From Microtetraspora fusca (GTDB lineage Bacteria; Actinomycetota; Actinomycetes; Streptosporangiales; Streptosporangiaceae), in contig NZ_BBYK01000049.1 of NCBI RefSeq assembly GCF_001570365.1, positions 62,001-126,000 of the forward strand: DNA of 64,000 nucleotides. The letters are read 5' to 3'. Under the pieces are notes generated by a model. That model saw nothing but the letters and a program-made list of their open reading frames with translations, did not search any database and was not told the DNA's origin. Each line of letters starts with the position of its first letter. Within the stretch, counting starts at the first letter, position 1. This document shows, piece by piece, positions 1 through 64,000 of this stretch. Both the position numbers and the translations under genes were made by a program.

Positions 1-2
1 CG

Positions 3-1472
3 GCGCGCGGTAAGGCCGGCGTGCTGGTCGGCGGCCGTGTCACCGTCGAGGACGCCTACGCGTACGGCAAGTTCGCCCGGGTCGCGCTCGGCACCAACGA
101 CATCGACTTCCGCGCCCGCCCGCTGTCGGACGAGGAGGCCCGCTTCCTCGCCAACGCCGTCGCGGGCAAGGGCATCGAGGTCTCCTACGCCGACCTGGAG
201 CAGGCCCCGGCCGTGCTCCTCGCCGGGTTCGAGCCCGAGGAGGAGTCGCCGATCGTCTTCCTGCGGCTGCGCAAGGCCGCGCGGAAGAAGGGCCTCAAGG
301 TCTACTCCCTGGCGCCGTTCGCCACCCCGGGCCTGACCAAGATGCGCGGGACGCTCCTGCGAGCCGTGCCCGGCGGCGAGGCCGAGGCCATCGGCGACCT
401 GATCAACTCGGGCACCGATCTGCTGCCCGCCGGCTCGATCATCCTGGCCGGCGAGCGGCTCGCCACCGCCCAGGGCGCGCTCTCCGCCGTCCTGCGGCTC
501 GCGCAGACCACCGGCGCGAAGCTCGCCTGGGTGCCGCGCCGGGCCGGTGAGCGGGGCGCGATCGAGGCGGGCGCGCTGCCCAACCTGCTGCCGATCGGCC
601 GCCCGGTCGCCGAAGAGGCGGCCCGGGCCGAGGTGGCCAAGGCGTGGAACGTCTCGGCCCTGCCCGAGGCCGAGGGCCGCGACACCGACGGCATCCTCAC
701 CGCCGCCCTTGAGGGAGAGCTCGACGCGCTGGTCGTCGCCGGCGTCGATCCGTACGACCTGGCCGACCCGGGCCGGGCGCTCGCCGCGCTGGAGAACACG
801 CCGTTCATCGTCAGCCTGGAGATCCGCGCCAGCGCGGTGACCGACCGGGCCGACGTCGTGCTCCCGGTCGCCGTGGTGGCCGAGAAGTCCGGCACGTTCG
901 TCGACTGGGAGGGCCGCGGCCGCTCCTTCGATGTCGCGACCGGCGTTCCCGGCGTGATGAGCGACCTCGGCGTCGTCTCGGCCATCGCCGACCGGATGGA
1001 CGTCCACCTGGCGCTGCCGGACGCCGCCGCCGCGCGGCGCGAGCTCGGCGCCCTGGGATCGTGGCGCGGGCCGCGTGCCGCCGCGCCGAACGTGACCGGC
1101 GGGCGGCAGACCCGGGAGGCGGAGGCGGGGGAGGCCGTGCTGGCCACCTGGCACCTGCTGCTCGACGACGGCAGCCTGCAGGACGGCGAGCCGTACCTCG
1201 CGGGCACCGCCCGCGAGGCGGTCGCGCTGCTGTCCGAGGCCACCGCCGCGGAGGTCGGTGTGGCCGACGGCGACAAGCTGACCGTCGGCGGCTCGGTGAC
1301 CCTGCCGGTGCGGATCGCCGACCTGCCCGACCGCGTCGTCTGGCTGCCGGCCAACTCCGCCGGCGTCTCGGTCACCCGCGACCTGCGCGCCGTCGCCGGC
1401 GACGTGGTGACGATCTCCGGCGACCAGGCCGTCCTCGAGACCGTGAACGAGGAAGTGGAGACCGACCGATGA
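3..1472 (+). CDS. nuoG: NADH-quinone oxidoreductase subunit G, C-terminal part (5' end outside window)
   Basis: The reading frame is already open at the left edge, so this is the last 489 residues of a longer protein. It resembles the molybdopterin-oxidoreductase-like C-terminal half of actinobacterial NuoG, the large peripheral-arm subunit of complex I that carries Fe-S clusters taking electrons from NADH towards quinone. The visible part has the Rossmann-like segments (for example [19 protein letters not shown] and [20 protein letters not shown]) and the final beta-barrel-like domain. The N-terminal cluster-binding Cys motifs lie upstream, out of view. Its stop overlaps the nuoH start as ATGA. 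The assignment rests on the segment plus the perfect nuoH-nuoN order that follows. Confidence 0.93.
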
Positions 1473-2830
1473 ACCCGACAACTGGTCCCACGCTGGTCGA
1501 CTTCGGCCACGATCCGCTGTGGCTGTCCATCATCAAGGCCGTGTTCATCTTCGTGGTCCTGATGCTGGGCGTGCTGTTCGGCGTGTGGTTCGAGCGCAAG
1601 CTCATCTCCCGGATGCAGCACCGGTACGGCCCCAACCGGGCGGGCAAGTTCGGCCTGCTCCAGTCGGTGGCCGACGGCCTGAAGATGGGGCTCAAGGAAG
1701 ACATCATGCCCCGCACGGTGGACAAGATCGTCTACCTGCTGGCGCCTGTGATCATCGCCGTGCCCGCGTTCCTGGCCTTCTCGGTCATGCCGTTCGGCCC
1801 GATGGTGTCGATCTTCGGCGTGGAGACGCCGCTGCAGCTCACCGACCTGCCGGTCGCGGTGCTGCTGGTCCTGGCGATGGCCTCGATCGGCGTGTACGGC
1901 ATCGTGCTCGCCGGATGGGGCTCCCGCTCGCCGTACGCCATCCTGGGCGGCCTGCGTTCCAGCGCCCAGGTGGTCTCGTACGAGATCGCGATGGGTCTGT
2001 CCTTCGTGGCGGTCTTCCTGGCCGCGGGCACGCTCTCCACCTCGGAGATCGTGGCCAAGCAGGCCGGCGGCGGCACGTGGGACGTCTTCGGGCTGGAGGT
2101 CCCGCAGCCGTCCTGGTACGCGATCTCGCTCCTGCCCTCGTTCCTGATCTACGCGATCACGATGCTGGGCGAGACCAACCGCGTGCCGTTCGACCTCCCC
2201 GAGGGTGAGGGCGAATTGGTCGGAGGCTTCCACACGGAGTACTCCTCCTCGCTGAAGTTCGCGATGTTCATGCTGGCCGAGTACGTCAACGTGTTCACGG
2301 TCTCCGGCGTCGCGATCACGCTGTTCCTCGGCGGTTGGCGGGCCCCCTGGCCGATCTCGATCTGGGAGGGGGCGAACACCGGCTGGTGGCCGATGCTCTG
2401 GTTCTTCATCAAGCTCGTCCTGGTGTTCGCGTTCTTCGTCTGGGTCCGCGCCTCGCTGCCGCGCGTACGGTACGACCAGCTCATGGCGTTCGGGTGGAAG
2501 GTCCTCATCCCCCTCAACCTGGCCTGGATCCTGCTCTACGCCACGCTCAAGGCGCTGCGCGTGCCCGAGAGCAACAAGGCGTTCATCCTCACCCTCGGCG
2601 CGATCATCGTCGTGGGCGGGCTGGCGATCTGGTTCCGGTTCGACACGCTGCTGCAGCGGCGGCGGGAGGCCAAGGCCGCTCAGATCGAGAGGGAGTTCGA
2701 GCAGCTCCGCGAGGAGCCGGAGGCGGGCGGGTTCCCGGTTCCGCCGCTGGACCTCCCGCACTACCACGGCGTCCTGCCGGCAGGCCAAGCAAGCACTGCG
2801 GTCAAGGAGGTGACCAGTGGGAGCAACTGA
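1469..2830 (+). CDS. nuoH: NADH-quinone oxidoreductase subunit H
   Basis: This 453-residue, multi-spanning membrane subunit of complex I (ND1 family) forms the quinone-binding chamber at the junction of the peripheral and membrane arms. The family signature [20 protein letters not shown] lies at about residues 232-251, and [10 protein letters not shown] sits near residue 36. The hydrophobic segments fit eight or more helices. The charged C-terminal tail after about residue 400 ([19 protein letters not shown]) is longer than in E. coli but usual in actinobacteria. The ATG start overlaps the nuoG stop by 4 nt, and the end overlaps nuoI by 14 nt, indicating translational coupling within the operon. 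Confidence 0.97.
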
Positions 2831-3332
2831 TTGGCTGAATCCGATCAAGGGATTCGGCGTCACCTTCCACCACATGTTCAAGAAGCCGGTGACGGTCAAC
2901 TATCCGGAGGAGAAGCGGCCGACGGCGCCGCGCTTCCACGGACGGCACCAGCTCAACCGGTGGCCCGACGGGCTGGAGAAGTGCGTCGGCTGCGAGCTGT
3001 GCGCCTGGGCCTGCCCGGCGGACGCGATCTTCGTGGAAGGTGCCGACAACACCGAGACCGAGCGCTTCTCCCCGGGGGAGCGGTACGGGCGCACCTACCA
3101 GATCAACTATCTGCGGTGCATCCTGTGCGGTCTGTGCATCGAGGCGTGCCCGACGCGGGCGCTGACGATGACCAACGAGTACGAGCTCGCCGACTCCAGC
3201 CGCGAATCCTTGATCTACACCAAGGAGATGCTCCTCGCGCCGCTGGCTCCGGGCATGGAGCAGCCGCCCCACCCGATGCGTCTCGGCGAGACCGAAGAGG
3301 ACTACTACCGGTTGGGTCGTAGCAATGGGTGA
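2817..3332 (+). CDS. nuoI: NADH-quinone oxidoreductase subunit I (2x[4Fe-4S] ferredoxin-like)
   Basis: This 171-residue subunit has two complete CxxCxxCxxxCP motifs, C56/C59/C62/C66 and C101/C104/C107/C111, which bind the N6a and N6b clusters that pass electrons towards N2 and quinone. The start is GTG at 2817, chosen because AAGGAGG at 2804-2810 sits 6 nt upstream and the start matches the family N-terminus. The gene overlaps the nuoH 3' end and the nuoJ start, as usual in this operon. Confidence 0.97.
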
Positions 3333-4248
3333 GACCATCACGTTCTGGGTGCTGGCGGTCGTGTCCGTGACCGCCGCGCTCGGACTCGTATTCAGCCGCA
3401 AGGCGGTCTACTCGGCGTTGATGCTGGGCACCGTCATGCTGTCGCTGGCGGTGCTGTACGCCGTCCAGGACGCTCCGTTCCTGGCCGCCGTGCAGATCAT
3501 CGTCTACACGGGCGCGGTCATGATGCTGTTCCTGTTCGTGCTCATGCTCGTGGGCGTGGACTCCTCCGACTCGCTCGTGGAGACGATCAGGGGTCAACGG
3601 TTCTGGGCGATCGTGGCCGGGCTCGCGTTCGCCGTGCTGCTCGGGCTCGGCGTCGGCAACGCCGTACTGTCGGCCCCGAAGGGGCTGGAGGCGGTGACCG
3701 CGAAGGGCAACGTGCCCTCGCTGGCCGAGCTGATCTTCACACGGTACGTCTTCGCGTTCGAGGTCACGTCGGCGCTGCTGATCACCGCGGCGCTCGGCGC
3801 GATGGTGCTGGCGCACCGCGAGCGCACCGCGCCGAAGCCGACCCAGAAGGACCTGTCCCGGGCCCGCTTCGTCGAGTACGCCGAGCACGGCACCAACCCG
3901 GCGCCGCTGCCCGGCCCCGGCACCTACGCCCGGCACAACGCCATCGACATGCCGGCGCTGCTGCCGGACGGCTCGGTCTCGTCGCTGTCGGTCAACCGCG
4001 TACTCGCCCGCCGCGAGGCCGCCGAGGGCACCCTGGCCCCCGAGATCGCCGCGGCGCTGGAGGCCGAGGCGCGCGCCGCCGAGGAGCGTGCGGCCGCCCG
4101 GCGCGAGGAGCTGGTCCACCACGCGAGCGGCGTCAACGGATCGGGGCCGAACGGAGCCGCGTCCAACGGAGCCGCGCCGACCGCTTCGGCCGCTCCGGAT
4201 GAGGAGTCGCCCGCGACGGGCCCGGAGACGGGCGAGGAGGCGAAATGA
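3325..4248 (+). CDS. nuoJ: NADH-quinone oxidoreductase subunit J with long C-terminal tail
   Basis: Residues 1-165 have the five-helix ND6 fold, with the typical segments [20 protein letters not shown] and [20 protein letters not shown]. At 307 residues it is much longer than E. coli NuoJ (about 184). The extra approximately 130 residues are hydrophilic: first a charged, probably helical stretch rich in Ala, Glu and Arg (about 230-265), then a Gly/Asn/Ala/Pro/Ser-rich, probably disordered end. Extended NuoJ tails are common in actinobacteria. It overlaps nuoI by 8 nt and nuoK by 4 nt (ATGA). Confidence 0.95.
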
Positions 4249-4541
4249 CAACGCACTACCTGGTGCTCTCCGCGCTGCTCTTCGTGATCGGCGGCGTCGG
4301 GGTGCTGGTACGGCGCAACGCCATCGTGGTCTTCATGTGCGTCGAGCTCATGCTCAACGCCTGCAACCTGGCGTTCGTCACCTTCGCCCGGCAGAACGGC
4401 AACCTCGACGGCCAGATCATCGCCTTCTTCGTGATGATCGTGGCCGCCGCCGAGGTCGTCATCGGCCTGGCCATCATCGTGACGATCTTCCGAACCCGCA
4501 GGTCCGCGTCCGTCGACGACGTGAACCTGCTGAAGTACTAA
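4245..4541 (+). CDS. nuoK: NADH-quinone oxidoreductase subunit K
   Basis: This 98-residue protein has three hydrophobic helices (ND4L family). The membrane glutamates of the family are visible in [14 protein letters not shown] and in [12 protein letters not shown]; they belong to the proton-transfer chain linking the quinone cavity with the antiporter-like subunits. Its start overlaps the nuoJ stop, and the nuoL GTG follows 3 nt after its stop. Confidence 0.97.
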
Positions 4542-4544
4542 GAG

Positions 4545-6452
4545 GTGGCCGTGGAACCCGCAAAGATCATCGAGCACTCCGGGGGAGTGATCGGCGTCTC
4601 CTGGCTGCTGATCGCTCTGCCACTGCTCGGCGCCGCCGTCCTGCTGCTGGGCGGGCGCAAGACCGACAGGTTCGGTCACCTGCTGGGTGTCGCCACCGCC
4701 GTCGCCTCCTTCGTGGTGGGCGTGCTGGTCTTCCTCCAGCTCCTCGGGTTCGACCCGGCCGAGCGCCGCCGGACGGTCCCGCTGTACGACTTCATCCCCG
4801 GTCTCACGAAGATGGGGCTGCTGGTCGACCCGCTGTCGATCTCGTTCGTCCTGTTGATCACCGGTGTGGGTTCGCTGATCCACATCTACTCGATCGGCTA
4901 CATGGCGCACGACCCGAACCGGCGGCGGTTCTTCGCCTACCTGAACCTGTTCGTCGCGGCGATGCTGCTGTTGGTGCTCGCCGACAACTACATCGGCCTG
5001 TACGTCGGCTGGGAGGGCGTGGGTCTCGCGTCGTACCTGCTGATCGGGTTCTGGCAGCACAAGCCGTCGGCGGCCACCGCGGCGAAGAAGGCGTTCATCG
5101 TCAACCGGGTCGGCGACTTCGGCCTGGCGATCGCCATCTTCACCATCTTCACGGCGTTCAACACGGTCTCGTTTGCCGGGGTCATGGAGTCCGGAGCGCA
5201 CCCCAGCCAGGGGACGCTCACCGCGATCGGCCTGCTGCTCCTCCTCGGGGCGTGCGGCAAGTCGGCCCAGCTCCCGCTGCAGTCCTGGCTCCTGGACGCG
5301 ATGGAGGGCCCGACCCCGGTCTCGGCTCTCATCCACGCCGCCACCATGGTCACCGCCGGCGTCTACCTGGTGACCCGCTCGGGTGCGATGTTCTTCCCGG
5401 AGGGCTCGACCGCGGCGATCGCGGTCACGATCGTCGGCGTCGCCACGCTGCTCGCCGGTGCGATCATCGGTACCGCCAAGGACGACATCAAGAAGGCGCT
5501 CGCCGGCTCGACGATGTCGCAGATCGGCTACATGATGCTGGCCGCGGGCGTCGGCCCCGCCGGGTACGCCTTCGCGATCGCGCACCTGATCACGCACGGC
5601 TTCTTCAAGGCCGACATGTTCCTCGGCGCCGGCTCGGTCATGCACGCCATGAACGACGAGGTCGACATGCGCAAGTACGGCGGCCTGCGCAAGGTCATGC
5701 CGATCACTTTCGCGACCTTCCTCATCGGCTACCTGGCGATCATCGGGTTCCCGCTGCTGTCCGGCTACTTCACCAAGGACGGCATCATCGAGAGCGCGAT
5801 GGAGCACAACGCCACCCTCGGCTGGCTCGCGGTGCTCGGCGCCGGCATCACCGGCTTCTACATGTCCCGCCTGGTGTTCATGACGTTCTTCGGCCAGAAG
5901 CGCTGGGAGGCGGACGCCCACCCGCACGAGTCGCCCGCCGTCATGACGTGGCCGCTGATCATCCTGTCCGTCGGCTCGATCTTCCTCGGCGGCTTCCTGA
6001 TCCTGGGCAACCGGTTCATGACGTTCCTGGCCCCGGCCGTCGGCCGGCCGGAGCACCTGCCCTCGTTCCACCCGTTCAGCGTGGCCGGGCTGGTCACCCT
6101 GGCGCTCGTGGCGGCCGGCGCGGCCCTCGCATGGTTCAAGTACGGCGCGGCCGAGGTGCCGGTCACCGCTCCGCGCGGCTCGTTCCTCACCACGTTCGCC
6201 CGGCGTGACCTGTACGGCGACGCGCTGAACGAGGCGCTGTTCATGCGGCCCGGCCAGTGGCTGACCCGCCTCGCGGTGTTCTTCGACAACCGCGGGATCG
6301 ACGGCCTCGTCAACGGGATCGCCGCGGGCATCGGTGGCACGTCGGGCCGGCTGCGGCGAGTCCAGACGGGCTTCGTCCGCTCGTACGCGCTGTCGATATT
6401 CGTCGGCGCCGCCATCCTGGTCGGTGCCTGGTTCGTCGTAGGGAACCTGTGA
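4545..6452 (+). CDS. nuoL: NADH-quinone oxidoreductase subunit L
   Basis: This 635-residue antiporter-like subunit (ND5/MrpA family) sits at the distal end of the membrane arm. The conserved proton-channel residues are visible in [20 protein letters not shown] (Glu on TM5), [28 protein letters not shown] (Lys/His region) and [18 protein letters not shown]. The start is GTG at 4545 or the in-frame GTG at 4551; both fit, because AGAGG overlaps the first. The extended C-terminal helix seen in NuoL is present after about residue 530. The stop overlaps the nuoM ATG. Confidence 0.97.
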
Positions 6453-7960
6453 TGCACTACTGGCTCTCAACCCTGATAGGTGTGCCCGTGGTGGGCGCCA
6501 TCGGCGTCGCGGCCGTGAAGAACGACCAACGCGCCAAGCAGGCGACCCTCGGGATCTCCCTGCTGGTGCTGGCACTGGCCGTCGCCATGGCGGTCCAGTT
6601 CAGCCCCAACGGCGACAAGTTCCAGTTCACCGAGACGTACAACTGGGTGCCCTCGTTCGGCGTCCACTTCGGTCTCGGTGTGGACGGCATCGCGCTGGTT
6701 CTCATCCTGCTGTCGGTCGTGCTCGTGCCGATCGTGGTGCTCGCCTCCTGGCATGAGGCGGAGAAGGGCAAGCGGTCGGCGCGGACCTACTTCGCGCTGC
6801 TCCTGGTGCTGGAAGCGATGATGATCGGCGTCTTCGCGGCGACCGACGTCTTCCTCTTCTACGTCTTCTTCGAAGCCATGCTGATCCCGATGTACTTCAT
6901 GATCGGGTCGTACGGCGGTGCGCAGCGGTCCTACGCGGCCGTCAAGTTCCTGCTCTACTCGCTCTTCGGCGGCCTGCTGATGCTCGTCGCGGTGATCGCG
7001 CTCTACACGATCGCCGGCAAGGGCTCGTTCATGTTCTCCGACCTCGTCGGGAGCATCCAGGACGTCGGCACCCAGAAGTGGCTGTTCCTCGGCTTCTTCA
7101 TCGCGTTCGCGATCAAGGCGCCGCTGTGGCCGTTCCACACCTGGCTGCCCGACGCGGCGGCGCAGGCCCCCGCCGGCGCCGCGGTGCTGCTCGTCGGCGT
7201 GCTCGACAAGGTCGGCACGTACGGCATGCTGCGCTTCTGCCTGGAGCTGTTCCCGGACGCGTCGCACTACTTCACGCCGCTGGTGCTGGTGCTCTCGGTC
7301 GTCGGCATCGTCTACGGCGCGATCGTCGCCATCGGGCAGACCGACATGAAGCGCCTCATCGCGTACACGTCGATCTCGCACTTCGGCTTCATCACCCTGG
7401 GCGTGTTCGCGATCACCGTGAACGCGGCGTCCGGGGCCACGCTGTACATGGTCAACCACGGGTTCTCGACCGGCGCGCTGTTCCTGATCGCCGGCTTCCT
7501 GATCCACCGCCGCGGCTCGCAGTACATCTCGGACTACGGCGGCGTGCAGAAGGTGGCCCCGCTCCTGGCCGGGACGTTCTTGGTCGCCGGTCTGTCCGGG
7601 CTCGCGCTGCCGGGCCTCAACTCGTTCGTCAGCGAGTTCATGGTGCTGATCGGCAGCTACGAGACGCAGCCCGTCTACGCGATCATCGCCACCAGCGGCG
7701 TGGTGCTGGCCGCCATCTACATCCTGTGGATGTACCAGCGCACCATGAACGGTCCGACCGCGGACTCCGTCCGGGAGATGAAGGATCTGAACGGCCGTGA
7801 GAAGTGGGTCCTCGCCCCGCTGATCGCGGTGATCATCGCGCTCGGTTTCTTCCCGAAGCCGCTGCTCGACGTCATCAATCCTGCCGTCAAGGACTCGATT
7901 TCCCAGGTCCAGCACGTCCAGGAGGCCAGTAAGGCGTCCGTTGCACAGGAGGGCCAGTGA
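6452..7960 (+). CDS. nuoM: NADH-quinone oxidoreductase subunit M
   Basis: This 502-residue antiporter-like proton-pumping subunit (ND4 family) has its family hallmarks: FFEAMLIPMYFMIG (channel Glu on TM5), AIKAPLWPFHTWLPDAAAQAP and GQTDMKRLIAYTSISHFGF. The ATG at 6452 overlaps the nuoL stop (TGATG) and gives the normal family N-terminus. The frame remains open upstream inside nuoL, but that part is not protein-like. It overlaps nuoN by 4 nt (GTGA). Confidence 0.97.
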   Translation: MHYWLSTLIGVPVVGAIGVAAVKNDQRAKQATLGISLLVLALAVAMAVQFSPNGDKFQFTETYNWVPSFGVHFGLGVDGIALVLILLSVVLVPIVVLASWHEAEKGKRSARTYFALLLVLEAMMIGVFAATDVFLFYVFFEAMLIPMYFMIGSYGGAQRSYAAVKFLLYSLFGGLLMLVAVIALYTIAGKGSFMFSDLVGSIQDVGTQKWLFLGFFIAFAIKAPLWPFHTWLPDAAAQAPAGAAVLLVGVLDKVGTYGMLRFCLELFPDASHYFTPLVLVLSVVGIVYGAIVAIGQTDMKRLIAYTSISHFGFITLGVFAITVNAASGATLYMVNHGFSTGALFLIAGFLIHRRGSQYISDYGGVQKVAPLLAGTFLVAGLSGLALPGLNSFVSEFMVLIGSYETQPVYAIIATSGVVLAAIYILWMYQRTMNGPTADSVREMKDLNGREKWVLAPLIAVIIALGFFPKPLLDVINPAVKDSISQVQHVQEASKASVAQEGQ

Positions 7961-9507
7961 ACGGCACCATCCCAGCGCCGACCATCGAATACGCCCTGTT
8001 GGCGCCGATGCTGGTCGTCTTCGGCGCGGCGATCATCGGCGTGCTCGTGGAGGCGTTCGCTCCCCGCTATCTGCGTTCGGCGATCCACAAGCCGCTGACG
8101 CTGCTGGCGCTGGCCGGCGCCTTCGTGATCACGATCTGGCAGGCGCGCACCAACATCCCGACCAGGCCCTCGGCGATGGGCGCGGTGGCGATCGACGGTC
8201 CGGCGCTGTTCATCTGGGGCACGATCCTCGTGCTCGCGTTCGTGAGCGTGCTGCTCATCAACGACGAGGGCCACTTCGTCGCCTCGGCCTCCGCCGTGCC
8301 CGGCTCGGCCGAGGAGGAGCGGGCGCTCACCGAGGGCGCCGTGCACACCGAGGTCTATCCGCTGGTGCTCTTCGCGGTCGGCGGCATGCTGCTCTTCCCG
8401 GCGGCCAACGACCTGCTGGCCATGTTCGTGGCCCTTGAGGTCATGTCGCTGCCGCTCTACCTGCTGTGCGGGCTGGCCCGCCGTCGCCGCCTGCTCTCGC
8501 AGGAGGCCGCGGTCAAGTACTTCCTGCTCGGCGCCTTCTCCTCCGCGTTCTTCCTGTACGGCACGGCCCTGCTGTACGGCTACGCGGGCTCGGTGGACCT
8601 GGCGAAGATCGGTAGCGCGCTGGGCTCGGTCGGCGGGCAGGACACCCTGCTCTACATCGGCGTCGCGATGCTCGGCGTCGGCCTGCTCTTCAAGATCGGC
8701 GCGGCGCCGTTCCAGGCGTGGAAGCCGGACGTCTACCAGGGCTCGCCGACCCCGATCACCGCGCTGATGGCCTCGGGCACGCTCGTCGCCGCGTTCGGTG
8801 CGCTGCTGCGGGTGTTCTGGGTGGCGCTGGGCGGCCTGCAGTGGAGCTGGACCCCGATCATGTGGGGTGTGGCGATTCTCACGATGGTCGTCGGCGCGAT
8901 CCTCGCGATCACCCAGACGGACATCAAGCGCATGCTCGCCTACTCGTCGATCGCGCACGGAGGTTTCCTGCTCATCGGCGTCGTCGCGCTCGGCGACAAG
9001 CAGCAGCACAACGTCTCGGCGCTGTCCGCGCTGCTGTTCTACCTGGTGGCCTACGGGTTCACCACGGTGGGCGCGTTCGCGATCGTCACGACGGTGCGGG
9101 ACGCGGGTGGCGAGGCGTGGCACCTGTCCCGGTGGGCCGGTCTCGGCAAGCGCCGTCCGCTGGTCGCCGTGGTGTTCTCCCTCTTCCTGCTCGCCTTCGC
9201 CGGAATCCCGCTGACCAGCGGTTTCTTCGGGAAGTACGCGGTCTTCCAGGCTGCCGTGGAGGCCGGGGCGACCCCGCTCGTGGTGGTCGGCGTGGTGTCC
9301 TCGGCGATCGCCGCGTTCTTCTACGTCCGGGTCATCGTGCTGATGTTCTTCAGCGATCCGGCGGCCGACGGACCCTCCGTGGTGATTCCTGGGGGCACCT
9401 GGGCGGTCGGAGCCGCGGCGGTATTGGCTACCGTAGTCCTCGGGGTCTTCCCGCAGCCCGTGCTCGACCTGGCGCACACGGCTGCCCAGTCGTTGTTCGT
9501 CCGATAG
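7957..9507 (+). CDS. nuoN: NADH-quinone oxidoreductase subunit N
   Basis: This is the third antiporter-like subunit (ND2 family), 516 residues. Diagnostic segments include MFVALEVMSLPLYLLCGLAR (TM5 Glu), FKIGAAPFQAWKPDVYQGSP and QTDIKRMLAYSSIAHGGFLL. The GTG start overlaps the nuoM stop. It is the last nuo gene; a polyprenyl synthase starts 13 nt downstream on the same strand. Confidence 0.97.
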   Translation: MNGTIPAPTIEYALLAPMLVVFGAAIIGVLVEAFAPRYLRSAIHKPLTLLALAGAFVITIWQARTNIPTRPSAMGAVAIDGPALFIWGTILVLAFVSVLLINDEGHFVASASAVPGSAEEERALTEGAVHTEVYPLVLFAVGGMLLFPAANDLLAMFVALEVMSLPLYLLCGLARRRRLLSQEAAVKYFLLGAFSSAFFLYGTALLYGYAGSVDLAKIGSALGSVGGQDTLLYIGVAMLGVGLLFKIGAAPFQAWKPDVYQGSPTPITALMASGTLVAAFGALLRVFWVALGGLQWSWTPIMWGVAILTMVVGAILAITQTDIKRMLAYSSIAHGGFLLIGVVALGDKQQHNVSALSALLFYLVAYGFTTVGAFAIVTTVRDAGGEAWHLSRWAGLGKRRPLVAVVFSLFLLAFAGIPLTSGFFGKYAVFQAAVEAGATPLVVVGVVSSAIAAFFYVRVIVLMFFSDPAADGPSVVIPGGTWAVGAAAVLATVVLGVFPQPVLDLAHTAAQSLFVR

Positions 9508-9519
9508 GAGCTTCCCTCT

Positions 9520-10515
9520 ATGGCCGCGCCGCCCGTTGTTGACCTGCCTCTCGTCGACGAGCGGCTGGCCGCGGACCTGGCGAACGGGCTCGCGGCCGTG
9601 GAGAAGCAGCTCCGCGCCTCGGTGGAGAGCGAGGACGCCTTCGTCACGGAGGCGTCCCGGCACCTCATCGAGGCCGGCGGCAAGCGTTTCCGGGCGATGC
9701 TCGTCCTGCTCGCCGCCCAGTTCGGCAACCCCGACGCCCCGGGCGTGGTGCCCGGGGCCGTCGTGATCGAGCTGACCCACCTGGCCACGCTGTACCACGA
9801 CGACGTCATGGACGAGGCGCCCGTGCGGCGCGGCTCGCCCTCGGCGAACGCCCGCTGGGACAACACGGTGGCCATCCTGACGGGCGACTACCTGTTCGCC
9901 CAGGCGTCCGAGATCCTCTCCGATCTCGGGCCAGAGCTCATCCGCATCCAGGCGCAGACGTTCTCCCGCCTGGTCCGGGGACAGATCCGCGAGACCATCG
10001 GGCCGTCCGAGGGCGTCGACCCGATCACGCACTACATCCAGGTGCTCGCCGACAAGACCGGCTCTCTCATCGCCACCTCGGGCCGCTTCGGCGCCCTGCT
10101 GTCGGGCGCGCCCGCCGAGGTGACCACCCGGCTGACCGAGGCGTGCGAGGCGATCGGCGTGGCCTGGCAGCTCGGCGACGACCTCATCGACGTGGCCGCG
10201 CCGACGGCCGACTCGGGCAAGACCCCGGGCACCGACCTTCGTGAGGGCGTCCAGACCCTGCCCGTGCTGTACGCGCTGGCGTCCGACCGGCCGGAGGACG
10301 CGCGGCTGCGGGCCCTGCTCTCCGGGCCGGTCGCCGAGGAGGACGTCGACGAGGCGTTGGAGCTGCTGCGGGCCAACCGGGCGATGATCGAGGCCCGCGA
10401 GGAGCTGCTGCGGTGGGCGGACAAGGCCAAGAAGGCGCTCGCCGGCCTGCCCGCGATCCCCGCCCGCGAGGCTCTGATCGGCCTCTGCGACTACGTGGTC
10501 GAGCGTTCGGGCTGA
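9520..10515 (+). CDS. trans-polyprenyl diphosphate synthase (probably menaquinone side chain)
   Basis: This 331-residue all-trans isoprenyl diphosphate synthase has the two Asp-rich Mg2+/diphosphate motifs DDVMD (residues 94-98) and DDLID (220-224), plus GGKRFR (53-58) that binds isopentenyl diphosphate. The family elongates farnesyl or geranylgeranyl diphosphate. Its place directly after nuoN in the same direction is common in actinobacteria and suggests that the product prenylates menaquinone, the electron acceptor of this complex I. Chain length (hepta, octa or nona) cannot be read from sequence alone. GGAG lies a few bases before the ATG. Confidence 0.92.
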   Translation: MAAPPVVDLPLVDERLAADLANGLAAVEKQLRASVESEDAFVTEASRHLIEAGGKRFRAMLVLLAAQFGNPDAPGVVPGAVVIELTHLATLYHDDVMDEAPVRRGSPSANARWDNTVAILTGDYLFAQASEILSDLGPELIRIQAQTFSRLVRGQIRETIGPSEGVDPITHYIQVLADKTGSLIATSGRFGALLSGAPAEVTTRLTEACEAIGVAWQLGDDLIDVAAPTADSGKTPGTDLREGVQTLPVLYALASDRPEDARLRALLSGPVAEEDVDEALELLRANRAMIEAREELLRWADKAKKALAGLPAIPAREALIGLCDYVVERSG

Positions 10516-10520
10516 GAGAC

Positions 10521-10542
10521 GGCCCCGGCGACCGCCGGGGCC
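10521..10542 (+). terminator. GC-rich hairpin after the polyprenyl synthase
   Basis: A perfect 9-bp stem (GGCCCCGGC/GCCGGGGCC) with a 4-nt loop starts 6 nt after the stop codon. There is no U tract, as is common for actinobacterial terminators. It probably ends the nuo operon transcript. Confidence 0.6.
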
Positions 10543-10556
10543 CAGCGAGCCGCTCA

Positions 10557-10589
10557 GGCCCCCTGGAGTGGCTTTCCTCCCAAGGGGCC
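10557..10589. terminator. Second hairpin between convergent genes
   Basis: GGCCCC at 10557-10562 pairs with GGGGCC at 10584-10589, with an inner GGAG/CTCC pairing. It lies 7 nt beyond the stop of the convergent RarD gene, so it may serve that strand or both. Confidence 0.45.
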
Positions 10590-10595
10590 CAGAGG

Positions 10596-11507
10596 TCAGA
10601 CCGCTTCGAGTGTGGGTGCCGTGCGCGCCTCGCGCCGGGCCGCGCGGGCGGTGCGCAGACCGTCCCAGGTGAAGACGCAGAGCGCGAGCCAGACGATCGC
10701 GAAGCCGATCCACCTGCTGCCCGGCATCGTCTCGCGCAGGACCAGGACGCCGCACAGGAACTGCAGCACCGGGGCGATGTACTGGAGCAGGCCGACGACG
10801 GTCAGTGGTACCCGGATCGCGGCGGCGGAGAAGAACAGCAGGGGCACCGCGGTGATCAGCCCGGCGCCCACGAGCAGCGCGATGTGGGCGGCCCCGTGGT
10901 CGACGAACGTGCCGCTGCCGTTCGCCTGGAGGACGACGAGGTAGCCGAGCGCGGGCACCAGGAGCACCAGCGTCTCGATGGTGAGGCTCTCCGCCGCGTC
11001 CACCTGCGCGGCTTTCTTGACCAGCCCGTACGTGCCGAAGGACGCGGCCAGGACCAGCGCGATCCAGGGCAGCCGGCCGTAGTCGAGCGTCAGGACGAGC
11101 ACCGCGAGGGCGCCGAGGCCGACCGCCGCCCACTGCCAGGGACGCAGCCGCTCGCGGAAGATGACGACGCCGAGCAGGACGCTGACCAGCGGGTTGATGA
11201 AGTAACCGAGCGCGCTCTCCACGACGTGGCCGGTGTTGACCGCGTAGATGTACATGCCCCAGTTGGTGGAGATGACGACGGCGGCGAGGGTGAGCAGGAG
11301 GAGCTGGCGGCGCGTGATCGAGCGGATCCACGACCAGTGGCGGCGGACGCCCAGGATGGCCAGGACCGCGACGAGAGACCAGACCATGCGATGCGCGAGG
11401 ATCTCGACGGCTCCGGCGGGCTTCAGGAGCGGCCAGTACAGGGGGAACAGACCCCACATGGCGTACGCGGCTATGCCGTACAGGACTCCTCGGCGTGATT
11501 CAGGCAT
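10596..11507 (-). CDS. rarD: RarD-type EamA-family permease
   Basis: This 303-residue protein has ten predicted hydrophobic helices arranged as two EamA (DMT) repeats. The N-terminus (GVLYGIAAYAMWGLFPLYW) and the segment LQYIAPVLQFLCGVLVLRE are typical of RarD, annotated as chloramphenicol-sensitive protein. The substrate is not known. It is divergent from msrA across a 124-bp AT-richer spacer. Confidence 0.9.
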   Translation of the reverse strand: MPESRRGVLYGIAAYAMWGLFPLYWPLLKPAGAVEILAHRMVWSLVAVLAILGVRRHWSWIRSITRRQLLLLTLAAVVISTNWGMYIYAVNTGHVVESALGYFINPLVSVLLGVVIFRERLRPWQWAAVGLGALAVLVLTLDYGRLPWIALVLAASFGTYGLVKKAAQVDAAESLTIETLVLLVPALGYLVVLQANGSGTFVDHGAAHIALLVGAGLITAVPLLFFSAAAIRVPLTVVGLLQYIAPVLQFLCGVLVLRETMPGSRWIGFAIVWLALCVFTWDGLRTARAARREARTAPTLEAV

Positions 11508-11543
11508 GACACCCAGTGTGACTCCTTACGGGATTTAATACAA

Positions 11544-11580
11544 ATAAGCAATGGTTGCCTTCATATTTAGTGATGCTTAT
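11544..11580. promoter_or_regulatory. AT-rich divergent promoter region with inverted repeats
   Basis: Between rarD and msrA the GC content drops sharply. It contains ATAAGCA (11544-11550) and its inverse TGCTTAT (11574-11580), plus the small palindrome GCAA-TGG-TTGC (11548-11558). This suggests promoters and perhaps a regulator site for one or both divergent genes. Confidence 0.35.
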
Positions 11581-11631
11581 GAAAGGGAACAATCGGCGCG
11601 ACGCCCCGGTTTGGGGCGATGGAGGTGCGAC

Positions 11632-12294
11632 ATGGGCTGGCTGTTCGGACATGACAAGACATCGATGGTGGCTCCCTCGGAAGCGCTGCCCGGCCGATCC
11701 GAGCCGATGCCGGTGGCGTCCCGGCACCTGGTGCTCGAGGCGCCGCTGGCTCCGCCGTACGACGAGGGGCTGGAGATCGCCGACTTCGGGCTGGGGTGCT
11801 TCTGGGGCGCCGAACGCAAGTTCTGGCAGACGCCCGGCGTCGTCTCCACCGCCGTCGGCTACGCGGGCGGATACACGCCCAACCCGACGTACGAGGAGGT
11901 GTGCACCGGGCTGACCGGTCACACCGAGGCCGTCCGGGTGGTCTTCGACCCCAAGCGGGTGTCGTTCGAGGAACTGCTGAAGGTCTTCTGGGAGGCTCAC
12001 GACCCGACCCAGGGCATGCGCCAGGGCAACGACGTCGGGACGCAGTACCGCTCGGCCATCTACACGCACGGCGCCGAGCAGGAGAAGGCCGCCCTCGCCT
12101 CTCGTGACGCGTACCAGCGGGTGTTGAACGAGGCCGGCTACGGCCACATCACGACCGAGATCGCCCCCGCCGGCCCGTTCTACTTCGCCGAGGACTACCA
12201 CCAGCAGTACCTAGAGCGGAATCCGGGCGGCTACTGCGGCATCGGAGGCACGGGTGTCGCATGTCCGGTCGGCCTCACGTCCGGTGAGGCGTAG
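11632..12294 (+). CDS. msrA: Peptide methionine (S)-S-oxide reductase
   Basis: This 220-residue MsrA reduces methionine-S-sulfoxide in proteins with thioredoxin as reductant. The catalytic motif GCFWG contains C56; the C-terminal resolving cysteines are C202 (GGYCGIGG) and C211 (GVACPVG). The ATG at 11632 is chosen because GGAGGTG lies 5 nt upstream. An in-frame start at 11551 would add 27 unlikely residues. The last 31 codons (from 12202) and 72 bp of 3' flank are duplicated at 13281, and a more diverged version occurs at 14907, so the 3' end behaves as an insertion or duplication site. Confidence 0.95.
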
Positions 12295-12366
12295 ACCTGC
12301 GGTAACTGATCGACCCTGGCCCTTGGTCGCCCGGCTTGCCCGGTGACGATCAAGGGCCAGAGCCGT
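12202..12366 (+). repeat. msrA 3'-end direct repeat, copy 1
   Basis: 165 bp made of the end of msrA plus 72 bp downstream. It matches 13281-13445 with only about six mismatches. The two copies are exactly 1079 bp apart and bracket the toxin-antitoxin pair. Confidence 0.95.
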
Positions 12367-12388
12367 CTCCAGCAAATCAGGATGTATA

Positions 12389-12404
12389 TCAGAATACGTT
12401 CTGA
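12389..12404. promoter_or_regulatory. Palindromic operator in front of the antitoxin gene
   Basis: TCAGAA-TACG-TTCTGA is a perfect inverted repeat ending 13 nt before the ATG of the antitoxin-like gene, in a locally AT-rich stretch. Autoregulation of a toxin-antitoxin operon by its antitoxin is the usual arrangement; that this palindrome is the site is an inference. Confidence 0.5.
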
Positions 12405-12417
12405 CTATGATTGAGAT

Positions 12418-12888
12418 ATGAGCGCGAGCCACGCAGAGTCGGTGACGTTCTCAGACCTGTCGAGGAACCCGCGAGCGGTCGCGGAGCGGGCGACACGTCT
12501 GGGGCGGGTACGTGTCACTCATCGGGATGCACCGGACTTCTATCTGACGGCTGCGGACCGCGAGGAGCAGCGAGACCGGACGCTCGCGACGGCGTCTCGC
12601 TTGTTCCTTGCGCTTCTCAAGCACGATCCGACGGCCAGGACGTTGGCTATCGCGATGCCTGAGGTTTTCCCCTGGGTTCGCCACCTCACCACGGACGAAC
12701 TACGGAACTTTACGTTCGAACTGGTCGAGGCTCTGTCTGACGCTGCAGAGCTGGACTTGGACAACAGGGCCGAAGAAGTGATCGTGGGCTGGCGGGCGAC
12801 GGCTCGGATCAAGGCGGACCCAGCGGAGTACGCGGACGCGCGTAAGCCTACGAGCGGAGACTTCGGACCGGTTGAGGTCTCTGTATGA
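12418..12888 (+). CDS. Putative antitoxin of a type II toxin-antitoxin pair
   Basis: The N-terminal 40 residues (SVTFSDLSRNPRAVAERA... then RVRVTHRDAPDFYL) resemble Phd/YefM-type antitoxins, which have an N-terminal DNA-binding beta-alpha fold. The remaining approximately 110 residues are charged and helical and may wrap the toxin. It is 156 residues, long for an antitoxin. No good ribosome site is visible before the ATG. The stop overlaps the downstream toxin-like gene by 4 nt (ATGA), the classic antitoxin-first arrangement. The whole pair lies between the two 165-bp msrA repeats. Confidence 0.65.
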   Translation: MSASHAESVTFSDLSRNPRAVAERATRLGRVRVTHRDAPDFYLTAADREEQRDRTLATASRLFLALLKHDPTARTLAIAMPEVFPWVRHLTTDELRNFTFELVEALSDAAELDLDNRAEEVIVGWRATARIKADPAEYADARKPTSGDFGPVEVSV

Positions 12889-13241
12889 GTCCCAAACGCG
12901 GGGATCGTGTCACCGTTCCCCCTCCTGACGATGAGTGGGACGTTCGCTTCGCCACCAGTGATGCGGCAAGGGGGTGGGAGGAACTGTGCAGGCACGCCCT
13001 GGCCAACGCACGGCGCTGTCTTGAAGTCTTGCGCGCGGATCCACGCTCGCGCGCGGATCACGAGCGCCAGCATCGTCTCCGTGGCGACCTCGCGATTCAC
13101 CGTCACAACGGCAAGGATCTCGAACAGTGGGAGTTCGAGGTCACAAGTGGAGGTCGCGTCCGGTACGTCATCGACGACGGGATGCGTACCGTGTGGTTGA
13201 TCTACGCCTCGCCCCGCCATCCGAAAGACACGGATACGTGA
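12885..13241 (+). CDS. RelE/ParE-like toxin component (putative)
   Basis: This 118-residue basic protein follows the antitoxin-like gene with a 4-nt overlap. The C-terminal half (LEQWEFEVTSGGRVRYVID then TVWLIYASPRHPKDTD) has the strand pattern of RelE/ParE toxins: an Arg-rich strand, a short turn, then a strand ending in a His/Pro/Lys segment. The family assignment is by pattern only. A decayed homologue of residues 40 to about 90 exists at 22284-22466, showing that the gene has moved or been duplicated within this region. Confidence 0.6.
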   Translation: MSPKRGDRVTVPPPDDEWDVRFATSDAARGWEELCRHALANARRCLEVLRADPRSRADHERQHRLRGDLAIHRHNGKDLEQWEFEVTSGGRVRYVIDDGMRTVWLIYASPRHPKDTDT

Positions 13242-13280
13242 TCCGTTGCTTGCCGATCTATCGCCCGACGTGAACCGCTA

Positions 13281-13445
13281 CAGCAGTACCTAGAGCGGAA
13301 TCCGGGCGGTTACTGCGGCATCGGAGGCACGGGTGTCGCATGTCCGGTCGGCCTCACGTCCGGTGAGGCGTAGACCTGCGGTAACTGACTGAACCTGGCC
13401 CTTGGTCGCCCGGCTTGTCCGGTGACGATCAGGGGCCAGAGCCGT
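13281..13445 (+). repeat. msrA 3'-end direct repeat, copy 2
   Basis: About 96% identical to 12202-12366: it carries the msrA tail codons, the TAG stop and the same 72-bp flank, but no upstream msrA sequence. Differences include a silent C to T in the Gly-Gly-Tyr region and four changes in the flank. It marks the right side of the block carrying the toxin-antitoxin pair. Confidence 0.95.
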
Positions 13446-13533
13446 TTGAAGCGCTGTCGCTACAAGGTCAAGGCGACCGACATGGCTTCGGTGGGACCTC
13501 CGTGGTGCACGCTCTGGGCTGCCCGGCATTGAC

Positions 13534-13581
13534 TTTGTCGCAACCTATGACTCATTCTAGTGAGACAAAGATTGCGACAAA
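13534..13581. promoter_or_regulatory. Operator with 10-bp inverted repeats before the membrane protein/GntR operon
   Basis: TTTGTCGCAA (13534-13543) and its exact inverse TTGCGACAAA (13572-13581) flank a smaller CTCA-TTCTAG-TGAG inverted repeat. TTGACT at 13529 and CATTCT at 13552 are spaced 17 bp and could be the -35 and -10 boxes, so the left arm would overlap the promoter. The right arm runs into AGGAGGTG, the ribosome site of the next gene. The GntR regulator encoded in the operon is the obvious candidate to bind here. Confidence 0.6.
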
Positions 13582-13590
13582 GGAGGTGTC

Positions 13591-14427
13591 ATGCGGCGCA
13601 CATCCTCATCGGCCGCCTACCTGCCGGCGCGTCCGGAGGACCTACGGCGAGCGGAGGCATGGCTGGTACGGCACGACTTGGCCGGTGTCCGGCCGACCCC
13701 GTTGCTGGCCGTGCGTCTGAAGGTACGGCGACGGGCCCGCCTGGCCGGCAATATGGCGCTGGCACTGCTGATCGTGGCCGCGGCGTTCGCGCTGGCTTAC
13801 GACCGGCCTGCCACCTCCGCCTTAGGGAGGTTCCAGCCAACACACCAGCCGATGCCGCTGCTGGCTCTGGCGGTGTCGGTGGCCGGGCTGCTGCTGGCTC
13901 AGTCGCTGCTCGACCTGTGGGTGCGGCGCGTCGACCGGCGTGCCGGTGTGGCGTTGTCGCGGCGGGCGGCACACCCGGTCCCACCCGGCTGGCGAGCCGT
14001 GCTCGGTAGGCCGTACGCGGCCTTCGCGGTCGTAACCTTCTGCGGCGCGCTGGTGCTGGCGGTGAGTGCTCTGACCGTCCAAGACTCCGCCGTGCGGTAC
14101 GCGGCCGTCGTGCTGCTGGTCGGTCTGTTCGGTGTGGGCGTCGGCGCTGCCCTGCGGCTGCGTGAGCTGTTGGTTCGTCCGGTCGTGGCCGAGGACGAGG
14201 TCTCGCTGACGGCCGATGTCGTCATGCGTGTCGAGGACGCACGCGAGCTGACAGCGCCGGCCGTGTTGTGGGCGCTGCCCGTGGTGCTTCTGTTCGGATC
14301 CGCGCCCGGATGGTGGAATGTCGCCGCGCTCGCCTTCGTGATTTTGGGCGTGGTGGCGTGCGTCGTGATCCAGGTCAGGACGCCGCCGAGTGTCGCCGTG
14401 GCACGGCGAGCGATGAGCGCCGCATGA
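13591..14427 (+). CDS. Integral membrane protein of unknown function, in operon with GntR regulator
   Basis: This 278-residue protein has about six to seven hydrophobic segments: residues 52-68, 88-108, 140-160, 168-190, 225-240 and 245-262. The N-terminal 50 residues are basic and cytosolic (positive-inside rule). No enzymatic motif is recognised. A very strong ribosome site (AAGGAGGTG) precedes the ATG. The stop overlaps the start of a GntR-family regulator. Pairs of a YtrA-type GntR regulator with a membrane protein or ABC transporter are common in Gram-positive envelope-stress responses, which is only a suggestion here. Confidence 0.7.
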   Translation: MRRTSSSAAYLPARPEDLRRAEAWLVRHDLAGVRPTPLLAVRLKVRRRARLAGNMALALLIVAAAFALAYDRPATSALGRFQPTHQPMPLLALAVSVAGLLLAQSLLDLWVRRVDRRAGVALSRRAAHPVPPGWRAVLGRPYAAFAVVTFCGALVLAVSALTVQDSAVRYAAVVLLVGLFGVGVGAALRLRELLVRPVVAEDEVSLTADVVMRVEDARELTAPAVLWALPVVLLFGSAPGWWNVAALAFVILGVVACVVIQVRTPPSVAVARRAMSAA

Positions 14428-14801
14428 TCGTCATCGACGCGGCCTCGCCGGTTCCGCCGTTCGAGCAACTGCGCGCCCAACTCGCCAGGCAGATCCAGGA
14501 CCGCACGCTCGCGGTGGGCACTCGGCTGCCGACGATCCGACACCTGGCGGCGGACCTGGGCTTGGCCGTCAACACGGTGGGCAGGGCGTACCGGGAGCTG
14601 GAGGAGGCGGGCCTGATAGAGACCCGTGGGCGGGCAGGGTCGTTCGTGTCGTCTACCGGGGAGGAGGGGCGAGAACGTGCCCGCCGTGCTGCCGCCGAGT
14701 ACGCGGCAGTGATCGCCGGCGTCGGCATCGATACGAACGAGGCGATCCGCATCGTCGAGGCGGCGTTGACATCCGGCATGCCGGCAGCGGACTTCGCCTG
14801 A
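14424..14801 (+). CDS. GntR-family (YtrA-like) transcriptional regulator
   Basis: This 125-residue protein has an N-terminal winged helix (residues 12-75: FEQLRAQLARQIQ, LPTIRHLAADLGLAVNTVGRAYRELE, GLIETRGRAGSFV), followed by only about 45 helical residues instead of a large effector domain, the YtrA-subfamily layout. It is coupled to the upstream membrane-protein gene by an ATGA overlap. It probably represses its own operon through the inverted repeat at 13534-13581. Confidence 0.85.
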   Translation: MIVIDAASPVPPFEQLRAQLARQIQDRTLAVGTRLPTIRHLAADLGLAVNTVGRAYRELEEAGLIETRGRAGSFVSSTGEEGRERARRAAAEYAAVIAGVGIDTNEAIRIVEAALTSGMPAADFA

Positions 14802-14906
14802 CCTCACCGCAATCGCCGATCGGTTCACGCAGACGCATGCTCGCCGGAACGGGCGTCCTGATCTGAGGCGGAAGTCGAGCAAGAATTGTTGTCTGAGGCC
14901 AAGTGC

Positions 14907-15029
14907 TACCACCAGCAGTACTTGTACCGAAACCCGGGCGGCTACTGCGGCATCGTGGCCCTCGGCGTGGTGCCCGACGGGGATGACTTCTTCCGAGGAA
15001 TAGCCGGAATCGCTGAGACCTCCGGGTGA
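14907..15029 (+). pseudogene. Third, diverged msrA 3'-end remnant
   Basis: The frame encodes [16 protein letters not shown] and then diverges into VALGVVPDGDDFF before a TGA. It matches the msrA tail (residues 189-204) at both protein and DNA level, but the second resolving Cys is absent and no upstream msrA sequence exists. It is either the displaced original end of msrA or the scar of an older insertion. It is followed directly by a good terminator hairpin. Confidence 0.8.
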
Positions 15030-15056
15030 CTTCAGGTCTGCTCGGAGGTCTTCTTT
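15016..15056 (+). terminator. Hairpin with T-rich tail
   Basis: AGACCTCCG (15016-15024) pairs perfectly with CGGAGGTCT (15043-15051), followed by TCTTTCT. The left arm overlaps the end of the msrA remnant frame. It may be the original msrA terminator. Confidence 0.55.
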
Positions 15057-15214
15057 CTCATTCCTGACGAAGGAGCCTGTGCTTGGGATGGTGAAGATGA
15101 GGCCGTCTTCGTCGGAGCTTGTCGGTCACCTGCGGGTAGTCACGGATGATGGACTTGCAGGACAGTGGCCGTTTGCACTGCGTGACGGCTGGAACTTGCG
15201 TAAGCTGAAAGCTA

Positions 15215-15233
15215 TGTTTCAGTTTATGAAACA
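15215..15233. promoter_or_regulatory. TetR-style palindrome TGTTTCA-N5-TGAAACA
   Basis: A perfect 7-bp inverted repeat with a 5-bp spacer overlaps the ATG of the short remnant at 15226. Palindromes of this form are typical operators of one-component repressors. Confidence 0.5.
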
Positions 15234-15300
15234 ACCGCCTCCCGTGCTCCTCCCCTTGCTTCGATCTGCCTTCCAAGGGAAGCTGCCTCCTTCATCGCTC
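15226..15300 (+). pseudogene. Truncated start of a helix-turn-helix regulator
   Basis: The frame begins MKQPPPVLLPLLRSAFQGKL, which I recognise as the beginning of an actinobacterial winged-helix regulator family (typically LLPLLRSRFQGELLALL...). The similarity stops after about 20 residues, and the following sequence does not continue the winged helix. A palindromic operator directly overlaps the start codon. It is most simply a deletion remnant that kept its promoter. Confidence 0.4.
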
Positions 15301-15837
15301 AGGAAAGAAGAAGACCTCCGAGGGGCAGTTGGAGGAGTCTACGGGCGACCTCCGCATCATCGGCGATATCCCAGTGTTCCCCGCCGAATTCGACCGCCAG
15401 AAGCGGAAACCTACTCCGGACTCCTCGGGCTTCGACAGCGGCATGGAGACTGCCCGCAGCCTCGCCGGTGACCTGCTCATAGGCGTCATCCGTACCCGGC
15501 CTTCGAACTCCTTGCTTACGCGGCTCCCGACGTAACGCCACTCCTGATATGTCAGGGTCTCCGCTCCACAACGGCCGGGAGACCGAGCAACTCGTGTGCT
15601 TCCTTGACGCGGTGATTGGCTGGCGCCTGCGGCGACCGTTGTCGGATACCGCCCTGGGCTGCGAGGTGGCTCCTGGCCTTGGGCTTTCGCCAGCGCACCG
15701 TGAGGCTGCCTATGCGTCGGGTAGTCGGGTAACCGCCTTCGTTCGACGCAGTAGGTTCGTGGGCCCCATGTCGGTGTAGTGAACCGTTACCAAGTGGCCC
15801 TTACATGCGGCTTCGCATCCTCCTAGCCTTGATCGCC

Positions 15838-16599
15838 ATGAAACTAATTCCGATCATTCTTACCAGCATAGTCGCCGCCCTACTCCCCTACGGAACAGCC
15901 CATGCGTATCCAGTAAAGAACAACACGCTCACCGCCAACGCGATCTACAGCAGCGGGGCGCTCGACACCACTGAGTGCCCGGAGAAGCCCATCAGGCGGC
16001 GCAATGTGAAGCTCGCCAAAACATATGTGAAGGCCGTCGTGGGCTGTCTCAACACCACGTGGGCTGCCCAGTTCGAGAAGTCGGGCCAGAGCTTCAGGGG
16101 CCCGAAACTAAAGCTGGCCACAAAGCCGCCCACCAAGTTCTGCGCGCTCAAGTGGGATCAGTCCGAGCAGGACGCGTACTACTGCGACGAGTCCGAAACG
16201 ATATTCATCGTGCTCAGCAACAATCTGCTCGACGACCCTTCCGATCTGTACCTCTTCAACCTGGTGAGCATGGAATACGGCCAGCACGTTCAGACGCTCA
16301 CCGACATCTACAGCGATTGGCAGGACCTCGGCTTCCGCAACAAAAAGGAGTACAGCGAACACAGCCGCCGCTACGAGCTGCAGAACGACTGCTTCGGCGC
16401 TGCTTTCCTCGCGAGTGTCTGGAAGTCCCTCGACCGCTCTTCGGCTGATTGGAAGCTGCTGCTCTCGTACGTCAAGGAATGGACCGACAAGGACAACGGG
16501 GCAAGGACAAGCATTGCCTACTGGATGAACCAGGGGTTCACCACGGGCGACCCGGGAGCATGCAACACCTGGGCGGCATCCGCCAAGCGCGTGGCCTAG
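15838..16599 (+). CDS. Secreted zinc-peptidase-like protein, predicted inactive
   Basis: This protein has 253 residues from the ATG at 15838; an in-frame ATG at 15805 would add 11. A signal peptide is clear (LIPIILTSIVAALLPYGTAHA). The body resembles the YpfJ-type neutral zinc metallopeptidase family (Pfam Zn_peptidase). In that family the motif is HEYGHHVQ followed by ELQADCFA. Here the first motif reads MEYGQHVQ (from residue 145), so both zinc-binding histidines of HExxH are replaced (Met and Gln), while the distal ELQNDCFG (Glu 180) remains. It should therefore not bind zinc in the normal way. Possible roles are a binding protein or an inhibitor; this is inference. Confidence 0.72.
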   Translation: MKLIPIILTSIVAALLPYGTAHAYPVKNNTLTANAIYSSGALDTTECPEKPIRRRNVKLAKTYVKAVVGCLNTTWAAQFEKSGQSFRGPKLKLATKPPTKFCALKWDQSEQDAYYCDESETIFIVLSNNLLDDPSDLYLFNLVSMEYGQHVQTLTDIYSDWQDLGFRNKKEYSEHSRRYELQNDCFGAAFLASVWKSLDRSSADWKLLLSYVKEWTDKDNGARTSIAYWMNQGFTTGDPGACNTWAASAKRVA

Positions 16600-16803
16600 C
16601 CGACGATGACGACCGGCCGGGCCGGGACGGGCTGCGGCGTGGGAAGGCACTGGGTTCAGGTGCCTTCGGCAGTCCACCGGCCGGGCCACTCCGACGCGTG
16701 GTTTGCACGTCACCCAGCCCTCGATATGAGCGTGCCGAACGTTCGGGTTGGCACGCGAGGTAAACAGGTTGGACGGGGGCCTGGTCGTCGGGATCATGGG
16801 GGA

Positions 16804-17523
16804 GTGCCGCGGAGTTCCTTGGATCGCGCGTGTCGGCTGTGGGCGAGCTTGGCTCGTGTCCCTGTCACGTTCCCCGTGCGTGGAGGCGTGACCGTGGTCG
16901 TCTCTCCCGAGTCGTGGTTGTGTCCGTCGGGATGGACAGGCGTCGTCACGTTGGATGGGGCCGCTTTGGTCACGGTGCCCGACGCCAGTTTGATCGAGCC
17001 GTTGCGTCATGTCCTGCTTGGCGATCTCGACGAAACCGGCATTGATCTTTCGCGACTCCCCGTCCAGCTGCCGGTCCACGACGTCTTGGGCCCGGCAACG
17101 CTTGCGTACCTCGATGCCGATGACTTCGCTCCCATCCACGTCGATGCCGAAGTCGAACGTCTGTCAGCGGGTCATCGCGACATCGACGGCCTGGTGGCCG
17201 CGGTGGACAAGCAGGATGCCGATGAAAGCGGGATGGAGGAGGTCACTTCGGCGGCCTGGGTGATCCGTGAAGGCAAGAATGTGATCGCCGCCGCCGGGTA
17301 TCGCCCATGGCTGAACACAGCCGCGCATCTGTCCGTCTTGACCGCCGTGAAGTATCGCGGCCGTGGTCTGGCCCGTTTGGTGGCCTCGGCGGCGATAGCT
17401 GACGCCCTGGCCGACGGGTTGCTGCCGCAGTGGAGAGCGCGTCCGGAGCCGTCGCGACGAGTCGCCCGAGCCCTCGGTTTCCGGGAGTTCGGCTCGCAGA
17501 TGAGCCTTCTCGTGAAGTACTGA
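16804..17523 (+). CDS. GNAT-family N-acetyltransferase
   Basis: The C-terminal approximately 110 residues contain the acetyl-CoA binding region, with the pattern LTAVKYRGRGLARLVASAAIADAL (R/Q-x-x-G-x-G/A). The N-terminal half (MTFP... LDADDF... HVDAEVERLSAG) resembles the larger two-domain actinobacterial GNATs. The start is uncertain: GTG at 16804 keeps the conserved-looking RLWASLARVPVTFP, while GTG at 16888 or 16894 has a better ribosome site (GGAGG at 16882). The substrate is unknown. Confidence 0.75.
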   Translation: MPRSSLDRACRLWASLARVPVTFPVRGGVTVVVSPESWLCPSGWTGVVTLDGAALVTVPDASLIEPLRHVLLGDLDETGIDLSRLPVQLPVHDVLGPATLAYLDADDFAPIHVDAEVERLSAGHRDIDGLVAAVDKQDADESGMEEVTSAAWVIREGKNVIAAAGYRPWLNTAAHLSVLTAVKYRGRGLARLVASAAIADALADGLLPQWRARPEPSRRVARALGFREFGSQMSLLVKY

Positions 17524-17673
17524 CCGCTGGTGGTCCATCGCGTCTCTGACGACAGCCGATCGAGATCTGCGAAGCGTGGGCGGTGGGCGAAATACGTTGC
17601 CGCTCCCCTTCCCAAGTGCCGAAGCCACTCCCAGGACGGGCATACCTGAGTCGGGTATCCGCAGAGGTTCGAG

Positions 17674-18552
17674 TTACATGTACGACTTCTTCACCGTCAG
17701 CGCCAGCAAGTGCACAGCATCATGAGCAGGATTTCCCGGAGGGGTCTGGTAAATGGCCAGGCGCTGTCCCCCAGGTTCGATTTCCAGGCTCTCGTACAGG
17801 AAAGTGATCTCCCCGGCGACGGGATGACAGAAGGTTTTCCGGTCGGTGCGGCGGCGCCGTACTTCGTGGCGTTTCCACAGTGCCACGAACTCCGGGCTGG
17901 CTTCGGTGAGCTCCTCCACCAACGCGGTCAGGTTCGGGTCGTCGGGGTCGGCGCCGACGGCCTCGCGTAGCTGGGTGACGGTGGCCGCGGCGGCCTCGGT
18001 CCAGTCGGGGTACAGCGTCCTGGCCGCAGGATGCAGAAAGACGTAACGTGTGGTGTTTCGCCGCTCGGCCGGCCATTCGTCGATTCCAGCCAGCAGCGCG
18101 AGCCCTTCCGGATTGCTGGCCAGGATGTCGTTGGTACGACTGCGCACGTACGCGGGACAGGGCCGCAGCTTCTCCAGCAGTTGCCGTATGCCGGGGCGCA
18201 CGCTCGGGCCGGTGGCCGGTCGTGCGCTGCGGCCGGAGGCGCGGTCGGCCAGCGCGAACAGGTGCTCGGTGCCTTCGGCGTCCAGGCACAGGGCACGGGC
18301 GAGGCCTCGCAGGACGCTGACGCTGGGGTTGGTCTCCTTGCCCTGCTCCAAGCGTATGTAGTAGTCGATGCTGATCCCCGCCAGCGCCGCCATCTCCTCG
18401 CGCCGTAGCCCGGGTGCGCGTCGCCTGCCGATGCCGAGGGGCAGGCCGAGGTCGGTGTGATCCAGTTGGGCGCGGCGGGCTCGCAGGAACTCCCCTAAAG
18501 CCGTTTGGGCGGAAGAACTGACCACGGGTTTCAGTGTGACACGGCCTGCCAC
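17674..18552 (-). CDS. XRE-family regulator with MmyB-like ligand-binding domain
   Basis: The N-terminal helix-turn-helix (about residues 18-88: LGEFLRARR, GLRREEMAALAGISIDYYIRLEQG, SVLRGLARALCL) is followed by the roughly 170-residue PAS-like MmyB domain that typically ends with the H-P-x-AGE and ...TAEPG/TPPGN patterns; here HPVAGEITFLYESLEIEPGG and YQTPPGNPAHDA are visible. The start is GTG 18552 or GTG 18525. It is transcribed away from a small membrane protein and a short-chain dehydrogenase, the usual arrangement for this regulator family, which often controls the neighbouring oxidoreductase. Confidence 0.9.
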   Translation of the reverse strand: MAGRVTLKPVVSSSAQTALGEFLRARRAQLDHTDLGLPLGIGRRRAPGLRREEMAALAGISIDYYIRLEQGKETNPSVSVLRGLARALCLDAEGTEHLFALADRASGRSARPATGPSVRPGIRQLLEKLRPCPAYVRSRTNDILASNPEGLALLAGIDEWPAERRNTTRYVFLHPAARTLYPDWTEAAAATVTQLREAVGADPDDPNLTALVEELTEASPEFVALWKRHEVRRRRTDRKTFCHPVAGEITFLYESLEIEPGGQRLAIYQTPPGNPAHDAVHLLALTVKKSYM

Positions 18553-18583
18553 GCCGGCCAGAGCGGGCAGGTGGCAGTGTCAC
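18536..18583. promoter_or_regulatory. Inverted GTGACAC/GTGTCAC pair between regulator and SDR operon
   Basis: GTGACAC at 18536-18542 and GTGTCAC at 18577-18583 form an inverted pair with a 34-bp gap around the XRE-regulator start, facing the divergent operon. It is a plausible operator for the MmyB-type regulator. Confidence 0.45.
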
Positions 18584-18683
18584 TACCACGCCGGCCGGCC
18601 CGGCTTCACGGGGATCTTCCTCGCAATGGCAGCGCTTCGAAAAGGTGGATCCGTTCAAGGCAACCTCGTGAAGGGACCGGACT

Positions 18684-18917
18684 ATGGCGGTTTCCGCCCC
18701 TCCTGTCGCGCAGCCCAGGCGTTGGAAGATGTGGGTCCTCACCTGCGTCGCGATCTACCCGATCATCACGGCGCTCGGCTATCTCCTGCAGGCGACCACT
18801 CCCGACCTGCCGGTGTTCGCGCATTTCCTCATCATGGTGCCCGCCGCCGTCGCACTACTGATCTCCCTGGTGATGCCCACGCTCACCAGGCTTTTCAGGG
18901 GGTGGCTCGTCCGATGA
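18684..18917 (+). CDS. Small two-helix membrane protein coupled to SDR
   Basis: This 77-residue protein has two hydrophobic helices (about 18-37 and 44-68) and ends in RLFRGWLVR. It resembles the C-terminal membrane segment found fused to antibiotic-biosynthesis-monooxygenase (ABM) domains in other actinomycetes (pattern: PRRWK...YP...VMP.LTRLFR.WL), but here stands alone without the ABM domain. It overlaps the SDR start by 4 nt (ATGA), so the two are probably translated together. Confidence 0.6.
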   Translation: MAVSAPPVAQPRRWKMWVLTCVAIYPIITALGYLLQATTPDLPVFAHFLIMVPAAVALLISLVMPTLTRLFRGWLVR

Positions 18918-19894
18918 CCGCGCATCTGTTCGGCGCCGGCTCCACCGCGATGCAGGTGATCGCGGGCCACGACCTGAGCGGCAAGGAAGCGATCGTGACT
19001 GGCGGCGCGTCGGGGCTGGGCTACGAGACCGCCAGGGCGCTGGCCTCCGCGGGCGCCCGCGTGGTGATAGCGGCCCGGGACGAAGCCAAGGGTGCCCAGG
19101 CGGCGCAGGCGATCAGCAACCAGACGGGGAACGAGAAGGTCGTCTACCGGCGTCTGGACCTCGGCTCGCTGGAGTCCGTGACCACCTGGGCGAGCCGGCA
19201 CGTGGCCACGGGAAGGCCGCTGCACATCCTTGTGCTCAACGCCGGTGTGATGGCGGTCCCGCTGTCGAGGACGGTGGACGGGTTCGAGTCGCAGTTCGGC
19301 GTCAATTACCTCGGGCACTTCGCCTTCGCCGTAGGGCTGCTGCCCGCATTGCGAGCGGCCGGGAACGCGCGGGTGGTGTCCCTGTCGTCGCGCGCCCATC
19401 GCTACAGCGACGTCCACTTCGAGGACCCGAACTACGAGCGCCGTCCCTACGACCCGTGGGAGGCCTACGGCCAGTCCAAGAGCGCCTGCTCGCTCCTGGC
19501 GGTCGCCCTGGCCGCACGTTACGGCGACCACGGTGTCACCGCCAACGCGGTGATGCCCGGCGGGATCAAGACCAACCTGCAGCGCCACATGTCGCGAGAG
19601 GACCTCGCCTCCCGGGGCTGGAATGTGGAGCGTCCTCAGGGCTGGAAGACGCCGGAGCAGGGCGCGGCCACCTCGGTCTGGGCGGCCGTCGCTCCCGAAC
19701 TGGAGGGCATCGGCGGCGAATGTTTGGAGGACTGCGCGATCGCGGCGCCCTGGACGGGGGCTGGGGCGCCGCCCACCGGCTGCTATTTCCCGTATGCCGT
19801 GAACCCGGGCAACGCCGACCGCCTGTGGGCACTGTCCGAAAAACTGATCTCCGACTGCGGCCTGCCAAGCCCTTCGACTCCTGAGGCTGCCTGA
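18914..19894 (+). CDS. Short-chain dehydrogenase/reductase
   Basis: This 326-residue classical SDR has the cofactor motif TGGASGLG (residues 29-36), NAGVMAVP, and the catalytic pair Y185/K189 in YGQSK. ARD after the second strand suggests NADP(H) preference. Length and insertions resemble the retinol dehydrogenase/protochlorophyllide reductase-like group. The substrate is unknown. Its likely regulator is the divergent XRE gene. Confidence 0.88.
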   Translation: MTAHLFGAGSTAMQVIAGHDLSGKEAIVTGGASGLGYETARALASAGARVVIAARDEAKGAQAAQAISNQTGNEKVVYRRLDLGSLESVTTWASRHVATGRPLHILVLNAGVMAVPLSRTVDGFESQFGVNYLGHFAFAVGLLPALRAAGNARVVSLSSRAHRYSDVHFEDPNYERRPYDPWEAYGQSKSACSLLAVALAARYGDHGVTANAVMPGGIKTNLQRHMSREDLASRGWNVERPQGWKTPEQGAATSVWAAVAPELEGIGGECLEDCAIAAPWTGAGAPPTGCYFPYAVNPGNADRLWALSEKLISDCGLPSPSTPEAA

Positions 19895-20276
19895 GACCCG
19901 CCGAGGCCGGCTCAGACAGCCCCGCGGACGGAGTCCGTACGTACAGGTGGGGGCGATCAGGAGAGGAGGCGGAACTGGCGTGAGCTGATCTCGTGGCCTG
20001 ACATCGGGAGAGCTTGACCTTCGGGTGAACGGCGGGCAGCGACGCCTCTCACCCAGTTACGTTGGGCGTATGACCGCTGAGCCACTGCATGAACGACTTG
20101 ATCAGGATCTTCAACGTAACCTGGCCGGCTGACTTCGGCGCTGAAGGCGAACGGGACGTCCCCAGATCGGGCAATGGGCCCTTGAAGGCGCCTGCACGGG
20201 CAGCCATGGGTCAGGCCCATGGCTGCGGCGGCTGCGCCGCTACACCACGGGCCTGTCAGCTGGAATTCAGTCGGTC
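19895..20276. other. 382 bp without a recognisable gene
   Basis: Neither strand gives a frame with a ribosome site and a protein-like pattern. The right part reads in frame into the truncated VOC gene but does not resemble it, so it may be the junction of a deletion. Confidence 0.4.
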
Positions 20277-20585
20277 GTGACCGATGCGGTCATGGGCATC
20301 GATCTCTACTTCGACCAGCCCTTCTACGTGGGCTTCAACATCAACGGCTACGAACTGGCCCTCGATCCGAACGGGCACGCCGAAAGCGGCTCCGGCGCGG
20401 TCGTCTACTGGGGCGTCAAGGACATCGCGCAGGCCACGGACGCGCTCGCCAAGGCCGGAGCAGCAGTCCATGCCCCCGCAACGGACCACGGTGGCGGGAT
20501 CCGCACCGCTACCCTCACCGCACCGGACGGAAGCCTCATCGGCGTGATCGAAAACCCGCACTTCCCGGGTCCGGTCCCCACGTGA
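20277..20585 (+). CDS. VOC (glyoxalase/bleomycin-resistance) protein lacking its N-terminal strand-helix unit
   Basis: This frame has 102 residues from GTG 20277. The segment FYVGFNINGYELALDP through YWGVKDIAQATDAL, GGGIRTATLTAPDGSLIGVIENPHF is a clear VOC domain. VOC proteins of this kind normally begin with about 30 residues of the first beta-alpha-beta unit (a pattern like D-x-x-A-a-x-x-F-Y), which is absent; the sequence upstream of the GTG is unrelated. A metal-binding residue from the first strand is therefore missing. It is probably a truncated, inactive remnant, unless the missing unit is supplied by a partner. Confidence 0.6.
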   Translation: MTDAVMGIDLYFDQPFYVGFNINGYELALDPNGHAESGSGAVVYWGVKDIAQATDALAKAGAAVHAPATDHGGGIRTATLTAPDGSLIGVIENPHFPGPVPT

Positions 20586-20773
20586 CACCACACGCCCACC
20601 ACGCCACCGCCGTTCTCCTGTCTGGTCCCAGGCCCCCGGAAGCGTGGACGACGCGCTGGTCAGGCAGGCGGGCAGGGGGCACCGACTCGATTTCGTCGCG
20701 TCGACCTCTGAGGCATACATGGCGCCAACGTGTTCATGCTCGACCAGGCGGACCGACTCTTCGCCGTACGGCA

Positions 20774-20823
20774 CGGCAAGCCCGCCCGAGGATTCGGCAA
20801 GCCCGCCCGAGGATTCGGCAAGC
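20774..20823. repeat. 21-bp tandem repeat, 2.4 copies
   Basis: Two identical 21-bp units (20774-20794 and 20795-20815), each starting CGGCAAGCCCGCCC, are followed by an 8-bp partial unit. They sit just before a strong hairpin. Confidence 0.85.
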
Positions 20824-20824
20824 G

Positions 20825-20859
20825 CCGACGGATGATCGTCGTTGACGATCACCCGTCGG
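20825..20859. terminator. Long hairpin between remnants and the convergent membrane protein gene
   Basis: CCGACGG-A-TGATCGTC pairs with GACGATCA-C-CCGTCGG: 15 bp with a single mismatch and a 3-nt loop. It lies 26 bp beyond the stop of the minus-strand gene that ends at 20886 and could act on both strands. Confidence 0.7.
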
Positions 20860-20885
20860 TCCGGGGAATCCGCCGCATGGCGCGC

Positions 20886-21479
20886 TCAGGCGGCGGTGGG
20901 GACGGCGACGACGGGCTCAGCGGTACGGGTGACCTGACCGATGATCGGGATGAAGGACACGAGCATCAGGATCGCCCCGACCGGGATGAGGTCCTTGTCC
21001 ACGAGCGGCATGAGGACGTTGAGCACGTACACGAAGGGGACCCAGATCTTGACGTGACGCTGGACGGTGAGCTGCACGATGAGTGCGAGCTGACCGACGT
21101 AGAAGAGGACCGGCACCACGTTGTAGACCACGAAGAGGACGCCGGGGACGGCCTGGACCCGGGTGAAGATGGCGTCCATGCCCGCGCGGTCAGTGGCCAT
21201 GAAGCTGACCGCGATGTCGATGACGAACTGCGCGAGGAGCGCCAGTGATCCGGCGAATCCGATCACGGTGCTCACGGTTGACAGGGTGCCCCGCCCCGCC
21301 AGACGGCGCATGTGCCAGGAGACAGGGACGAACAGGGCCAGGGCCCCGATGAAGGCGAGATGGCCGGAAGTCCAGGCGAGGCCGGGACCGCGGACACCGT
21401 CCAGTCCGTCCAGAATCCGGATCACTCCGTACGCCAGGACGAGGAGCGGTGCTGCGACGAACGCGATACGGGGGTTCAT
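20886..21479 (-). CDS. Hypothetical integral membrane protein
   Basis: This 197-residue protein has about six hydrophobic helices (6-24, 36-55, 68-90, 110-130, 145-160, 162-182). It contains no motif I recognise. A ribosome site (GGAGAC) precedes the ATG. It is monocistronic, between two hairpin-rich spacers. Confidence 0.7.
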   Translation of the reverse strand: MNPRIAFVAAPLLVLAYGVIRILDGLDGVRGPGLAWTSGHLAFIGALALFVPVSWHMRRLAGRGTLSTVSTVIGFAGSLALLAQFVIDIAVSFMATDRAGMDAIFTRVQAVPGVLFVVYNVVPVLFYVGQLALIVQLTVQRHVKIWVPFVYVLNVLMPLVDKDLIPVGAILMLVSFIPIIGQVTRTAEPVVAVPTAA

Positions 21480-21540
21480 CAGGGGGTCTCCTTCGGATCG
21501 GTTGCGTCCAATCCTGGATTTCCCGGGCTCGAGAGTAATC

Positions 21541-21580
21541 GCCGAGAAGAGCGATCTCGGCGCTCCCCCGCGCGGGGGAG
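21541..21580. terminator. Hairpin cluster after GNAT gene
   Basis: GCCGAGA/TCTCGGC (21541-21547/21555-21561) is followed immediately by the perfect 18-bp palindrome at 21563-21580 (CTCCCCCGC/GCGGGGGAG). It lies about 150 bp downstream of the minus-strand GNAT gene stop and about 60 bp upstream of the start at 21479. It may be a terminator, or an operator of the downstream gene. Confidence 0.45.
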
Positions 21581-21727
21581 AAGGGCTCCCTCGCGTCGGC
21601 GATGCCCCCGGCCGTGTCGAGCCCGGCTCCGGCGCGGTGCTCAGGGGCGCCCACCGGGACAGTGCGTCGAACGCCCCCGTGACCCTGTCTCATCCGGTAT
21701 GTCAGCGGGAGTCCGATGAACGCGGGG

Positions 21728-22246
21728 TCAGCGCTCGAGGTCCAGGCGCCATCGGATCTCGCCGTCCTGCCACTGGTCCGTGGGCGTGAGCCCGGCGGCG
21801 GTGGCGACGGCGGCGGACGCCTCGTGGTCCGGATGGATGTGGGCGATGACGCTTCGCACGGGTTTCCCGCCGAGCCAGGCGACGAGCCCTCTGGCCGCCT
21901 CCGCGGCGATGCCCCGGCGCTGCCAGGGAGTTCCCACTACCCATGCGATCTCGGCGACGAGGCCGTCGGCAGAGGGGGCGATGGTGGCCTGGACGGTTCC
22001 CGTCAGGCATTCCTGCTCCTGGAGGAGGATGACCCAGTTGCACCAGGAGATCGCGGGGTCGGGCGAGCCGGCGAGCATGCGCTGGTAACGGGAACGCAGC
22101 GCGTCCACGCCGACCGGTGACCCGCCGATGAAGATGTGCAGGTCCGGATCGGACAGGACGGCGGCCATCTCCTCGGCGTGCTCGACGCGAAGCGGCAGAA
22201 GCAGCAGTCGGTCGGTACGGATGGTCTCGGCGGTGATGATGCTCAT
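21728..22246 (-). CDS. GNAT-family N-acetyltransferase (RimJ/RimL-like)
   Basis: This 172-residue protein starts with TDRLLLLPLRVEHAEEMAAVLSDP, typical of the RimJ/RimL subfamily. The acetyl-CoA motif is VVGTPWQRRGIAAEAARGLVAWL (QRRGIA), and a conserved asparagine/histidine region (IAHIHPDHEASAAVATAAGL) follows. Protein N-terminal acetylation or small-molecule inactivation are possible roles. Confidence 0.85.
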   Translation of the reverse strand: MSIITAETIRTDRLLLLPLRVEHAEEMAAVLSDPDLHIFIGGSPVGVDALRSRYQRMLAGSPDPAISWCNWVILLQEQECLTGTVQATIAPSADGLVAEIAWVVGTPWQRRGIAAEAARGLVAWLGGKPVRSVIAHIHPDHEASAAVATAAGLTPTDQWQDGEIRWRLDLER

Positions 22247-22283
22247 GCTGCAGCGAACCTCTCGAACCGAAGTGGCTTGATTT

Positions 22284-22466
22284 TTTTTCCGTCATGCGCT
22301 GGCTGACACACACCGATGCCTGGAGACGCTGCGCGCCAATTCACGCTCACGAGCGGATTATGAGCGTCGACATCGGCTTCGTGGCGACCTCGTTACTCAT
22401 CGCCACAATGGGCAGGGTCTTGAGCAATGGGAGTTCGAGGTCACCAGTGGCGGGCGTGCAGTACGA
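22284..22466 (+). pseudogene. Decayed copy of the toxin gene found at 12885
   Basis: One frame gives HALADTHRCLETLRANSRSRAD and then YERRHRLRGDLVTHRHNG and LEQWEFEVTSGGRAV, which aligns residue for residue with the middle of the 118-residue toxin-like protein (HALANARRCLEVLRADPRSRAD...). It lacks the N-terminus, which is replaced by a T8 tract and unrelated sequence. A frameshift after SGGR (22455) abolishes the C-terminal strand. No antitoxin copy is present next to it. Confidence 0.85.
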
Positions 22467-22587
22467 CCCACCTGATGGTCCTGGGCGGCGCTTGGTTTGA
22501 GGCGTTTAGGGCGTCGGACCGACTGATAGCACCCAGTAGGTGCGTTAGGAATTCCGTTGTTCGGCAGGCGATTTGACCTAACCGGGA

Positions 22588-22602
22588 ACGGCCTTCGGCC
22601 GT
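22588..22602. terminator. ACGGCC-TTC-GGCCGT hairpin
   Basis: A perfect 6-bp stem with a 3-nt loop lies 10 bp beyond the stop of the minus-strand phosphosugar transferase. It is short but well placed. Confidence 0.45.
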
Positions 22603-22611
22603 GTGCTTTGT

Positions 22612-23775
22612 TTATGGAATGGATTCCGTCTTCCTGGTGTGTGGCGACCGAGTGTGAGTTTGGCGTGAGCGGCGTGCGCGGACCTTGGGCATGGCCATAA
22701 TCGTCAAAACGCCGACAGCGGCGACCGCTGTCAGGATGAGCACGATCACGGGGACGCCTCCGAGCGCCAGTCCGACGACCGCCGAGGCGAACAGGAAACT
22801 CCACGCATACATGATCAGAACGCTCTGACGGTGTGAGTGGCCGATGTCGAGGAGTCGGTGATGGAGATGGCCACGGTCGGGGGCGAAGGGGGACATGCCG
22901 GCGGAGGTGCGCCTGATCACGGCCATGATGAGATCCATCAAGGGAAGGACGATCACGCTCACCGGAAGCAGCAGCGGAAGCACCAGGGGGAACCGATTGA
23001 ACGTGTGCGACGAACCGGGAAAAGATGAGGTGATCGTAATCAGCGATGTGCCGAGCAGCATTCCGATCAGCATGGCGCCGGTGTCACCCATGAAAATCTT
23101 CGCGGGATTGAAGTTGTGAGGCAGGAATCCCAGGCACATGCCGATGAGGATGGCGCATACCGCCGCCGTCATGTTGATGCGCGATTCCATCACATCCCAT
23201 GACAGCGCGATGGAGTAGGCGAAGGTGGCCATCGCGCCGATGCCGACTATGCCGGCCGCCAGGCCGTCAAGGCCGTCAACGAAATTCACCGCATTGATGG
23301 TGACGACGATCACCAGGACGGTGAGGGTCGGCCGTAACATGTCGTCGAGGCTGATCGTGTAGTTCCCGGGCAGAGGAATCCACCGCAGCGCGACATCGAA
23401 GTAGGCAAGTATTCCAGCCGCCGCGATCTGGCCGAGAAGCTTCACCATGGCGCTCATGCCGAGCCAGTCGTCCAGGAACCCGATGAGCGTGAGGAGGCCG
23501 CCCGCCAGGATGAGCGCGGTCACGGCCTGCCCTCCGCCGATGCTCTTACTGGTGAGGGCGGAGCCCACGTACGGCAGGTGAGTCGCGAACAACAGCCCCG
23601 CGGCCATCCCGCCGAACATCGCCAGTCCTCCGAGGCGTGGCGTCGGGGTCGTGTGGACGTCTCGGTCTCGCACTTCGGGAGCCGCCCCGATTCGTAACGC
23701 GAAGCTCCTGACCGCTGGGACGAGGAGGTACGTGACCGCGGCCGTGACAAGCGTCAGGAGAAGATACTCGCGCAT
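22612..23775 (-). CDS. WecA/TagO-like undecaprenyl-phosphate N-acetylhexosamine-1-phosphate transferase (MraY family)
   Basis: This 387-residue polytopic protein transfers a sugar-1-phosphate from a UDP-sugar to undecaprenyl phosphate, the first step of many cell-wall glycopolymers. Visible family motifs are the Asp pair GFLDDWLGM (D102/D103), NAVNFVDGLDGLAAG (from about residue 161), KIFMGDTGAML (from 226) and the HLHHRLLDIGH loop typical of the WecA/TagO branch rather than MraY. The start is MREYLLL at 23775; an in-frame start four codons earlier is less likely. In actinomycetes this gene often sits alone or near atp genes. Here it stands apart from the polysaccharide genes at 62 kb. Confidence 0.9.
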   Translation of the reverse strand: MREYLLLTLVTAAVTYLLVPAVRSFALRIGAAPEVRDRDVHTTPTPRLGGLAMFGGMAAGLLFATHLPYVGSALTSKSIGGGQAVTALILAGGLLTLIGFLDDWLGMSAMVKLLGQIAAAGILAYFDVALRWIPLPGNYTISLDDMLRPTLTVLVIVVTINAVNFVDGLDGLAAGIVGIGAMATFAYSIALSWDVMESRINMTAAVCAILIGMCLGFLPHNFNPAKIFMGDTGAMLIGMLLGTSLITITSSFPGSSHTFNRFPLVLPLLLPVSVIVLPLMDLIMAVIRRTSAGMSPFAPDRGHLHHRLLDIGHSHRQSVLIMYAWSFLFASAVVGLALGGVPVIVLILTAVAAVGVLTIMAMPKVRARRSRQTHTRSPHTRKTESIP

Positions 23776-24124
23776 GGATCCAAGCATTCCGGTCGTCGGT
23801 CACCGTCTCCGCCGAGACGGCACAGATGTCTCCTGAGCGTGCTGAAGGTAGAGCCTTCATGGTTGGAATTCGCTGTTCTCAGGAGGACGGACGCAATCAC
23901 AATTTGTGACTGGCGGATCACCGGCCGGTTGGGCGAACAAATGAAGGATCGCCGGCAATGGTCGCCGGAATCGGCGGATCCAGCCTGGCCCTGCGCGGCG
24001 CCACCAGCCAGATCGTCCGGGCGTCGACGTACGAAGTCTCGTGCACTGGGGGCGGCATTCCGGCGTAGAGCCGCGCCGGACCGTACCGGGCCGTATCGGG
24101 CCGATCGACTTTTGATCGACGTGA
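23776..24124. other. 349-bp spacer without gene
   Basis: It holds the presumed promoter of the minus-strand phosphosugar transferase, the 13-bp palindrome, and near 24085-24110 three degenerate GTACCGGGCC units. No coding sequence is seen. Confidence 0.5.
23897..23909. promoter_or_regulatory. TCACAATTTGTGA palindrome upstream of the phosphosugar transferase
   Basis: A perfect 13-bp palindrome lies in an AT-richer patch 120 bp upstream of the ATG. It is a candidate operator; no cognate regulator is adjacent. Confidence 0.4.
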
Positions 24125-25114
24125 TCAGTGGCGTCGCAGTATGAGGCTCGTCTTGTCGCCGGTGACGGTCAACTGGGCTTCGCCCCCGATGGGGAAGGTG
24201 GCCAAGGGGTGGGTGTGCCCGATGTCGATGTTGGCGAGGACCGGGATGCCCGCCGGCAACGGCTGAGTGGCGATGATCTGCTCCAGCAGCGAGCGAGTCA
24301 TGTGGCTCTCCCTCTGGAAGCGTCCGATCGCCAGTCCCCGGATGTTGACGGCGCCGGGAAGTTGGAGCAGAGATGTCAGGTCTCGCGCGAAGTTCCCGGG
24401 GTGGGATTCGAAATCGTCTTCCACGATCAGGATCGCGTCATCGAGGGACGGCATGTAAGGGGTGCCTTGCAGCAGGTTGAGCGTACAGAGATTCCCGCCC
24501 ACAATCCGCCCTTCGGCTGTGCCGGGGTGGATGGGCCACCATCCTTCGTTCGGGATCGGTTCGCGCTTGTCCTGGTCGAGGAACCAGAGATCGTCGCTCC
24601 AGGTCGCCGACGGGGTGAGAGCGACCGGGGCGGTATCGAACATGACGGCGGTGAACCATCGCAGGGTCTGCTCGAAGTGGTCGCGCATTCCGAACGTCGA
24701 CCAGTGCGGCCCCGAATAGGTGACGAGACCGGTGCGGGCCAGGATGGCGTTCTGCAGAGCGGTGATGTCGGAGTAGCCGCACAAGATTTTCGGGTTGTCG
24801 CGAATGAGATCCCAGTCCAGGAAAGGCAGGAGTTCGTTGCAGTTGTAGCCGCCGATAACCGTCAGGATCGCCGACACCGACGGGTCCGCGAAGGCGTCAT
24901 GGAGGTCGGCGACTCGTGAGGCGACGCTGGAGGAGTCGAGTGGATCCCGCTCATCGACGTGACGGCCATAGGACACGTGCAGGCCGAGCTCCGCGAACCG
25001 ACGTTCGATGATGTCGGTGTGGTCGTGCTCCGTCACCATCGCACGGGATATGGCGGGCGCCACTATTCGTATTGTGTCGCCATTGCTGAGCTTTGGGGGG
25101 AAGATCCTATCCAT
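24125..25114 (-). CDS. S66-family peptidase (LD-carboxypeptidase/MccF-like)
   Basis: This 329-residue serine peptidase has the nucleophile elbow GYSDIT (S115) after the conserved GGYNCNELLPFLDWDLI segment. The catalytic Glu/His partners are expected in VGGNLCTL / ILIVEDDFE and in DIGHTHP near the C-terminus. The length and the 'GPHWSTFG' region resemble the MccF-like branch, which cleaves aminoacyl-nucleotide antibiotics, more than cell-wall LD-carboxypeptidase. The start is ATG at 25114 (MDRIFPPKL); the frame extends further upstream without support. Confidence 0.88.
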   Translation of the reverse strand: MDRIFPPKLSNGDTIRIVAPAISRAMVTEHDHTDIIERRFAELGLHVSYGRHVDERDPLDSSSVASRVADLHDAFADPSVSAILTVIGGYNCNELLPFLDWDLIRDNPKILCGYSDITALQNAILARTGLVTYSGPHWSTFGMRDHFEQTLRWFTAVMFDTAPVALTPSATWSDDLWFLDQDKREPIPNEGWWPIHPGTAEGRIVGGNLCTLNLLQGTPYMPSLDDAILIVEDDFESHPGNFARDLTSLLQLPGAVNIRGLAIGRFQRESHMTRSLLEQIIATQPLPAGIPVLANIDIGHTHPLATFPIGGEAQLTVTGDKTSLILRRH

Positions 25115-25194
25115 TGCGCGAGGATAGCGGGTCCTGAGGACGTGCCTCCGCCGATTTTTTGCCAACGGAACGAGTCACGATCAGAAGGCTTCCG

Positions 25195-25911
25195 ATGACA
25201 AGCACAAGAGTGCGGCCGCATGTCGCGCGTGTCCTGCAACGGACGCATGCCGTGTTGTTCGCCTTCGACGGCACACTTTGCGACCTGTTCGCCGGTGTGG
25301 ACACCGCGGCGATCGCCCAGAAGATCCGCGACAGGCTTTTCTCCGCGGGACACCGGATGTCGCTGCTTACGGCCATCAACGACGATCCGCTGTCGATGAC
25401 GGCGTACGCCTACCGCGTCGGACCGGAGTACGGCGTGGAAGCGGAGGAGATGGTGCGTGACGTCGAGACCGCCGCCGTCGTGACGGCCACGCCCGCGCCG
25501 GGGGCGTACGAGGTGCTGCAGGCCTGCCAGGCCGGCGGCAGGCTCGTCGCCGTGATGGGTGACACCTGCTCCGCCGCCGTGGAGACCTACCTCGATGCGC
25601 AGGGTCTACGTCACCTGGTGGGCCCGGTCATCGGGCGCGAGCGACGACCGGCGTTGTCGGAGACACCGGGGACCGACCTCGCGCGGCAGGCGGTGAAGGT
25701 CCTGGATGTGGAGCCGTCCGTCTGCACCCTGGTCAGCATGTCGGTCATGGGGATGTACGTGGCGGAGGAGGCCGGCGTCCAGGCGATCGGCGTGGTGGGC
25801 GAACACGGCAGCCGTAAGCACCTTGCCGGTATCCACGGTTCGGTCGTCGTCTCCACGTTGCACCAACTGGCCGGTGCGCTCGCCGCAGTCCCGGTGGCGA
25901 ATCCCCGCTGA
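25195..25911 (+). CDS. HAD-superfamily hydrolase-like protein with missing nucleophile
   Basis: This protein has 238 residues. The N-terminal motif of HAD phosphatases is hhhDxDGT. Here it reads VLFAFDGTLCD, so the nucleophilic Asp is Ala 23, while the second Asp (D25, acid/base) is kept. The codon is GCC, one base from GAC. Downstream elements fit a phosphoglycolate-phosphatase-like protein: a helical cap (residues 30-100), a motif II-like VMGDT and a later SMSVMGMYVAEEAGVQAIGVVG segment where motif IV acids would be expected but are also not obvious. A normal phosphatase reaction is unlikely. Confidence 0.75.
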   Translation: MTSTRVRPHVARVLQRTHAVLFAFDGTLCDLFAGVDTAAIAQKIRDRLFSAGHRMSLLTAINDDPLSMTAYAYRVGPEYGVEAEEMVRDVETAAVVTATPAPGAYEVLQACQAGGRLVAVMGDTCSAAVETYLDAQGLRHLVGPVIGRERRPALSETPGTDLARQAVKVLDVEPSVCTLVSMSVMGMYVAEEAGVQAIGVVGEHGSRKHLAGIHGSVVVSTLHQLAGALAAVPVANPR

Positions 25912-25988
25912 GCGTCACCACAAGCCGCAAGACCGCCGCGTCCCCGGCGGCGGCACCGCTCTCCGCGCCACGTCAGTAAGGTCCTTTC

Positions 25989-26480
25989 ATGCCCGAACTC
26001 CAACTCCTGCGGCCTGACCACGCCTCGGCCCTGCTCGCGTTCGAGATGGAGAACCGCGCGTATTTCGCGGCGTCGGTACCCGAGCGTGGCGACGACTATT
26101 TCGAGAATTTCGCGGCGAGGCACGAGGCTCTGCTCGCCGAGCAGGAAACGGGGCTGATCCTCTTTCACGTTCTGGTCGGCGATGACGGTGAAGTGCTGGG
26201 ACGAGTGAATCTCGTCGATGTTTCGGACGGTACCGCCGAGCTGGGATTCCGGATCGCGGAGAAGGCGGCCGGTCGCGGCCTGGCGACGACAGGAGTTCGT
26301 CAGGTGTGCGACCTGGCGGTCACGACGTACGGTTTGACGACCCTGCGCGCCGCCGCGGCGCTGGACAACGCGGGGTCGCGGGCGGTCCTGGAGCGTACGG
26401 GGTTCGTGCCGACGGGCGAGACCCTGCTGGACGGCCGACCCGGGATCACCTATGTCCTTGACCTGCGTCAGCGCCACTGA
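25989..26480 (+). CDS. GNAT-family N-acetyltransferase (RimJ-like)
   Basis: This 163-residue protein has the subfamily features FEMENRAYFAASVPERGDDYF near the N-terminus and the acetyl-CoA loop FRIAEKAAGRGLATTGVRQVCDLA (GRGLA), then LRAAAALDNAGSRAVLERTGFV. The close match to ribosomal-protein-alanine acetyltransferase-type GNATs is by pattern only. It is monocistronic. Confidence 0.87.
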   Translation: MPELQLLRPDHASALLAFEMENRAYFAASVPERGDDYFENFAARHEALLAEQETGLILFHVLVGDDGEVLGRVNLVDVSDGTAELGFRIAEKAAGRGLATTGVRQVCDLAVTTYGLTTLRAAAALDNAGSRAVLERTGFVPTGETLLDGRPGITYVLDLRQRH

Positions 26481-26921
26481 CGGCGTTCCGTAAAACGCGG
26501 ATACGGGAGATCGGACGCGCCTGCGTCCGCGTCTTCCTGACAAGACCTCGGTGCAGAACGCCCCCCGCCGACCTCGCCCAGCTGTTACCTGTGGCCCGGC
26601 GACACCTCGTCGTCCCGTCCTTGAACCGCCCCGCTCGCTCCAATCGGACACCAATGCGCGTCCGGCGACTACGCGAGCTCATCGGCATTGAAAGCCGGTC
26701 ACGCAACATCGCGCAGAGAAGCGGCCACTACCTGGCCGCTTCTCCTGCCAATGTGCTCCCTGAGCAGGGCTGGGCGAGCTGATCCTCCTGATCGTCGTCG
26801 GTGGCCGGGGCCAGGCTCCCGCCATCACAGCGAACCGGCTCCTGCGCTATGTCGTGCGGGCCGTCAGACCAGGATCCGTCCGGCCGCCCAGACAAGGTGA
26901 ATCGAGAAACAAGGAGCCATC
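26481..26921. other. 441-bp stretch without a recognisable gene
   Basis: It contains a strong hairpin at 26716-26744 and, just before the next gene, a good ribosome site. Short open frames on both strands have no family resemblance. Confidence 0.45.
26716..26744. terminator. Perfect 12-bp stem hairpin
   Basis: GAGAAGCGGCCA pairs with TGGCCGCTTCTC around a CTACC loop. It lies 236 bp after the GNAT stop, which is far for its terminator. A similar but imperfect hairpin beginning GAGAAGCGGCCA is found at 29860-29888. Confidence 0.5.
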
Positions 26922-27347
26922 ATGTCCGTCAACGCCGTGACCCACCTGAACTTCCGAGGTGACGCCCGCGCGGCACTCACGTTCTACCAGTCGGTGTTCG
27001 GCGGGGACGTGGCCGTGGTCACCTACAAGGACGCCGGAAACGTCCAGGATCCGTCCGAGGCCGACCAGGTGATGTGGGGCCAGGTGGCCGCCGCCGGTGG
27101 TTTCCGCGTGATGGCCTACGACGTGCCCTCGCGCCTGCCGTGGAACCAGGGGGAGAACGCGTTCTTCGTTTCGGTCCGGGGCGAAGCGGCCGAGGAGGTC
27201 ACCGCGTACTGGGAGAAGCTCTCCGACGGCGCGACCGTCCTGCAGCCGCTGGGACCTGCGCAGTGGGCGCCCCTGTACGGGATGCTGAAGGACCGGTTCG
27301 GCGTCACCTGGGTCCTGGACGTCGTCAGCGAGTACCAGGCGTCCTGA
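26922..27347 (+). CDS. PhnB/YjdN-type VOC-superfamily protein
   Basis: This 141-residue protein is built of two glyoxalase-fold beta-alpha-beta units. It begins with VNAVTHLNFRGDARAALTFYQSVFGGD and ends with MLKDRFGVTWVLDV, both hallmarks of the PhnB (3-demethylubiquinone-methyltransferase-like) family. The family function is poorly defined. AAGGAG lies 8 nt before the ATG. Confidence 0.88.
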   Translation: MSVNAVTHLNFRGDARAALTFYQSVFGGDVAVVTYKDAGNVQDPSEADQVMWGQVAAAGGFRVMAYDVPSRLPWNQGENAFFVSVRGEAAEEVTAYWEKLSDGATVLQPLGPAQWAPLYGMLKDRFGVTWVLDVVSEYQAS

Positions 27348-27526
27348 CGATCAGAGCCCGGGCGGCGGGCGACCGTCGCCCGGCCGACGCTCCGACGACG
27401 GCGTTCAACTCCGGTCGGTGGCCGGTATGGCCAGGAGCGTGCCCGTGGAGCCGCCATCATGCGTTCCGTCATGACGCTGGCGGCTCCCACCAGACCACCA
27501 CGCGACTCGAAGGCAAGGACGTAGCA

Positions 27527-27655
27527 GTGAAGACGCGCCCACTGGGCCGGACCGGAATCCAGGGCACCACGATGTCCGGCCAGGCCGGGAACCCTGACCA
27601 CGACGACATCATGCCGATGGTCGGCCAGCCAGTACGCGGCGGTGTGAGCCGATGA
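27527..27655 (+). pseudogene. Aldo-keto reductase remnant (N-terminus with internal deletion)
   Basis: The 42-codon frame starts MKTRPLGRTGIQ, the typical N-terminus of aldo-keto reductases, and continues with GNPDHDD, a later piece of the same N-terminal region in that family, with a shortened and altered segment between. It then runs into a stop overlapping the next start. The rest of the barrel is absent, so this is a scar of a lost gene. Confidence 0.65.
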
Positions 27656-28752
27656 CCGTCCTGGACACCCGGGCGCTCAACCGCGCCACGCTCGCCCGCC
27701 AGCTGCTGCTCGACCAGGCCGACATACCGGTCCTCGACGCCGTCACGCACCTGTGCGGCCTGCAGGCCCAGGAGCCGCAGGAGCCGTTCGTCGGGCTCTG
27801 GTCGCGGCTTCGCGCCTTCGACGCGGCGGACCTCTCGAAGCTGCTGATCGGCCGAAGCGTCGTGCGGACCCACCTCATGCGCCGCACCGTCCACCTGCTG
27901 AGCGCCGACGACGTCCTGGCCTGGCGCGCCCGCCACGACGGCATGCTGCGCGGGCGGGTCCTCGGGGCCTATCGCCGCGAGCTCGACGGGGTGGACCTCG
28001 ATGAGCTCGCCGCGGCGGGCCTGAAGGTGATGAGCGACGGCGAGCCCCGTTCGATGGGCGAACTCGCGCGGGCGCTCGCCGACCGCTGGCCGGGGCCGGG
28101 CCCGCGGGCGCTGGGCGAGATGCTGGTCGCCGCCCTCATCCCGATGGTGCAGCTGCCGCCCCGGGGGCTGTGGCGCACCAAGGCGGGCGTGCGCAATGTC
28201 CCGATCTCCTTCTGGCTGGGCCGCGAGGTCGACCCGCCCGCCCCGGACGGCTCCGACCCGGTCGGCCAGGAGTTGGTACGCCGCTATCTGGCCGCCTACG
28301 GCCCCGCGGCCACAGCCGACCTCCGAGCCTGGTCCGGCCTCACCGGCCTCCCGGCCGCGGTCGCCGCGATCCGCGACGAGCTGATCTCCTTCCGGGACGA
28401 ACGCGGCCGCGAACTCCTCGACCTCCCCGACGCGCCCCGCCCCGACCCCGACACCCCTGCTCCGGTCCGCTTCCTGCCGGCCTTCGACAACGCGATCCTC
28501 GGCTACCACGACCGCACCCGCATCATCGACGACGCCCACCGCGGCCTGTCGGTGGCCGGCGAACGCGTCGTCCTCCTTGACGGCCGGGTCGCCGCGACCT
28601 GGACCGTCCAGGCCGACACCGTGGTCATCACCCCGCTGCGCCGCTTCTCCCGCGCCGACCGCGACACGGTGGCCGAGCGGGGCCGGGCACTGGCGGCGTT
28701 CCTCTCCGACGATGGCAGCCACCGCGTACAGGTCACCGCCTCTCCCCGCTGA
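27652..28752 (+). CDS. AlkZ-like winged-helix DNA glycosylase family protein (HTH_42)
   Basis: This 366-residue protein belongs to the AlkZ/YcaQ-like family (Pfam HTH_42), made of three tandem winged helices with a beta-barrel end. The catalytic QxQ-type motif is visible as GLQAQ (Q38 and Q40), followed by the LWSRL pattern of the family. Known members unhook interstrand crosslinks or excise alkylated bases, and relatives near antibiotic gene clusters give self-resistance. The start overlaps the end of the aldo-keto reductase remnant. No ribosome site is obvious. Confidence 0.83.
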   Translation: MTVLDTRALNRATLARQLLLDQADIPVLDAVTHLCGLQAQEPQEPFVGLWSRLRAFDAADLSKLLIGRSVVRTHLMRRTVHLLSADDVLAWRARHDGMLRGRVLGAYRRELDGVDLDELAAAGLKVMSDGEPRSMGELARALADRWPGPGPRALGEMLVAALIPMVQLPPRGLWRTKAGVRNVPISFWLGREVDPPAPDGSDPVGQELVRRYLAAYGPAATADLRAWSGLTGLPAAVAAIRDELISFRDERGRELLDLPDAPRPDPDTPAPVRFLPAFDNAILGYHDRTRIIDDAHRGLSVAGERVVLLDGRVAATWTVQADTVVITPLRRFSRADRDTVAERGRALAAFLSDDGSHRVQVTASPR

Positions 28753-28843
28753 GCGCCACCTACGCCGCATCCGCGCGACCGACCGCTGCCACATCGCGGA
28801 CCCGCGAGCAGACGAGTCCGCGTCCCGTGCCGTCATGACGCGG

Positions 28844-29842
28844 TCAGCCCGGTTCGCCGGTCGCCGCGTCGGCGAAGCGGCGGGCCAGGTCCGCGAAGGC
28901 GTCTTTGAGCGCGGTCGGCCCCACGACCTGGATGTCGGCGTCGAATCTGCCGATGGTGGCGGCCAGTGCGGGCCATGACCACGCGCCCATGACGAGGCGG
29001 CAGCGGTCCGGGCCGAGTTCTTCGACGACCGCGTCGCGGGTGTAGGCGGACACGACGCGGGCGGGGAGGTCGAGGATCACCTCGCCCCGGCAGGGCCACT
29101 CCCCGGGGCCGTCGAAGCGGTGGAACCTGGCGGCGACGAAGGCGGCGACGTCTCCTCCGGGCAGCTCGCGCGGGGTGAAGCGGGGTCCCGTGGGAGTGCG
29201 CGGCGTGATCCGGTCGACGCGGAAGGTACGCCAGTCGTCGCGGTCGAGGTCCCAGGCGACGAGGTACCAGCGCCCGCCCCAGGTGACGAGGTGGTGCGGC
29301 TGCACCCGGCGGGGCGGGGGACCGGCGGGGTCGGCGTCGGCTTCCGCTGGGGATACGGGGGCGTAGTCGAAGCGCAGTACTTCGCGGGCGCGGACGGCGG
29401 CGCTGACGGCCACGAGGACCTGCGGGTCGGCCTGCGGGTTCGGCCGGATCCCCGGGCGTTCGACGGCGGTGACCTGGAGGGAGTCGACACGATGGCGCAG
29501 CCGTGCCGGCATGACCTGCCGAACGGTGCTCAGCGCGCGTGCCGCGGCTTCCTCGATTCCCGCCCCGGTGGCGGCCGCGGTCTGGAGCGCGACGGCGAGG
29601 GCGACGGCCTGGTCGTCGTCGAACAGCAGCGGCGGCAGTTCCGTGCCGGCACCGAGCCGGTAGCCCCCGTCCGGGCCTTTGGTGGTCACGATCGGGTAGC
29701 CGAGCTCGCGCAAGCGGTCGACATCGCGGCGCACGGTGCGCGGGCTGACCTCCAGCCGCTCGGCCAGTTCCTGCCCCGGCCAGTCCCGGCGCCTCTGGAG
29801 CAGGGAGAGCAGCGCCAGCAGTCGCGCGGACGTCTTCGGCAT
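28844..29842 (-). CDS. DeoR-type HTH/WYL-domain transcriptional regulator
   Basis: This 332-residue protein has an N-terminal winged helix (residues 4-60: LLALLSLLQRRRDWPGQELAERLEVSPRTVRRDVDRLRELGYPI), a WYL domain (about 140-220, with the WYL-like signature RWYLVAWDLDRDDWRTFRVDRI) and a C-terminal WCX extension. The start is ATG 29842 (MPKTSARLL). Such regulators often sense nucleic-acid ligands; the adjacent, convergent AlkZ-like gene may be linked to it, but that is speculation. Confidence 0.9.
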   Translation of the reverse strand: MPKTSARLLALLSLLQRRRDWPGQELAERLEVSPRTVRRDVDRLRELGYPIVTTKGPDGGYRLGAGTELPPLLFDDDQAVALAVALQTAAATGAGIEEAAARALSTVRQVMPARLRHRVDSLQVTAVERPGIRPNPQADPQVLVAVSAAVRAREVLRFDYAPVSPAEADADPAGPPPRRVQPHHLVTWGGRWYLVAWDLDRDDWRTFRVDRITPRTPTGPRFTPRELPGGDVAAFVAARFHRFDGPGEWPCRGEVILDLPARVVSAYTRDAVVEELGPDRCRLVMGAWSWPALAATIGRFDADIQVVGPTALKDAFADLARRFADAATGEPG

Positions 29843-30115
29843 GAGCCGCAATCTACCCGGAGAAGCGGCCACACCCTGTCCACTTCTCGGAGGCGAAATC
29901 CTCTTGCCGCCATGTCGGCGATATTCCTGGGGGTCGGCCAAAGATACGACGGAAACCGGCAACCAGTGATCTTGAGTTGAACTTGCCGCAGGTGAGGCGC
30001 TGGGGCGGATCGGCGTCGGCTGCCCAACCAGGGACAGCGATGCGCAAACGCGGCCGGAGGCCCGATCTTGTGTCACCGTTCGCAGTGGACTTGTTCGCGT
30101 ACCCGCTCAGATCGG

Positions 30116-30697
30116 TCAACGGCGCACCCGATAGCGCAGGTGAAGCACCCGGTTGCCCTGAATCACCACCTCAGGATCCTCCAACATGTGCTGCGCGTGG
30201 ACCGACCCGAAGTAGCGCTTGCCGGACCCGAACACGACGGGTACGACGTCCATGCGCACCTCGTCGATCAGGCCCGCGGCAAGCACCTGGCCACCGACGT
30301 CGCCAGCGGCGACCTCGACCATGCGGTCACCCGCAAGCTCCTGCGCCTTGGCCACGGCTGCCTCGACGCCGTCGACGAAGTGAAACGGCGCCTCGGGGTC
30401 CCAGCCCTCGGGCTCCGGCCGGTGCGTCACGACGACCACGTGATCGATCCCGCCCGGAGGCTTCCCGTCCCAGCCGTCCGTCATGTCGAAGACGTGGCGG
30501 CCGACGACTGTCGCCCCGATCTGGTCCCAGTACGGCCGGGTGTAGTCGTAGGACGTCTGCGACACCTTCACCTCGCCGCTCTCGTCCAACGGGACGTCAC
30601 CGCTGGACAACCAGTCGAACAGCGGTCCGGGCTGGTCATTCTCGTCCGCGACGAAGCCGTCCACCGACACCGAGCTGTACATGACCACCTTGCCCAC
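30116..30697 (-). CDS. Dihydrofolate reductase-fold (RibD C-terminal domain-like) protein
   Basis: This 193-residue protein has the family start KVVMYSSVSVDGFVADENDQPG and the segments TVVGRHVFDMTDGWDG, DHVVVVTHRPEPEGW and the C-terminal DEVRMDVVPVVFGSGKRYFG. The start is GTG at 30697, because AGGAG lies 6 nt upstream. The family contains NADPH-dependent reductases of unknown substrate, usually next to regulators as here (AraC gene, same strand upstream). Confidence 0.85.
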   Translation of the reverse strand: MGKVVMYSSVSVDGFVADENDQPGPLFDWLSSGDVPLDESGEVKVSQTSYDYTRPYWDQIGATVVGRHVFDMTDGWDGKPPGGIDHVVVVTHRPEPEGWDPEAPFHFVDGVEAAVAKAQELAGDRMVEVAAGDVGGQVLAAGLIDEVRMDVVPVVFGSGKRYFGSVHAQHMLEDPEVVIQGNRVLHLRYRVRR

Positions 30698-30764
30698 GGG
30701 GCTCTCCTCTGCTTTGGGGTGCCCACAAATTAGCGTGTCGTGAGCTGTCGCTTCTTGTAAGAAA

Positions 30765-31604
30765 TCAATCGGCCGGCAGCGGCCAGCTGTCCAGCACGTG
30801 GCCGGGATGTTCGCGCAGGAACCGCCGCCGTACTTCGACGTACCGGGTCGGCGTGAGCCCGGTGAACGCCCGGAACTCGTGGCCGAAGTGGGCCTGGTCG
30901 AAGTAGCCTGCGCCACCGGCGAGGTCGCCCCAGTCGATCGGTCCGGCGGGGTTGATCGCGAAAACGGTGGCGGCGAAGCGGTAGGTGCGGGCCAGCCGCT
31001 TCGGCGTGACGCCGATGAGCTCCTTGAACCGCTGTGCCAGATGAGTGCTGCTGACACCGGCTGCCACCCTCAGGTCGCCGATCGCCACCGCCCCGCTGGT
31101 CGCCGCGATGACACTGCTCGTATGGCGGACCAGCCCCAGGCCGGCGGTCTCGCACAGCCGTCGCATTAGCTCCTCCTCGAGCAGCGTCAGCATCTCGTGC
31201 GGTCCGTCCGCCGTGGCCAGCCGGTCTCGCAGCTCAGCAATGGCGGGCCGGCCCCAAACCTGCTCTACCGTCACCGGCCGGTCACACAGCTCGGCCGCGG
31301 GCATCGGCAGGAACGGCGCCAGCCCCCACGGCTTGAAGTGCACGCCGACGGACCGGGTCCGGAGTGGGTAGCCGAACTCCAACGCGCGGGTGGGCATGGT
31401 GACCACGCAGCCGTCGGCGTACTCGGCCGTCTCGATGTCGGTGCCGGCGCGGATGCGGAACGGCGCCCCGAGGTTGACGATGAGCAACGCCGACGGCATC
31501 GGCGGCAGCGTCAGCCGGGCGTACGGCGGCGCACCCTCCAGGTAGTAAAGGTCGTCGATCAGCCCGTCCAGCGGCGGTCGCGGCACTCTGGACACGTACT
31601 CCAC
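30765..31604 (-). CDS. AraC-family transcriptional regulator
   Basis: This 279-residue protein has an N-terminal AraC-type ligand domain (DUF6597-like, with the pattern PPYARLTLPPMPSALLIVNLG) and the two C-terminal helix-turn-helix units (AAGVSSTHLAQRFKELIGVTPKRLARTYRF and GYFDQAHFGHEFRAFTGLTPTRYVEVRRRF). The start is GTG 31604 or 31610. It lies 67 bp upstream of the DHFR-like gene on the same strand and probably controls it. A 37-bp piece of its own second helix-turn-helix region occurs inverted just upstream of its start. Confidence 0.9.
   Translation of the reverse strand: MEYVSRVPRPPLDGLIDDLYYLEGAPPYARLTLPPMPSALLIVNLGAPFRIRAGTDIETAEYADGCVVTMPTRALEFGYPLRTRSVGVHFKPWGLAPFLPMPAAELCDRPVTVEQVWGRPAIAELRDRLATADGPHEMLTLLEEELMRRLCETAGLGLVRHTSSVIAATSGAVAIGDLRVAAGVSSTHLAQRFKELIGVTPKRLARTYRFAATVFAINPAGPIDWGDLAGGAGYFDQAHFGHEFRAFTGLTPTRYVEVRRRFLREHPGHVLDSWPLPAD
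30943..30979 (-). repeat. Inverted repeat inside the AraC gene (arm 1)
   Basis: The reverse complement of this 37-bp stretch, coding for RFAATVFAINPAG, matches 31612-31648 at 35 of 37 positions. Confidence 0.9.
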
Positions 31605-31611
31605 GCCCACA

Positions 31612-31648
31612 GCATCGCCGCCACCGTGTTCGCGATCAACCCCGCCGG
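31612..31648 (+). repeat. Inverted repeat upstream of the AraC gene (arm 2)
   Basis: On the plus strand this reads IAATVFAINPAG, an AraC helix-turn-helix fragment, followed by unrelated sequence. It begins 7 bp outside the AraC start codon. It is either the end of a second lost AraC gene or an inverted duplication. Confidence 0.9.
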
Positions 31649-31753
31649 CATCGCGCGCCGGGATGGTCCAGCCGCGCTGCCGCCAGCATCGAGCCGGCGC
31701 CGACCCCGGACGAGCGCCCGGCCGCGGACATTTGCGTGGGTTACGCGTGCTGC

Positions 31754-31900
31754 GTGAGCGATGGAGGATTCTCGGCCCACCAGTTGTCGCCCTGCATGGG
31801 GGAGGAGTACGTGGCACGGCGGCGGCGTGAACGCTACGCGGCCATGGGCCGAAAGATCGCCCGGCGCGACGGGGAACTGCTCGATCGGCTCGCGCGGTGA
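31754..31900 (+). CDS. Short antitoxin-like ORF upstream of Doc toxin (possibly truncated)
   Basis: The frame runs from GTG 31754 (48 residues); internal starts are ATG 31796 and GTG 31811. The last has GGGGAGGAG just upstream and gives 29 residues. The basic, helical sequence VARRRRERYAAMGRKIARRDGELLDRLAR resembles only the C-terminal, toxin-binding tail of antitoxins. A DNA-binding domain is not visible; upstream DNA is the AraC fragment. The stop overlaps the toxin start (GTGA). It is probably a truncated antitoxin that may still neutralise the toxin. Confidence 0.5.
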   Translation: MSDGGFSAHQLSPCMGEEYVARRRRERYAAMGRKIARRDGELLDRLAR

Positions 31901-32265
31901 CCGCCTTTCCGGCGACGGCGGACATCCTCGCCCTGGCGGGAGTCGTGCTGCCCGCCGTCGAGATTCGTGAGGGCGGTCTTCTGGACGCGGCCGTGCTGCG
32001 GCCGCGGACGTCGGTGCTGCGCGAGGACGCCTACCCGGACCTGTGGGAGAAGGCCGCCGCGCTCATGCATGGCATCGTCCTGGGCCACCCCTTGGTCGAC
32101 GGCAACAAGCGGCTCGGCTGGGCGTCCGCCGTCGCCTTTCTGGAGGACAACGGGGAGATCCTGGAGTACCACGACGTGGATGTGGCGGAGGACCTGGTCA
32201 TAGCGCTGGCCAAAGGCGAGCTGGACGACATCCCCGACCTCGCCCGCCGCCTGCGTGCCCTCTGA
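31897..32265 (+). CDS. Doc-type (Fic-fold) toxin
   Basis: This 122-residue protein has the motif HPLVDGNKRLGW (H64 to about W75), the Doc variant of the Fic motif HPFxDGNKR. Doc toxins phosphorylate elongation factor EF-Tu and stop translation; Fic enzymes instead AMPylate. The length (about 120) and the missing second Gly-Asn-Gly anchor fit Doc. The GTG start overlaps the stop of the short basic ORF, consistent with a toxin-antitoxin pair. Confidence 0.85.
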   Translation: MTAFPATADILALAGVVLPAVEIREGGLLDAAVLRPRTSVLREDAYPDLWEKAAALMHGIVLGHPLVDGNKRLGWASAVAFLEDNGEILEYHDVDVAEDLVIALAKGELDDIPDLARRLRAL

Positions 32266-32379
32266 CGTGTGACTCTCGACCGGCATCGTCGCGTCGCTCG
32301 AGCCCGGCGAAGCCGCCGGCACGGAGTCACGTCATCCTGCGCGGTCACGGTCCGGGCGGGGACGGTAAGGCTCGGGGGA

Positions 32380-32826
32380 TCAAGCCCCGCCGGGCCGGGC
32401 GTGGAAGCGGGTGACGAAGCGGCGTTGCCACGGAGTCTCCACCGCGCGTGGCGCGTAGTGCGCCCGCACGTAGGCGACCGCCTCGCCGTTGGGCACGCCG
32501 TCGAGTACGGCGAGGCACGCCAGCGCCGTGCCGGTGCGCCCGTGGCCGCCCGCGCAGGCGATCTCGACGCGCTCGGTCTCGGCCCGCTCCCATGCCTCGC
32601 GCAGCGCCTTGGCGGTCTCCGTACGGTCGGACGGCAGCCAGAAGTCCGGCCAGCGCAGCCAGCGGGTCTCCCAGGTCACCGGAGGCGGCTCATGGCCCAG
32701 CAAGTAGAGGGCGAAGTCGGGTGTCGGACCGTCCGGAAGTGAGCGGCGGAGCCCCCGGCCGCGAACAAGTCGTCCCGAGGGAAGCCGTAGCACACCTGCC
32801 GCCGCGGAGTCCCATGTAGCGCTCAC
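32380..32826 (-). CDS. Protein tyrosine phosphatase-like protein
   Basis: This 148-residue protein has the phosphatase loop CAGGHGRTG (Cys 91, Arg 97; C-X5-R), preceded by the strand VEIA. The pattern WPDFWLPSD before it may supply the general acid. The group is small single-domain phosphatases of actinobacteria; the substrate is unknown. It is convergent with the Doc operon and divergent from the AfsR-like gene. Confidence 0.82.
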   Translation of the reverse strand: MSATWDSAAAGVLRLPSGRLVRGRGLRRSLPDGPTPDFALYLLGHEPPPVTWETRWLRWPDFWLPSDRTETAKALREAWERAETERVEIACAGGHGRTGTALACLAVLDGVPNGEAVAYVRAHYAPRAVETPWQRRFVTRFHARPGGA

Positions 32827-33009
32827 GAACGGGAGCGTAGTCCGCCCGCTTCCGTCCGTCCTGACATATCGGCAGATGCAGCGATTCCTCGCGGCCGCCA
32901 GGAGTTCGGCCCCGCGGCCCCGGCGGCCCGCGGGAAGGTGGGCCCGTGAAGGGGGCCGAGGGGGAAGCCGTTCGCCGGGAAACGGGTGGAATGCGTCAGA
33001 ATCGGCGTT

Positions 33010-36000
33010 GTGCAGTTTGGCATCCTTGGGCCGCTACGGGTTCGGACGGCCGAAGGGGAACCGGTCTCCGTCGGCGGGTCGCGGCCGCGCGCGCTTCTGG
33101 CGATGCTGCTGCTCGACGCGGGGCGGCCGGTCGGGATCGACCGGCTGATCGACGGTCAGTACGGTGACGACCCGCCCGCGGGCGCGGCCAACGCGATCCA
33201 GGCGCACGTCTCCCGGCTCCGGCGCGCTCTGCCGTCCGGGCTGATCGAGTTCCACGGCGGGGGCTACCGGCTCGCCGTCGATCCCGAGGACGTGGACGCC
33301 CACCGCTTCGAGCGGCTCGCCCGCGAAGGACGCCGGCTTCTGGCCGCCGGTCACCACGAACGCGCGGCGAAGTCGCTCAGGGAGGCGCTGGCGCTGTGGC
33401 GGGGCCCCGCGCTGGCCGACGTGGGCGACGCCCCCTTCGCGCCACCGCGGGTGACCCGCCTTGAGGAGGCGCGGCTGGAGGCGCGGGAAGACCTCGTCGA
33501 GGCCGAGCTGGCCCTTCCCGAGGGCACCTCGACGGCCGAGCTGCGGGAGATCGTGGCCGCGTACCCGCTGCGTGAGCGGCTGCGCGGACAGCTCATGCGG
33601 GCGCTGCACGCGTCGGGGCAGCAGGCGGCGGCGCTGGCCGTGTACGAGGAGGCCAGGCGGCTGCTCGCCGACGAGCTCGGGGCCGACCCCTCGCCCGAGC
33701 TGGCCGAGATCCACCTGGCGATCCTGCGGGGAGCCGAGCAGCGCCCGGAGCGGGCGGCGGGCCGCGGGTTGCCCGCACAGCTCACCAGCTTCGTCGGCCG
33801 GGTGGCGGAGCTGGAGCGGCTCGGCGGGCTCCGGGACGCCCGGCTGATCACGCTGACCGGTCCCGGAGGCGCGGGCAAGACCAGGCTGGCGATCGAGACG
33901 GCCCGCCGCCGGGGCGGGGACGTCCGGTTCGTCGATCTGTCGCCGCTCGACGACGGCGGCCAGGTCCCGCAGGCCGTCCTGGGTGCCCTCGGCCTGCGGG
34001 AGACGGGGCTGCGGTCGCCCGACGCCGAGCGCCTCGACGCCGCCGACCGGATCGCCGCCGCGCTCGCGGAGCGCGAGCTCCTGATCGTCCTGGACAACTG
34101 CGAGCACGTGATCGCCGCGGCCGCCGTCCTGGTCCGCCGCCTGCTCGACGACTGCCCGGGGCTCGCCGTCCTGGCCACCAGCCGCGAGCCGCTCGGGCTC
34201 ACCGGCGAGACACTCGTTCCGCTGACGCCGTTGGCCGTGGCTCCGCCGGAGGCGGACCTCGACCGGGCCGCGGCCTACCCCGCCGTACGGCTGTTCGCCG
34301 ACCGGGCCGCCGCCGTACGGCCGGGCTTCACGATGACGCCCGAGGTCGTCGAGATCTGCGCGGCTCTGGAGGGGCTGCCGCTCGCCATCGAGCTGGCCGC
34401 GGCGCGGGTCCGCTCGTTCACGGTGGCGGAGATCGCCGCGCGGCTGGGCGAGCACGGCAGGTTCGCGCTGCTGTCGCGCGGCGACCGCACCGCGTCCGAA
34501 CGCCACCGGACGCTGCACGCGGTGGTGGAGTGGAGCTGGAGCCTGCTCAGCGCCGACGAGCGGGCGATGGCCCGGCGTTTCTCCGTGTTCTCGGGCGGCG
34601 CGTCACTGGAGGCGGTGGAGCGGATCTGCGGGCCCGCCGAGGTGCTGGCCGACCTGGTGGACAAGTCCCTCGTCGAGGCGAGCGGCGGCCGCTACCGAAT
34701 GCTCGACACGATTCGGCTGTTCTGCGCGGAACGGCTGGCGGAGGCGGGGGAGGAGCGGCGGCTGCGCGACGCCCACGCCGCGTACTTCCTCGACCTGGCA
34801 CGGCGCGCCGACCCCTGGCTGCGGCGGGCCGAGCAGCTCGACTGGCTGGCCCGGCTCTCCGCCGAGCACAGCAACTTCGACGCCGCGTTGCGCCATGCCG
34901 TACCCGCGGATCCGGAGACGGCGCTGCGGCTGATCGCGGCCCTGTCGGCGTACCGGTGGCTGAGCGGGCGGCGCGGGCAGGCGACGGCGTCCGCCCTCGA
35001 CCTGCTGGTACGGCTCGGCGGCGCGGCGGCGGAACCACCGCCGGGCCTGGAGGAGGAGTACGTCCTCTGCGTGCTCGCCGTCGTGCCGGACGTGTTGCCC
35101 GAGCAGTGGGCGCGGGCCGCCGAGATCATAGGGTCGCTCGGGCACGAACTGCGGCATCCGTTCGCGGCGGTCATGTGGGGGATGGTGGCCGGGCCGCCGG
35201 AACCGGGGTCGGTCCGGACCCGGCAGTTCGGCTCCGACCCGTGGGGCCGGGCGGTCGTGCTGCTGGGCCAGGGGACGATGAGCCTGCTCGGAGGCGAGGT
35301 GGCCGAGGCCGAGCGGCTGCTCGCGGCGAGCCTGGCGGGCTTCCAGGCCGCCGGCGAGCGCTGGGGGATGGCGCAGGGGTTCGAGTGGCTGGGGACGATC
35401 TCCAGTTGGAGAGGCGACCGGGCGCGAGCCCGGGAGATGTGGGCCGGCGCCCTCGATCTGCACGAGCAGCTCGGCGCGCTGGAGGAGATGGTGGACGTGC
35501 TCTGCCGGCGGGCGGGCACCGTGCTTCGCGAGGGTGACGCGGACGGAGCGGCCGCCGACCTGCGGCGCGCCGCCGAGCTGGCCCGCCAGGCGGGCCGCTC
35601 CCATCGGCCGGCCCTGGTCGCGCTGGGCTGGGGCGACCTCGCCCGGCTGCGCGGCGATCACGCCGAGGCGCGCGCCCGCTATATGGAGGCGTTGGACGGC
35701 GTCGTTCCCGGCACCTACGTGGGCGACACCACGCGGATATGCACGCTCACCGCGCTGGGATGGCTGGCCCAGGCCGAGGGCGACCTCGCCGAGGCGCGGC
35801 TCCGGCACGGCGAGGCGTTCGCCCTCGCGTCCGCGGTTCCGGCGACGGACCTCGCGGACGTCGTGGAGGGGCAGGCCGGGCTCGCCCTGCTCGAGGGCGC
35901 GGCGGAGCGCGCCGCGTTCCTGCTCGGAGCCGGTACGGCGCTGCGCGGCACGGCCGTCACGGGCGACCCCGACGTGGCCGGGGTCGCGGCGCGGGCCACG

Positions 36001-36087
36001 GAGGCGATCGGCGCGGAGGCGTTCGCGGCGGTGTACGCGCGTGGGGCCGCGCTCGACCGCGCCAGGGTGTGGGCGGCTCTCGGCTGA
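33010..36087 (+). CDS. AfsR/SARP-type regulator: BTAD + NB-ARC ATPase + TPR
   Basis: This large 1025-residue regulator starts with an OmpR-like winged helix (residues 1-95, MQFGILGPLRVRTAEG), then a bacterial transcriptional activator domain (95-245, ending in YEEARRLLADELGADPSPELAEIH). A STAND/NB-ARC ATPase follows, with Walker A GPGGAGKTRL from residue 284 and Walker B LLIVLDNCEH near 358. The C-terminal half is helical, TPR-like (QLGALEEM... ARARYMEAL...). The start is GTG 33010 rather than 32986, since family members begin MQFG/MRFG. Such proteins switch on a nearby pathway; the FAD monooxygenase 124 bp downstream, with repeated GTCAGCG sites in its promoter, is the likely target. Confidence 0.92.
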   Translation: MQFGILGPLRVRTAEGEPVSVGGSRPRALLAMLLLDAGRPVGIDRLIDGQYGDDPPAGAANAIQAHVSRLRRALPSGLIEFHGGGYRLAVDPEDVDAHRFERLAREGRRLLAAGHHERAAKSLREALALWRGPALADVGDAPFAPPRVTRLEEARLEAREDLVEAELALPEGTSTAELREIVAAYPLRERLRGQLMRALHASGQQAAALAVYEEARRLLADELGADPSPELAEIHLAILRGAEQRPERAAGRGLPAQLTSFVGRVAELERLGGLRDARLITLTGPGGAGKTRLAIETARRRGGDVRFVDLSPLDDGGQVPQAVLGALGLRETGLRSPDAERLDAADRIAAALAERELLIVLDNCEHVIAAAAVLVRRLLDDCPGLAVLATSREPLGLTGETLVPLTPLAVAPPEADLDRAAAYPAVRLFADRAAAVRPGFTMTPEVVEICAALEGLPLAIELAAARVRSFTVAEIAARLGEHGRFALLSRGDRTASERHRTLHAVVEWSWSLLSADERAMARRFSVFSGGASLEAVERICGPAEVLADLVDKSLVEASGGRYRMLDTIRLFCAERLAEAGEERRLRDAHAAYFLDLARRADPWLRRAEQLDWLARLSAEHSNFDAALRHAVPADPETALRLIAALSAYRWLSGRRGQATASALDLLVRLGGAAAEPPPGLEEEYVLCVLAVVPDVLPEQWARAAEIIGSLGHELRHPFAAVMWGMVAGPPEPGSVRTRQFGSDPWGRAVVLLGQGTMSLLGGEVAEAERLLAASLAGFQAAGERWGMAQGFEWLGTISSWRGDRARAREMWAGALDLHEQLGALEEMVDVLCRRAGTVLREGDADGAAADLRRAAELARQAGRSHRPALVALGWGDLARLRGDHAEARARYMEALDGVVPGTYVGDTTRICTLTALGWLAQAEGDLAEARLRHGEAFALASAVPATDLADVVEGQAGLALLEGAAERAAFLLGAGTALRGTAVTGDPDVAGVAARATEAIGAEAFAAVYARGAALDRARVWAALG

Positions 36088-36100
36088 CCCGGCCCGCCGT

Positions 36101-36156
36101 ACGCGCGGAACGCTGACGGCGGCGGTTCACGCGCGGAGCGCTGACGGCGGCGGTCC
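36101..36156 (+). repeat. 28-bp tandem repeat, two units
   Basis: Units 36101-36128 and 36129-36156 match at 26 of 28 positions. Each contains CGCTGAC, the reverse of GTCAGCG. Confidence 0.9.
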
Positions 36157-36191
36157 CGGGCTGTCAGCGGAGTGTCCATGGCCTGTCAGCG
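36111..36191. promoter_or_regulatory. Four GTCAGCG motifs before the FAD monooxygenase, candidate SARP operator
   Basis: CGCTGAC at 36111-36117 and 36139-36145, then GTCAGCG in the opposite orientation at 36163-36169 and 36185-36191. The two last are part of CTGTCAGCG repeated with a period of 22 bp, which equals two 11-bp steps, the geometry known for SARP-type activators. The array ends 20 bp before the monooxygenase ATG. Confidence 0.55.
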
Positions 36192-36211
36192 CTCCCGGCG
36201 ACGCTGAACGC

Positions 36212-37411
36212 ATGAACTTCACGAACCGCGTGGCCGGGACGAACGGCCTGACGAACACCCACATCCTGATCTCCGGCGCGAGCATCGCCGGTCCGGCGCT
36301 GGCCCACTGGCTCATCCGTTACGGCTTCACGGTGACCGTGGTCGAGAAGGCCCCCGCGCTGCGTCTCGGCGGCCAGGCTGTCGACTTCAAGGGCGAGACC
36401 CACCTGACCGTGCTGGAGCGGATGGGCATCCTGGAGGATGTACGGCGGTTGCAGACCGGCGGCACCGACCAGGAGATCGTTGACGCGAACGGTCGCAGGC
36501 TGGCGGTGATGCCCGGCGAGTTCACCGGCGGTGAGCTGGAGATCCGGCGCGGCGAGCTGTCCCGGCTGCTGTACGAAAGGACGGTCGCCGCCGGCTGCGA
36601 GTACGTCTTCGGCGACTCCATCACCTCGATCACCGAGACGGCGGGCGGGGTGCACGTGACGTTCGAGCGCGGCGCGCCGCGTACCTTCGACCTGGTCGTG
36701 GGCGCGGACGGCATCCACTCCAACGTCCGCCGCCTGGTGTTCGGCCCCGAGTCGGACTATGTCCACTTCCTCGGCTACTACTACGGCCTCGTCGACGTAC
36801 AGGGAGATTTCGGGTCGATGCCGACGATGTACAACGAGCCCGGCCGGCTGGTCTCCACCGGCGGTCCCGCGGCGGCCGCCTTCTTCGCCTTCGCCTCGCC
36901 GGGTCTGGACTACGACCGCTACGACGCCAAGGAGATGAAGCGGATCCTGCGGGACGCCTACGCCGGGATGGGGTGGCGGACGTCCGAGATCATGGAAGCG
37001 GTCCGGCACGCGGACGACGTCTACCTCGACTCGATCAGCCAGGTCCGGATCGACCACTACTCCAAGGGCCGCGTGGTGCTGCTCGGAGACTCCGCGTACG
37101 GCAACACGCTGGGCGGCTTCGGCACCGGGCTCGCCATGGTCGGCGCGTACGTGCTGGCCGGCGAGTTGGCCGAGGCGGGTGGAAATCACCAGGTCGCCTT
37201 CCGGCGCTATGAGGAGGGGTTCCGCGACTACGCGAAGATCGCCAAGAACGGTAACGCGGGCCGCTTTCTCGCACCGCGCACCCGGCGCGGGATCCGGATG
37301 CGGAACCGGCTCTTCCGGTCCGGCGTCCTGTTCTCGCTGATGATGAAGATGACCGACAAGTACGCCACCGACATCACGCTCAAGGACTATCGCGCGCTTG
37401 TCCGCCGATGA
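36212..37411 (+). CDS. FAD-dependent monooxygenase (PHBH/tetracycline-hydroxylase-like)
   Basis: This 399-residue group A flavin monooxygenase has the dinucleotide motif ISGASIAGPALAHWL (GxGxxG variant, residues 18-32), the DG motif LVVGADGIHSNVRRLVF and the FAD-ribityl motif GRVVLLGDSAYGNTLGGFGTG. These enzymes hydroxylate aromatic substrates with NAD(P)H and O2. Related ones inactivate rifamycin or tetracycline or act in polyketide tailoring. The true start could be ATG 36212, as given, or a downstream start near residue 14. It is probably controlled by the adjacent AfsR-like protein. Confidence 0.88.
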   Translation: MNFTNRVAGTNGLTNTHILISGASIAGPALAHWLIRYGFTVTVVEKAPALRLGGQAVDFKGETHLTVLERMGILEDVRRLQTGGTDQEIVDANGRRLAVMPGEFTGGELEIRRGELSRLLYERTVAAGCEYVFGDSITSITETAGGVHVTFERGAPRTFDLVVGADGIHSNVRRLVFGPESDYVHFLGYYYGLVDVQGDFGSMPTMYNEPGRLVSTGGPAAAAFFAFASPGLDYDRYDAKEMKRILRDAYAGMGWRTSEIMEAVRHADDVYLDSISQVRIDHYSKGRVVLLGDSAYGNTLGGFGTGLAMVGAYVLAGELAEAGGNHQVAFRRYEEGFRDYAKIAKNGNAGRFLAPRTRRGIRMRNRLFRSGVLFSLMMKMTDKYATDITLKDYRALVRR

Positions 37412-37513
37412 CCGCCGGTTCAGGGGCCGCGGGACGACGGAGGGCTGTGGAGTGGCTGAACATCCGTCGAATGATCTGGACGGGTTGGCGGCGGAATGGC
37501 AGCCTTACCCGTT

Positions 37514-38428
37514 ATGCGAATGAAGATCATTACGGTCGGTGTTTGCGGTGCGATGGTGGCTTTGGGGAGTTCCGGGGTGGCGAGCGCGGCGGCTCGCGCC
37601 GCCGCTCCCAACTTCCAGTTGCCCTTCCCCTGCGGGGAGACCTGGGTGGGCAGCAGCGGCAGCTACGCGCACACCGGCAACGAGATCGATTTCAACGGCA
37701 GTGCGAACGACGGGGACGGCGACCTCGGAAGGACCGTCGTGGCGGCGGCGGCCGGCACCGTCGAGGTCTCCGCGTACCAGACCGGCAACGGCTACGGGAA
37801 CCTGATCAAGATCCGGCACTCGGACGGCAGCGCGACCCTCTACGCGCACCTGAACACGCGCTCGGTCGCGCAGGGGGCGACCGTGGCGCAGGGGCAGAAG
37901 ATCGGCGCGGTGGGCAAGAGCTCGGCCAAGTACAAGGTCGCGGCCCACCTCCACTACGAGCAGCGTTCGTCGTCCGGGGCCATCGTCCCGGCCGTCTTCA
38001 ACGGTGTCACCTTCAAGTACCCCGGTCAGAAGGTGAAGTCCAACAACTGCGGTGGCTCCTCCACCCCCTCCAAGCCGTCCCCGCCGCCCAAGCCCGCCGG
38101 CAGCCCGAACCCGTACAGTGCGGGCAAGGTGTGCGGCGCGGGCTTCAAGGAGATCGACTCCGCGTCGTTGGCGTCGTACGGCCGCGTCGTCCTGATGTAC
38201 TCCGCGGCGACCGGAAAGAACTGCGTCGTCACCCTGCGCGCCGGCGGCACGGGCAGGGACAACGTCAGCGCCTTCCTGGAGGTCAAGGGCAAGAGCCGGC
38301 AGAGCGACTCCGGGAGCTACCAGTACTACGCCGGACCGCTGCGCGCCGCGGCGGCCCGCACCTGCGTGAAGTGGGGCGGCTCGATCGGGTCCGCCCGGTA
38401 CGAGAGCTCGTTCGAGCACTGCGGCTGA
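37514..38428 (+). CDS. Secreted M23-family peptidase fused to SapA-like domain
   Basis: This 304-residue protein starts with a signal peptide (about residues 1-28). The M23 (LytM-like) domain has the zinc ligands H53 and D59 in HTGNEIDF and H145-L-H147 in AHLHYE; H112 may be the catalytic His. A Pro/Ser/Lys linker (about 183-199) follows. The C-terminal part (200-304), with NPYSAGKVCGAGFKEIDS, a region ending in CVKWGGSIGS and a final EHCG, resembles the spore-associated protein A family of streptomycetes. It would be a secreted peptidoglycan endopeptidase anchored or targeted by the SapA-like domain. Confidence 0.82.
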   Translation: MRMKIITVGVCGAMVALGSSGVASAAARAAAPNFQLPFPCGETWVGSSGSYAHTGNEIDFNGSANDGDGDLGRTVVAAAAGTVEVSAYQTGNGYGNLIKIRHSDGSATLYAHLNTRSVAQGATVAQGQKIGAVGKSSAKYKVAAHLHYEQRSSSGAIVPAVFNGVTFKYPGQKVKSNNCGGSSTPSKPSPPPKPAGSPNPYSAGKVCGAGFKEIDSASLASYGRVVLMYSAATGKNCVVTLRAGGTGRDNVSAFLEVKGKSRQSDSGSYQYYAGPLRAAAARTCVKWGGSIGSARYESSFEHCG

Positions 38429-38623
38429 CGCCGCCCCCGGGCGCGCGGCCCCGCGTGCGCCGCGCGCCCGGCTCGTGTGACGTCCTGACCTGGGAGAATG
38501 GCCGGCGGAAAAATCTTGAAAAAAGTGTGGCCGCCGTGTCGAATCGGCCGCCCTCCGTTCGATGCGTAGTCGAAGGGCCGGAGAGATCCGGCGCACGACA
38601 CCTCACCGAGAAGGGACCCCGCG

Positions 38624-38998
38624 ATGCGGTACATGATCACTCTTAAGGCCACCGCCAAGCCCACCACCCCGCCGCCCGCCGAGCTGATGGAGGCCATCAC
38701 CGCGCTGGGGCAGGAGGCGACCGCGGCCGGCGCCCTCCTGGACACGAACGGGCTGGCGCCGAGCGCCGAGGGCGCGCGGGTCGAGCTCGTCGGAGGGAAG
38801 CTGAGCGTCACGGACGGCCCGTTCGCCGAGGCGAAGGAGCTGATCAGCTACGCCCTGTACCAGGTCAGGTCGAAGGAGGAGGCGATCGAGTGGACCTCGC
38901 GCTTCCTGAAGCTCCACCGCGACCTGTGGGACGGCTGGGAGGGTGAGGCCGACATCTGGCGCGTCTTCGGCCCGGAGGACTTCGCCCCCGGCGCCTGA
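38624..38998 (+). CDS. YCII-related (DGPF) protein
   Basis: This 124-residue protein of the YCII/DGPF family has the defining motif TDGPFAEAKE at about residues 66-75. DGPF genes sit next to ECF42 sigma factors throughout actinobacteria and are their main regulon members. The role of the protein itself is unclear. AAGGGA precedes the ATG, and the sigma factor starts 99 bp downstream. Confidence 0.9.
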   Translation: MRYMITLKATAKPTTPPPAELMEAITALGQEATAAGALLDTNGLAPSAEGARVELVGGKLSVTDGPFAEAKELISYALYQVRSKEEAIEWTSRFLKLHRDLWDGWEGEADIWRVFGPEDFAPGA

Positions 38999-39097
38999 CG
39001 GCCGGCGCCGTTCGCCGCCCAGACGGACCTTGTGACGACATGTCATGAGAAGAAGCCGCCTGGGTGGCGACGAGGTGCTGTGCTTGAATCGGTCGTC

Positions 39098-40387
39098 ATG
39101 ACAGGTGGCGACCCCCGGCAGGCGATAGAGGCGGTCTGGCGGATCGAGTCCGCCCGGGTGATCGCGGGGCTGGCCCGGATGGTCGGCGATGTCGGGCTGG
39201 CCGAGGAGCTGGCGCAGGACGCCCTGGTCGCCGCTTTGGAGCGGTGGCCGGAGTCCGGCGTTCCGGATAATCCGGGCGGGTGGCTCATGCTGACCGCCAA
39301 GCACCGTGCCATCGACCTGCTCCGCCGCCGGTCCCGGTACGACCAGAAGCTCGTGGAGCTCGGCCGGGACATGGAGATCCGGCAGGAGGCGGCCGAGGCA
39401 GAGCTGGACGACGCGCTCGACGATCACATCGGCGACGACCTGCTGCGGCTGCTCTTCACGGCCTGCCATCCCGTGCTCTCGACCGAGGGGCGCCTCGCGC
39501 TCACCCTCCGGCTGCTCGGCGGCCTGACCACCGAGGAGATCGCCCGCGCCTTCCTCGTGCCCGAGCCGACCGTCGCGCAGCGGATCGTCCGCGCCAAGCG
39601 CACCCTCGCGGACCGGCGGGTGAAGATCGAGATGCCCGCGCCGGACGAGCTGGCCGAGCGGCTCTCGTCCGTCCTGGAGGTCGTCTATCTCATCTTCAAC
39701 GAGGGCTACTCGCCGACCGCTGGCGCCGACTGGATGCGCACGTCGCTCTGCGAGGAGGCGCTGCGCCTCGGCCGCGTCCTGGCCGGACTCATGCCGGACG
39801 AGGCCGAGGTGCACGGCCTCGTCGCCCTGATGGAGATCCAGGCGTCCCGCGCCGCCGCGCGGATCGGTCCGGACGGCGCGGCCGTCACCCTGCTCGACCA
39901 GGACCGGCGCCTGTGGGACCGGCTGCTCATCCGCCGGGGGCTGGAGGCGCTCGGCCGCGCCGAGGCGCTCGGGAGGCTCGGGCCGTACGGGCTGCAGGCG
40001 GCGATCGCGGCCTGTCACGCCCGCGCGCTGTCCCCCGAGGACACCGACTGGGAGCGGATAGCCGCGCTCTATCGGCTGCTGGCCCACGTCGCGCCCTCGC
40101 CCGTCGTCGAGCTGAACCGCGCGGTCGCGGTGAGCATGGCGTACGGCCCGGAACGCGGCCTGGAGATCGCGGACCGGCTGGTGACGGAACGGGCGCTCGC
40201 GAACTATCCGCAGCTGCCGGCCGTACGGGGTGATCTGCTGGAGAGGCTGGGCCGCCTCGACGAGGCGGGCGAGGAGTTCGAGCGCGCGGTCGGGCTGACC
40301 CGCAACGAGCAGGAGCGTGCGCTCTTCACCGCCCGCGTGGCCGCCCTCCGCGAGCGGGGAGCCCAAGAAGGCACGGGGAGGCGGTAG
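39098..40387 (+). CDS. ECF42-type RNA polymerase sigma factor
   Basis: This 429-residue protein has sigma region 2 (WRIESARVIAGLARMVGDVGLAEELAQDALVAALERWP, residues 9-45) and region 4 (LTTEEIARAFLVPEPTVAQRIVRAKRTL, about 140-175). They are followed by a long C-terminal extension (DUF6596, with LIFNEGYSPTAG and ALSPEDTDWERIAALYRLL) that includes TPR-like helices at the end. The extension, the absence of an anti-sigma gene and the adjacent DGPF gene define group ECF42. The start is ATG 39098; a longer in-frame start at 39032 has no support. Confidence 0.93.
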   Translation: MTGGDPRQAIEAVWRIESARVIAGLARMVGDVGLAEELAQDALVAALERWPESGVPDNPGGWLMLTAKHRAIDLLRRRSRYDQKLVELGRDMEIRQEAAEAELDDALDDHIGDDLLRLLFTACHPVLSTEGRLALTLRLLGGLTTEEIARAFLVPEPTVAQRIVRAKRTLADRRVKIEMPAPDELAERLSSVLEVVYLIFNEGYSPTAGADWMRTSLCEEALRLGRVLAGLMPDEAEVHGLVALMEIQASRAAARIGPDGAAVTLLDQDRRLWDRLLIRRGLEALGRAEALGRLGPYGLQAAIAACHARALSPEDTDWERIAALYRLLAHVAPSPVVELNRAVAVSMAYGPERGLEIADRLVTERALANYPQLPAVRGDLLERLGRLDEAGEEFERAVGLTRNEQERALFTARVAALRERGAQEGTGRR

Positions 40388-40509
40388 CGAGCGCGGCGAC
40401 GAAGGGGAGCGGCGTCTTCCTCGGAGCCCGTGTAGCTCACGACCAGCAGGTGCGGCACCCCGCCATCCAAGCAGCCCCGGACCCGCCCGTGACACGCCGC
40501 CGAGTGGTG

Positions 40510-41004
40510 CTACGGCTTCTCGACGGCGGCCTTCAACTCGGTGAGCCAGCGTTCGTGGTTGGCCCGGAGCTTGCGCTCGCTGTAGAAGAGCGGCAGGAGC
40601 GGGCCGGCGAGCGACTCCTCGACCGTGACCCTGGTCCGCCCGCCGTCCAGCGGCTCCAGGACGTGCCGGTCCACCGCCTTGTAGCCGAAGAACGTGCCCG
40701 TCCAGGTCAGCTCCCGTTCCGGGGCCACGACGGCGAAGCGCGACCGCAGCGTGACGCCGTTGAGCTTCCACCGGAAGGGAGCCCCGGGCCGGACGTCGGA
40801 GAGTTCGATGATCTCCAGGTTCGAGACCCACCGCGACCAGGTGGCGAGATCGGCCATCACCGCCCACACCCGCTCCACGGGAGCGTCCACGACGACGCTG
40901 GACGAGGAGACGAGCTGGGCGTTCGGGTCGATGCGGCCGTGGCGGGCGTACTCGTCGTGCAGGACCGTCAGCGCCGGGCCCGAGTAGAACAGCGTGCTCG
41001 CCAT
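40510..41004 (-). CDS. SRPBCC (polyketide cyclase-like) protein
   Basis: This 164-residue START/SRPBCC-fold protein has the pattern SSSVVVDAPVERVWAVMADLATWSRWVS and the central GVTLRSRFAVVAPERELTWTG. Members bind hydrophobic ligands in a large cavity; some act as cyclases. GGAG precedes the ATG. The gene lies behind a pair of AGAGCA palindromes and has its own promoter. The FAD monooxygenase ending 113 bp upstream on the same strand may be part of the same function. Confidence 0.85.
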   Translation of the reverse strand: MASTLFYSGPALTVLHDEYARHGRIDPNAQLVSSSSVVVDAPVERVWAVMADLATWSRWVSNLEIIELSDVRPGAPFRWKLNGVTLRSRFAVVAPERELTWTGTFFGYKAVDRHVLEPLDGGRTRVTVEESLAGPLLPLFYSERKLRANHERWLTELKAAVEKP

Positions 41005-41036
41005 GGCGAACTCCTTCTGGATCAGCGTTACGTTGC

Positions 41037-41084
41037 GAGAGCAATGCTCTCTCTTCTGGCCGATCTCGTCAAGAGCAGTGCTCT
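41037..41084. promoter_or_regulatory. Paired palindromic operators AGAGCA-N-TGCTCT
   Basis: GAGAGCAATGCTCTC (41037-41051, perfect around A44) and AGAGCAGTGCTCT (41072-41084) are centred 34 bp apart, 33-80 bp upstream of the SRPBCC start. A third half-site (GCGCTCTC) follows at 41097. These are typical dimer sites of a TetR- or MarR-type repressor that is not encoded in the immediate neighbourhood. Confidence 0.65.
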
Positions 41085-41117
41085 CTATTTACTCCAGCGC
41101 TCTCGATTTGGTGGTCG

Positions 41118-42296
41118 TCACCGGGACGGGGTGGGGACGCGGTCGTCCCAGGAGATCCGGTAGTCGTGCATCCAGGCCAGCGCGTTCTTCTTGTCCACCT
41201 GCCGCATGATCGCCGGAAGGACGAGGTCGCGGACGACCGCGCCGAACGCTCCGGGCGCCTTGCCGTCCCCGTTTCGCTTGCCTTGGGCCACGATGCGCTC
41301 GACCCGCTCCCGCCGCAGCCCCTCGAAGGCGGCGAACGCGGCGGGGAGTTCGCGGACGTCCCGCAGGCACTTGGCCAGCACCACCGCGTCCTCGATCGCC
41401 ATGGAGGCGCCCTGGCCGGACGACGGCGAGGTCGCGTGCGCGGCGTCGCCGACGATCACCATGCGATCGTTGAACCACTTCGGCACGGTCGGGAAGTCGT
41501 AGGTGTTCCAGCCGCTGATGATGTGCTCGGTGGCGTCGATGATGTCGAGCATCGGACCGACGTCGTCCGAGAACAGCGACCTCAGCCGGGCGCGCCACTG
41601 TGCCGGCGTGATCGCCGCGAGCTCCTCCCGGGTCGGCTCCTTGGGGCTCGGCGGGTTGGCGAACCACCACACTTCTCCGTTGGGGTGGATCAGGTAACCG
41701 AAGAAGCACTTCTTCCCGAAGATGAAGTGGTTCGTTCCCGGCTCGCCCGGCACCGTGACGCCGCTCGCGAAGCCGCCGGTGTTCAGCAGCCCGACGTGCC
41801 GGGCGCGCGGGGCGTCGGGATCGATGATCGCGCGGGTGCGCGACCGCAGGCCGTCGGCGCCGATCAGGAGATCGCCCTCGGCCGTGCTCCCGTCGGCGAA
41901 GACGGCGCGCACGCCGTCCCGAGTCATCTGCGCGTCGACGAGGCGCTTGCCGTAGTGGATGCGCACGCCGCGCTGTACGGCCTCGTCGCGTAGCGCCCGG
42001 TAGAGGTCGGCGCGCTTGAGCGTGCGGGCGGGCTGCCGGATGGTGGCCAGCTCCTTCCCGCGCCTGTTGCTCATCCGCATCCGCGGGGAGTCCATGCCGA
42101 GGTCGCAGACGAGGTCGTGCAGGTCGAGGACCCGCAGGGCCTCCAGCCCGTTGACCGCGAGGGTGAGGAAGGCGCCGACGCCGTCGGAGCCGTGGTCGTA
42201 CGCCTCGAAGACGTCGCTGTCGATGCCCGCCTGCCGCAGGGCCATGGCCGTGACCGGGCCCGCGATGCCGCCGCCGATGATGAGTGCCTTAGTCAT
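41118..42296 (-). CDS. FAD-dependent monooxygenase
   Basis: This 392-residue group A flavoprotein monooxygenase has GGGIAGPVTAMAL (residues 7-19, GxGxxG) at the start, LLIGADGLRSRTRAII (DG motif) and RMVIVGDAAHATSPSSGQGASMAIEDAVVLA (GD motif with FAD contact). The sequence is distinct from the monooxygenase at 36212. It is transcribed divergently from a PadR-family regulator 45 bp away, which probably controls it, an arrangement typical for drug- or phenol-inducible oxygenases. Confidence 0.9.
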   Translation of the reverse strand: MTKALIIGGGIAGPVTAMALRQAGIDSDVFEAYDHGSDGVGAFLTLAVNGLEALRVLDLHDLVCDLGMDSPRMRMSNRRGKELATIRQPARTLKRADLYRALRDEAVQRGVRIHYGKRLVDAQMTRDGVRAVFADGSTAEGDLLIGADGLRSRTRAIIDPDAPRARHVGLLNTGGFASGVTVPGEPGTNHFIFGKKCFFGYLIHPNGEVWWFANPPSPKEPTREELAAITPAQWRARLRSLFSDDVGPMLDIIDATEHIISGWNTYDFPTVPKWFNDRMVIVGDAAHATSPSSGQGASMAIEDAVVLAKCLRDVRELPAAFAAFEGLRRERVERIVAQGKRNGDGKAPGAFGAVVRDLVLPAIMRQVDKKNALAWMHDYRISWDDRVPTPSR

Positions 42297-42341
42297 GGTT
42301 TGAATATACATAACATGACTAGCTGCCGCCAGACCGATACG

Positions 42342-42920
42342 ATGTCCGGCATGTCGACGAGGCGGTCTCCCCTGGCCATGGCGCTGCTCTCCCTGGTCTG
42401 TGAAGAGCCGATGCACGCGTACCGCATGCAGCAGATGATCAAGGAACGCCACAAGGACGACGTGGTCAACGTCGCGCAGCGCAACAGCGTCTACCAGACC
42501 ATCGACCGGCTGCTCCGGGCCGGACTCATCGCGGTACGGGAGACCTCACGTGAGGAGAACCGCCCCGAGCGCACGGTCTACGAGCCCACGGACGCGGGCC
42601 GGGAGACCCTGCGCGAGTGGATGCGGACCATGCTCTCCACCCCAGCCCGGGAGTTCCCCGAGTTCCCCGCCGCGCTCGCCTTCCTGCCCGTCCTCACGCC
42701 CGACGAGGTCGAGGCCGCGCTGCGGGAGCGCGTCGCCGCCCTTGAGCAACGGCTCGACGCGGCGGACGCCGAGATGGAGGTGGTAGGGAAGTTCCTGAAG
42801 CGGGTCTTCCTCGTGGAGACCGAATACCAGCGGTGCGTGCTCGCGGCCGAACTCGAGTACATACGCGGCCTCATCGACGAGCTGCGCGCCGGCCGGATCG
42901 ACTGGGATTTCCGCCTCTGA
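42342..42920 (+). CDS. PadR-family transcriptional regulator
   Basis: This 192-residue protein has an N-terminal winged helix (residues 8-85; LAMALLSLVCEEPMHAYRMQQMIKE, NSVYQTIDRLLRAGLIAVRETS) and a C-terminal Vir_act_alpha_C dimerisation coiled coil (about 110-190). ATG 42342 is used; ATG 42351 is equally possible. The short AT-rich spacer (42297-42320, with ATATACATAACATGAC) holds the divergent promoters. It most likely represses the neighbouring monooxygenase. Confidence 0.9.
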   Translation: MSGMSTRRSPLAMALLSLVCEEPMHAYRMQQMIKERHKDDVVNVAQRNSVYQTIDRLLRAGLIAVRETSREENRPERTVYEPTDAGRETLREWMRTMLSTPAREFPEFPAALAFLPVLTPDEVEAALRERVAALEQRLDAADAEMEVVGKFLKRVFLVETEYQRCVLAAELEYIRGLIDELRAGRIDWDFRL

Positions 42921-43056
42921 TCCCTCTTCTCGGCGTCGTATTCCGACCGCTCGTCTTCCGCGGCGCATTTCGCCCGTGCCGTTTTGCGTTATCCCGCCGT
43001 GACGGCCCTCGCTTACGGTGGCCTCCGGCGTGCCGGTGAGAATTCGCGGAGAGAAA

Positions 43057-44253
43057 ATGGACGGGGCGGCGGAAGAGCAGGGAATCACTCCGGACGAGCC
43101 GGCTCACCCGTCCGGAGCCAGGGGATCGATACGGTGGCGCGTCCTTCTCATGTGGCTTCCGTATATGGTTCTCGGCACCCTGCTGGTGGTCGGCCTGAGT
43201 TCGGTCCTTGCGTCCAAAACTCGGGTGGCCATCGAATGGAGGCCCCGCCCTTTCGACCCGCCCATCCAGTACGCGTACGTGCCGGCGGACGCGTCATGCG
43301 ACCCGTTCCCGCAGGCGGACGACGAGGACGCCGAACCGGTGATGTGCGCCGAATGGCACCTGCGCTCCGTGTTCAAGGAGGGCGAGGGGCGACGGGATTC
43401 TGGGCTGAACGGTGGCGGCGGGTGCGGCGACGACGGGACCTGTTGGGAAGACGTCGACTTCTTCGACGCGGTGAGCATGACTCAGGTGGAGGACGGCCGA
43501 GGGCGCCCGTTGCCGCTCCTGGTCAGCCCGGACGGACACCACCTGGCCTATTTCAGCAAGACGCGCCGTCGGTTCGTGGGGTGGGACCTGCCGGACGCGC
43601 GGCTGCTCGACCTTTCCCCGAAACTGGACGCGCGGGCGCTCGGCGATTTCCGGAGCCTGCACGTGTCTCCGGACGGCGGCTATTTCGCCGTCGCCTTCGG
43701 CGAGCCCAATTCCCGCGTCATGCTCACGGAAACGTCTTCGGGTCGTACGACCACCATCCAGGGATTCTGCGGCGTCATCGGGATGAGCAGGCAGGCGATG
43801 GGCGTTCTCGGGTGTTCGCCAGTCGAGCGGGACGACCCGGATGAGGACATCGTCACCCTGATCGACAAACAGGGGAAAGTCCTCGGGGAATGGACGGGCG
43901 ACTACGCCGCCGACGGCCTTTCTCCGGACGGCCGGGTGATCGTCGAGATCCGGAGTGAGGATACGAGCGAAAAGAACGTCCTCGTCGTCCACGACGCCCG
44001 CACCGGGCGAGTCATGGAAAGACATCCGCTGCGCCTGCTGTCGGAGGAGAACACCCCTTACGGATACGGCTGGCTCGACGACCACGAATACGTCGTCAAG
44101 GCCGAGGCCCCAGAGGGAGCCGGGTCCTTCGGTTTCTACGCGGTCGACGTGCGCACCGGGAAATCGCATCGCATCCGCGATTTCCCGCTCAACGCTCCAG
44201 GCGTGAGTTTCCGGAGCGAGATCTCCATCGGAAGGCCCGGAGGTGGCGGCTGA
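43057..44253 (+). CDS. Membrane-anchored beta-propeller-like protein of unknown function
   Basis: This 398-residue protein has one transmembrane helix at about residues 30-52 (LLMWLPYMVLGTLLVVGLSS) and a large extracytosolic domain. It carries at least three WD40/PD40-like blade motifs: LVSPDGHHLAYF, HVSPDGGYFAVAF and LSPDGRVIVEI. Four cysteines lie in a short insertion (DASCDP, VMCAEW, GGCGDDGTCWED). A ribosome site GGAGAG lies 5 nt before the ATG at 43057; the frame extends to 43018 without support. The family is unknown to me. Confidence 0.75.
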   Translation: MDGAAEEQGITPDEPAHPSGARGSIRWRVLLMWLPYMVLGTLLVVGLSSVLASKTRVAIEWRPRPFDPPIQYAYVPADASCDPFPQADDEDAEPVMCAEWHLRSVFKEGEGRRDSGLNGGGGCGDDGTCWEDVDFFDAVSMTQVEDGRGRPLPLLVSPDGHHLAYFSKTRRRFVGWDLPDARLLDLSPKLDARALGDFRSLHVSPDGGYFAVAFGEPNSRVMLTETSSGRTTTIQGFCGVIGMSRQAMGVLGCSPVERDDPDEDIVTLIDKQGKVLGEWTGDYAADGLSPDGRVIVEIRSEDTSEKNVLVVHDARTGRVMERHPLRLLSEENTPYGYGWLDDHEYVVKAEAPEGAGSFGFYAVDVRTGKSHRIRDFPLNAPGVSFRSEISIGRPGGGG

Positions 44254-44425
44254 ACCGCCGGCGGCGCTGGACATGACACTGCTCGGAATCCTCGCCGCCC
44301 GCCGCCGCCTCAAGAGCGGTGCGCCGGAGCCGGAGGCTGTCAGTTCCGACTCCTCGTCACCCGCACTTTCACCGGACCGGCCGGACCGGGACGAACGCGA
44401 CGGTCCGGCCCAGCCCGGACGGGGG

Positions 44426-45370
44426 TCAGCTCCAGGTCATGTTGATCTCACGTTCGAAGTTGACGTATCCGGCCCGCTCGAAGGCCCGTGCCATCGGGAC
44501 GTTTGCGAGGTCCGTGGACGCGCGGATCCGCGGGACGTCGTGCGCGGCGAGGATCCGCGTGCCCTCGGCGAGCAGATCGTCGATGTGGCCGTTTCCCCGG
44601 TACGCGGGCAGCACGCCGATGTAGGCGATGATCGCGTTGTAGCTGTTCCGAGCCGGGATGACGAAGCCCACGGGATCGTCGTCGGGCGTGGTCGCCGTCT
44701 GCCACCACTCTCGCGGGCTCCTGTACCGCGCCATCTCGTCGTCGTACTGCGCGGCCGCCGCCTGGGCGGGGGTCATCCGCGCCAGGTCGGCGTGACTGTG
44801 CGCGTCGAGAGTGCCCTCCAGGACGTGGGTCATCAGCTCGACGAGCTCGTCCCGGCCGTGCACCGGCCGGAACCGGAGCCGCCCGCTCGGTTCGGGGATC
44901 GGCGTCCCCGGTCGCCATTCGAGGCGCAGCCGTTCGACGAGCAGCCGGGCGCCGGTCCGTTCGAGGACGGTCATGCGACTCTCGACGGCGCGGCGGGTGG
45001 TCTCGTCGTCGCGCCAGGCGGGCGGGACGAACCGGCTGTACTCCGCTTGTGGGGCGCCCGGCGGCATGACCGCGGCCGTGGCGGTCTCCAGCAGCCGGAC
45101 CCCGAGGTCGAGGCGCTCGGCTTCGGGCAGCGTGTCGTCGAGGTCGAAGACGTCCAGCATGAACGGCGGCTCACCCGCGCCCCGGGACCACCAGGCGAGC
45201 CTGGCGAGAAGGCGGTCGCCCCGCAGGGCCATCCACATCCACTCCGGTCGGCGGCGGCCGGCGTGCAGGTCGTCGGCCAGCTCGTGGTCGAAGACGTACG
45301 AGAGGCGGGTGAAGAGGTCGAGTTCCTCACGCCCGTTGATCGGGCGCATGGTCAGGTCGTTGTGAATCAC
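44426..45370 (-). CDS. GNAT-family N-acetyltransferase (two-domain)
   Basis: This 314-residue protein carries two GNAT-like domains. The C-terminal domain (160-314) has the acetyl-CoA loop GVLPAYRGNGHIDDLLAEGTRIL and RIRASTDLANVPMARAFERAGY. The N-terminal half (MRPINGREELDLFTRL...) is a degenerate copy. Bidomain GNATs of this form occur in antibiotic self-resistance and in mycothiol synthesis (MshD), but nothing here marks the substrate. The start is GTG 45370 with GAGGGA upstream. Confidence 0.82.
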   Translation of the reverse strand: MIHNDLTMRPINGREELDLFTRLSYVFDHELADDLHAGRRRPEWMWMALRGDRLLARLAWWSRGAGEPPFMLDVFDLDDTLPEAERLDLGVRLLETATAAVMPPGAPQAEYSRFVPPAWRDDETTRRAVESRMTVLERTGARLLVERLRLEWRPGTPIPEPSGRLRFRPVHGRDELVELMTHVLEGTLDAHSHADLARMTPAQAAAAQYDDEMARYRSPREWWQTATTPDDDPVGFVIPARNSYNAIIAYIGVLPAYRGNGHIDDLLAEGTRILAAHDVPRIRASTDLANVPMARAFERAGYVNFEREINMTWS

Positions 45371-45670
45371 GGCACGTTCCCTCGGTGAGGTGTGCCGGGT
45401 CGCCCCTGGGTCAGCGCGCGGCCGTGTCCAGGGAAGGGACCGGCACGATGGTCATGGCACGCATCGGCTTATCCCTCCTCTCGTCAGCGGGGCCGGTGGT
45501 CGCCGGCCGGAGAACCGGCAGCAGTTCTATCCGCTCCCTGTACGCCCGGGCAACCCGTTTTCCGTCCGCGGCCCTCCAATCCCTCCACCGGCGCCTCCAC
45601 CCCTGCCGCTCGCACCGGCCGGATCCCGCTGTTCTGTCCCCATCGGCGCCGTCTGAGAAGATGGCGCGTC
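45371..45670. other. 300-bp divergent spacer between GNAT and Nudix genes
   Basis: No coding sequence with a family match. It presumably contains both divergent promoters; no consensus boxes are obvious. Confidence 0.4.
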
Positions 45671-46108
45671 GTGTGGCAGGAAACGGACAGCGTCGCCGGG
45701 AACCCGGCACGGGGCATCGTCGTGTCGGCGGCGGCGATCATCGAAGAGGGCCGCCTTCTCATCGTCAGCAAGAAGGCCGCCCCGGAGGTCTTCTACCTGC
45801 CCGGCGGCAAGCCGGAGCCGGGCGAAAGCGCGGAGGAGGCGCTGATCCGAGAGCTCGACGAGGAGCTCGGCGTCACGCCCACCGAGCTCGCCCCGCTGGC
45901 CCAGGTGCAGGACGTGGCGGTGCTTGAGGGCGTGCCCATGCGGCTGATCGTCTTCACCGCCGGGATCGACCGGGCTCCCCGGGCCGCCGCCGAACTGGCC
46001 GCGCTCGGCTGGACGAGCGGCTCCGACCGGTACGCGCCGCTGCTCGCCCCGGCGATCCGCAACCAGGTCGTCCCGCTGCTCGTCCGATCGGGTCTGCTCG
46101 CCGGGTGA
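45671..46108 (+). CDS. Nudix hydrolase
   Basis: This 145-residue protein has a complete Nudix box, G46-X5-E52-X7-R60-E61-x-x-E64-E65-x-G67, which binds Mg2+ and cleaves nucleoside diphosphates linked to another moiety. It starts at GTG 45671; the frame is open further upstream without support. The segment SAAAIIEEGRLLIVSKK resembles the MutT-like group; the substrate is unknown. Confidence 0.9.
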   Translation: MWQETDSVAGNPARGIVVSAAAIIEEGRLLIVSKKAAPEVFYLPGGKPEPGESAEEALIRELDEELGVTPTELAPLAQVQDVAVLEGVPMRLIVFTAGIDRAPRAAAELAALGWTSGSDRYAPLLAPAIRNQVVPLLVRSGLLAG

Positions 46109-46160
46109 TCCGGGGCCGCCGCCCTGGTGCCGGGGACGCCCTGGCCGCGGGCGGTCGGCG

Positions 46161-46532
46161 TCACCGTGGAGGGCCGACGGCGGCCTCGCGGGCGTCGAGC
46201 AGCTCCTCCCAGTGCTCCTCGGCCCAGGCGCAGGCGGCCGCGATCGGTTCGAGGAGGCTGCGGCCGAGCGGGGTCAGCTCGTACTCGACCTGCCGCACCG
46301 GCCCGGGATGTTCGGTGCGGACGACCATGCCGTCCCGTTCGAGGGCGCGGAGCGTCCGCGTGAGCACTTTCGCGGAGATGCCGCGCAGGGGGACCCGCAG
46401 CTCGGAGAAGCGCCGCGGCCCGTGTTCGAGGCAGCGGACGATCATGCCGTACCACTTGTCGCCGAAGCGGATCGGCGTGAGATCGGAGGGGCAGACCGGA
46501 TCGAACATGTCCGGATCGAGGGGCTCTCGCAC
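46161..46532 (-). CDS. HxlR-family transcriptional regulator
   Basis: This 123-residue winged-helix protein has the HxlR signature CPSDLTPIRFGDKWYGMIVRCLEHGPRRFSELRVPLRGISAKVLTRTLRALERDGMVVR. The usual redox-sensing cysteine near the N-terminus is present in PVCPSD. The start is GTG 46532. It is divergent from the NAD(P)-binding oxidoreductase-like gene, its usual target in such pairs. Confidence 0.9.
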   Translation of the reverse strand: MREPLDPDMFDPVCPSDLTPIRFGDKWYGMIVRCLEHGPRRFSELRVPLRGISAKVLTRTLRALERDGMVVRTEHPGPVRQVEYELTPLGRSLLEPIAAACAWAEEHWEELLDAREAAVGPPR

Positions 46533-46634
46533 GGTCCCCACGCTAACCGGTATCCCGGTGGTAACCACGTCACCGGATAGCGTCCGCGCAGCGGCCGGAG
46601 ATCCGATCCGGCCTCCACGGACGAGGTGATTCGG

Positions 46635-47282
46635 ATGGGCAAAATCATCATTTTCGGCGCGGGCGGAAGGGCCGGCCGGGCGGCGGTCCACGAGGCTCGC
46701 CGACGCGGTCACGACGTCACCGCCGTCGTCCGCGACCCGGCCAAGCACCGCGACCAGGCGGACGACGGGCTGTGGGACGGTGTGACACTCGTCGCGGGCG
46801 ACGTCACCGACGCGGACGGCGTCGCACGGCTCGCCGCGGGACACGACGCCGTCGTCAACGCCGCCGCCGATCTGGCCACCCCGTCGGACGTCTTCTTCCC
46901 CGCCGCCACGCGCGCCCTGCTCGACGGCCTGGCCCGCGCGGGCGTGGCGCGGCTGCTGTCGGTCGGCCTCGCCTCCGTCCTGGAGACCTCCTCCGGCGTG
47001 CGCCTGATGGACACGCCCGGTTATCCGCAGGAGTACCGCGACTTCTGCCTGGGGCACGGCGCGGGGACGGACGCCCTGCGCTCCGCGGACACGCCCGTGG
47101 ACTGGCTGGTGATCAGCCCGTCCGGCGACTTCGACCACGGCGGCGGGCGCACCGGGCGCTATCGCATCGCCCCGGCGGACATGGACAGCCGCATCTCCTA
47201 CGCCGACTTCGCGATCGCGCTGCTCGACGAGATCGACACCCCGAAGCACCACCGTACGCACCTGGGCGTCGAGCAGGACTGA
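46635..47282 (+). CDS. NAD(P)-binding NmrA/SDR-like protein
   Basis: This 215-residue atypical SDR (NAD(P)H-binding, Pfam NAD_binding_10) starts with KIIIFGAGGRAGRAAVHEARRRGHDVTAVVRDP; the glycine motif GAGGRAG binds NADP. The family acts as redox sensors or flavin/biliverdin reductases. Divergent to the HxlR regulator across 102 bp, a widespread pair in actinobacteria. Confidence 0.88.
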   Translation: MGKIIIFGAGGRAGRAAVHEARRRGHDVTAVVRDPAKHRDQADDGLWDGVTLVAGDVTDADGVARLAAGHDAVVNAAADLATPSDVFFPAATRALLDGLARAGVARLLSVGLASVLETSSGVRLMDTPGYPQEYRDFCLGHGAGTDALRSADTPVDWLVISPSGDFDHGGGRTGRYRIAPADMDSRISYADFAIALLDEIDTPKHHRTHLGVEQD

Positions 47283-47433
47283 CGTCGGCGCGTGGGTCTG
47301 GGCGCGCGGGTTGGGGGTTCGCTGCGCCGTCCGGAAGCTCCGGTCCTCGCTCCCGCCCGCTCCGCTCTCCCGTACGAGCGCGTGGGGGCGATGGGCCGGT
47401 TGTGCAGGTTCGCTCTCCGGCAGGGGGCGGAGG

Positions 47434-48864
47434 TCAGGGCGGGCCGGACTCGCTGGTGGTGGCCAGGGCCGAATGCCGGTACGAATAGCCGAAATAGATG
47501 GCCAGCCCGATCAGGAACCAGACCCCGAACCGGGCCCACGTTGTCACGCCCAGATACGTGATCAACCAAAGGGAGAAGAGGGCGCCGAGCGCTGGCACCA
47601 CGGGCATCCCCGGACAGTGGAAGGTGCGCGGCAGATCCGGTCGCCGGTAGCGCAGGACGATCACCGCGACGCACACGACCACGAAGGCCAGCAGGATCCC
47701 GATGTTGGTGAGCTCGGCGGCCTCGCCGATCGGCACGAGCCCCGCGATGACGGCGGAACCGGCGCCGACCAGCCAGGTCACCCGGGTGGGCACGTGCCGG
47801 GTCGGGTGCGTCCTGGCGAACCAGCGGGGCAGCAGACCATCCCGGCTCATCGCGAACCACACCCGGGTGACGCCGAGCATGAACGTGAACATCACGGTCA
47901 GAATGCCGATGATCGCCCCGGCCGCGATGACGTCGGCGAGCCGGTGCAGGCCCGCCGACTGGAACGCCGAGGAGAAGCCGCTCCTCGGATCGATCTCCGT
48001 GTAGCGCTGCATCCCGGTCAGCACCAGGCAGGCCAGGACATACAGCACCATCGCGATGCCGAGCGAATAGACGATCGCCCGGGGCATGTGCCGCATGGCG
48101 TCTCTGGACTCCTCCGCGGCCGTGCTCATGGCGTCGTAGCCGAACACGGCGAAGAAGACCGTCGCCGCGCCTGTCACCGCCCCGCCCACGCCGTACGGGA
48201 AGAACGGCGTGTAGTTGGCGGCGTCCACGTGGAAGAAGCCGACGACGATGACGAGCAGCACCACCGCGACCTTCACCACTACGACGACGGTCTCGAACCG
48301 CGCCGCGTTCCTGATCCCGAGGGTCAGCAGGTAGGCGATCAGCAGGCAGAGGGCGGCGGCGAACAGGTCCACCCGGTGCCCCTCACCCGTCCCTGGGGCG
48401 CCCAGCATCCACGCGGGCAGGTGCACGCCCACGTTACCGAGCAGGAACGACAGGTAGCCCGAGATCCCGATCGCCACGACCGCGACGATCGCCGTGTACT
48501 CCAGCAGCAGGTCCCAGCCGATGAACCAGCCCGGAAGCTCGCCGAGGGCGACATATCCGTACGTGTAGGCCGACCCGGCCTTCGGCACCAGCCCGGCGAA
48601 CTCGGCGTAGGAGAAGGCGGCGGCCGCGCTCGCAACCCCGGCGATCAGGAAGGACACCACGACGGCCGGCCCGGCCGTCCCGTTCGCGACGGTGCCCGCG
48701 AGCGTGAAGATGCCCGCGCCGATGATGCCGCCCACGCCGATCGCGGTGAGTTGCCACAGCCCGAGCACCTTGGTGAGCCGGACCGACTCCTCACCCGGCG
48801 TCTCGTCGACGAGTTCGATCGGTTTGCGACGCAGCACGCCCGTTCCGGGCCGGAGCCTCCCCAT
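47434..48864 (-). CDS. APC-family amino acid permease (cationic amino acid transporter-like)
   Basis: This 476-residue protein has about 12-14 helices. The substrate-binding first helix signature LTAIGVGGIIGAGIFTLAG (residues 40-58), SAYTYGYVALGELPGWFIGW in the third helix, and FAVFGYDAMSTAAEESRD in the sixth are typical of the cationic amino acid transporter (YfnA/CAT) subfamily. The C-terminal region (MPVVPALGALFSLWLI) also fits. Confidence 0.9.
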   Translation of the reverse strand: MGRLRPGTGVLRRKPIELVDETPGEESVRLTKVLGLWQLTAIGVGGIIGAGIFTLAGTVANGTAGPAVVVSFLIAGVASAAAAFSYAEFAGLVPKAGSAYTYGYVALGELPGWFIGWDLLLEYTAIVAVVAIGISGYLSFLLGNVGVHLPAWMLGAPGTGEGHRVDLFAAALCLLIAYLLTLGIRNAARFETVVVVVKVAVVLLVIVVGFFHVDAANYTPFFPYGVGGAVTGAATVFFAVFGYDAMSTAAEESRDAMRHMPRAIVYSLGIAMVLYVLACLVLTGMQRYTEIDPRSGFSSAFQSAGLHRLADVIAAGAIIGILTVMFTFMLGVTRVWFAMSRDGLLPRWFARTHPTRHVPTRVTWLVGAGSAVIAGLVPIGEAAELTNIGILLAFVVVCVAVIVLRYRRPDLPRTFHCPGMPVVPALGALFSLWLITYLGVTTWARFGVWFLIGLAIYFGYSYRHSALATTSESGPP

Positions 48865-49002
48865 AGCGCATCCCCCGAGCGGTGATCACAGACCCGTCCG
48901 ATGCTTCCACCCGTGGTCGCGGCGGTGCCGGACGTTCCCCCGCGTGTCCCCTCGTACGGCTCGGCCGCCGCGCGCGGTGGCGGGACCGGCCAGAATGAGC
49001 GG

Positions 49003-49656
49003 ATGGCCATACGAGTCTTGATCGCCGACGACCAGGAGATGGTACGGCGCGGCCTGCGCCGCATCCTGGAGAGCCAGCCGGACATCGAGGTCGTCTGCGA
49101 GGCGGCCGACGGCGTGACCGCGGTGGAGATGGCCCGGCGGTTCCAGCCGGACGTGGCGCTGGTCGACATCCGGATGCCGCGGATGGACGGGCTGGAGGTG
49201 ACCCGCCTGCTCGCCGGTCCCGACGTCGCGTCCCCGGTCAAGGTGGTGGTGGTGACGACGTTCGATCTGGACGAGTACGTCTACCCGGCCTTGCAGTACG
49301 GCGCTTCCGGCTTCCTGCTCAAGCGGTCGGGACCGGCGCTCCTCATCGAGGCGGTCCGGGCGGCGGTGGCCGGGGACAGCCTGATCAGCCCCTCCGTCAC
49401 CGTGCGGCTGCTGAAGCACGTCACCGGCTCCGGCCCCCGGCACGCGCCGCTGCCCGAGCCGCTGACCGAGCGCGAGATCGAGATCGCCGGCCAGGTGGCC
49501 GAGGGCAAGACCAACGCCGACATCGCCGCCGAGCTGTTCATCTCGCCCGGCACGGTCAAGACCCACGTCGCGAGCATCCAGCGCAAGCTCGGCGTGCGGA
49601 ACCGGGTCGGCATCGCCGTACGGGCCTGGGAGATGGGGATAAGAACTGCTCGCTAA
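49003..49656 (+). CDS. NarL/LuxR-family response regulator
   Basis: This 217-residue protein has a receiver domain with acidic pocket IADD (D9/D10) and phosphoacceptor D55 (VDIRMP), followed by the LuxR helix-turn-helix LTEREIEIAGQVAEGKTNADIAAELFISPGTVKTHVASIQRKLG. The start is ATG 49003. The last five residues (IRTAR) appear to be contributed by the left end of the IS607-family element: without it the frame would read WEMG followed by TAA from the right flank at 51688, four bases before the kinase ATG. Confidence 0.9.
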   Translation: MAIRVLIADDQEMVRRGLRRILESQPDIEVVCEAADGVTAVEMARRFQPDVALVDIRMPRMDGLEVTRLLAGPDVASPVKVVVVTTFDLDEYVYPALQYGASGFLLKRSGPALLIEAVRAAVAGDSLISPSVTVRLLKHVTGSGPRHAPLPEPLTEREIEIAGQVAEGKTNADIAAELFISPGTVKTHVASIQRKLGVRNRVGIAVRAWEMGIRTAR

Positions 49657-49697
49657 AACATGAGCGAATGTGAGCGAACGTACGTTTTAATGAGTGC

Positions 49698-50282
49698 GTG
49701 AAGCTCGCTGAGTGGGCGCGGTCGCAGGGTATTCACCCGCAGACCGCTTACCGGTGGTTCCGGGAAGGCAAGATGCCTGTCCCGGCCCGTCGTCTGCCCA
49801 CCGGCACGATCGTCGTGGACGGCCCGGTTGTGGCGGACTCGGGCGGGGCCGCACTGTATGCGCGGGTGTCTTCTCACGATCAGCGCGGCGACCTGGACCG
49901 GCAGATCGCCCTCCTGACCTCCTTCGCCACCAGCGCTGGGCTGTCCGTGACGGCATCGGTGTCCGAGGTCGGCTCCGGACTGAACGGGCGGCGGCCCAAG
50001 CTGATGCGGCTCCTGTCGGATGCGTCCATCCAGGTAATCGTCGTGGAGCACCGCGACCGGCTGGCCCGCTTCGGCGTGGAGTACGTGGAGGCCGCCCTGT
50101 CTGCCCAGGGCCGCCGCCTGGTCGTGGCCGACCCCGGCGAGACCGCCGATGACTTGGTGCGCGACATGATCGAGGTGTTGACGTCGATGTGCGCACGTTT
50201 GTATGGGCGGCGCGGGGCGCGCAACCGGGCACTTCGAGCAGTCACCGCCACGAAGGCCGACCCCGGCGGGGACGGCTCGTGA
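49698..50282 (+). CDS. IS607-family serine recombinase (TnpA)
   Basis: This 194-residue protein has a MerR-like N-terminal helix-turn-helix (residues 1-40, MKLAEWARSQGIHPQTAYRWFREGKMP) followed by a small serine-resolvase catalytic domain: ALYARVSSHDQ (catalytic Ser 58), SGLNGRRPKLMRLLSD, VVEHRDRLARFG. It lacks a C-terminal DNA-binding domain, the IS607 layout. It performs strand exchange through a circular intermediate. The GTG start is about 60 bp from the left end. The 3' end overlaps tnpB by 4 nt. Confidence 0.93.
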   Translation: MKLAEWARSQGIHPQTAYRWFREGKMPVPARRLPTGTIVVDGPVVADSGGAALYARVSSHDQRGDLDRQIALLTSFATSAGLSVTASVSEVGSGLNGRRPKLMRLLSDASIQVIVVEHRDRLARFGVEYVEAALSAQGRRLVVADPGETADDLVRDMIEVLTSMCARLYGRRGARNRALRAVTATKADPGGDGS

Positions 50283-51658
50283 AGGTCGTTCAGGCGTACC
50301 GGTACGCGCTCGATCCCGCGCCATCCCAGGTGGAAGCGCTTGCGTCGCACTGTGGTGCGGCGCGGTTCGCGTTCAACTGGGGTCTGGGATTGGTCAAGGC
50401 CGCACTCGATCAGCGGGCAGCCGAGCAGTCCTACGGCATCCCCAGCGAACTGCTGACCGAGGCGCCGTGGAACCTGTACGCCTTACGCCGGGCGTGGAAC
50501 ACCGCCAAGGGCCAGGTTGCGCCGTGGTGGGCTGAGAACTCCAAGGAGGCGTACAACACCGGGCTGGACGGCCTGGCGCGGGCGCTGAAGAACTGGGCCG
50601 CCTCCTGCAAGGGCAAGCGGGCGGGCAAGCCGATCGGCTTCCCCCGCTTCAAGTCCAAGCACCGGGCCGCCTTGTCGTGCCGGTTCACCACCGGGACCAT
50701 CCGCCTGGAGGCCGACCGCCGCCACGTCACCCTGCCCCGGCTGGGCACGATCCGCACGGCTGAGTCGACCCGGAAACTCGCCCGGCACCTGGAGCGTGGC
50801 ACGGGCCGGATCATGGCGGTCACCGTCCGGTACGAGGGCGGCCGGTGGTTCGTGTCCTTCACCTGCGAGATCGACCGGGCCGACCGTTCCCCTGCACGCT
50901 CTGACGCCGTGGTTGGCGTGGACCTTGGGGTGAAGAACCTCGCGGTACTGTCCACCGGCGAGGTGGTCCCCAACCCGAAACACCACCGGGCGGCCTTGCG
51001 GAAACTCCGCAAACTCAACAAGGAACTCGCCCGACGCCATGGTCCCCGCACACCCGGCGGGGGAAAGCGGGATGCGTCGGCCCGCTGGCACAAGACCAAG
51101 GCCGCCCTGGGCAAGGCACACGCGCGGGTGGCCGGCCAGCGGCGTGACGGCCTGCACAAACTCACCACTGCCCTGGCTGGCACGTACGGCACGGTCGTGG
51201 TCGAAGACCTCAACGTGTCCGGGATGCTCGCCAACCGCTCGCTGGCCCGCGTCATAGCCGACACCGGCATGGCCGAGGTGCGGCGGCAGTTCACCTACAA
51301 GACCACCTGGAACAGCGGCAGGCTGATCGTGGCCGACCGCTGGTTCCCCTCCTCCAAGACCTGCTCGGCATGCGGCGCGGTGAAAGCCAAGCTGCCGCTG
51401 CACGTCCGAGTCTTCGACTGCGACGAATGTCCCCTGGTCATGGATCGGGACGAGAACGCCGCACGTAACCTGGCCGCCCTCGCGGCCGACGTCGCCCAGA
51501 GTTGCGGGGAGACGGAAAACGCCCCCCGGGAGACCGGGCGGGACGGCAACCGCCGTCCCGGTGGAGTCGGTGTAAGACCCACCATTGGTGGGCGGTCGGC
51601 CGTGAAGCGGGAACCCCCGATGCGGGGAATGCCGGGCCGCAAGGCCACGGCTGCCTGA
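50279..51658 (+). CDS. tnpB: RNA-guided endonuclease TnpB
   Basis: This 459-residue protein has intact catalytic residues: RuvC acids D215 (GVDLG), E309 (VVEDLNV) and D389/D391 (DRDENAARN), plus the zinc finger C362/C365 and C381/C384. The N-terminal HTH_OrfB_IS605 region (YRYALDPAPSQVEAL...) is complete. The last approximately 65 residues are low-complexity because the coding region runs into the omega-RNA. TnpB uses that RNA to cleave the donor site after excision and keep the element. All motifs intact suggest it is active. Confidence 0.94.
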   Translation: MKVVQAYRYALDPAPSQVEALASHCGAARFAFNWGLGLVKAALDQRAAEQSYGIPSELLTEAPWNLYALRRAWNTAKGQVAPWWAENSKEAYNTGLDGLARALKNWAASCKGKRAGKPIGFPRFKSKHRAALSCRFTTGTIRLEADRRHVTLPRLGTIRTAESTRKLARHLERGTGRIMAVTVRYEGGRWFVSFTCEIDRADRSPARSDAVVGVDLGVKNLAVLSTGEVVPNPKHHRAALRKLRKLNKELARRHGPRTPGGGKRDASARWHKTKAALGKAHARVAGQRRDGLHKLTTALAGTYGTVVVEDLNVSGMLANRSLARVIADTGMAEVRRQFTYKTTWNSGRLIVADRWFPSSKTCSACGAVKAKLPLHVRVFDCDECPLVMDRDENAARNLAALAADVAQSCGETENAPRETGRDGNRRPGGVGVRPTIGGRSAVKREPPMRGMPGRKATAA

Positions 51659-51687
51659 CCTGTGCTCACACTCGATCACATTTCAGG
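51470..51687 (+). ncRNA. Probable omega-RNA (guide scaffold) at the 3' end of tnpB
   Basis: The right end of the element contains hairpins typical of TnpB guide RNAs: GGGACGGC-AACC-GCCGTCCC (51540-51559), CCCACC-ATT-GGTGGG (51578-51592) and the conserved-looking GTGAAGCGGGAACCCCC (from 51601). The guide would start at the element end near 51687, so the encoded target is the kinase-gene side of the insertion site (51688 onwards). The 5' limit is not determinable. Confidence 0.6.
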
Positions 51688-51694
51688 TAACGGT

Positions 51695-53101
51695 ATGCCC
51701 GCGCGCTCTGACCCGAACGCGGCCGGAACCGGGGGACCGGCGGGGCTGCGTACGCTCGTGGCCATGGTGCGAAGGGGGCCGGTGCGAAGGGGGCTGGTGC
51801 GGAGGGGGCCGGCGCGAAAGGGGAACGGCGCGGAGCCGCTCCCGCCGGGCGGCGCGGGACGCGCGAGAAGGTTCCGGTTCCGCGACGTGTTGTGCGCCCT
51901 GGTCGTCGCGATGGTGCCGATCCCGGCCGTCCTCGCTCCTCCGAGCGGGCTCGTCGTCGCGTTCTCGGCCACCCTGGCCACGGCGGTCGCGCTGACGCGC
52001 CGGCCGTATCGGCGGGTCGGCCTCGCCACGGCGGCGAGCGTCGTCGCGGCGGTCTCCTTCGCCGTCGCCTTCCTCTATCAGGGACGGCATCAGCTCGTCG
52101 GGCTGTGGCTGCCGATCGAGCTGGGCGCGGTGCTGCTCCTCCTGGGACGGGTGATCCGGCGGCTGCCGGGCGCGCAGGCCGCGGTGATCGGGACGGCGCT
52201 GGCCGTCGCGGCGGCGGTGGAGCTGCCCCTGCGGCTCACGCTCCGGATGCCTCGCCCCTCGCTGGACGCGTCGGTCGCCGGGTGCCTTCTGGCGTTCTTG
52301 TCCATGGCCTGCGTGGCGGGCGTCGCGCTGTACCTCAGGATCCAGGACGACCGGAGGGTACGCGCGGTGGCGCGGGCGAGGCGCGCCCAGCGGCTCGAAG
52401 TGGCCCGCGACCTGCACGACTTCGTCGCGCACGAGGTCACCGGCATCGTGCTGGAGGCCCAGGCCGCGCAGTTCGGCGACCTCGACCAGGAGCAGGCGCG
52501 GGCCTTCGCCCTCCGCGTCGAGGAGGCCGGGCTGCGGGCGCTCGCGTCGATGGACCACATGGTCGGCGCGCTGCGCGACCCGGACGAGCGCGCGGCCGCG
52601 GAGCCGCCGCCGACCCGCCTGTACGGCCTGGCCGACCTTCCGGACCTCGTCGGCCGCTTCTCCGCCACCGGAGGGATCCCGGCCGAGATCCACATGCCCG
52701 GGGACACGGACGGCGTCCCGGCTGATCCGCTGCCGCGCGAGATCGAGAGCACCGCGTACGCCGTCGTCCTTGAGGCGCTGACCAACGTGCGGCGGCACGC
52801 GTCCTCGGCGAGCCGGGTGGTGGTCGCGGTCGCCCGCGCCGCCGGTCCCGCTCTGGAGGTGTCCGTCGTGGACGACGGCGGCCGGGGCCGTACCGGCCGG
52901 AGGAGACCGGACGGCGGGGAGGGCCGGCCGTCCGGGCTGTCGGGGAGCGGGCGGCAGGGCGGCGGCACCGGGCTGATCGGCCTGGCCGAGCGGGTCGAGG
53001 CGCTTGGGGGCACCCTGCGCACCGGCCGCCACGAGCAGGGGTGGAAGGTCACGGCGGTTCTGCCGGTCCTGGAGGGCGCGGGAGCCGCGGCGCGGTCCTG
53101 A
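51695..53101 (+). CDS. NarL-type sensor histidine kinase (HisKA_3)
   Basis: This 468-residue protein has about five or six transmembrane helices in residues 70-220. The dimerisation/phosphoacceptor motif ARDLHDFVAHEVTGIVLEAQ has H241. The ATPase region includes VVLEALTNVRRHASSASRV (N-box), VDDGGRGRTG and GGTGLIGLAERVEALGGTL (G-box). It is the likely partner of the response regulator at 49003 and is separated from it by the IS607-type element. Start options are ATG 51695 or ATG 51764; between them the 15-bp tandem repeats are found. Confidence 0.88.
   Translation: MPARSDPNAAGTGGPAGLRTLVAMVRRGPVRRGLVRRGPARKGNGAEPLPPGGAGRARRFRFRDVLCALVVAMVPIPAVLAPPSGLVVAFSATLATAVALTRRPYRRVGLATAASVVAAVSFAVAFLYQGRHQLVGLWLPIELGAVLLLLGRVIRRLPGAQAAVIGTALAVAAAVELPLRLTLRMPRPSLDASVAGCLLAFLSMACVAGVALYLRIQDDRRVRAVARARRAQRLEVARDLHDFVAHEVTGIVLEAQAAQFGDLDQEQARAFALRVEEAGLRALASMDHMVGALRDPDERAAAEPPPTRLYGLADLPDLVGRFSATGGIPAEIHMPGDTDGVPADPLPREIESTAYAVVLEALTNVRRHASSASRVVVAVARAAGPALEVSVVDDGGRGRTGRRRPDGGEGRPSGLSGSGRQGGGTGLIGLAERVEALGGTLRTGRHEQGWKVTAVLPVLEGAGAAARS
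51767..51826 (+). repeat. 15-bp in-frame tandem repeat, four units, at the kinase N-terminus
   Basis: Units GTGCGAAGGGGGCCG, GTGCGAAGGGGGCTG, GTGCGGAGGGGGCCG and a degenerate fourth encode VRRGP-VRRGL-VRRGP-ARKGN. The unit is a multiple of three, so length changes would keep the frame. Confidence 0.9.
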
Positions 53102-53274
53102 GCCGGGCGCGCGAGACCGTGACGGTACCCCTGGGCCTGGGCGCGGCCCTGAACCAGGCCCCCACGCCCATACACGCCAGGAAGAGATCGGCCGATATCT
53201 GCCGAACGGCAGATGCCGTGGCCGCCGGTGAGGGCCGATCCTGCTCCGGACGCCCATTCGATCCGGAGGACCCG

Positions 53275-53691
53275 ATGATGACGCGGAAGACGGCGATGTC
53301 CGTTCTGATGCTTTTCGCGGCCGCGACGGCCCTCGGCGGCTGCGCGGACGCGTCGAAGGCCACGCCCCGGTCCACGACCTTCCCGTTCAGCGGCACGACG
53401 CTGGACGTGCGAGCGCACGAGAACCCGACGGACCTGGTCGTGGCGGACAGGGACGACGTCAAGGTCACCATGTGGTTCGACGTGAAGGGAACCAACCCGA
53501 AGTCGAGCTGGTCCCTCGACGGGAACACGCTCAACCTGCAGGCGGGGTGCAACGGGTGGGCGAACTGCGAGGCTCGGTTCCGGGTGGAGGTGCCGCGCCA
53601 TGTCCGGGTCCTGCGCGACGGGCGTAAGACGAAGCTCGTCGGGAGCGCCACGCCGTCCCCGGACACGGGCGGCACGCCCGCGGCGGGCTGA
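53275..53691 (+). CDS. Hypothetical lipoprotein
   Basis: This 138-residue protein has a lipoprotein signal peptide with lipobox ALGG-C23. The mature part is predicted as beta-strand-rich (SGTTLDVRAHENPTDLVVADRDDVKVTMWF), reminiscent of DUF4097-type adhesin-like domains, with two cysteines in AGCNGWANCEARF. GGAGGA lies 6 nt upstream. It lies between a kinase and an ABC exporter in the same direction and could be part of their regulon. Confidence 0.75.
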   Translation: MMTRKTAMSVLMLFAAATALGGCADASKATPRSTTFPFSGTTLDVRAHENPTDLVVADRDDVKVTMWFDVKGTNPKSSWSLDGNTLNLQAGCNGWANCEARFRVEVPRHVRVLRDGRKTKLVGSATPSPDTGGTPAAG

Positions 53692-53795
53692 AAGCCCGGC
53701 ACCAGACCACCATTCCACGAACAATCTGCGGAAGGCATGGAAGCGCGTCTCCCCAGGCAAGAGGCCGACGCCGTGGGGTCGCGCGCCAGAACACG

Positions 53796-54731
53796 ATGAA
53801 TCGAACACCACTTCAGGGGACGCCGACGCTCGAACTGGAGCACGTCACCAAGGTCTACAAGGGCGGGAAACGGGCCGTGGACGCGGTGTCGCTGCGTCTC
53901 GGCGCGGGGCTGCTCGGCCTCCTCGGCCCGAACGGAGCGGGGAAGTCGTCGCTGATGCGCATCGCGGCGACCGTCACCCGCCCGACCAGCGGAAAGATCC
54001 TCTTCGACGGGACCGACGTGGTGTCCCGGCCGAACGCGCTTCGTGAGGTCCTGGGCTACCTGCCGCAGGACTTCGGCGTCTACCCCCACCTGTCCGCCCG
54101 GGAGTTCCTCTCCTATCTCGCCGCCGTGAAGGGGCTGTCGGCCCGCTCGGCGCGCCGCCGCATCGAGGAGCTGCTCGAACTCGTCAACCTCACCGAGGCG
54201 GGGCGCAGGCCGCTGGGCAAGTACTCCGGCGGCATGCTGCGCCGGGTCGGCATCGCGCAGGCCCTGCTGGCCGACCCCAAGGTGCTGATCGTGGACGAGC
54301 CGACGGCGGGGCTGGACCCCGAGGAGCGGGTGCGGTTCCGCACCCTGCTCAGCGACCTGGCGGAGGACCGGGTGGTGCTGCTGTCCACGCACATCGTGTC
54401 CGACATCGAGTCGGTGGCGTCCGACATCGCGATCGTGGCGCGGGGACGGCTCCTGCGGCGTGGCGCCCCGGAGGAGCTCCTCCGCGAGGTGGACGGCCAG
54501 GTCTGGGAGACGGTCGCCGGACCGGCCGAGGTCGCCGCCCTGCGGGAGCGCTACGTGATCAGCCGGACGGTCCGGACCGCGGACGGCGTCCGCCTCCGGC
54601 TCCTGTCCGCCACGCCGCCGGGAGGCGGCGCCGTACGGGTGACGCCCGACCTGGAGGACGTGTATCTGGCCGTCGTCAACGGGTCCGCCGGGCAGTCCCT
54701 GCGACAGGCCGGCGCCGGAGCGGGCCGATGA
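53796..54731 (+). CDS. ABC transporter ATP-binding protein
   Basis: This 311-residue ATPase has Walker A GPNGAGKSS (44-52), Q-loop YLPQDFG (89-95), signature YSGGMLRRV (143-151), Walker B VLIVDE (163-168) and the H-loop STHI. The C-terminal approximately 80 residues are the extra domain of export-type (drug or BcrA-like) ATPases. It overlaps the permease by 4 nt. It is adjacent to the two-component system at 49-53 kb, which may regulate it. Confidence 0.92.
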   Translation: MNRTPLQGTPTLELEHVTKVYKGGKRAVDAVSLRLGAGLLGLLGPNGAGKSSLMRIAATVTRPTSGKILFDGTDVVSRPNALREVLGYLPQDFGVYPHLSAREFLSYLAAVKGLSARSARRRIEELLELVNLTEAGRRPLGKYSGGMLRRVGIAQALLADPKVLIVDEPTAGLDPEERVRFRTLLSDLAEDRVVLLSTHIVSDIESVASDIAIVARGRLLRRGAPEELLREVDGQVWETVAGPAEVAALRERYVISRTVRTADGVRLRLLSATPPGGGAVRVTPDLEDVYLAVVNGSAGQSLRQAGAGAGR

Positions 54732-56365
54732 ACGCGCGGGCCCTGATCGCGCTGGCCGTCGCCGACTTCCGCGAGCGGGTACGGCGTCCCGCGTACGCGG
54801 CGACCCTGCTCGCGGCGGTCGGCCTGGCGTGCCTGGCCGTCCCGAGCGCCGCGTCCCACTGGACGATCCTCGACGTCGGGGGCTACCGCGGTGTCTACAC
54901 CAGCGCCTGGATCGGGACGGCCACCGCCCTCGCCGGAGCCCTGTGGCTCACGACCGGCGGGTTCTACGTGGTACGCGACGCGATCGGCCGGGACGAGCGC
55001 ACCGGTGTGGGCCGGCTCCTCGCCGCCACGTCGCTGAGCACGCCGGCGTACCTGCTGGGGAAGTTCCTCAGCAACTTCCTGGTGCTCGCCTCGATGGCGG
55101 GCGTCCTCGCGCTGACGGCCCCGCTCATGCAGCTCGCGCGGGGCGAGTCCTTCGCCGTCGACCCGGTGGCGCTGCTGGTGCCGTTCGCGGTGATGACGCT
55201 GCCTCCGCTGGCGCTGACGGCGGCGGCCGCGGTGCTGTTCGAGACCGTGCCGCTGCTGCGGAGCGGTGTGGGGAACGTCGTCTGGTTCGGCGTCTCCATG
55301 GCGTTCATGATGGCGGGGCAGGGCCCCCACGCCCCTCTCGGCGGCTTCGGGGTGCGGCAGGCGGCCGACTCCATGCGCGTCGCCATGGCCGACCAGGGGA
55401 TCAGCGTACGTAGCCGGGACTTCAGCCTCGGACTGACCATGGTGGACGAGCCGCTGCGCACCTTCCGCTGGGACGGGTTCACCCCGGACGGCGCCTTCCT
55501 GGGCGGCCGGCTGCTCTTCTTCGTGCTGGCGCTCGCCCTCGCGCTGCTGCCCGCACTGTGGTTCGGCCGGTTCGACCCGGCACGCCGCCTGCTCGGTGCG
55601 CCGGCGGAGGGGGTACAGGCGGGGAGCGCGCACGGAGCGGCGGCCGCGGCCGAGGGCGCGCAGGCGGCGGGGAGCGCGCACGGAGCGGCGGGACCGGCGG
55701 CCGCCGAGCCGCAGGTGCCCGCCCTGTTCGGCGGCGTTCCGGCGAGCGCCGCGCGCCGGGGGCGGGCGTTCCCGTTCTGGCGGCTCCTCGCGGGCGAGCT
55801 GCGCATCCTCGCCCAGGGGGTCTCGCGCTGGTGGTGGCTCGCCGCGGCGGCGGTGACGGTGGCCGGGTTCGTCACGCCGGAGCCGACGATGCTGCTCCCG
55901 GTCGCCTGGATCTGGCCGGTCCTGATCTGGTCCCGGCTCGGCACCCAGCGGGTCGAGCACGGTCTGGACGGGCTCCTCGGCGCCTACCCCACGCCGTCGA
56001 GGGGGCTCCTGGCGGAGTGGGCGGCCGGGGTCGTGTTCACGGCCGTGACCGGGGTCGCGCCGCTGGTCCGGATGGCGGTCGCCGCCGACTGGCCCGGTGT
56101 CGGGGCCTGGACGGGCGGGGCGATCCTGGTCCCGTCGCTGGCGCTGGCGCTCGGCGTGGCCTGCCGTACGCACCGGGTGTTCCAGGTTGTCTACCTGGTC
56201 GTGTGGTACCTGGCCGTCAACGGGGTGGCTGCTGTGGACTACATGGGCGTGGTCCGTTCCGGCGGCTCGCCCGCCGGCCTGTCGGCGCTCGCCGTCGCCG
56301 CCGTCGCCTTGCTGCTGGTCGGCGTCGCCCTCGCGGTCCGTACGGCACGGCACGCGACGCGCTGA
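54728..56365 (+). CDS. ABC-2-type transporter permease
   Basis: This 545-residue protein has about 12 predicted helices in two halves (residues 18-290 and 355-540), separated by a cytosolic Ala/Gly-rich linker (about 290-335) made of two near-identical GSAHGAA-containing units. It works with the preceding ATPase. The substrate is unknown. Confidence 0.85.
   Translation: MNARALIALAVADFRERVRRPAYAATLLAAVGLACLAVPSAASHWTILDVGGYRGVYTSAWIGTATALAGALWLTTGGFYVVRDAIGRDERTGVGRLLAATSLSTPAYLLGKFLSNFLVLASMAGVLALTAPLMQLARGESFAVDPVALLVPFAVMTLPPLALTAAAAVLFETVPLLRSGVGNVVWFGVSMAFMMAGQGPHAPLGGFGVRQAADSMRVAMADQGISVRSRDFSLGLTMVDEPLRTFRWDGFTPDGAFLGGRLLFFVLALALALLPALWFGRFDPARRLLGAPAEGVQAGSAHGAAAAAEGAQAAGSAHGAAGPAAAEPQVPALFGGVPASAARRGRAFPFWRLLAGELRILAQGVSRWWWLAAAAVTVAGFVTPEPTMLLPVAWIWPVLIWSRLGTQRVEHGLDGLLGAYPTPSRGLLAEWAAGVVFTAVTGVAPLVRMAVAADWPGVGAWTGGAILVPSLALALGVACRTHRVFQVVYLVVWYLAVNGVAAVDYMGVVRSGGSPAGLSALAVAAVALLLVGVALAVRTARHATR
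55621..55690 (+). repeat. 22-bp direct repeat in the permease linker
   Basis: 55621-55642 and 55669-55690 are identical and lie 48 bp apart, in frame. They code for GSAHGAA in each linker unit. Confidence 0.9.
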
Positions 56366-56476
56366 GCGGCGACATGGACCTCCGGTTTCACTCGGCACGG
56401 CCAGGGCACATCAGACATCCCACCTGGTCGCACCTTATGGGCGGAATGTAACGTTATGTAGCACTGGGGGGACGCT

Positions 56477-56869
56477 ATGAATAAGATCATCTGCGTTGCG
56501 GCGACCGCCGCCCTGGCAGTGTTCGCGACGACCGGGGCCGGATACGCGATGGACGGCGTGACCGGCGGGGGCACCGGCGGCAAGGAACAGGTCAGCCGCG
56601 GTCAATATCGGATCCTCATCAACCAGTGCAGGTACGCCGACACGAAGGCCGCCCGGCAGAAGTGCCGCGCCAAGGTCCGGCGGACCTACACCATCGGAGC
56701 GGCCAACCCCAACCTCGACTGCCGGACATACTCCAGCGTCACCGTGTGCGGCAGGCTGACGCTCAGCCCCCGCCAGAGGGCGTGCGTACGGGAGTCCGTG
56801 AAGAGCGGTCTCACCTTCCGGCGGGCCGAGGTGGAGTGCTACGCCTTCTACGGGAAGCGCTGGAACTGA
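56477..56869 (+). CDS. Hypothetical secreted protein
   Basis: This 130-residue protein has a signal peptide (about residues 1-24, VAATAALAVFATTGAGYA). The mature part is basic with six cysteines (INQCRYAD, QKCRAK, LDCRTY, TVCGRL, RACVRES, VECYAF), probably disulfide-bonded. I know of no family. A GGGGGG-rich stretch precedes the ATG. Confidence 0.72.
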   Translation: MNKIICVAATAALAVFATTGAGYAMDGVTGGGTGGKEQVSRGQYRILINQCRYADTKAARQKCRAKVRRTYTIGAANPNLDCRTYSSVTVCGRLTLSPRQRACVRESVKSGLTFRRAEVECYAFYGKRWN

Positions 56870-56887
56870 CCCGATCCGCCTGGGTCA

Positions 56888-56930
56888 TGTCTGACAAATC
56901 ACGCCCGCGACGGGCAGCATTTGTCAGACA
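56888..56930. terminator. Long hairpin between convergent genes
   Basis: TGTCTGACAAAT pairs with ATTTGTCAGACA (12 bp, perfect), with an inner GCCCG-CGA-CGGGC stem. It probably ends transcripts from both sides. The sequence TTGTCAGACA is the same as in the operator at 59883. Confidence 0.7.
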
Positions 56931-56939
56931 CTCCCTGGG

Positions 56940-57293
56940 TCAGAGCGCCTGGAGCCCCTGGATCACCTCGAGCAGGATGCGCTCCTCCGGCAACCGGCCC
57001 GCGGTGGCCGGCGCGTGCGCGGTGATCACACCGCGGTCCCGCAGGTCCCCGAGCAGGATCCGCAGGACGTTGACCGAGAGCCCGGTCTCGGACGCCAGGT
57101 CCACCAGCGTGGTCGGGGAGCGGCAGATGTCGAGGATGCGCAGGTGCTCGGGCGACAGCCCACCCGACCGGTCGGACTCCGGCGCCGCGGTCCTGATGAT
57201 CGTCACCAGGTCGAACTCCGGGCCGGTGGGCCGGGTCCGGCCGCGCGTGATGGTGTAGGGCCGTAGCAGCGGGCCGTACTCCTGCTCCGTCAC
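56940..57293 (-). CDS. DUF742 protein (conservon CvnC-like)
   Basis: This 117-residue winged-helix-like protein is of the DUF742 family, with GPLLRPYTITRGRTRP and HLRILDICRSPTTLVDLASETGLSVNVLRILLGDLRDRGVI. In actinobacterial conservons it follows the kinase (CvnA) and roadblock protein (CvnB) and precedes the GTPase (CvnD). Here it directly follows the kinase: GTG 57293 overlaps the kinase stop by 4 nt (GTGA). No CvnB or CvnD gene is present. Confidence 0.9.
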   Translation of the reverse strand: MTEQEYGPLLRPYTITRGRTRPTGPEFDLVTIIRTAAPESDRSGGLSPEHLRILDICRSPTTLVDLASETGLSVNVLRILLGDLRDRGVITAHAPATAGRLPEERILLEVIQGLQAL

Positions 57294-59263
57294 GACTCCT
57301 CCTGCGGGCGCTCCCGGCCGGGTCTGCCGTCGTCCGCCACCGCCGCGGCGCCGACGGCGTACTCGGGCGTGGCGTCGTCGGCCATCAGGTTCGCGGGGAT
57401 GAGCACGATCGCGGACGTCCCTCCGTACGCCGAGGCGCGCAGGGAGACCCGCACGCCGTGCCGCCGCGCGAGCCGTCCGACGACGAACAGGCCCAGTCGC
57501 TCGCTGTCGGCGAGGTCGAACTCGGGCGGTTCGGCCAGCCTGGCGTTCATCTGCGCCATCTCCTCGGCGCCGATGCCGAGGCCGCGGTCCTCGATCTCCA
57601 GGGCGAACCCCCTGGCCGCCACCTCGCCGTGCACGAGCACCTGGGTGTGCGGCGGCGAGAAGATCGTCGCGTTCTCCACCAGCTCGGCCACCAGGTGGAT
57701 CATGTCGGTCACGGCCGGGCCGAGCAGCGCCGGGCCGTGCGGCACCTCGATCTCGACCCGGAGATAGTCCTCCACCTGCTCGGTCGCGGCGCGTACGACG
57801 TCGTACAGGGCGACCGGGGTGCGCCACCCGCGCCCGGGAGCGGCGCCGGACAGGATGATCAGGCCCTCGGCGTGGCGGCGCATGCGCGTCGTCAGGTGGT
57901 CGACGCCGAACAGCTTGTCCAGCACGTCCGGATCGGTGACCTGCCGCTCCAACCTGTCCAGCATCGCGATTTGCCGGTGCAGCAGCGACTGGTTGCGGCG
58001 GGCCAGATTGAGGAAGACCTTGCTGACGCCGTCGCGCATCCGCGCCTGGTCCACCGCCGCCTCGATCGCGGTGCGCTGCACGGAGGTGAACGCGTTGGCG
58101 ACGTGGTCCACCTCCGCCGTGGTTCCGGGGATGGTGACCGGCGGCGTCTCGGCGGCCACGTCCACGTCCTCGCCGCGCCGCAGGCGGCCGACGACGGCGG
58201 GCAGCCGCCGGTCGGCCAGCTCGATCGCGGCCTGCTCCAGCCCGACCATCTCGGCGGTCAGCCGCCGTCCGAACCTGATCGAGTAGAGGACGCTGAACGC
58301 CACGATGAGCAGGCCCGCGCCCGCGGCGATCCCCATCCGCCAGAGCGCCTTCTCGGCGAGCGGGACCGCCCGGTCGGCGATCGTCTGGCTCGCCTCGCCG
58401 ATCAGCCCGCCGAGGGCGACGGTCATGGCCTCGCCCGCGGTACGCCAGGGGAGCGCGCCGGGGCCCAGGGCCCGGCCGGGCGTGACGCTGTCGGTGACCT
58501 CGGTCTCCATCGAGCTGAACGCCCGGTAGGTGGCCGACGCGTTCAACGTCAGGTACGGGGCGGCCAGCTCGGCGTCGAGCTGGCCGACGCCCAGCTCGTA
58601 GAGGAGCTTGCGTTTGCCGGTCATCTTCCCGAACGCGTCGTACTCGGCCTTGGTCATGCGGGACGCCGCGAGCGCCCCGGTGACCACGGCGGACTGCTGG
58701 CTCATCACCTCGCGGGCGCGGCTGACCAGGATGACCGCCTTGACCTGCTGGATGATGTCCAGGTCGTCCGCGATCATCAGCCGGTCGTAGACCTGGAAGC
58801 CCACCTCGGCGACGGAGCTGTAGTGCTCCACGGCCTCCATCGCCGTCAGCTGGCGCTGGTCCACCTGCCTGCGCACCCCGTCCAGGCCGCGGGCGTAGGT
58901 GACGAGCTCGCGGAGCCGCCCCCACATCTCGTCCGGGGTGTCGTCCCTGGCCTGCGCGGACGCCTGCTCCAGGTCCGCGACCGCCTTGTCGGTCTTCTGT
59001 CGCTGGCTGCGCAGCTCCGGGGAGGCCACCATCGCCTTGGAGCCGAGGTACCAGGCGGACAGGGCGCGCTCGGCCTGGAGCGCGTCGATGACGCCCTGGG
59101 TCGGGACCACCACGTCGTCGTACACGGTACGGATCTTGAGGAGCTCCGTACCGTTCTGTACGGTGATCACCGAGCCGTACGCCCAGACCGCCACCAGCGC
59201 CGTGACGGGGACCAGGATGATGGCGAAGATCTTGGCGCGTACCGAACGCCTGCGTCTTGCCAT
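57290..59263 (-). CDS. Nitrate/nitrite-sensing-domain histidine kinase-like protein (conservon CvnA-like)
   Basis: This 657-residue protein has a first helix at about 9-29, an extracytosolic helical NIT domain (about 40-305), a second helix (about 307-328), a HAMP-like linker and a C-terminal HATPase (about 500-630, with ELVENATIFSPPHTQV as N-box and EDRGLGIGAEEMAQMN as D/G-box). The dimerisation region carries the CvnA-type sequence NLARRNQSLLHRQIAMLDRLERQV. It probably signals to GTPases rather than to a classic response regulator. Confidence 0.9.
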   Translation of the reverse strand: MARRRRSVRAKIFAIILVPVTALVAVWAYGSVITVQNGTELLKIRTVYDDVVVPTQGVIDALQAERALSAWYLGSKAMVASPELRSQRQKTDKAVADLEQASAQARDDTPDEMWGRLRELVTYARGLDGVRRQVDQRQLTAMEAVEHYSSVAEVGFQVYDRLMIADDLDIIQQVKAVILVSRAREVMSQQSAVVTGALAASRMTKAEYDAFGKMTGKRKLLYELGVGQLDAELAAPYLTLNASATYRAFSSMETEVTDSVTPGRALGPGALPWRTAGEAMTVALGGLIGEASQTIADRAVPLAEKALWRMGIAAGAGLLIVAFSVLYSIRFGRRLTAEMVGLEQAAIELADRRLPAVVGRLRRGEDVDVAAETPPVTIPGTTAEVDHVANAFTSVQRTAIEAAVDQARMRDGVSKVFLNLARRNQSLLHRQIAMLDRLERQVTDPDVLDKLFGVDHLTTRMRRHAEGLIILSGAAPGRGWRTPVALYDVVRAATEQVEDYLRVEIEVPHGPALLGPAVTDMIHLVAELVENATIFSPPHTQVLVHGEVAARGFALEIEDRGLGIGAEEMAQMNARLAEPPEFDLADSERLGLFVVGRLARRHGVRVSLRASAYGGTSAIVLIPANLMADDATPEYAVGAAAVADDGRPGRERPQEES

Positions 59264-59433
59264 GTGACCTCGCCCACCACGAACCGCTGTGTCAATTGGG
59301 GCGAAACATTAGCAACGACCGAGATGTGGTTACCACCGGCGACATCTAACGAAAGAGCGGCATTCCTGATCGTTGCGCCCGTGGTCGCCGGCCGACCTGT
59401 GCGGCCGACCTGTGTGGAGGGCGGAAGCCGCGC

Positions 59434-59823
59434 TCAGTTGGCGAGCATCGTCACCGAGAACGCGACCTTGCCCGACGCTCCGTCGGCGACGGCGTCGGAC
59501 AGGACGCTCCCCAGCGCGTCGTACGCGGTGGGGTCGGCCCGCCGCAGCGCCGAGGGCTTGGACCAGATGAGCACGTGCTCGCCCGCGGGCAGCCAGGACA
59601 GGTCGGTGAGGCAGTCGTAGAGGGCGTCGAAGTTGTGCCCGAAGTCCTCGGGGAAGTCGAGGGCGCGGGCGATCAGCTCCAGGATCGTGGCCGGGCTCTG
59701 CGCGCCCGAGCCGTCCAGAACGTGCGGTGTCGCGCCGCGGAGCCGGACTTGTCTGATCGCCGCCGCGACTCCCATCCCCGTCGGCGCCTTGATGAACTGT
59801 CCCGCGACCCTTGACTGCGTCAT
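59434..59823 (-). CDS. Barstar-family protein
   Basis: This 129-residue protein has the barstar signature LDFPEDFGHNFDALYDCLTDLSWLPAG (from about residue 54) and HVLIW. Barstars inhibit secreted ribonucleases of the barnase family inside the producer. No barnase gene is in the neighbourhood. The start is ATG 59823. Confidence 0.88.
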   Translation of the reverse strand: MTQSRVAGQFIKAPTGMGVAAAIRQVRLRGATPHVLDGSGAQSPATILELIARALDFPEDFGHNFDALYDCLTDLSWLPAGEHVLIWSKPSALRRADPTAYDALGSVLSDAVADGASGKVAFSVTMLAN

Positions 59824-59882
59824 GCGGGCCAGGCTAACGATCGCCCAGCTCAGGGGCACGGAACCGCGCCGGTGGACAATCT

Positions 59883-59901
59883 TTGTCTGGTTGTCAGACA
59901 A
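59883..59901. promoter_or_regulatory. Operator TTGTCTG-GTTGT-CAGACAA before EamA/GntR operon
   Basis: A perfect 7-bp inverted repeat with a 5-bp spacer ends 8 bp before the EamA ATG. TTGTCTGACAA-like palindromes are typical for FCD-type GntR regulators, and such a regulator is the second gene of this operon. Confidence 0.7.
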
Positions 59902-59908
59902 TCGTCGT

Positions 59909-60853
59909 ATGACTTCGCGCTCGGGCTCGCTGACCGTCGTCGCCGCGGCCGTCCTGTGGGGGACGGCGGGCACCGCGGGAGCGCTCGCCCCCGCCGGATC
60001 CATCCCGCTCGCCGCGGCCCGCCTCGTGATCGGCGGCGCCGTGCTGGCCGCCGTCGCGGCGCGCGCCGCCCGTGCGGCCGCCGGGCGGGTGACGCCGAGC
60101 GCCCCGGGAAGGGCCGCCCGGCGCGTCCCCGGGGCGCTGCTCGCGGCCGGCGGGCTGGCGGTCGCGGCGTACCAGCTCTGCTTCTTCGCCGCAGTCGCCA
60201 GGACCGGGGTCGCGATCGGCACCGTCGTCGCCATCGGCAGCGGGCCGGTCTTCACGGGGCTGCTGTCCTGGCTCCTCGACCGGAACCGGCCGAGCCGGCG
60301 GTGGGCGGTCGCGACGGCCGCCGCCATCGCGGGCTGTGCCGTACTGGTGACCGGAGGAGGGGCCGGCGGCGCGGACGCGGGCGGCATCGCGCTCGCCCTG
60401 CTGGGCGGCCTGCTCTACGCGTTCTACGCGGTCACGGCGGCGCGGGCGATCGGCGCGGGCATGGGGTCCGACACGGTGATGGGCGTGCTCTTCGGGATCG
60501 CCGGCCTGATCATGCTGCCCGTGCTCGTCGTCAGCGGCTCCGGCTGGCTGGCCGAGCCGCGCGGGCTGCTCGCCGCCCTCTACCTGGGCTGCGCCACCAC
60601 CGCCCTGGCCTACGTCCTGTACGGCAGGGGCCTGCGCACGACCCCCGTCGCGACCGCCGCCACGCTCGCCCTGGCCGAGCCCGCGGTGGCCGCGATCCTC
60701 GGCCTGGTCGTGCTGCACGAGCACCTGTCGGCGATCTCCTGGGGCGGGCTCGCGCTGCTGGCCGCGAGCCTGGTCGTCGTGGCGCTGCCCGACCGGGGCC
60801 GGTCCCACCCGGCGTCCCTGGACCCGGTGACCGGCCTAAGCTCGTCCGCGTGA
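59909..60853 (+). CDS. EamA-family exporter (DMT superfamily)
   Basis: This 314-residue protein has ten hydrophobic helices in two EamA repeats (TVVAAAVLWGTAGTAGAL at the start, ALLGGLLYAFYAVTAARAIG in the second repeat). The substrate is unknown. It overlaps the GntR gene by 4 nt (GTGA) and is probably repressed by it through the palindrome directly upstream of the start. Confidence 0.88.
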   Translation: MTSRSGSLTVVAAAVLWGTAGTAGALAPAGSIPLAAARLVIGGAVLAAVAARAARAAAGRVTPSAPGRAARRVPGALLAAGGLAVAAYQLCFFAAVARTGVAIGTVVAIGSGPVFTGLLSWLLDRNRPSRRWAVATAAAIAGCAVLVTGGGAGGADAGGIALALLGGLLYAFYAVTAARAIGAGMGSDTVMGVLFGIAGLIMLPVLVVSGSGWLAEPRGLLAALYLGCATTALAYVLYGRGLRTTPVATAATLALAEPAVAAILGLVVLHEHLSAISWGGLALLAASLVVVALPDRGRSHPASLDPVTGLSSSA

Positions 60854-61464
60854 CGTCCCTCCGACCCGTCTCCACCGTGCAGGCCCTGGCCGCGGCGCTC
60901 CGCGAGCGCGTGCTCTCCGGCGACATCCGCCCCGGCGCGTCCCTGCCCGAGCAGGAGATCTCCGCCCGGTACGGCGTGGCCCGCCCGACCGTGCGCGAGG
61001 CCCTCGCCACGCTCGTCCACGAGGGGCTGCTGCGGCGCGAGCCCAATCGCAGCGCGTACGTGCCCGAGGTCACGCCCGCGGACCTCGCCGACCTCATGTA
61101 CGTGCGGCGGCCCCTGGAGGACCTGATGGCCGAGGCCGTCGCGGGCCGCCGGGTGGCGGCGGCCGAGGCCGCGCTGGAGCGGCTGGCCGCCCTCCCGCCC
61201 GACGCGCCGTGGGCGGCCGTGGTCGGCGAGCACATGGCGCTGCACGAGGCGCTGGTCGTGGCGGCGGGCAGCCCTCGCCTGGAGCGTCTCTACGGCGCGC
61301 TCGCCACCGAGACCCGCCTCGGCATGGTGCGGCTCCGCGACGTCTACCCGGACCGGGACGAGCTGGTGGCCGAGCACCGCGAGCTGCTGGAGACGATCGC
61401 GCGGGGGCCTCGGGAGGCGGCGCGGCGGGCCGTCAGGGAGCATCTCCACTGGCGGAGCGGCTGA
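60850..61464 (+). CDS. GntR-family regulator (FCD domain)
   Basis: This 204-residue protein has an N-terminal winged helix (residues 10-70: LAAALRERVLSGDIRPGASLPEQEISARYGVARPTVREALATLVHEGLLRRE) and a C-terminal all-helical FCD domain (about 80-200) with metal-binding His/Asp positions (HMALHEALV, EHRELLETI). It is the second gene of the EamA operon; a small metabolite probably acts as the signal. Confidence 0.9.
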   Translation: MTSLRPVSTVQALAAALRERVLSGDIRPGASLPEQEISARYGVARPTVREALATLVHEGLLRREPNRSAYVPEVTPADLADLMYVRRPLEDLMAEAVAGRRVAAAEAALERLAALPPDAPWAAVVGEHMALHEALVVAAGSPRLERLYGALATETRLGMVRLRDVYPDRDELVAEHRELLETIARGPREAARRAVREHLHWRSG

Positions 61465-61507
61465 CGCGCTCTTGCACGGAGCGGGTGGATGTAGTCACAA
61501 TCCGCCC

Positions 61508-61909
61508 ATGCACGCCAACGCAGTGCCGGAGTCCTATGTGTACGTCACGGAAGAGGGCGTGACCCGTCACTACGCCGACGGCAGCGTCGAGGCCCTCGCA
61601 TGGGAGGACGTCGTCGAGGTGCGCGTGGGAGGCCCCGCCGACCCGCGCGCGGACTCCGGCGACGGGCGGGAGAAGCGGCGGGGGGACGAGGAGGACGACG
61701 TCCTGATCGTCCTGCTGTCCCGTGACGGTGAGGGGTGCGTCGTCCCCGCGTCGGCGACGGACGCGTCCTTTCTGGCTCGGTTGCGCTACCTGCCCGACTT
61801 CGACCTCGACCGGCTCAGCTCTGCGGTCGAGGCGGCGGCCGACGACTACGTCGTGGTCTGGCGCAGCCCCGAGCCGCCGTCACCGCTGCCGGATTTCGAA
61901 TACGACTGA
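61508..61909 (+). CDS. Hypothetical acidic protein
   Basis: This 133-residue protein has many acidic residues and no recognised motif. The start YVYVTEEGVTRHYADGSVEALAWEDVVEVRV suggests a PH-like or SH3-like barrel of the kind found in small actinobacterial proteins; FLARLRYLPDFDLDRL follows. Start ATG 61508. Confidence 0.7.
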   Translation: MHANAVPESYVYVTEEGVTRHYADGSVEALAWEDVVEVRVGGPADPRADSGDGREKRRGDEEDDVLIVLLSRDGEGCVVPASATDASFLARLRYLPDFDLDRLSSAVEAAADDYVVVWRSPEPPSPLPDFEYD

Positions 61910-62214
61910 CACCGGATTGCGGATCGCTTGTATTCGCGGATAGTCACCGGTCTTTTCATTCGCCATTAGCGGTTTTCTCGTATCGTAATTACCCGGCTCG
62001 TTGGGCATTTTTCCGATCACTTGTCAATATATTCTACTTCGCTGCTATTGGCCGAATGTGGACATGTTGGAACGGTTTTCTGGCGAAGTCTCGCTCCCTA
62101 AGATCGTGACGGGTCTCAATCGCGGTATCGCTCAAGTTTCCTAAGTGCCCCGATGGGACCGAAAGTGCGTCTGTTTTGCATGTGATCGTTACGTTCGACG
62201 TGCGGTGGTGATGC
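61910..62214. promoter_or_regulatory. Long AT-rich leader before the polysaccharide locus
   Basis: This 305-bp stretch has much lower GC than its surroundings (around 61960-62060 it is about half A/T) and no gene. It presumably holds the promoter and a long 5' untranslated region of the sugar-transferase operon. I see no clear riboswitch fold by eye. Confidence 0.5.
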
Positions 62215-63678
62215 ATGAAGGCGGACTTGGCGGAGGAGGATTCCGCGGATTCGGACATTGATTCGTGGTCGTCTCCGACTATTTGGTCGCGATCGTATGT
62301 CCGAAATCTGATGGCGGGAGACGTGACATGTGCGGTGGCGGCCGTTGTGCTGACCGCCGCCGTCCGGCTCTCGCTGGGCGCGTACGTGCCCGCGTTCGAC
62401 ATCGCGTTCGGCCTCGTGCTGATCCTGGCCTGGCCGCTGGCGATGTCGCTGGGCGGCGCGTACCGGAAGCGGGCCCACGGCGAGGGCAGCGAGGAGTTTC
62501 GTGGTGTGTTCAACGGCGGGGTGCGGTTCATGGGGGCAGTGGCCGTCGGCGCGTACGCGACGCAGACGACACCCGCCAGGAGCTTGGTGATCGCGATGCT
62601 CCCGGTGGCGACCGTCTTCACGCTCGGCTTCCGCCACCGGATGCGCAAGCGCCTGCACCGGCGGCGGGCCCGGGGCGAGTACATGCGCCGCGTCGTCGCG
62701 GTCGGGCACCGGGCCTCGGTGTGCGACCTGGTGCTGCAGTTCCGGCGGCAGCCGCACCACGGCATGCGGGTGGTGGCCGCATGCCTCACCGCCGAGCAGC
62801 ACCGCGACGGGCCACCGGACGTGCAGGGCGTCCCCGTTTACGGGGACTTCTCCGACGTCGCGGGTGTGGTCGCCAAGGTGGGGGCGGACGCGGTCGCCGT
62901 GCTGGCCTGTCCCGAACTGGACGGCGCCGTGCTGCGCCGGCTCGCCTGGAGCGTGGAGGACCAGGCGACCGACCTCTTCGTGGCGCCCGCGCTGATGGAC
63001 GTGGCCGGCCCGCGGACCAGCATCCGGCCGGTCGCCGGCATGCCGCTGCTCCACGTCGAGCATCCCGACCTGAACGGCGCCCGGCAGCTCGTCAAGAGCG
63101 TGTTCGACAGGGTCGTGGCGGGCGTGGCGCTGCTCGTCCTCGCCCTGCCCATGCTCGCCATCGTCGTCGCGATCCGGGCGACCGGCCCCGGGGGCGCGCT
63201 GTTCCGGCAGCGGAGGGTGGGCCGGCACGGCCGCGAGTTCGACGTGCTGAAGTTCCGCACCATGGTGGCGGACGCCGAGCTGATCAAGCCCCTGCTGGCG
63301 GGTGCCAACGAGTCCGACGGCGTGCTGTTCAAGCTCAGGAACGATCCAAGGGTCACCCGGGTCGGCCGCGTCCTGCGCCGGTACTCCCTGGACGAGCTGC
63401 CGCAGCTCGTCAACGTGCTGCGCGGCGAGATGTCGCTGGTCGGCCCGCGCCCGCCCCTCCCCGCGGAGGTGGCGCGGTACGGCGCGGACGTGCGCCGCCG
63501 CCTGGTGGTGAAGCCCGGCATGACCGGCCTGTGGCAGGTGAGCGGACGTTCCGACCTGTCCTGGGAGGAGTCCGTACGGCTTGACCTGCGCTACGTGGAG
63601 AACTGGTCGCTCATGCTCGACCTGCAGATCCTGTGGAAGACGTGGTCCGCGGTGCGCACCGGGGAAGGGGCCTATTAG
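62215..63678 (+). CDS. Polyprenyl glycosylphosphotransferase (exopolysaccharide initiating enzyme)
   Basis: This 487-residue protein is of the WbaP/CpsE-like family. Its N-terminal half has four to five helices and a nucleotide-binding-like domain. The C-terminal bacterial sugar-transferase domain (from residue 294: KSVFDRVVAGVALLVLALPM) contains LFRQRRVGRHGREFDVLKFRTM, DELPQLVNVLRGEMSLVGPRP and GMTGLWQVSGRSDLSW. It transfers a hexose-1-phosphate to undecaprenyl phosphate and so starts a repeat unit. The nucleotidyltransferase 2 nt downstream would supply a dTDP-sugar. Confidence 0.93.
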   Translation: MKADLAEEDSADSDIDSWSSPTIWSRSYVRNLMAGDVTCAVAAVVLTAAVRLSLGAYVPAFDIAFGLVLILAWPLAMSLGGAYRKRAHGEGSEEFRGVFNGGVRFMGAVAVGAYATQTTPARSLVIAMLPVATVFTLGFRHRMRKRLHRRRARGEYMRRVVAVGHRASVCDLVLQFRRQPHHGMRVVAACLTAEQHRDGPPDVQGVPVYGDFSDVAGVVAKVGADAVAVLACPELDGAVLRRLAWSVEDQATDLFVAPALMDVAGPRTSIRPVAGMPLLHVEHPDLNGARQLVKSVFDRVVAGVALLVLALPMLAIVVAIRATGPGGALFRQRRVGRHGREFDVLKFRTMVADAELIKPLLAGANESDGVLFKLRNDPRVTRVGRVLRRYSLDELPQLVNVLRGEMSLVGPRPPLPAEVARYGADVRRRLVVKPGMTGLWQVSGRSDLSWEESVRLDLRYVENWSLMLDLQILWKTWSAVRTGEGAY

Positions 63679-63680
63679 CC

Positions 63681-64000
63681 GTGAAGGCACTCGTGCTCGC
63701 GGGCGGCTCCGGCACCCGGCTGCGTCCCATCACGCACACCTCGGCCAAGCAGCTCGTCCCGGTGGCGAACAAGCCCGTGCTGTTCTACGGGCTGGAGGCC
63801 GTCCGGGCCGCCGGGATCACCGAGATCGGCCTGGTCGTGGGCGACACGCAGGCCGAGATCGAGGCGGCCGTGGGCGACGGCTCGGCCTTCGGGCTGGACG
63901 TGACGTACCTGCGCCAGGACGCCCCGCGCGGCCTGGCGCACGCGGTGCTGATCGCCCGCGACTACCTGGGCGACGACGACTTCGTCATGTACCTCGGCGA
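63681..64000 (+). CDS. Glucose-1-phosphate thymidylyltransferase-like nucleotidyltransferase (3' end outside window)
   Basis: The first 106 residues are visible. The N-terminus has the signature LVLAGGSGTRLRPITHTSAKQLVPVANKPVL, with the catalytic/phosphate-binding GGSGTRL and the lysine K23 in AKQLVPV. The GLAHAVLIARDYLGDDDFVMYLG segment is typical of the RmlA/StrD-like group that makes dTDP-glucose for deoxysugars. GTG start at 63681 immediately after the sugar transferase stop. It continues past the right edge. Confidence 0.92.
   Translation, partial: MKALVLAGGSGTRLRPITHTSAKQLVPVANKPVLFYGLEAVRAAGITEIGLVVGDTQAEIEAAVGDGSAFGLDVTYLRQDAPRGLAHAVLIARDYLGDDDFVMYLG

What the first reader, a model, noticed from the sequence alone, without database searches (positions are those of the whole stretch)
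49003..53101. IS607-type element inserted precisely between a response regulator and its kinase
Removing 49639-51687 restores a stop codon (GGG-TAA) for the regulator and places the kinase ATG four bases further on. The element therefore changed the regulator C-terminus to IRTAR and may have uncoupled kinase expression from the regulator. All TnpA and TnpB motifs are intact, suggesting recent arrival and activity.
Basis: partly seen in the sequence, partly recalled or inferred. Interest (0 to 1): 0.5.

Follow-up and report, generated by a model that had tools for sequence, protein, structure and literature searches.

The report
Ordinary jumping element inside regulator's end

Summary
The IS607-family element is real: TnpA (49698-50282) and TnpB (50279-51658) score well above NCBIfam cut-offs and their catalytic residues are present. 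It interrupts a LuxR-type response regulator next to its histidine kinase. The right boundary in the finding is wrong by six bases. Seven relatives carry the same gene pair without the element, the nearest 97.5% identical in the regulator; all seven regulators end WE(M/L)GYAxxx-stop. The bases after the element, TATGCCCGCGCGCTCTGA, read YARAL-stop, so the element is 49639-51693, ending ...CAGGTAACGG like its relatives. The "GGG-TAA restored stop" is the element's own end; the "kinase ATG" at 51695 is old regulator sequence. The insertion lies inside the regulator, replacing YARAL by IRTAR; the length stays 217 aa. The kinase start conserved in all eight genomes is ATG 51764, behind a conserved TGCGTAC(G/C)CTC block that looks like a leaderless promoter. 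Uncoupling of the kinase is not supported, though untested. Arrival after the split from the nearest relative is supported; recent activity is not (one full copy and one decayed remnant found). The GGGG flank and GG core fit known IS607 rules. New member of a known kind, low interest.

The parts
49003..49656 (+). LuxR-type response regulator as it reads now, 217 aa; last five residues (IRTAR) and stop are element sequence
   Evidence: Pfam Response_reg and GerE
51694..51711 (+). stranded native end of the regulator gene (YARAL-stop); the finding's kinase ATG 51695 lies in it
   Evidence: homologous to the regulator end in 7 of 7 relatives; native length also 217 aa
49639..51693 (+). IS607-family element (2055 bases; the GG core is counted at the right end)
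   Evidence: empty site in G041 and six others; right ends of related copies
49637..49638 (+). left copy of the GG core, last two bases of GGGG
   Evidence: GG core of the family: PMC6188088 passages
51692..51693 (+). right copy of the GG core
49661..49676 (+). two TGAKCR motifs (49661, 49671) 10 bases apart near the left end, possible TnpA-binding sites
   Evidence: four other hits of the motif lie inside the element; function is inference
51663..51678 (-). two TGAKCR motifs (51663, 51673) on the minus strand, 10 bases apart near the right end
   Evidence: function is inference
49698..50282 (+). tnpA, IS607 serine transposase, 194 aa, GTG start
   Evidence: NF033518, 201.8 bits against cut-off 110; PDB 6dgb IS1535 transposase E 2.7e-64
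50279..51658 (+). tnpB, RNA-guided nuclease family, 459 aa from GTG 50279, which overlaps the tnpA stop (the longest ORF begins at GTG 50189)
   Evidence: NF038280 IS607_TnpB, 620.7 bits against cut-off 350; RuvC and zinc residues; start chosen from the profile match
51551..51693 (+). predicted right-end RNA scaffold; its last helix pairs TGCCTGA with TCAGGTA
   Evidence: consensus fold of 9 sequences; fold of 51551-51713 z -2.6, 4 of 200 shuffles as stable
51604..51655 (+). Rfam Transposase-2 RNA-like stretch, below the gathering score
   Evidence: 31.8 bits against 42.7, E 0.0011
51694..51713 (+). inferred guide stretch of the right-end RNA (old regulator tail)
   Evidence: inference from position; first guide base not determined
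51747..51766 (+). conserved TGCGTACGCTC-N6-ATG block: candidate -10 (TACGCT, 51751-51756) of a leaderless kinase transcript
   Evidence: present in the window and, with G or C in TAC(G/C)CT, in 7 of 7 relatives
51764..53101 (+). histidine kinase from its conserved start, 445 aa (HisKA_3, HATPase_c)

Best explanation
A single IS607-family element inserted by serine-recombinase exchange at a GG core inside GAGATGGGG/TATGCC, five codons before the stop of the response regulator. Element = 49639-51693. It replaced the last five residues and stop of the regulator (YARAL) by five residues and a stop from its own left end (IRTAR). It left the kinase's conserved start (51764) and its promoter-like block untouched. 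TnpB with its right-end RNA is predicted to cut the empty allele (GGGG next to the old tail sequence) and so to favour keeping the element. Shown: boundaries, empty site in relatives, gene content. Inferred: TnpB cutting, leaderless kinase promoter, little effect on the two-component system.
For: Family assignment of both proteins. Empty site in 7 of 7 relatives with a kinase match at E 1e-200 or better among 341 family genomes including the own; nearest G041 at 97.5% in the regulator and 93.7% in the kinase, collinear over about 7.8 kb aligned. Right-end matches to related copies: of 22 rows (two contigs counted twice), 13 end at 51693-51696, one at 51699, eight stop earlier (51616-51670), none at 51687. 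Right ends ACGG in 14 of 14 related copies placed without forcing, 12 distinct sites. At the copy in G141, relatives' flank homology begins exactly at the predicted first base, 2 of 2; at the copy in G182 two bases later, 9 of 9 held loci. The last RNA helix spans TCAGGTA, which the finding's end would cut. Kinase block conserved in 8 of 8 genomes.
Against: No expression or mobility data. The leaderless promoter is a motif inference; the sigma-70 consensus scan found no promoter in the region. The G141 and G182 sites gave no clean two-sided empty site; at the G141 site the two relatives read GGGGA, not GGGG, before the flank. The RNA family match in the window is below its gathering score, 3 of 8 related loci had no match at E 0.1, and the covariation term of the consensus fold is small, -0.66. 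Only the two best candidates per genome were scored in the family searches.
Confidence: 0.93

Rival explanations
1. One reading: element 49639-51687, inserted exactly between the genes, with the regulator once ending WEMG-stop and the kinase starting at 51695.
For: Both ends carry GG, and deletion gives GGG-TAA-cggt-ATG.
Against: 7 of 7 relatives have five more regulator codons homologous to 51694-51711; related copies end ACGG; none of 22 right-end matches stops at 51687; the conserved kinase start is 51764.
Confidence: 0.02
2. The insertion alters kinase output: a native regulator-kinase transcript is cut, and the kinase is now fed by tnpB read-through, possibly with an extended N-terminus from GTG 51662 (in frame, just after the tnpB stop).
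For: The kinase frame is open back to GTG 51662 inside the element; no terminator-like site was found on the plus strand between tnpB and the kinase start.
Against: Conserved own start and promoter-like block; spacing from regulator stop to kinase ATG varies from 34 to 163 bases among the six relatives measured, which argues against tight translational coupling.
Confidence: 0.15
3. The changed tail (IRTAR for YARAL) disables the regulator.
For: The tail is kept as GYA followed by three residues in 7 of 7 relatives.
Against: It lies after the LuxR HTH domain match, which ends at residue 207 of 217; length unchanged; the rest of the reading frame is intact.
Confidence: 0.1

Closest known systems
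IS1535 (IS607 family; host Mycobacterium tuberculosis is recalled)
   Same: its TnpA catalytic domain is the nearest solved relative of this TnpA (6dgb, E 2.7e-64); motifs about 10 bases apart starting about 20 bases from the left end, as described for IS1535 (passages)
   Different: two motif copies seen at each end here against four at the IS1535 left end in the paper; DNA sequences not compared
   Same: gene order, GGGG or AGGG flank, AAC(T/C) left and ACGG right ends, right-end RNA fold
   Different: 78% is the nearest copy found in 341 family genomes; different chromosomal site
ISXfa1 and ISFba1 TnpB systems (IS607)
   Same: IS607 TnpB next to a right-end RNA; G-rich TAM (GGG for ISXfa1, AGGAG or GAGGG for others; passages of PMC10711439 and PMC11061315) compares with GGGG/AGGG flanks here
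   Different: nuclease activity and TAM not tested here; the RNA resembles Rfam Transposase-2 weakly, and the Rfam search listed no RAGATH-18 match

Membership tests
IS607 family | TnpA serine recombinase with N-terminal DNA-binding and C-terminal catalytic domain | tested here: met
   NF033518 201.8 bits, cut-off 110, residues 5-177; resolvase domain at residues 51-177; Ser58 kept in 34 of 39 scored rows of 44 hits, the rest 2 gaps and one each C, G, R. N-terminal DNA-binding role inferred from the family model
IS607 family | insertion at GG with no further target duplication | tested here: met
   comparison with G041 and others: only GG is shared by both junctions
IS607 family | no terminal inverted repeats | tested here: inconclusive
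   by eye the outermost bases differ, while sub-terminal motifs are inverted; no dedicated search
IS607 family | circular intermediate and TnpA-dependent mobility | not testable with these tools
   needs PCR or a transposition assay
TnpB RNA-guided nuclease (IS607 type) | RuvC D-E-D residues and four zinc cysteines | tested here: met
   all present in the window; D 31/31, E 31/31, D 30/31 with one gap; cysteines 30, 30, 30 and 31 of 31, in the window plus the 30 best of 80 loci
TnpB RNA-guided nuclease (IS607 type) | structured right-end RNA overlapping the tnpB 3' end | tested here: inconclusive
   consensus fold with 13 of 34 pairs kept through two-sided changes in at least one of 9 sequences, small covariation term; Transposase-2 match below gathering in the window, in 5 of 8 related loci with one above gathering; the RNA itself was not observed
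TnpB RNA-guided nuclease (IS607 type) | guided cleavage next to a TAM | not testable with these tools
   only the flank is seen: GGGG in 9 and AGGG in 2 of 11 left ends
LuxR-type regulator / HisKA_3 kinase two-component pair | adjacent receiver-LuxR regulator and HisKA_3 kinase | tested here: met
   adjacent in 7 of 7 relatives

The most novel reading that the evidence does not exclude
The tnpB/right-end RNA transcript now runs into the kinase gene, so that processing of the guide RNA, or a tnpB-coupled start at GTG 51662 giving a longer kinase, sets kinase level: a mobile nuclease gene drawn into control of a two-component system.
Probability: 0.06. Interest if true: 0.4.

Novelty: new member of a known kind. 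Interest (0 to 1): 0.14.

Why it matters
Mainly as a correction: it shows how an IS607 element's own GG-containing right end can imitate a perfect intergenic insertion, and why an empty site from a relative is needed before claiming restored stops and starts. It also gives a well-bounded IS607 copy, with a known empty allele in relatives and a predicted guide, for testing an actinobacterial IS607 TnpB.

Tried and rejected
Considered and rejected: the finding's right end at 51687 (relatives, right-end homology, RNA helix); kinase start at 51695 (old regulator codons). Tried for further empty sites: joined flanks of the copies in G141 and G182 gave one-sided flank homology but no clean two-sided site. 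Searched plasmids for a carrier: 65 records with distant matches, none with one place covering 80% of the element. Looked for a closer copy in 341 family genomes: best is 78%. Paper search for IS607 with two-component terms gave two genome papers, seen as a listing only. Structure prediction was not used. Not examined: three genomes with weaker kinase matches (G019, G073, G197; E 1e-71 to 1e-85), and G003, same genus, with a 73% regulator match and no kinase match at E 1e-60.

Rows dropped: the right ends of L043 and L045 were placed by looking for ACGG and are left out of the count; the L169 row printed one base off and was read as ACGG (confirmed); L063/L066 and L071/L083 share flanks, so the 14 related copies (one of them the remnant in the own genome) are 12 sites. 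Of 12 left-end rows, L170 was dropped because it has no left end.

Full report
What is there. The stretch 49003-53101 holds a receiver-LuxR response regulator, an IS607-family element with tnpA and tnpB, and a HisKA_3/HATPase_c histidine kinase. TnpA scores 201.8 bits against a curated cut-off of 110 for IS607 transposases, TnpB 620.7 against 350 for IS607 TnpB. The nearest solved chain for TnpA is IS1535 (6dgb); for TnpB the list is led by an AI-designed nuclease (9yyg), followed by natural TnpB chains such as 8bf8 and 8h1j. The RuvC D, E, D, the four zinc cysteines and TnpA Ser58 are present.

The empty site. The window lies in a genome of 9.0 Mb in 108 contigs. Among 341 family genomes, own included, seven others have a kinase match at E of 1e-200 or better: G041, G002, G154, G098, G200, G001, G008. 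All seven have the regulator next to it and no element between. Their regulators end, in that order, WEMGYARPL, WEMGYARGR, WELGYAGGR, WELGYARVR, WEMGYARPR, WEMGYARAR and WEMGYARPR. In the closest, G041 (97.5% in the regulator, 93.7% in the kinase), the DNA is GAGATGGGGTACGCCCGCCCTCTGTGAC. The window reads GAGATGGGG, then the element, then TATGCCCGCGCGCTCTGAC, which is YARAL-stop in the regulator frame. G098 shares GGGGTATGCC. Three weaker kinase matches (G019, G073, G197) were not examined.

The right end. The six bases TAACGG (51688-51693) therefore belong to the element. Further support: (a) of 22 right-end match rows to related copies (two contigs appear twice), 13 end at 51693-51696, one at 51699 and eight stop earlier, none at 51687; (b) 14 of 14 related copies placed without forcing end in ACGG (12 distinct sites; one copy is the remnant in the own genome); (c) at the copy in G141, relatives' chromosomal homology begins exactly at the predicted base in 2 of 2, and at the copy in G182 two bases on in 9 of the 9 held loci, of 16 relatives matched, though neither gave a clean two-sided empty site; (d) the last helix of the consensus right-end RNA pairs TGCCTGA with TCAGGTA and would be cut by an end at 51687. 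The finding's restored stop was made of element bases.

Consequences for the regulator. The native and present proteins both have 217 residues; only the last five differ (YARAL to IRTAR), after the LuxR HTH match, which ends at residue 207. I expect little effect; this is inference.

Consequences for the kinase. ATG 51695 of the finding is old regulator sequence. A block TGCGTAC(G/C)CTC followed five or six bases later by ATG precedes the kinase in the window and in 7 of 7 relatives. The distance from regulator stop to this ATG ranges from 34 to 163 bases in the six relatives measured. TACGCT/TACCCT six or seven bases before the ATG matches the TANNNT signal described for leaderless genes, which are common in Actinobacteria (PMC3160421, passages). 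The sigma-70 scan found no promoter, so this is a comparative inference. The candidate -10 begins 58 bases, and the ATG 71 bases, past the element's last base, so the kinase probably keeps its own start. Read-through from tnpB, or an extended start at GTG 51662, is possible and untested.

How the element works. The GG core at both junctions, without other duplication, fits IS607 exchange; a (G)GG target preference is reported for IS607 (PMC6188088, passages). Left flanks are GGGG in 9 and AGGG in 2 of 11 left ends: the window and ten related copies, picked from 42 matches; an eleventh pick was dropped for lack of a left end. In the related copies this boundary is placed by alignment to the window. 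It fits G-rich TAMs reported for IS607 TnpBs: AGGAG or GAGGG (PMC11061315, passages) and GGG (PMC10711439, passages). TGAKCR motifs lie 10 bases apart at both ends, inverted to each other; four further hits lie inside the element. The right-end RNA has a consensus fold in which 13 of 34 pairs are kept through two-sided changes in at least one sequence, with a small covariation term. It resembles Rfam Transposase-2: below the gathering score in the window, matched in 5 of 8 related loci and above gathering in one of them. TnpB is thus likely to cut the empty allele beside GGGG; not tested.

Age and activity. None of the seven relatives has the element at this site, so it arrived after the split from G041. 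Elsewhere in their genomes no full-length copy was listed at the searches' thresholds (two best candidates scored per genome; G041, G098 and G154 gave only partial tnpB-like matches of 68-75%). The own genome holds one full copy, one internally deleted remnant on contig 60, and two short weaker matches. The nearest full copy elsewhere in the family is 78% identical. There is no evidence of recent movement within this genome.

Verdict. An ordinary IS607 insertion, correctly recognised but wrongly bounded in the finding; interest is low.

Noticed in passing
L041 (own genome, contig 60), about 7978-8250, minus strand: A decayed, internally deleted relative of the element: right end kept at about 87% identity, part of the left end visible by eye.
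   Followed up: partly
window 51764-51823: The kinase N-terminus starts with a short imperfect repeat (MVRRGPVRRGLVRRGPARKG), present in varied form in G041 but missing from G001.
   Followed up: no
window 53796-56365: Two ORFs that look by eye like an ABC-type ATPase and a membrane partner follow the kinase; the second is matched in 5 of 6 relatives tested. A possible target of the two-component system; no family search was made.
   Followed up: no
L045 4001-5364: The Streptosporangium sandarakinum TnpB relative reads with three stops inside the match: a broken copy.
   Followed up: no
G041 (L165) against the window: G041 bears another genus label than the own genome, yet is the nearest relative at this locus and at window 10000-12367 (95%), nearer than the same-genus genomes there.
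   Followed up: partly
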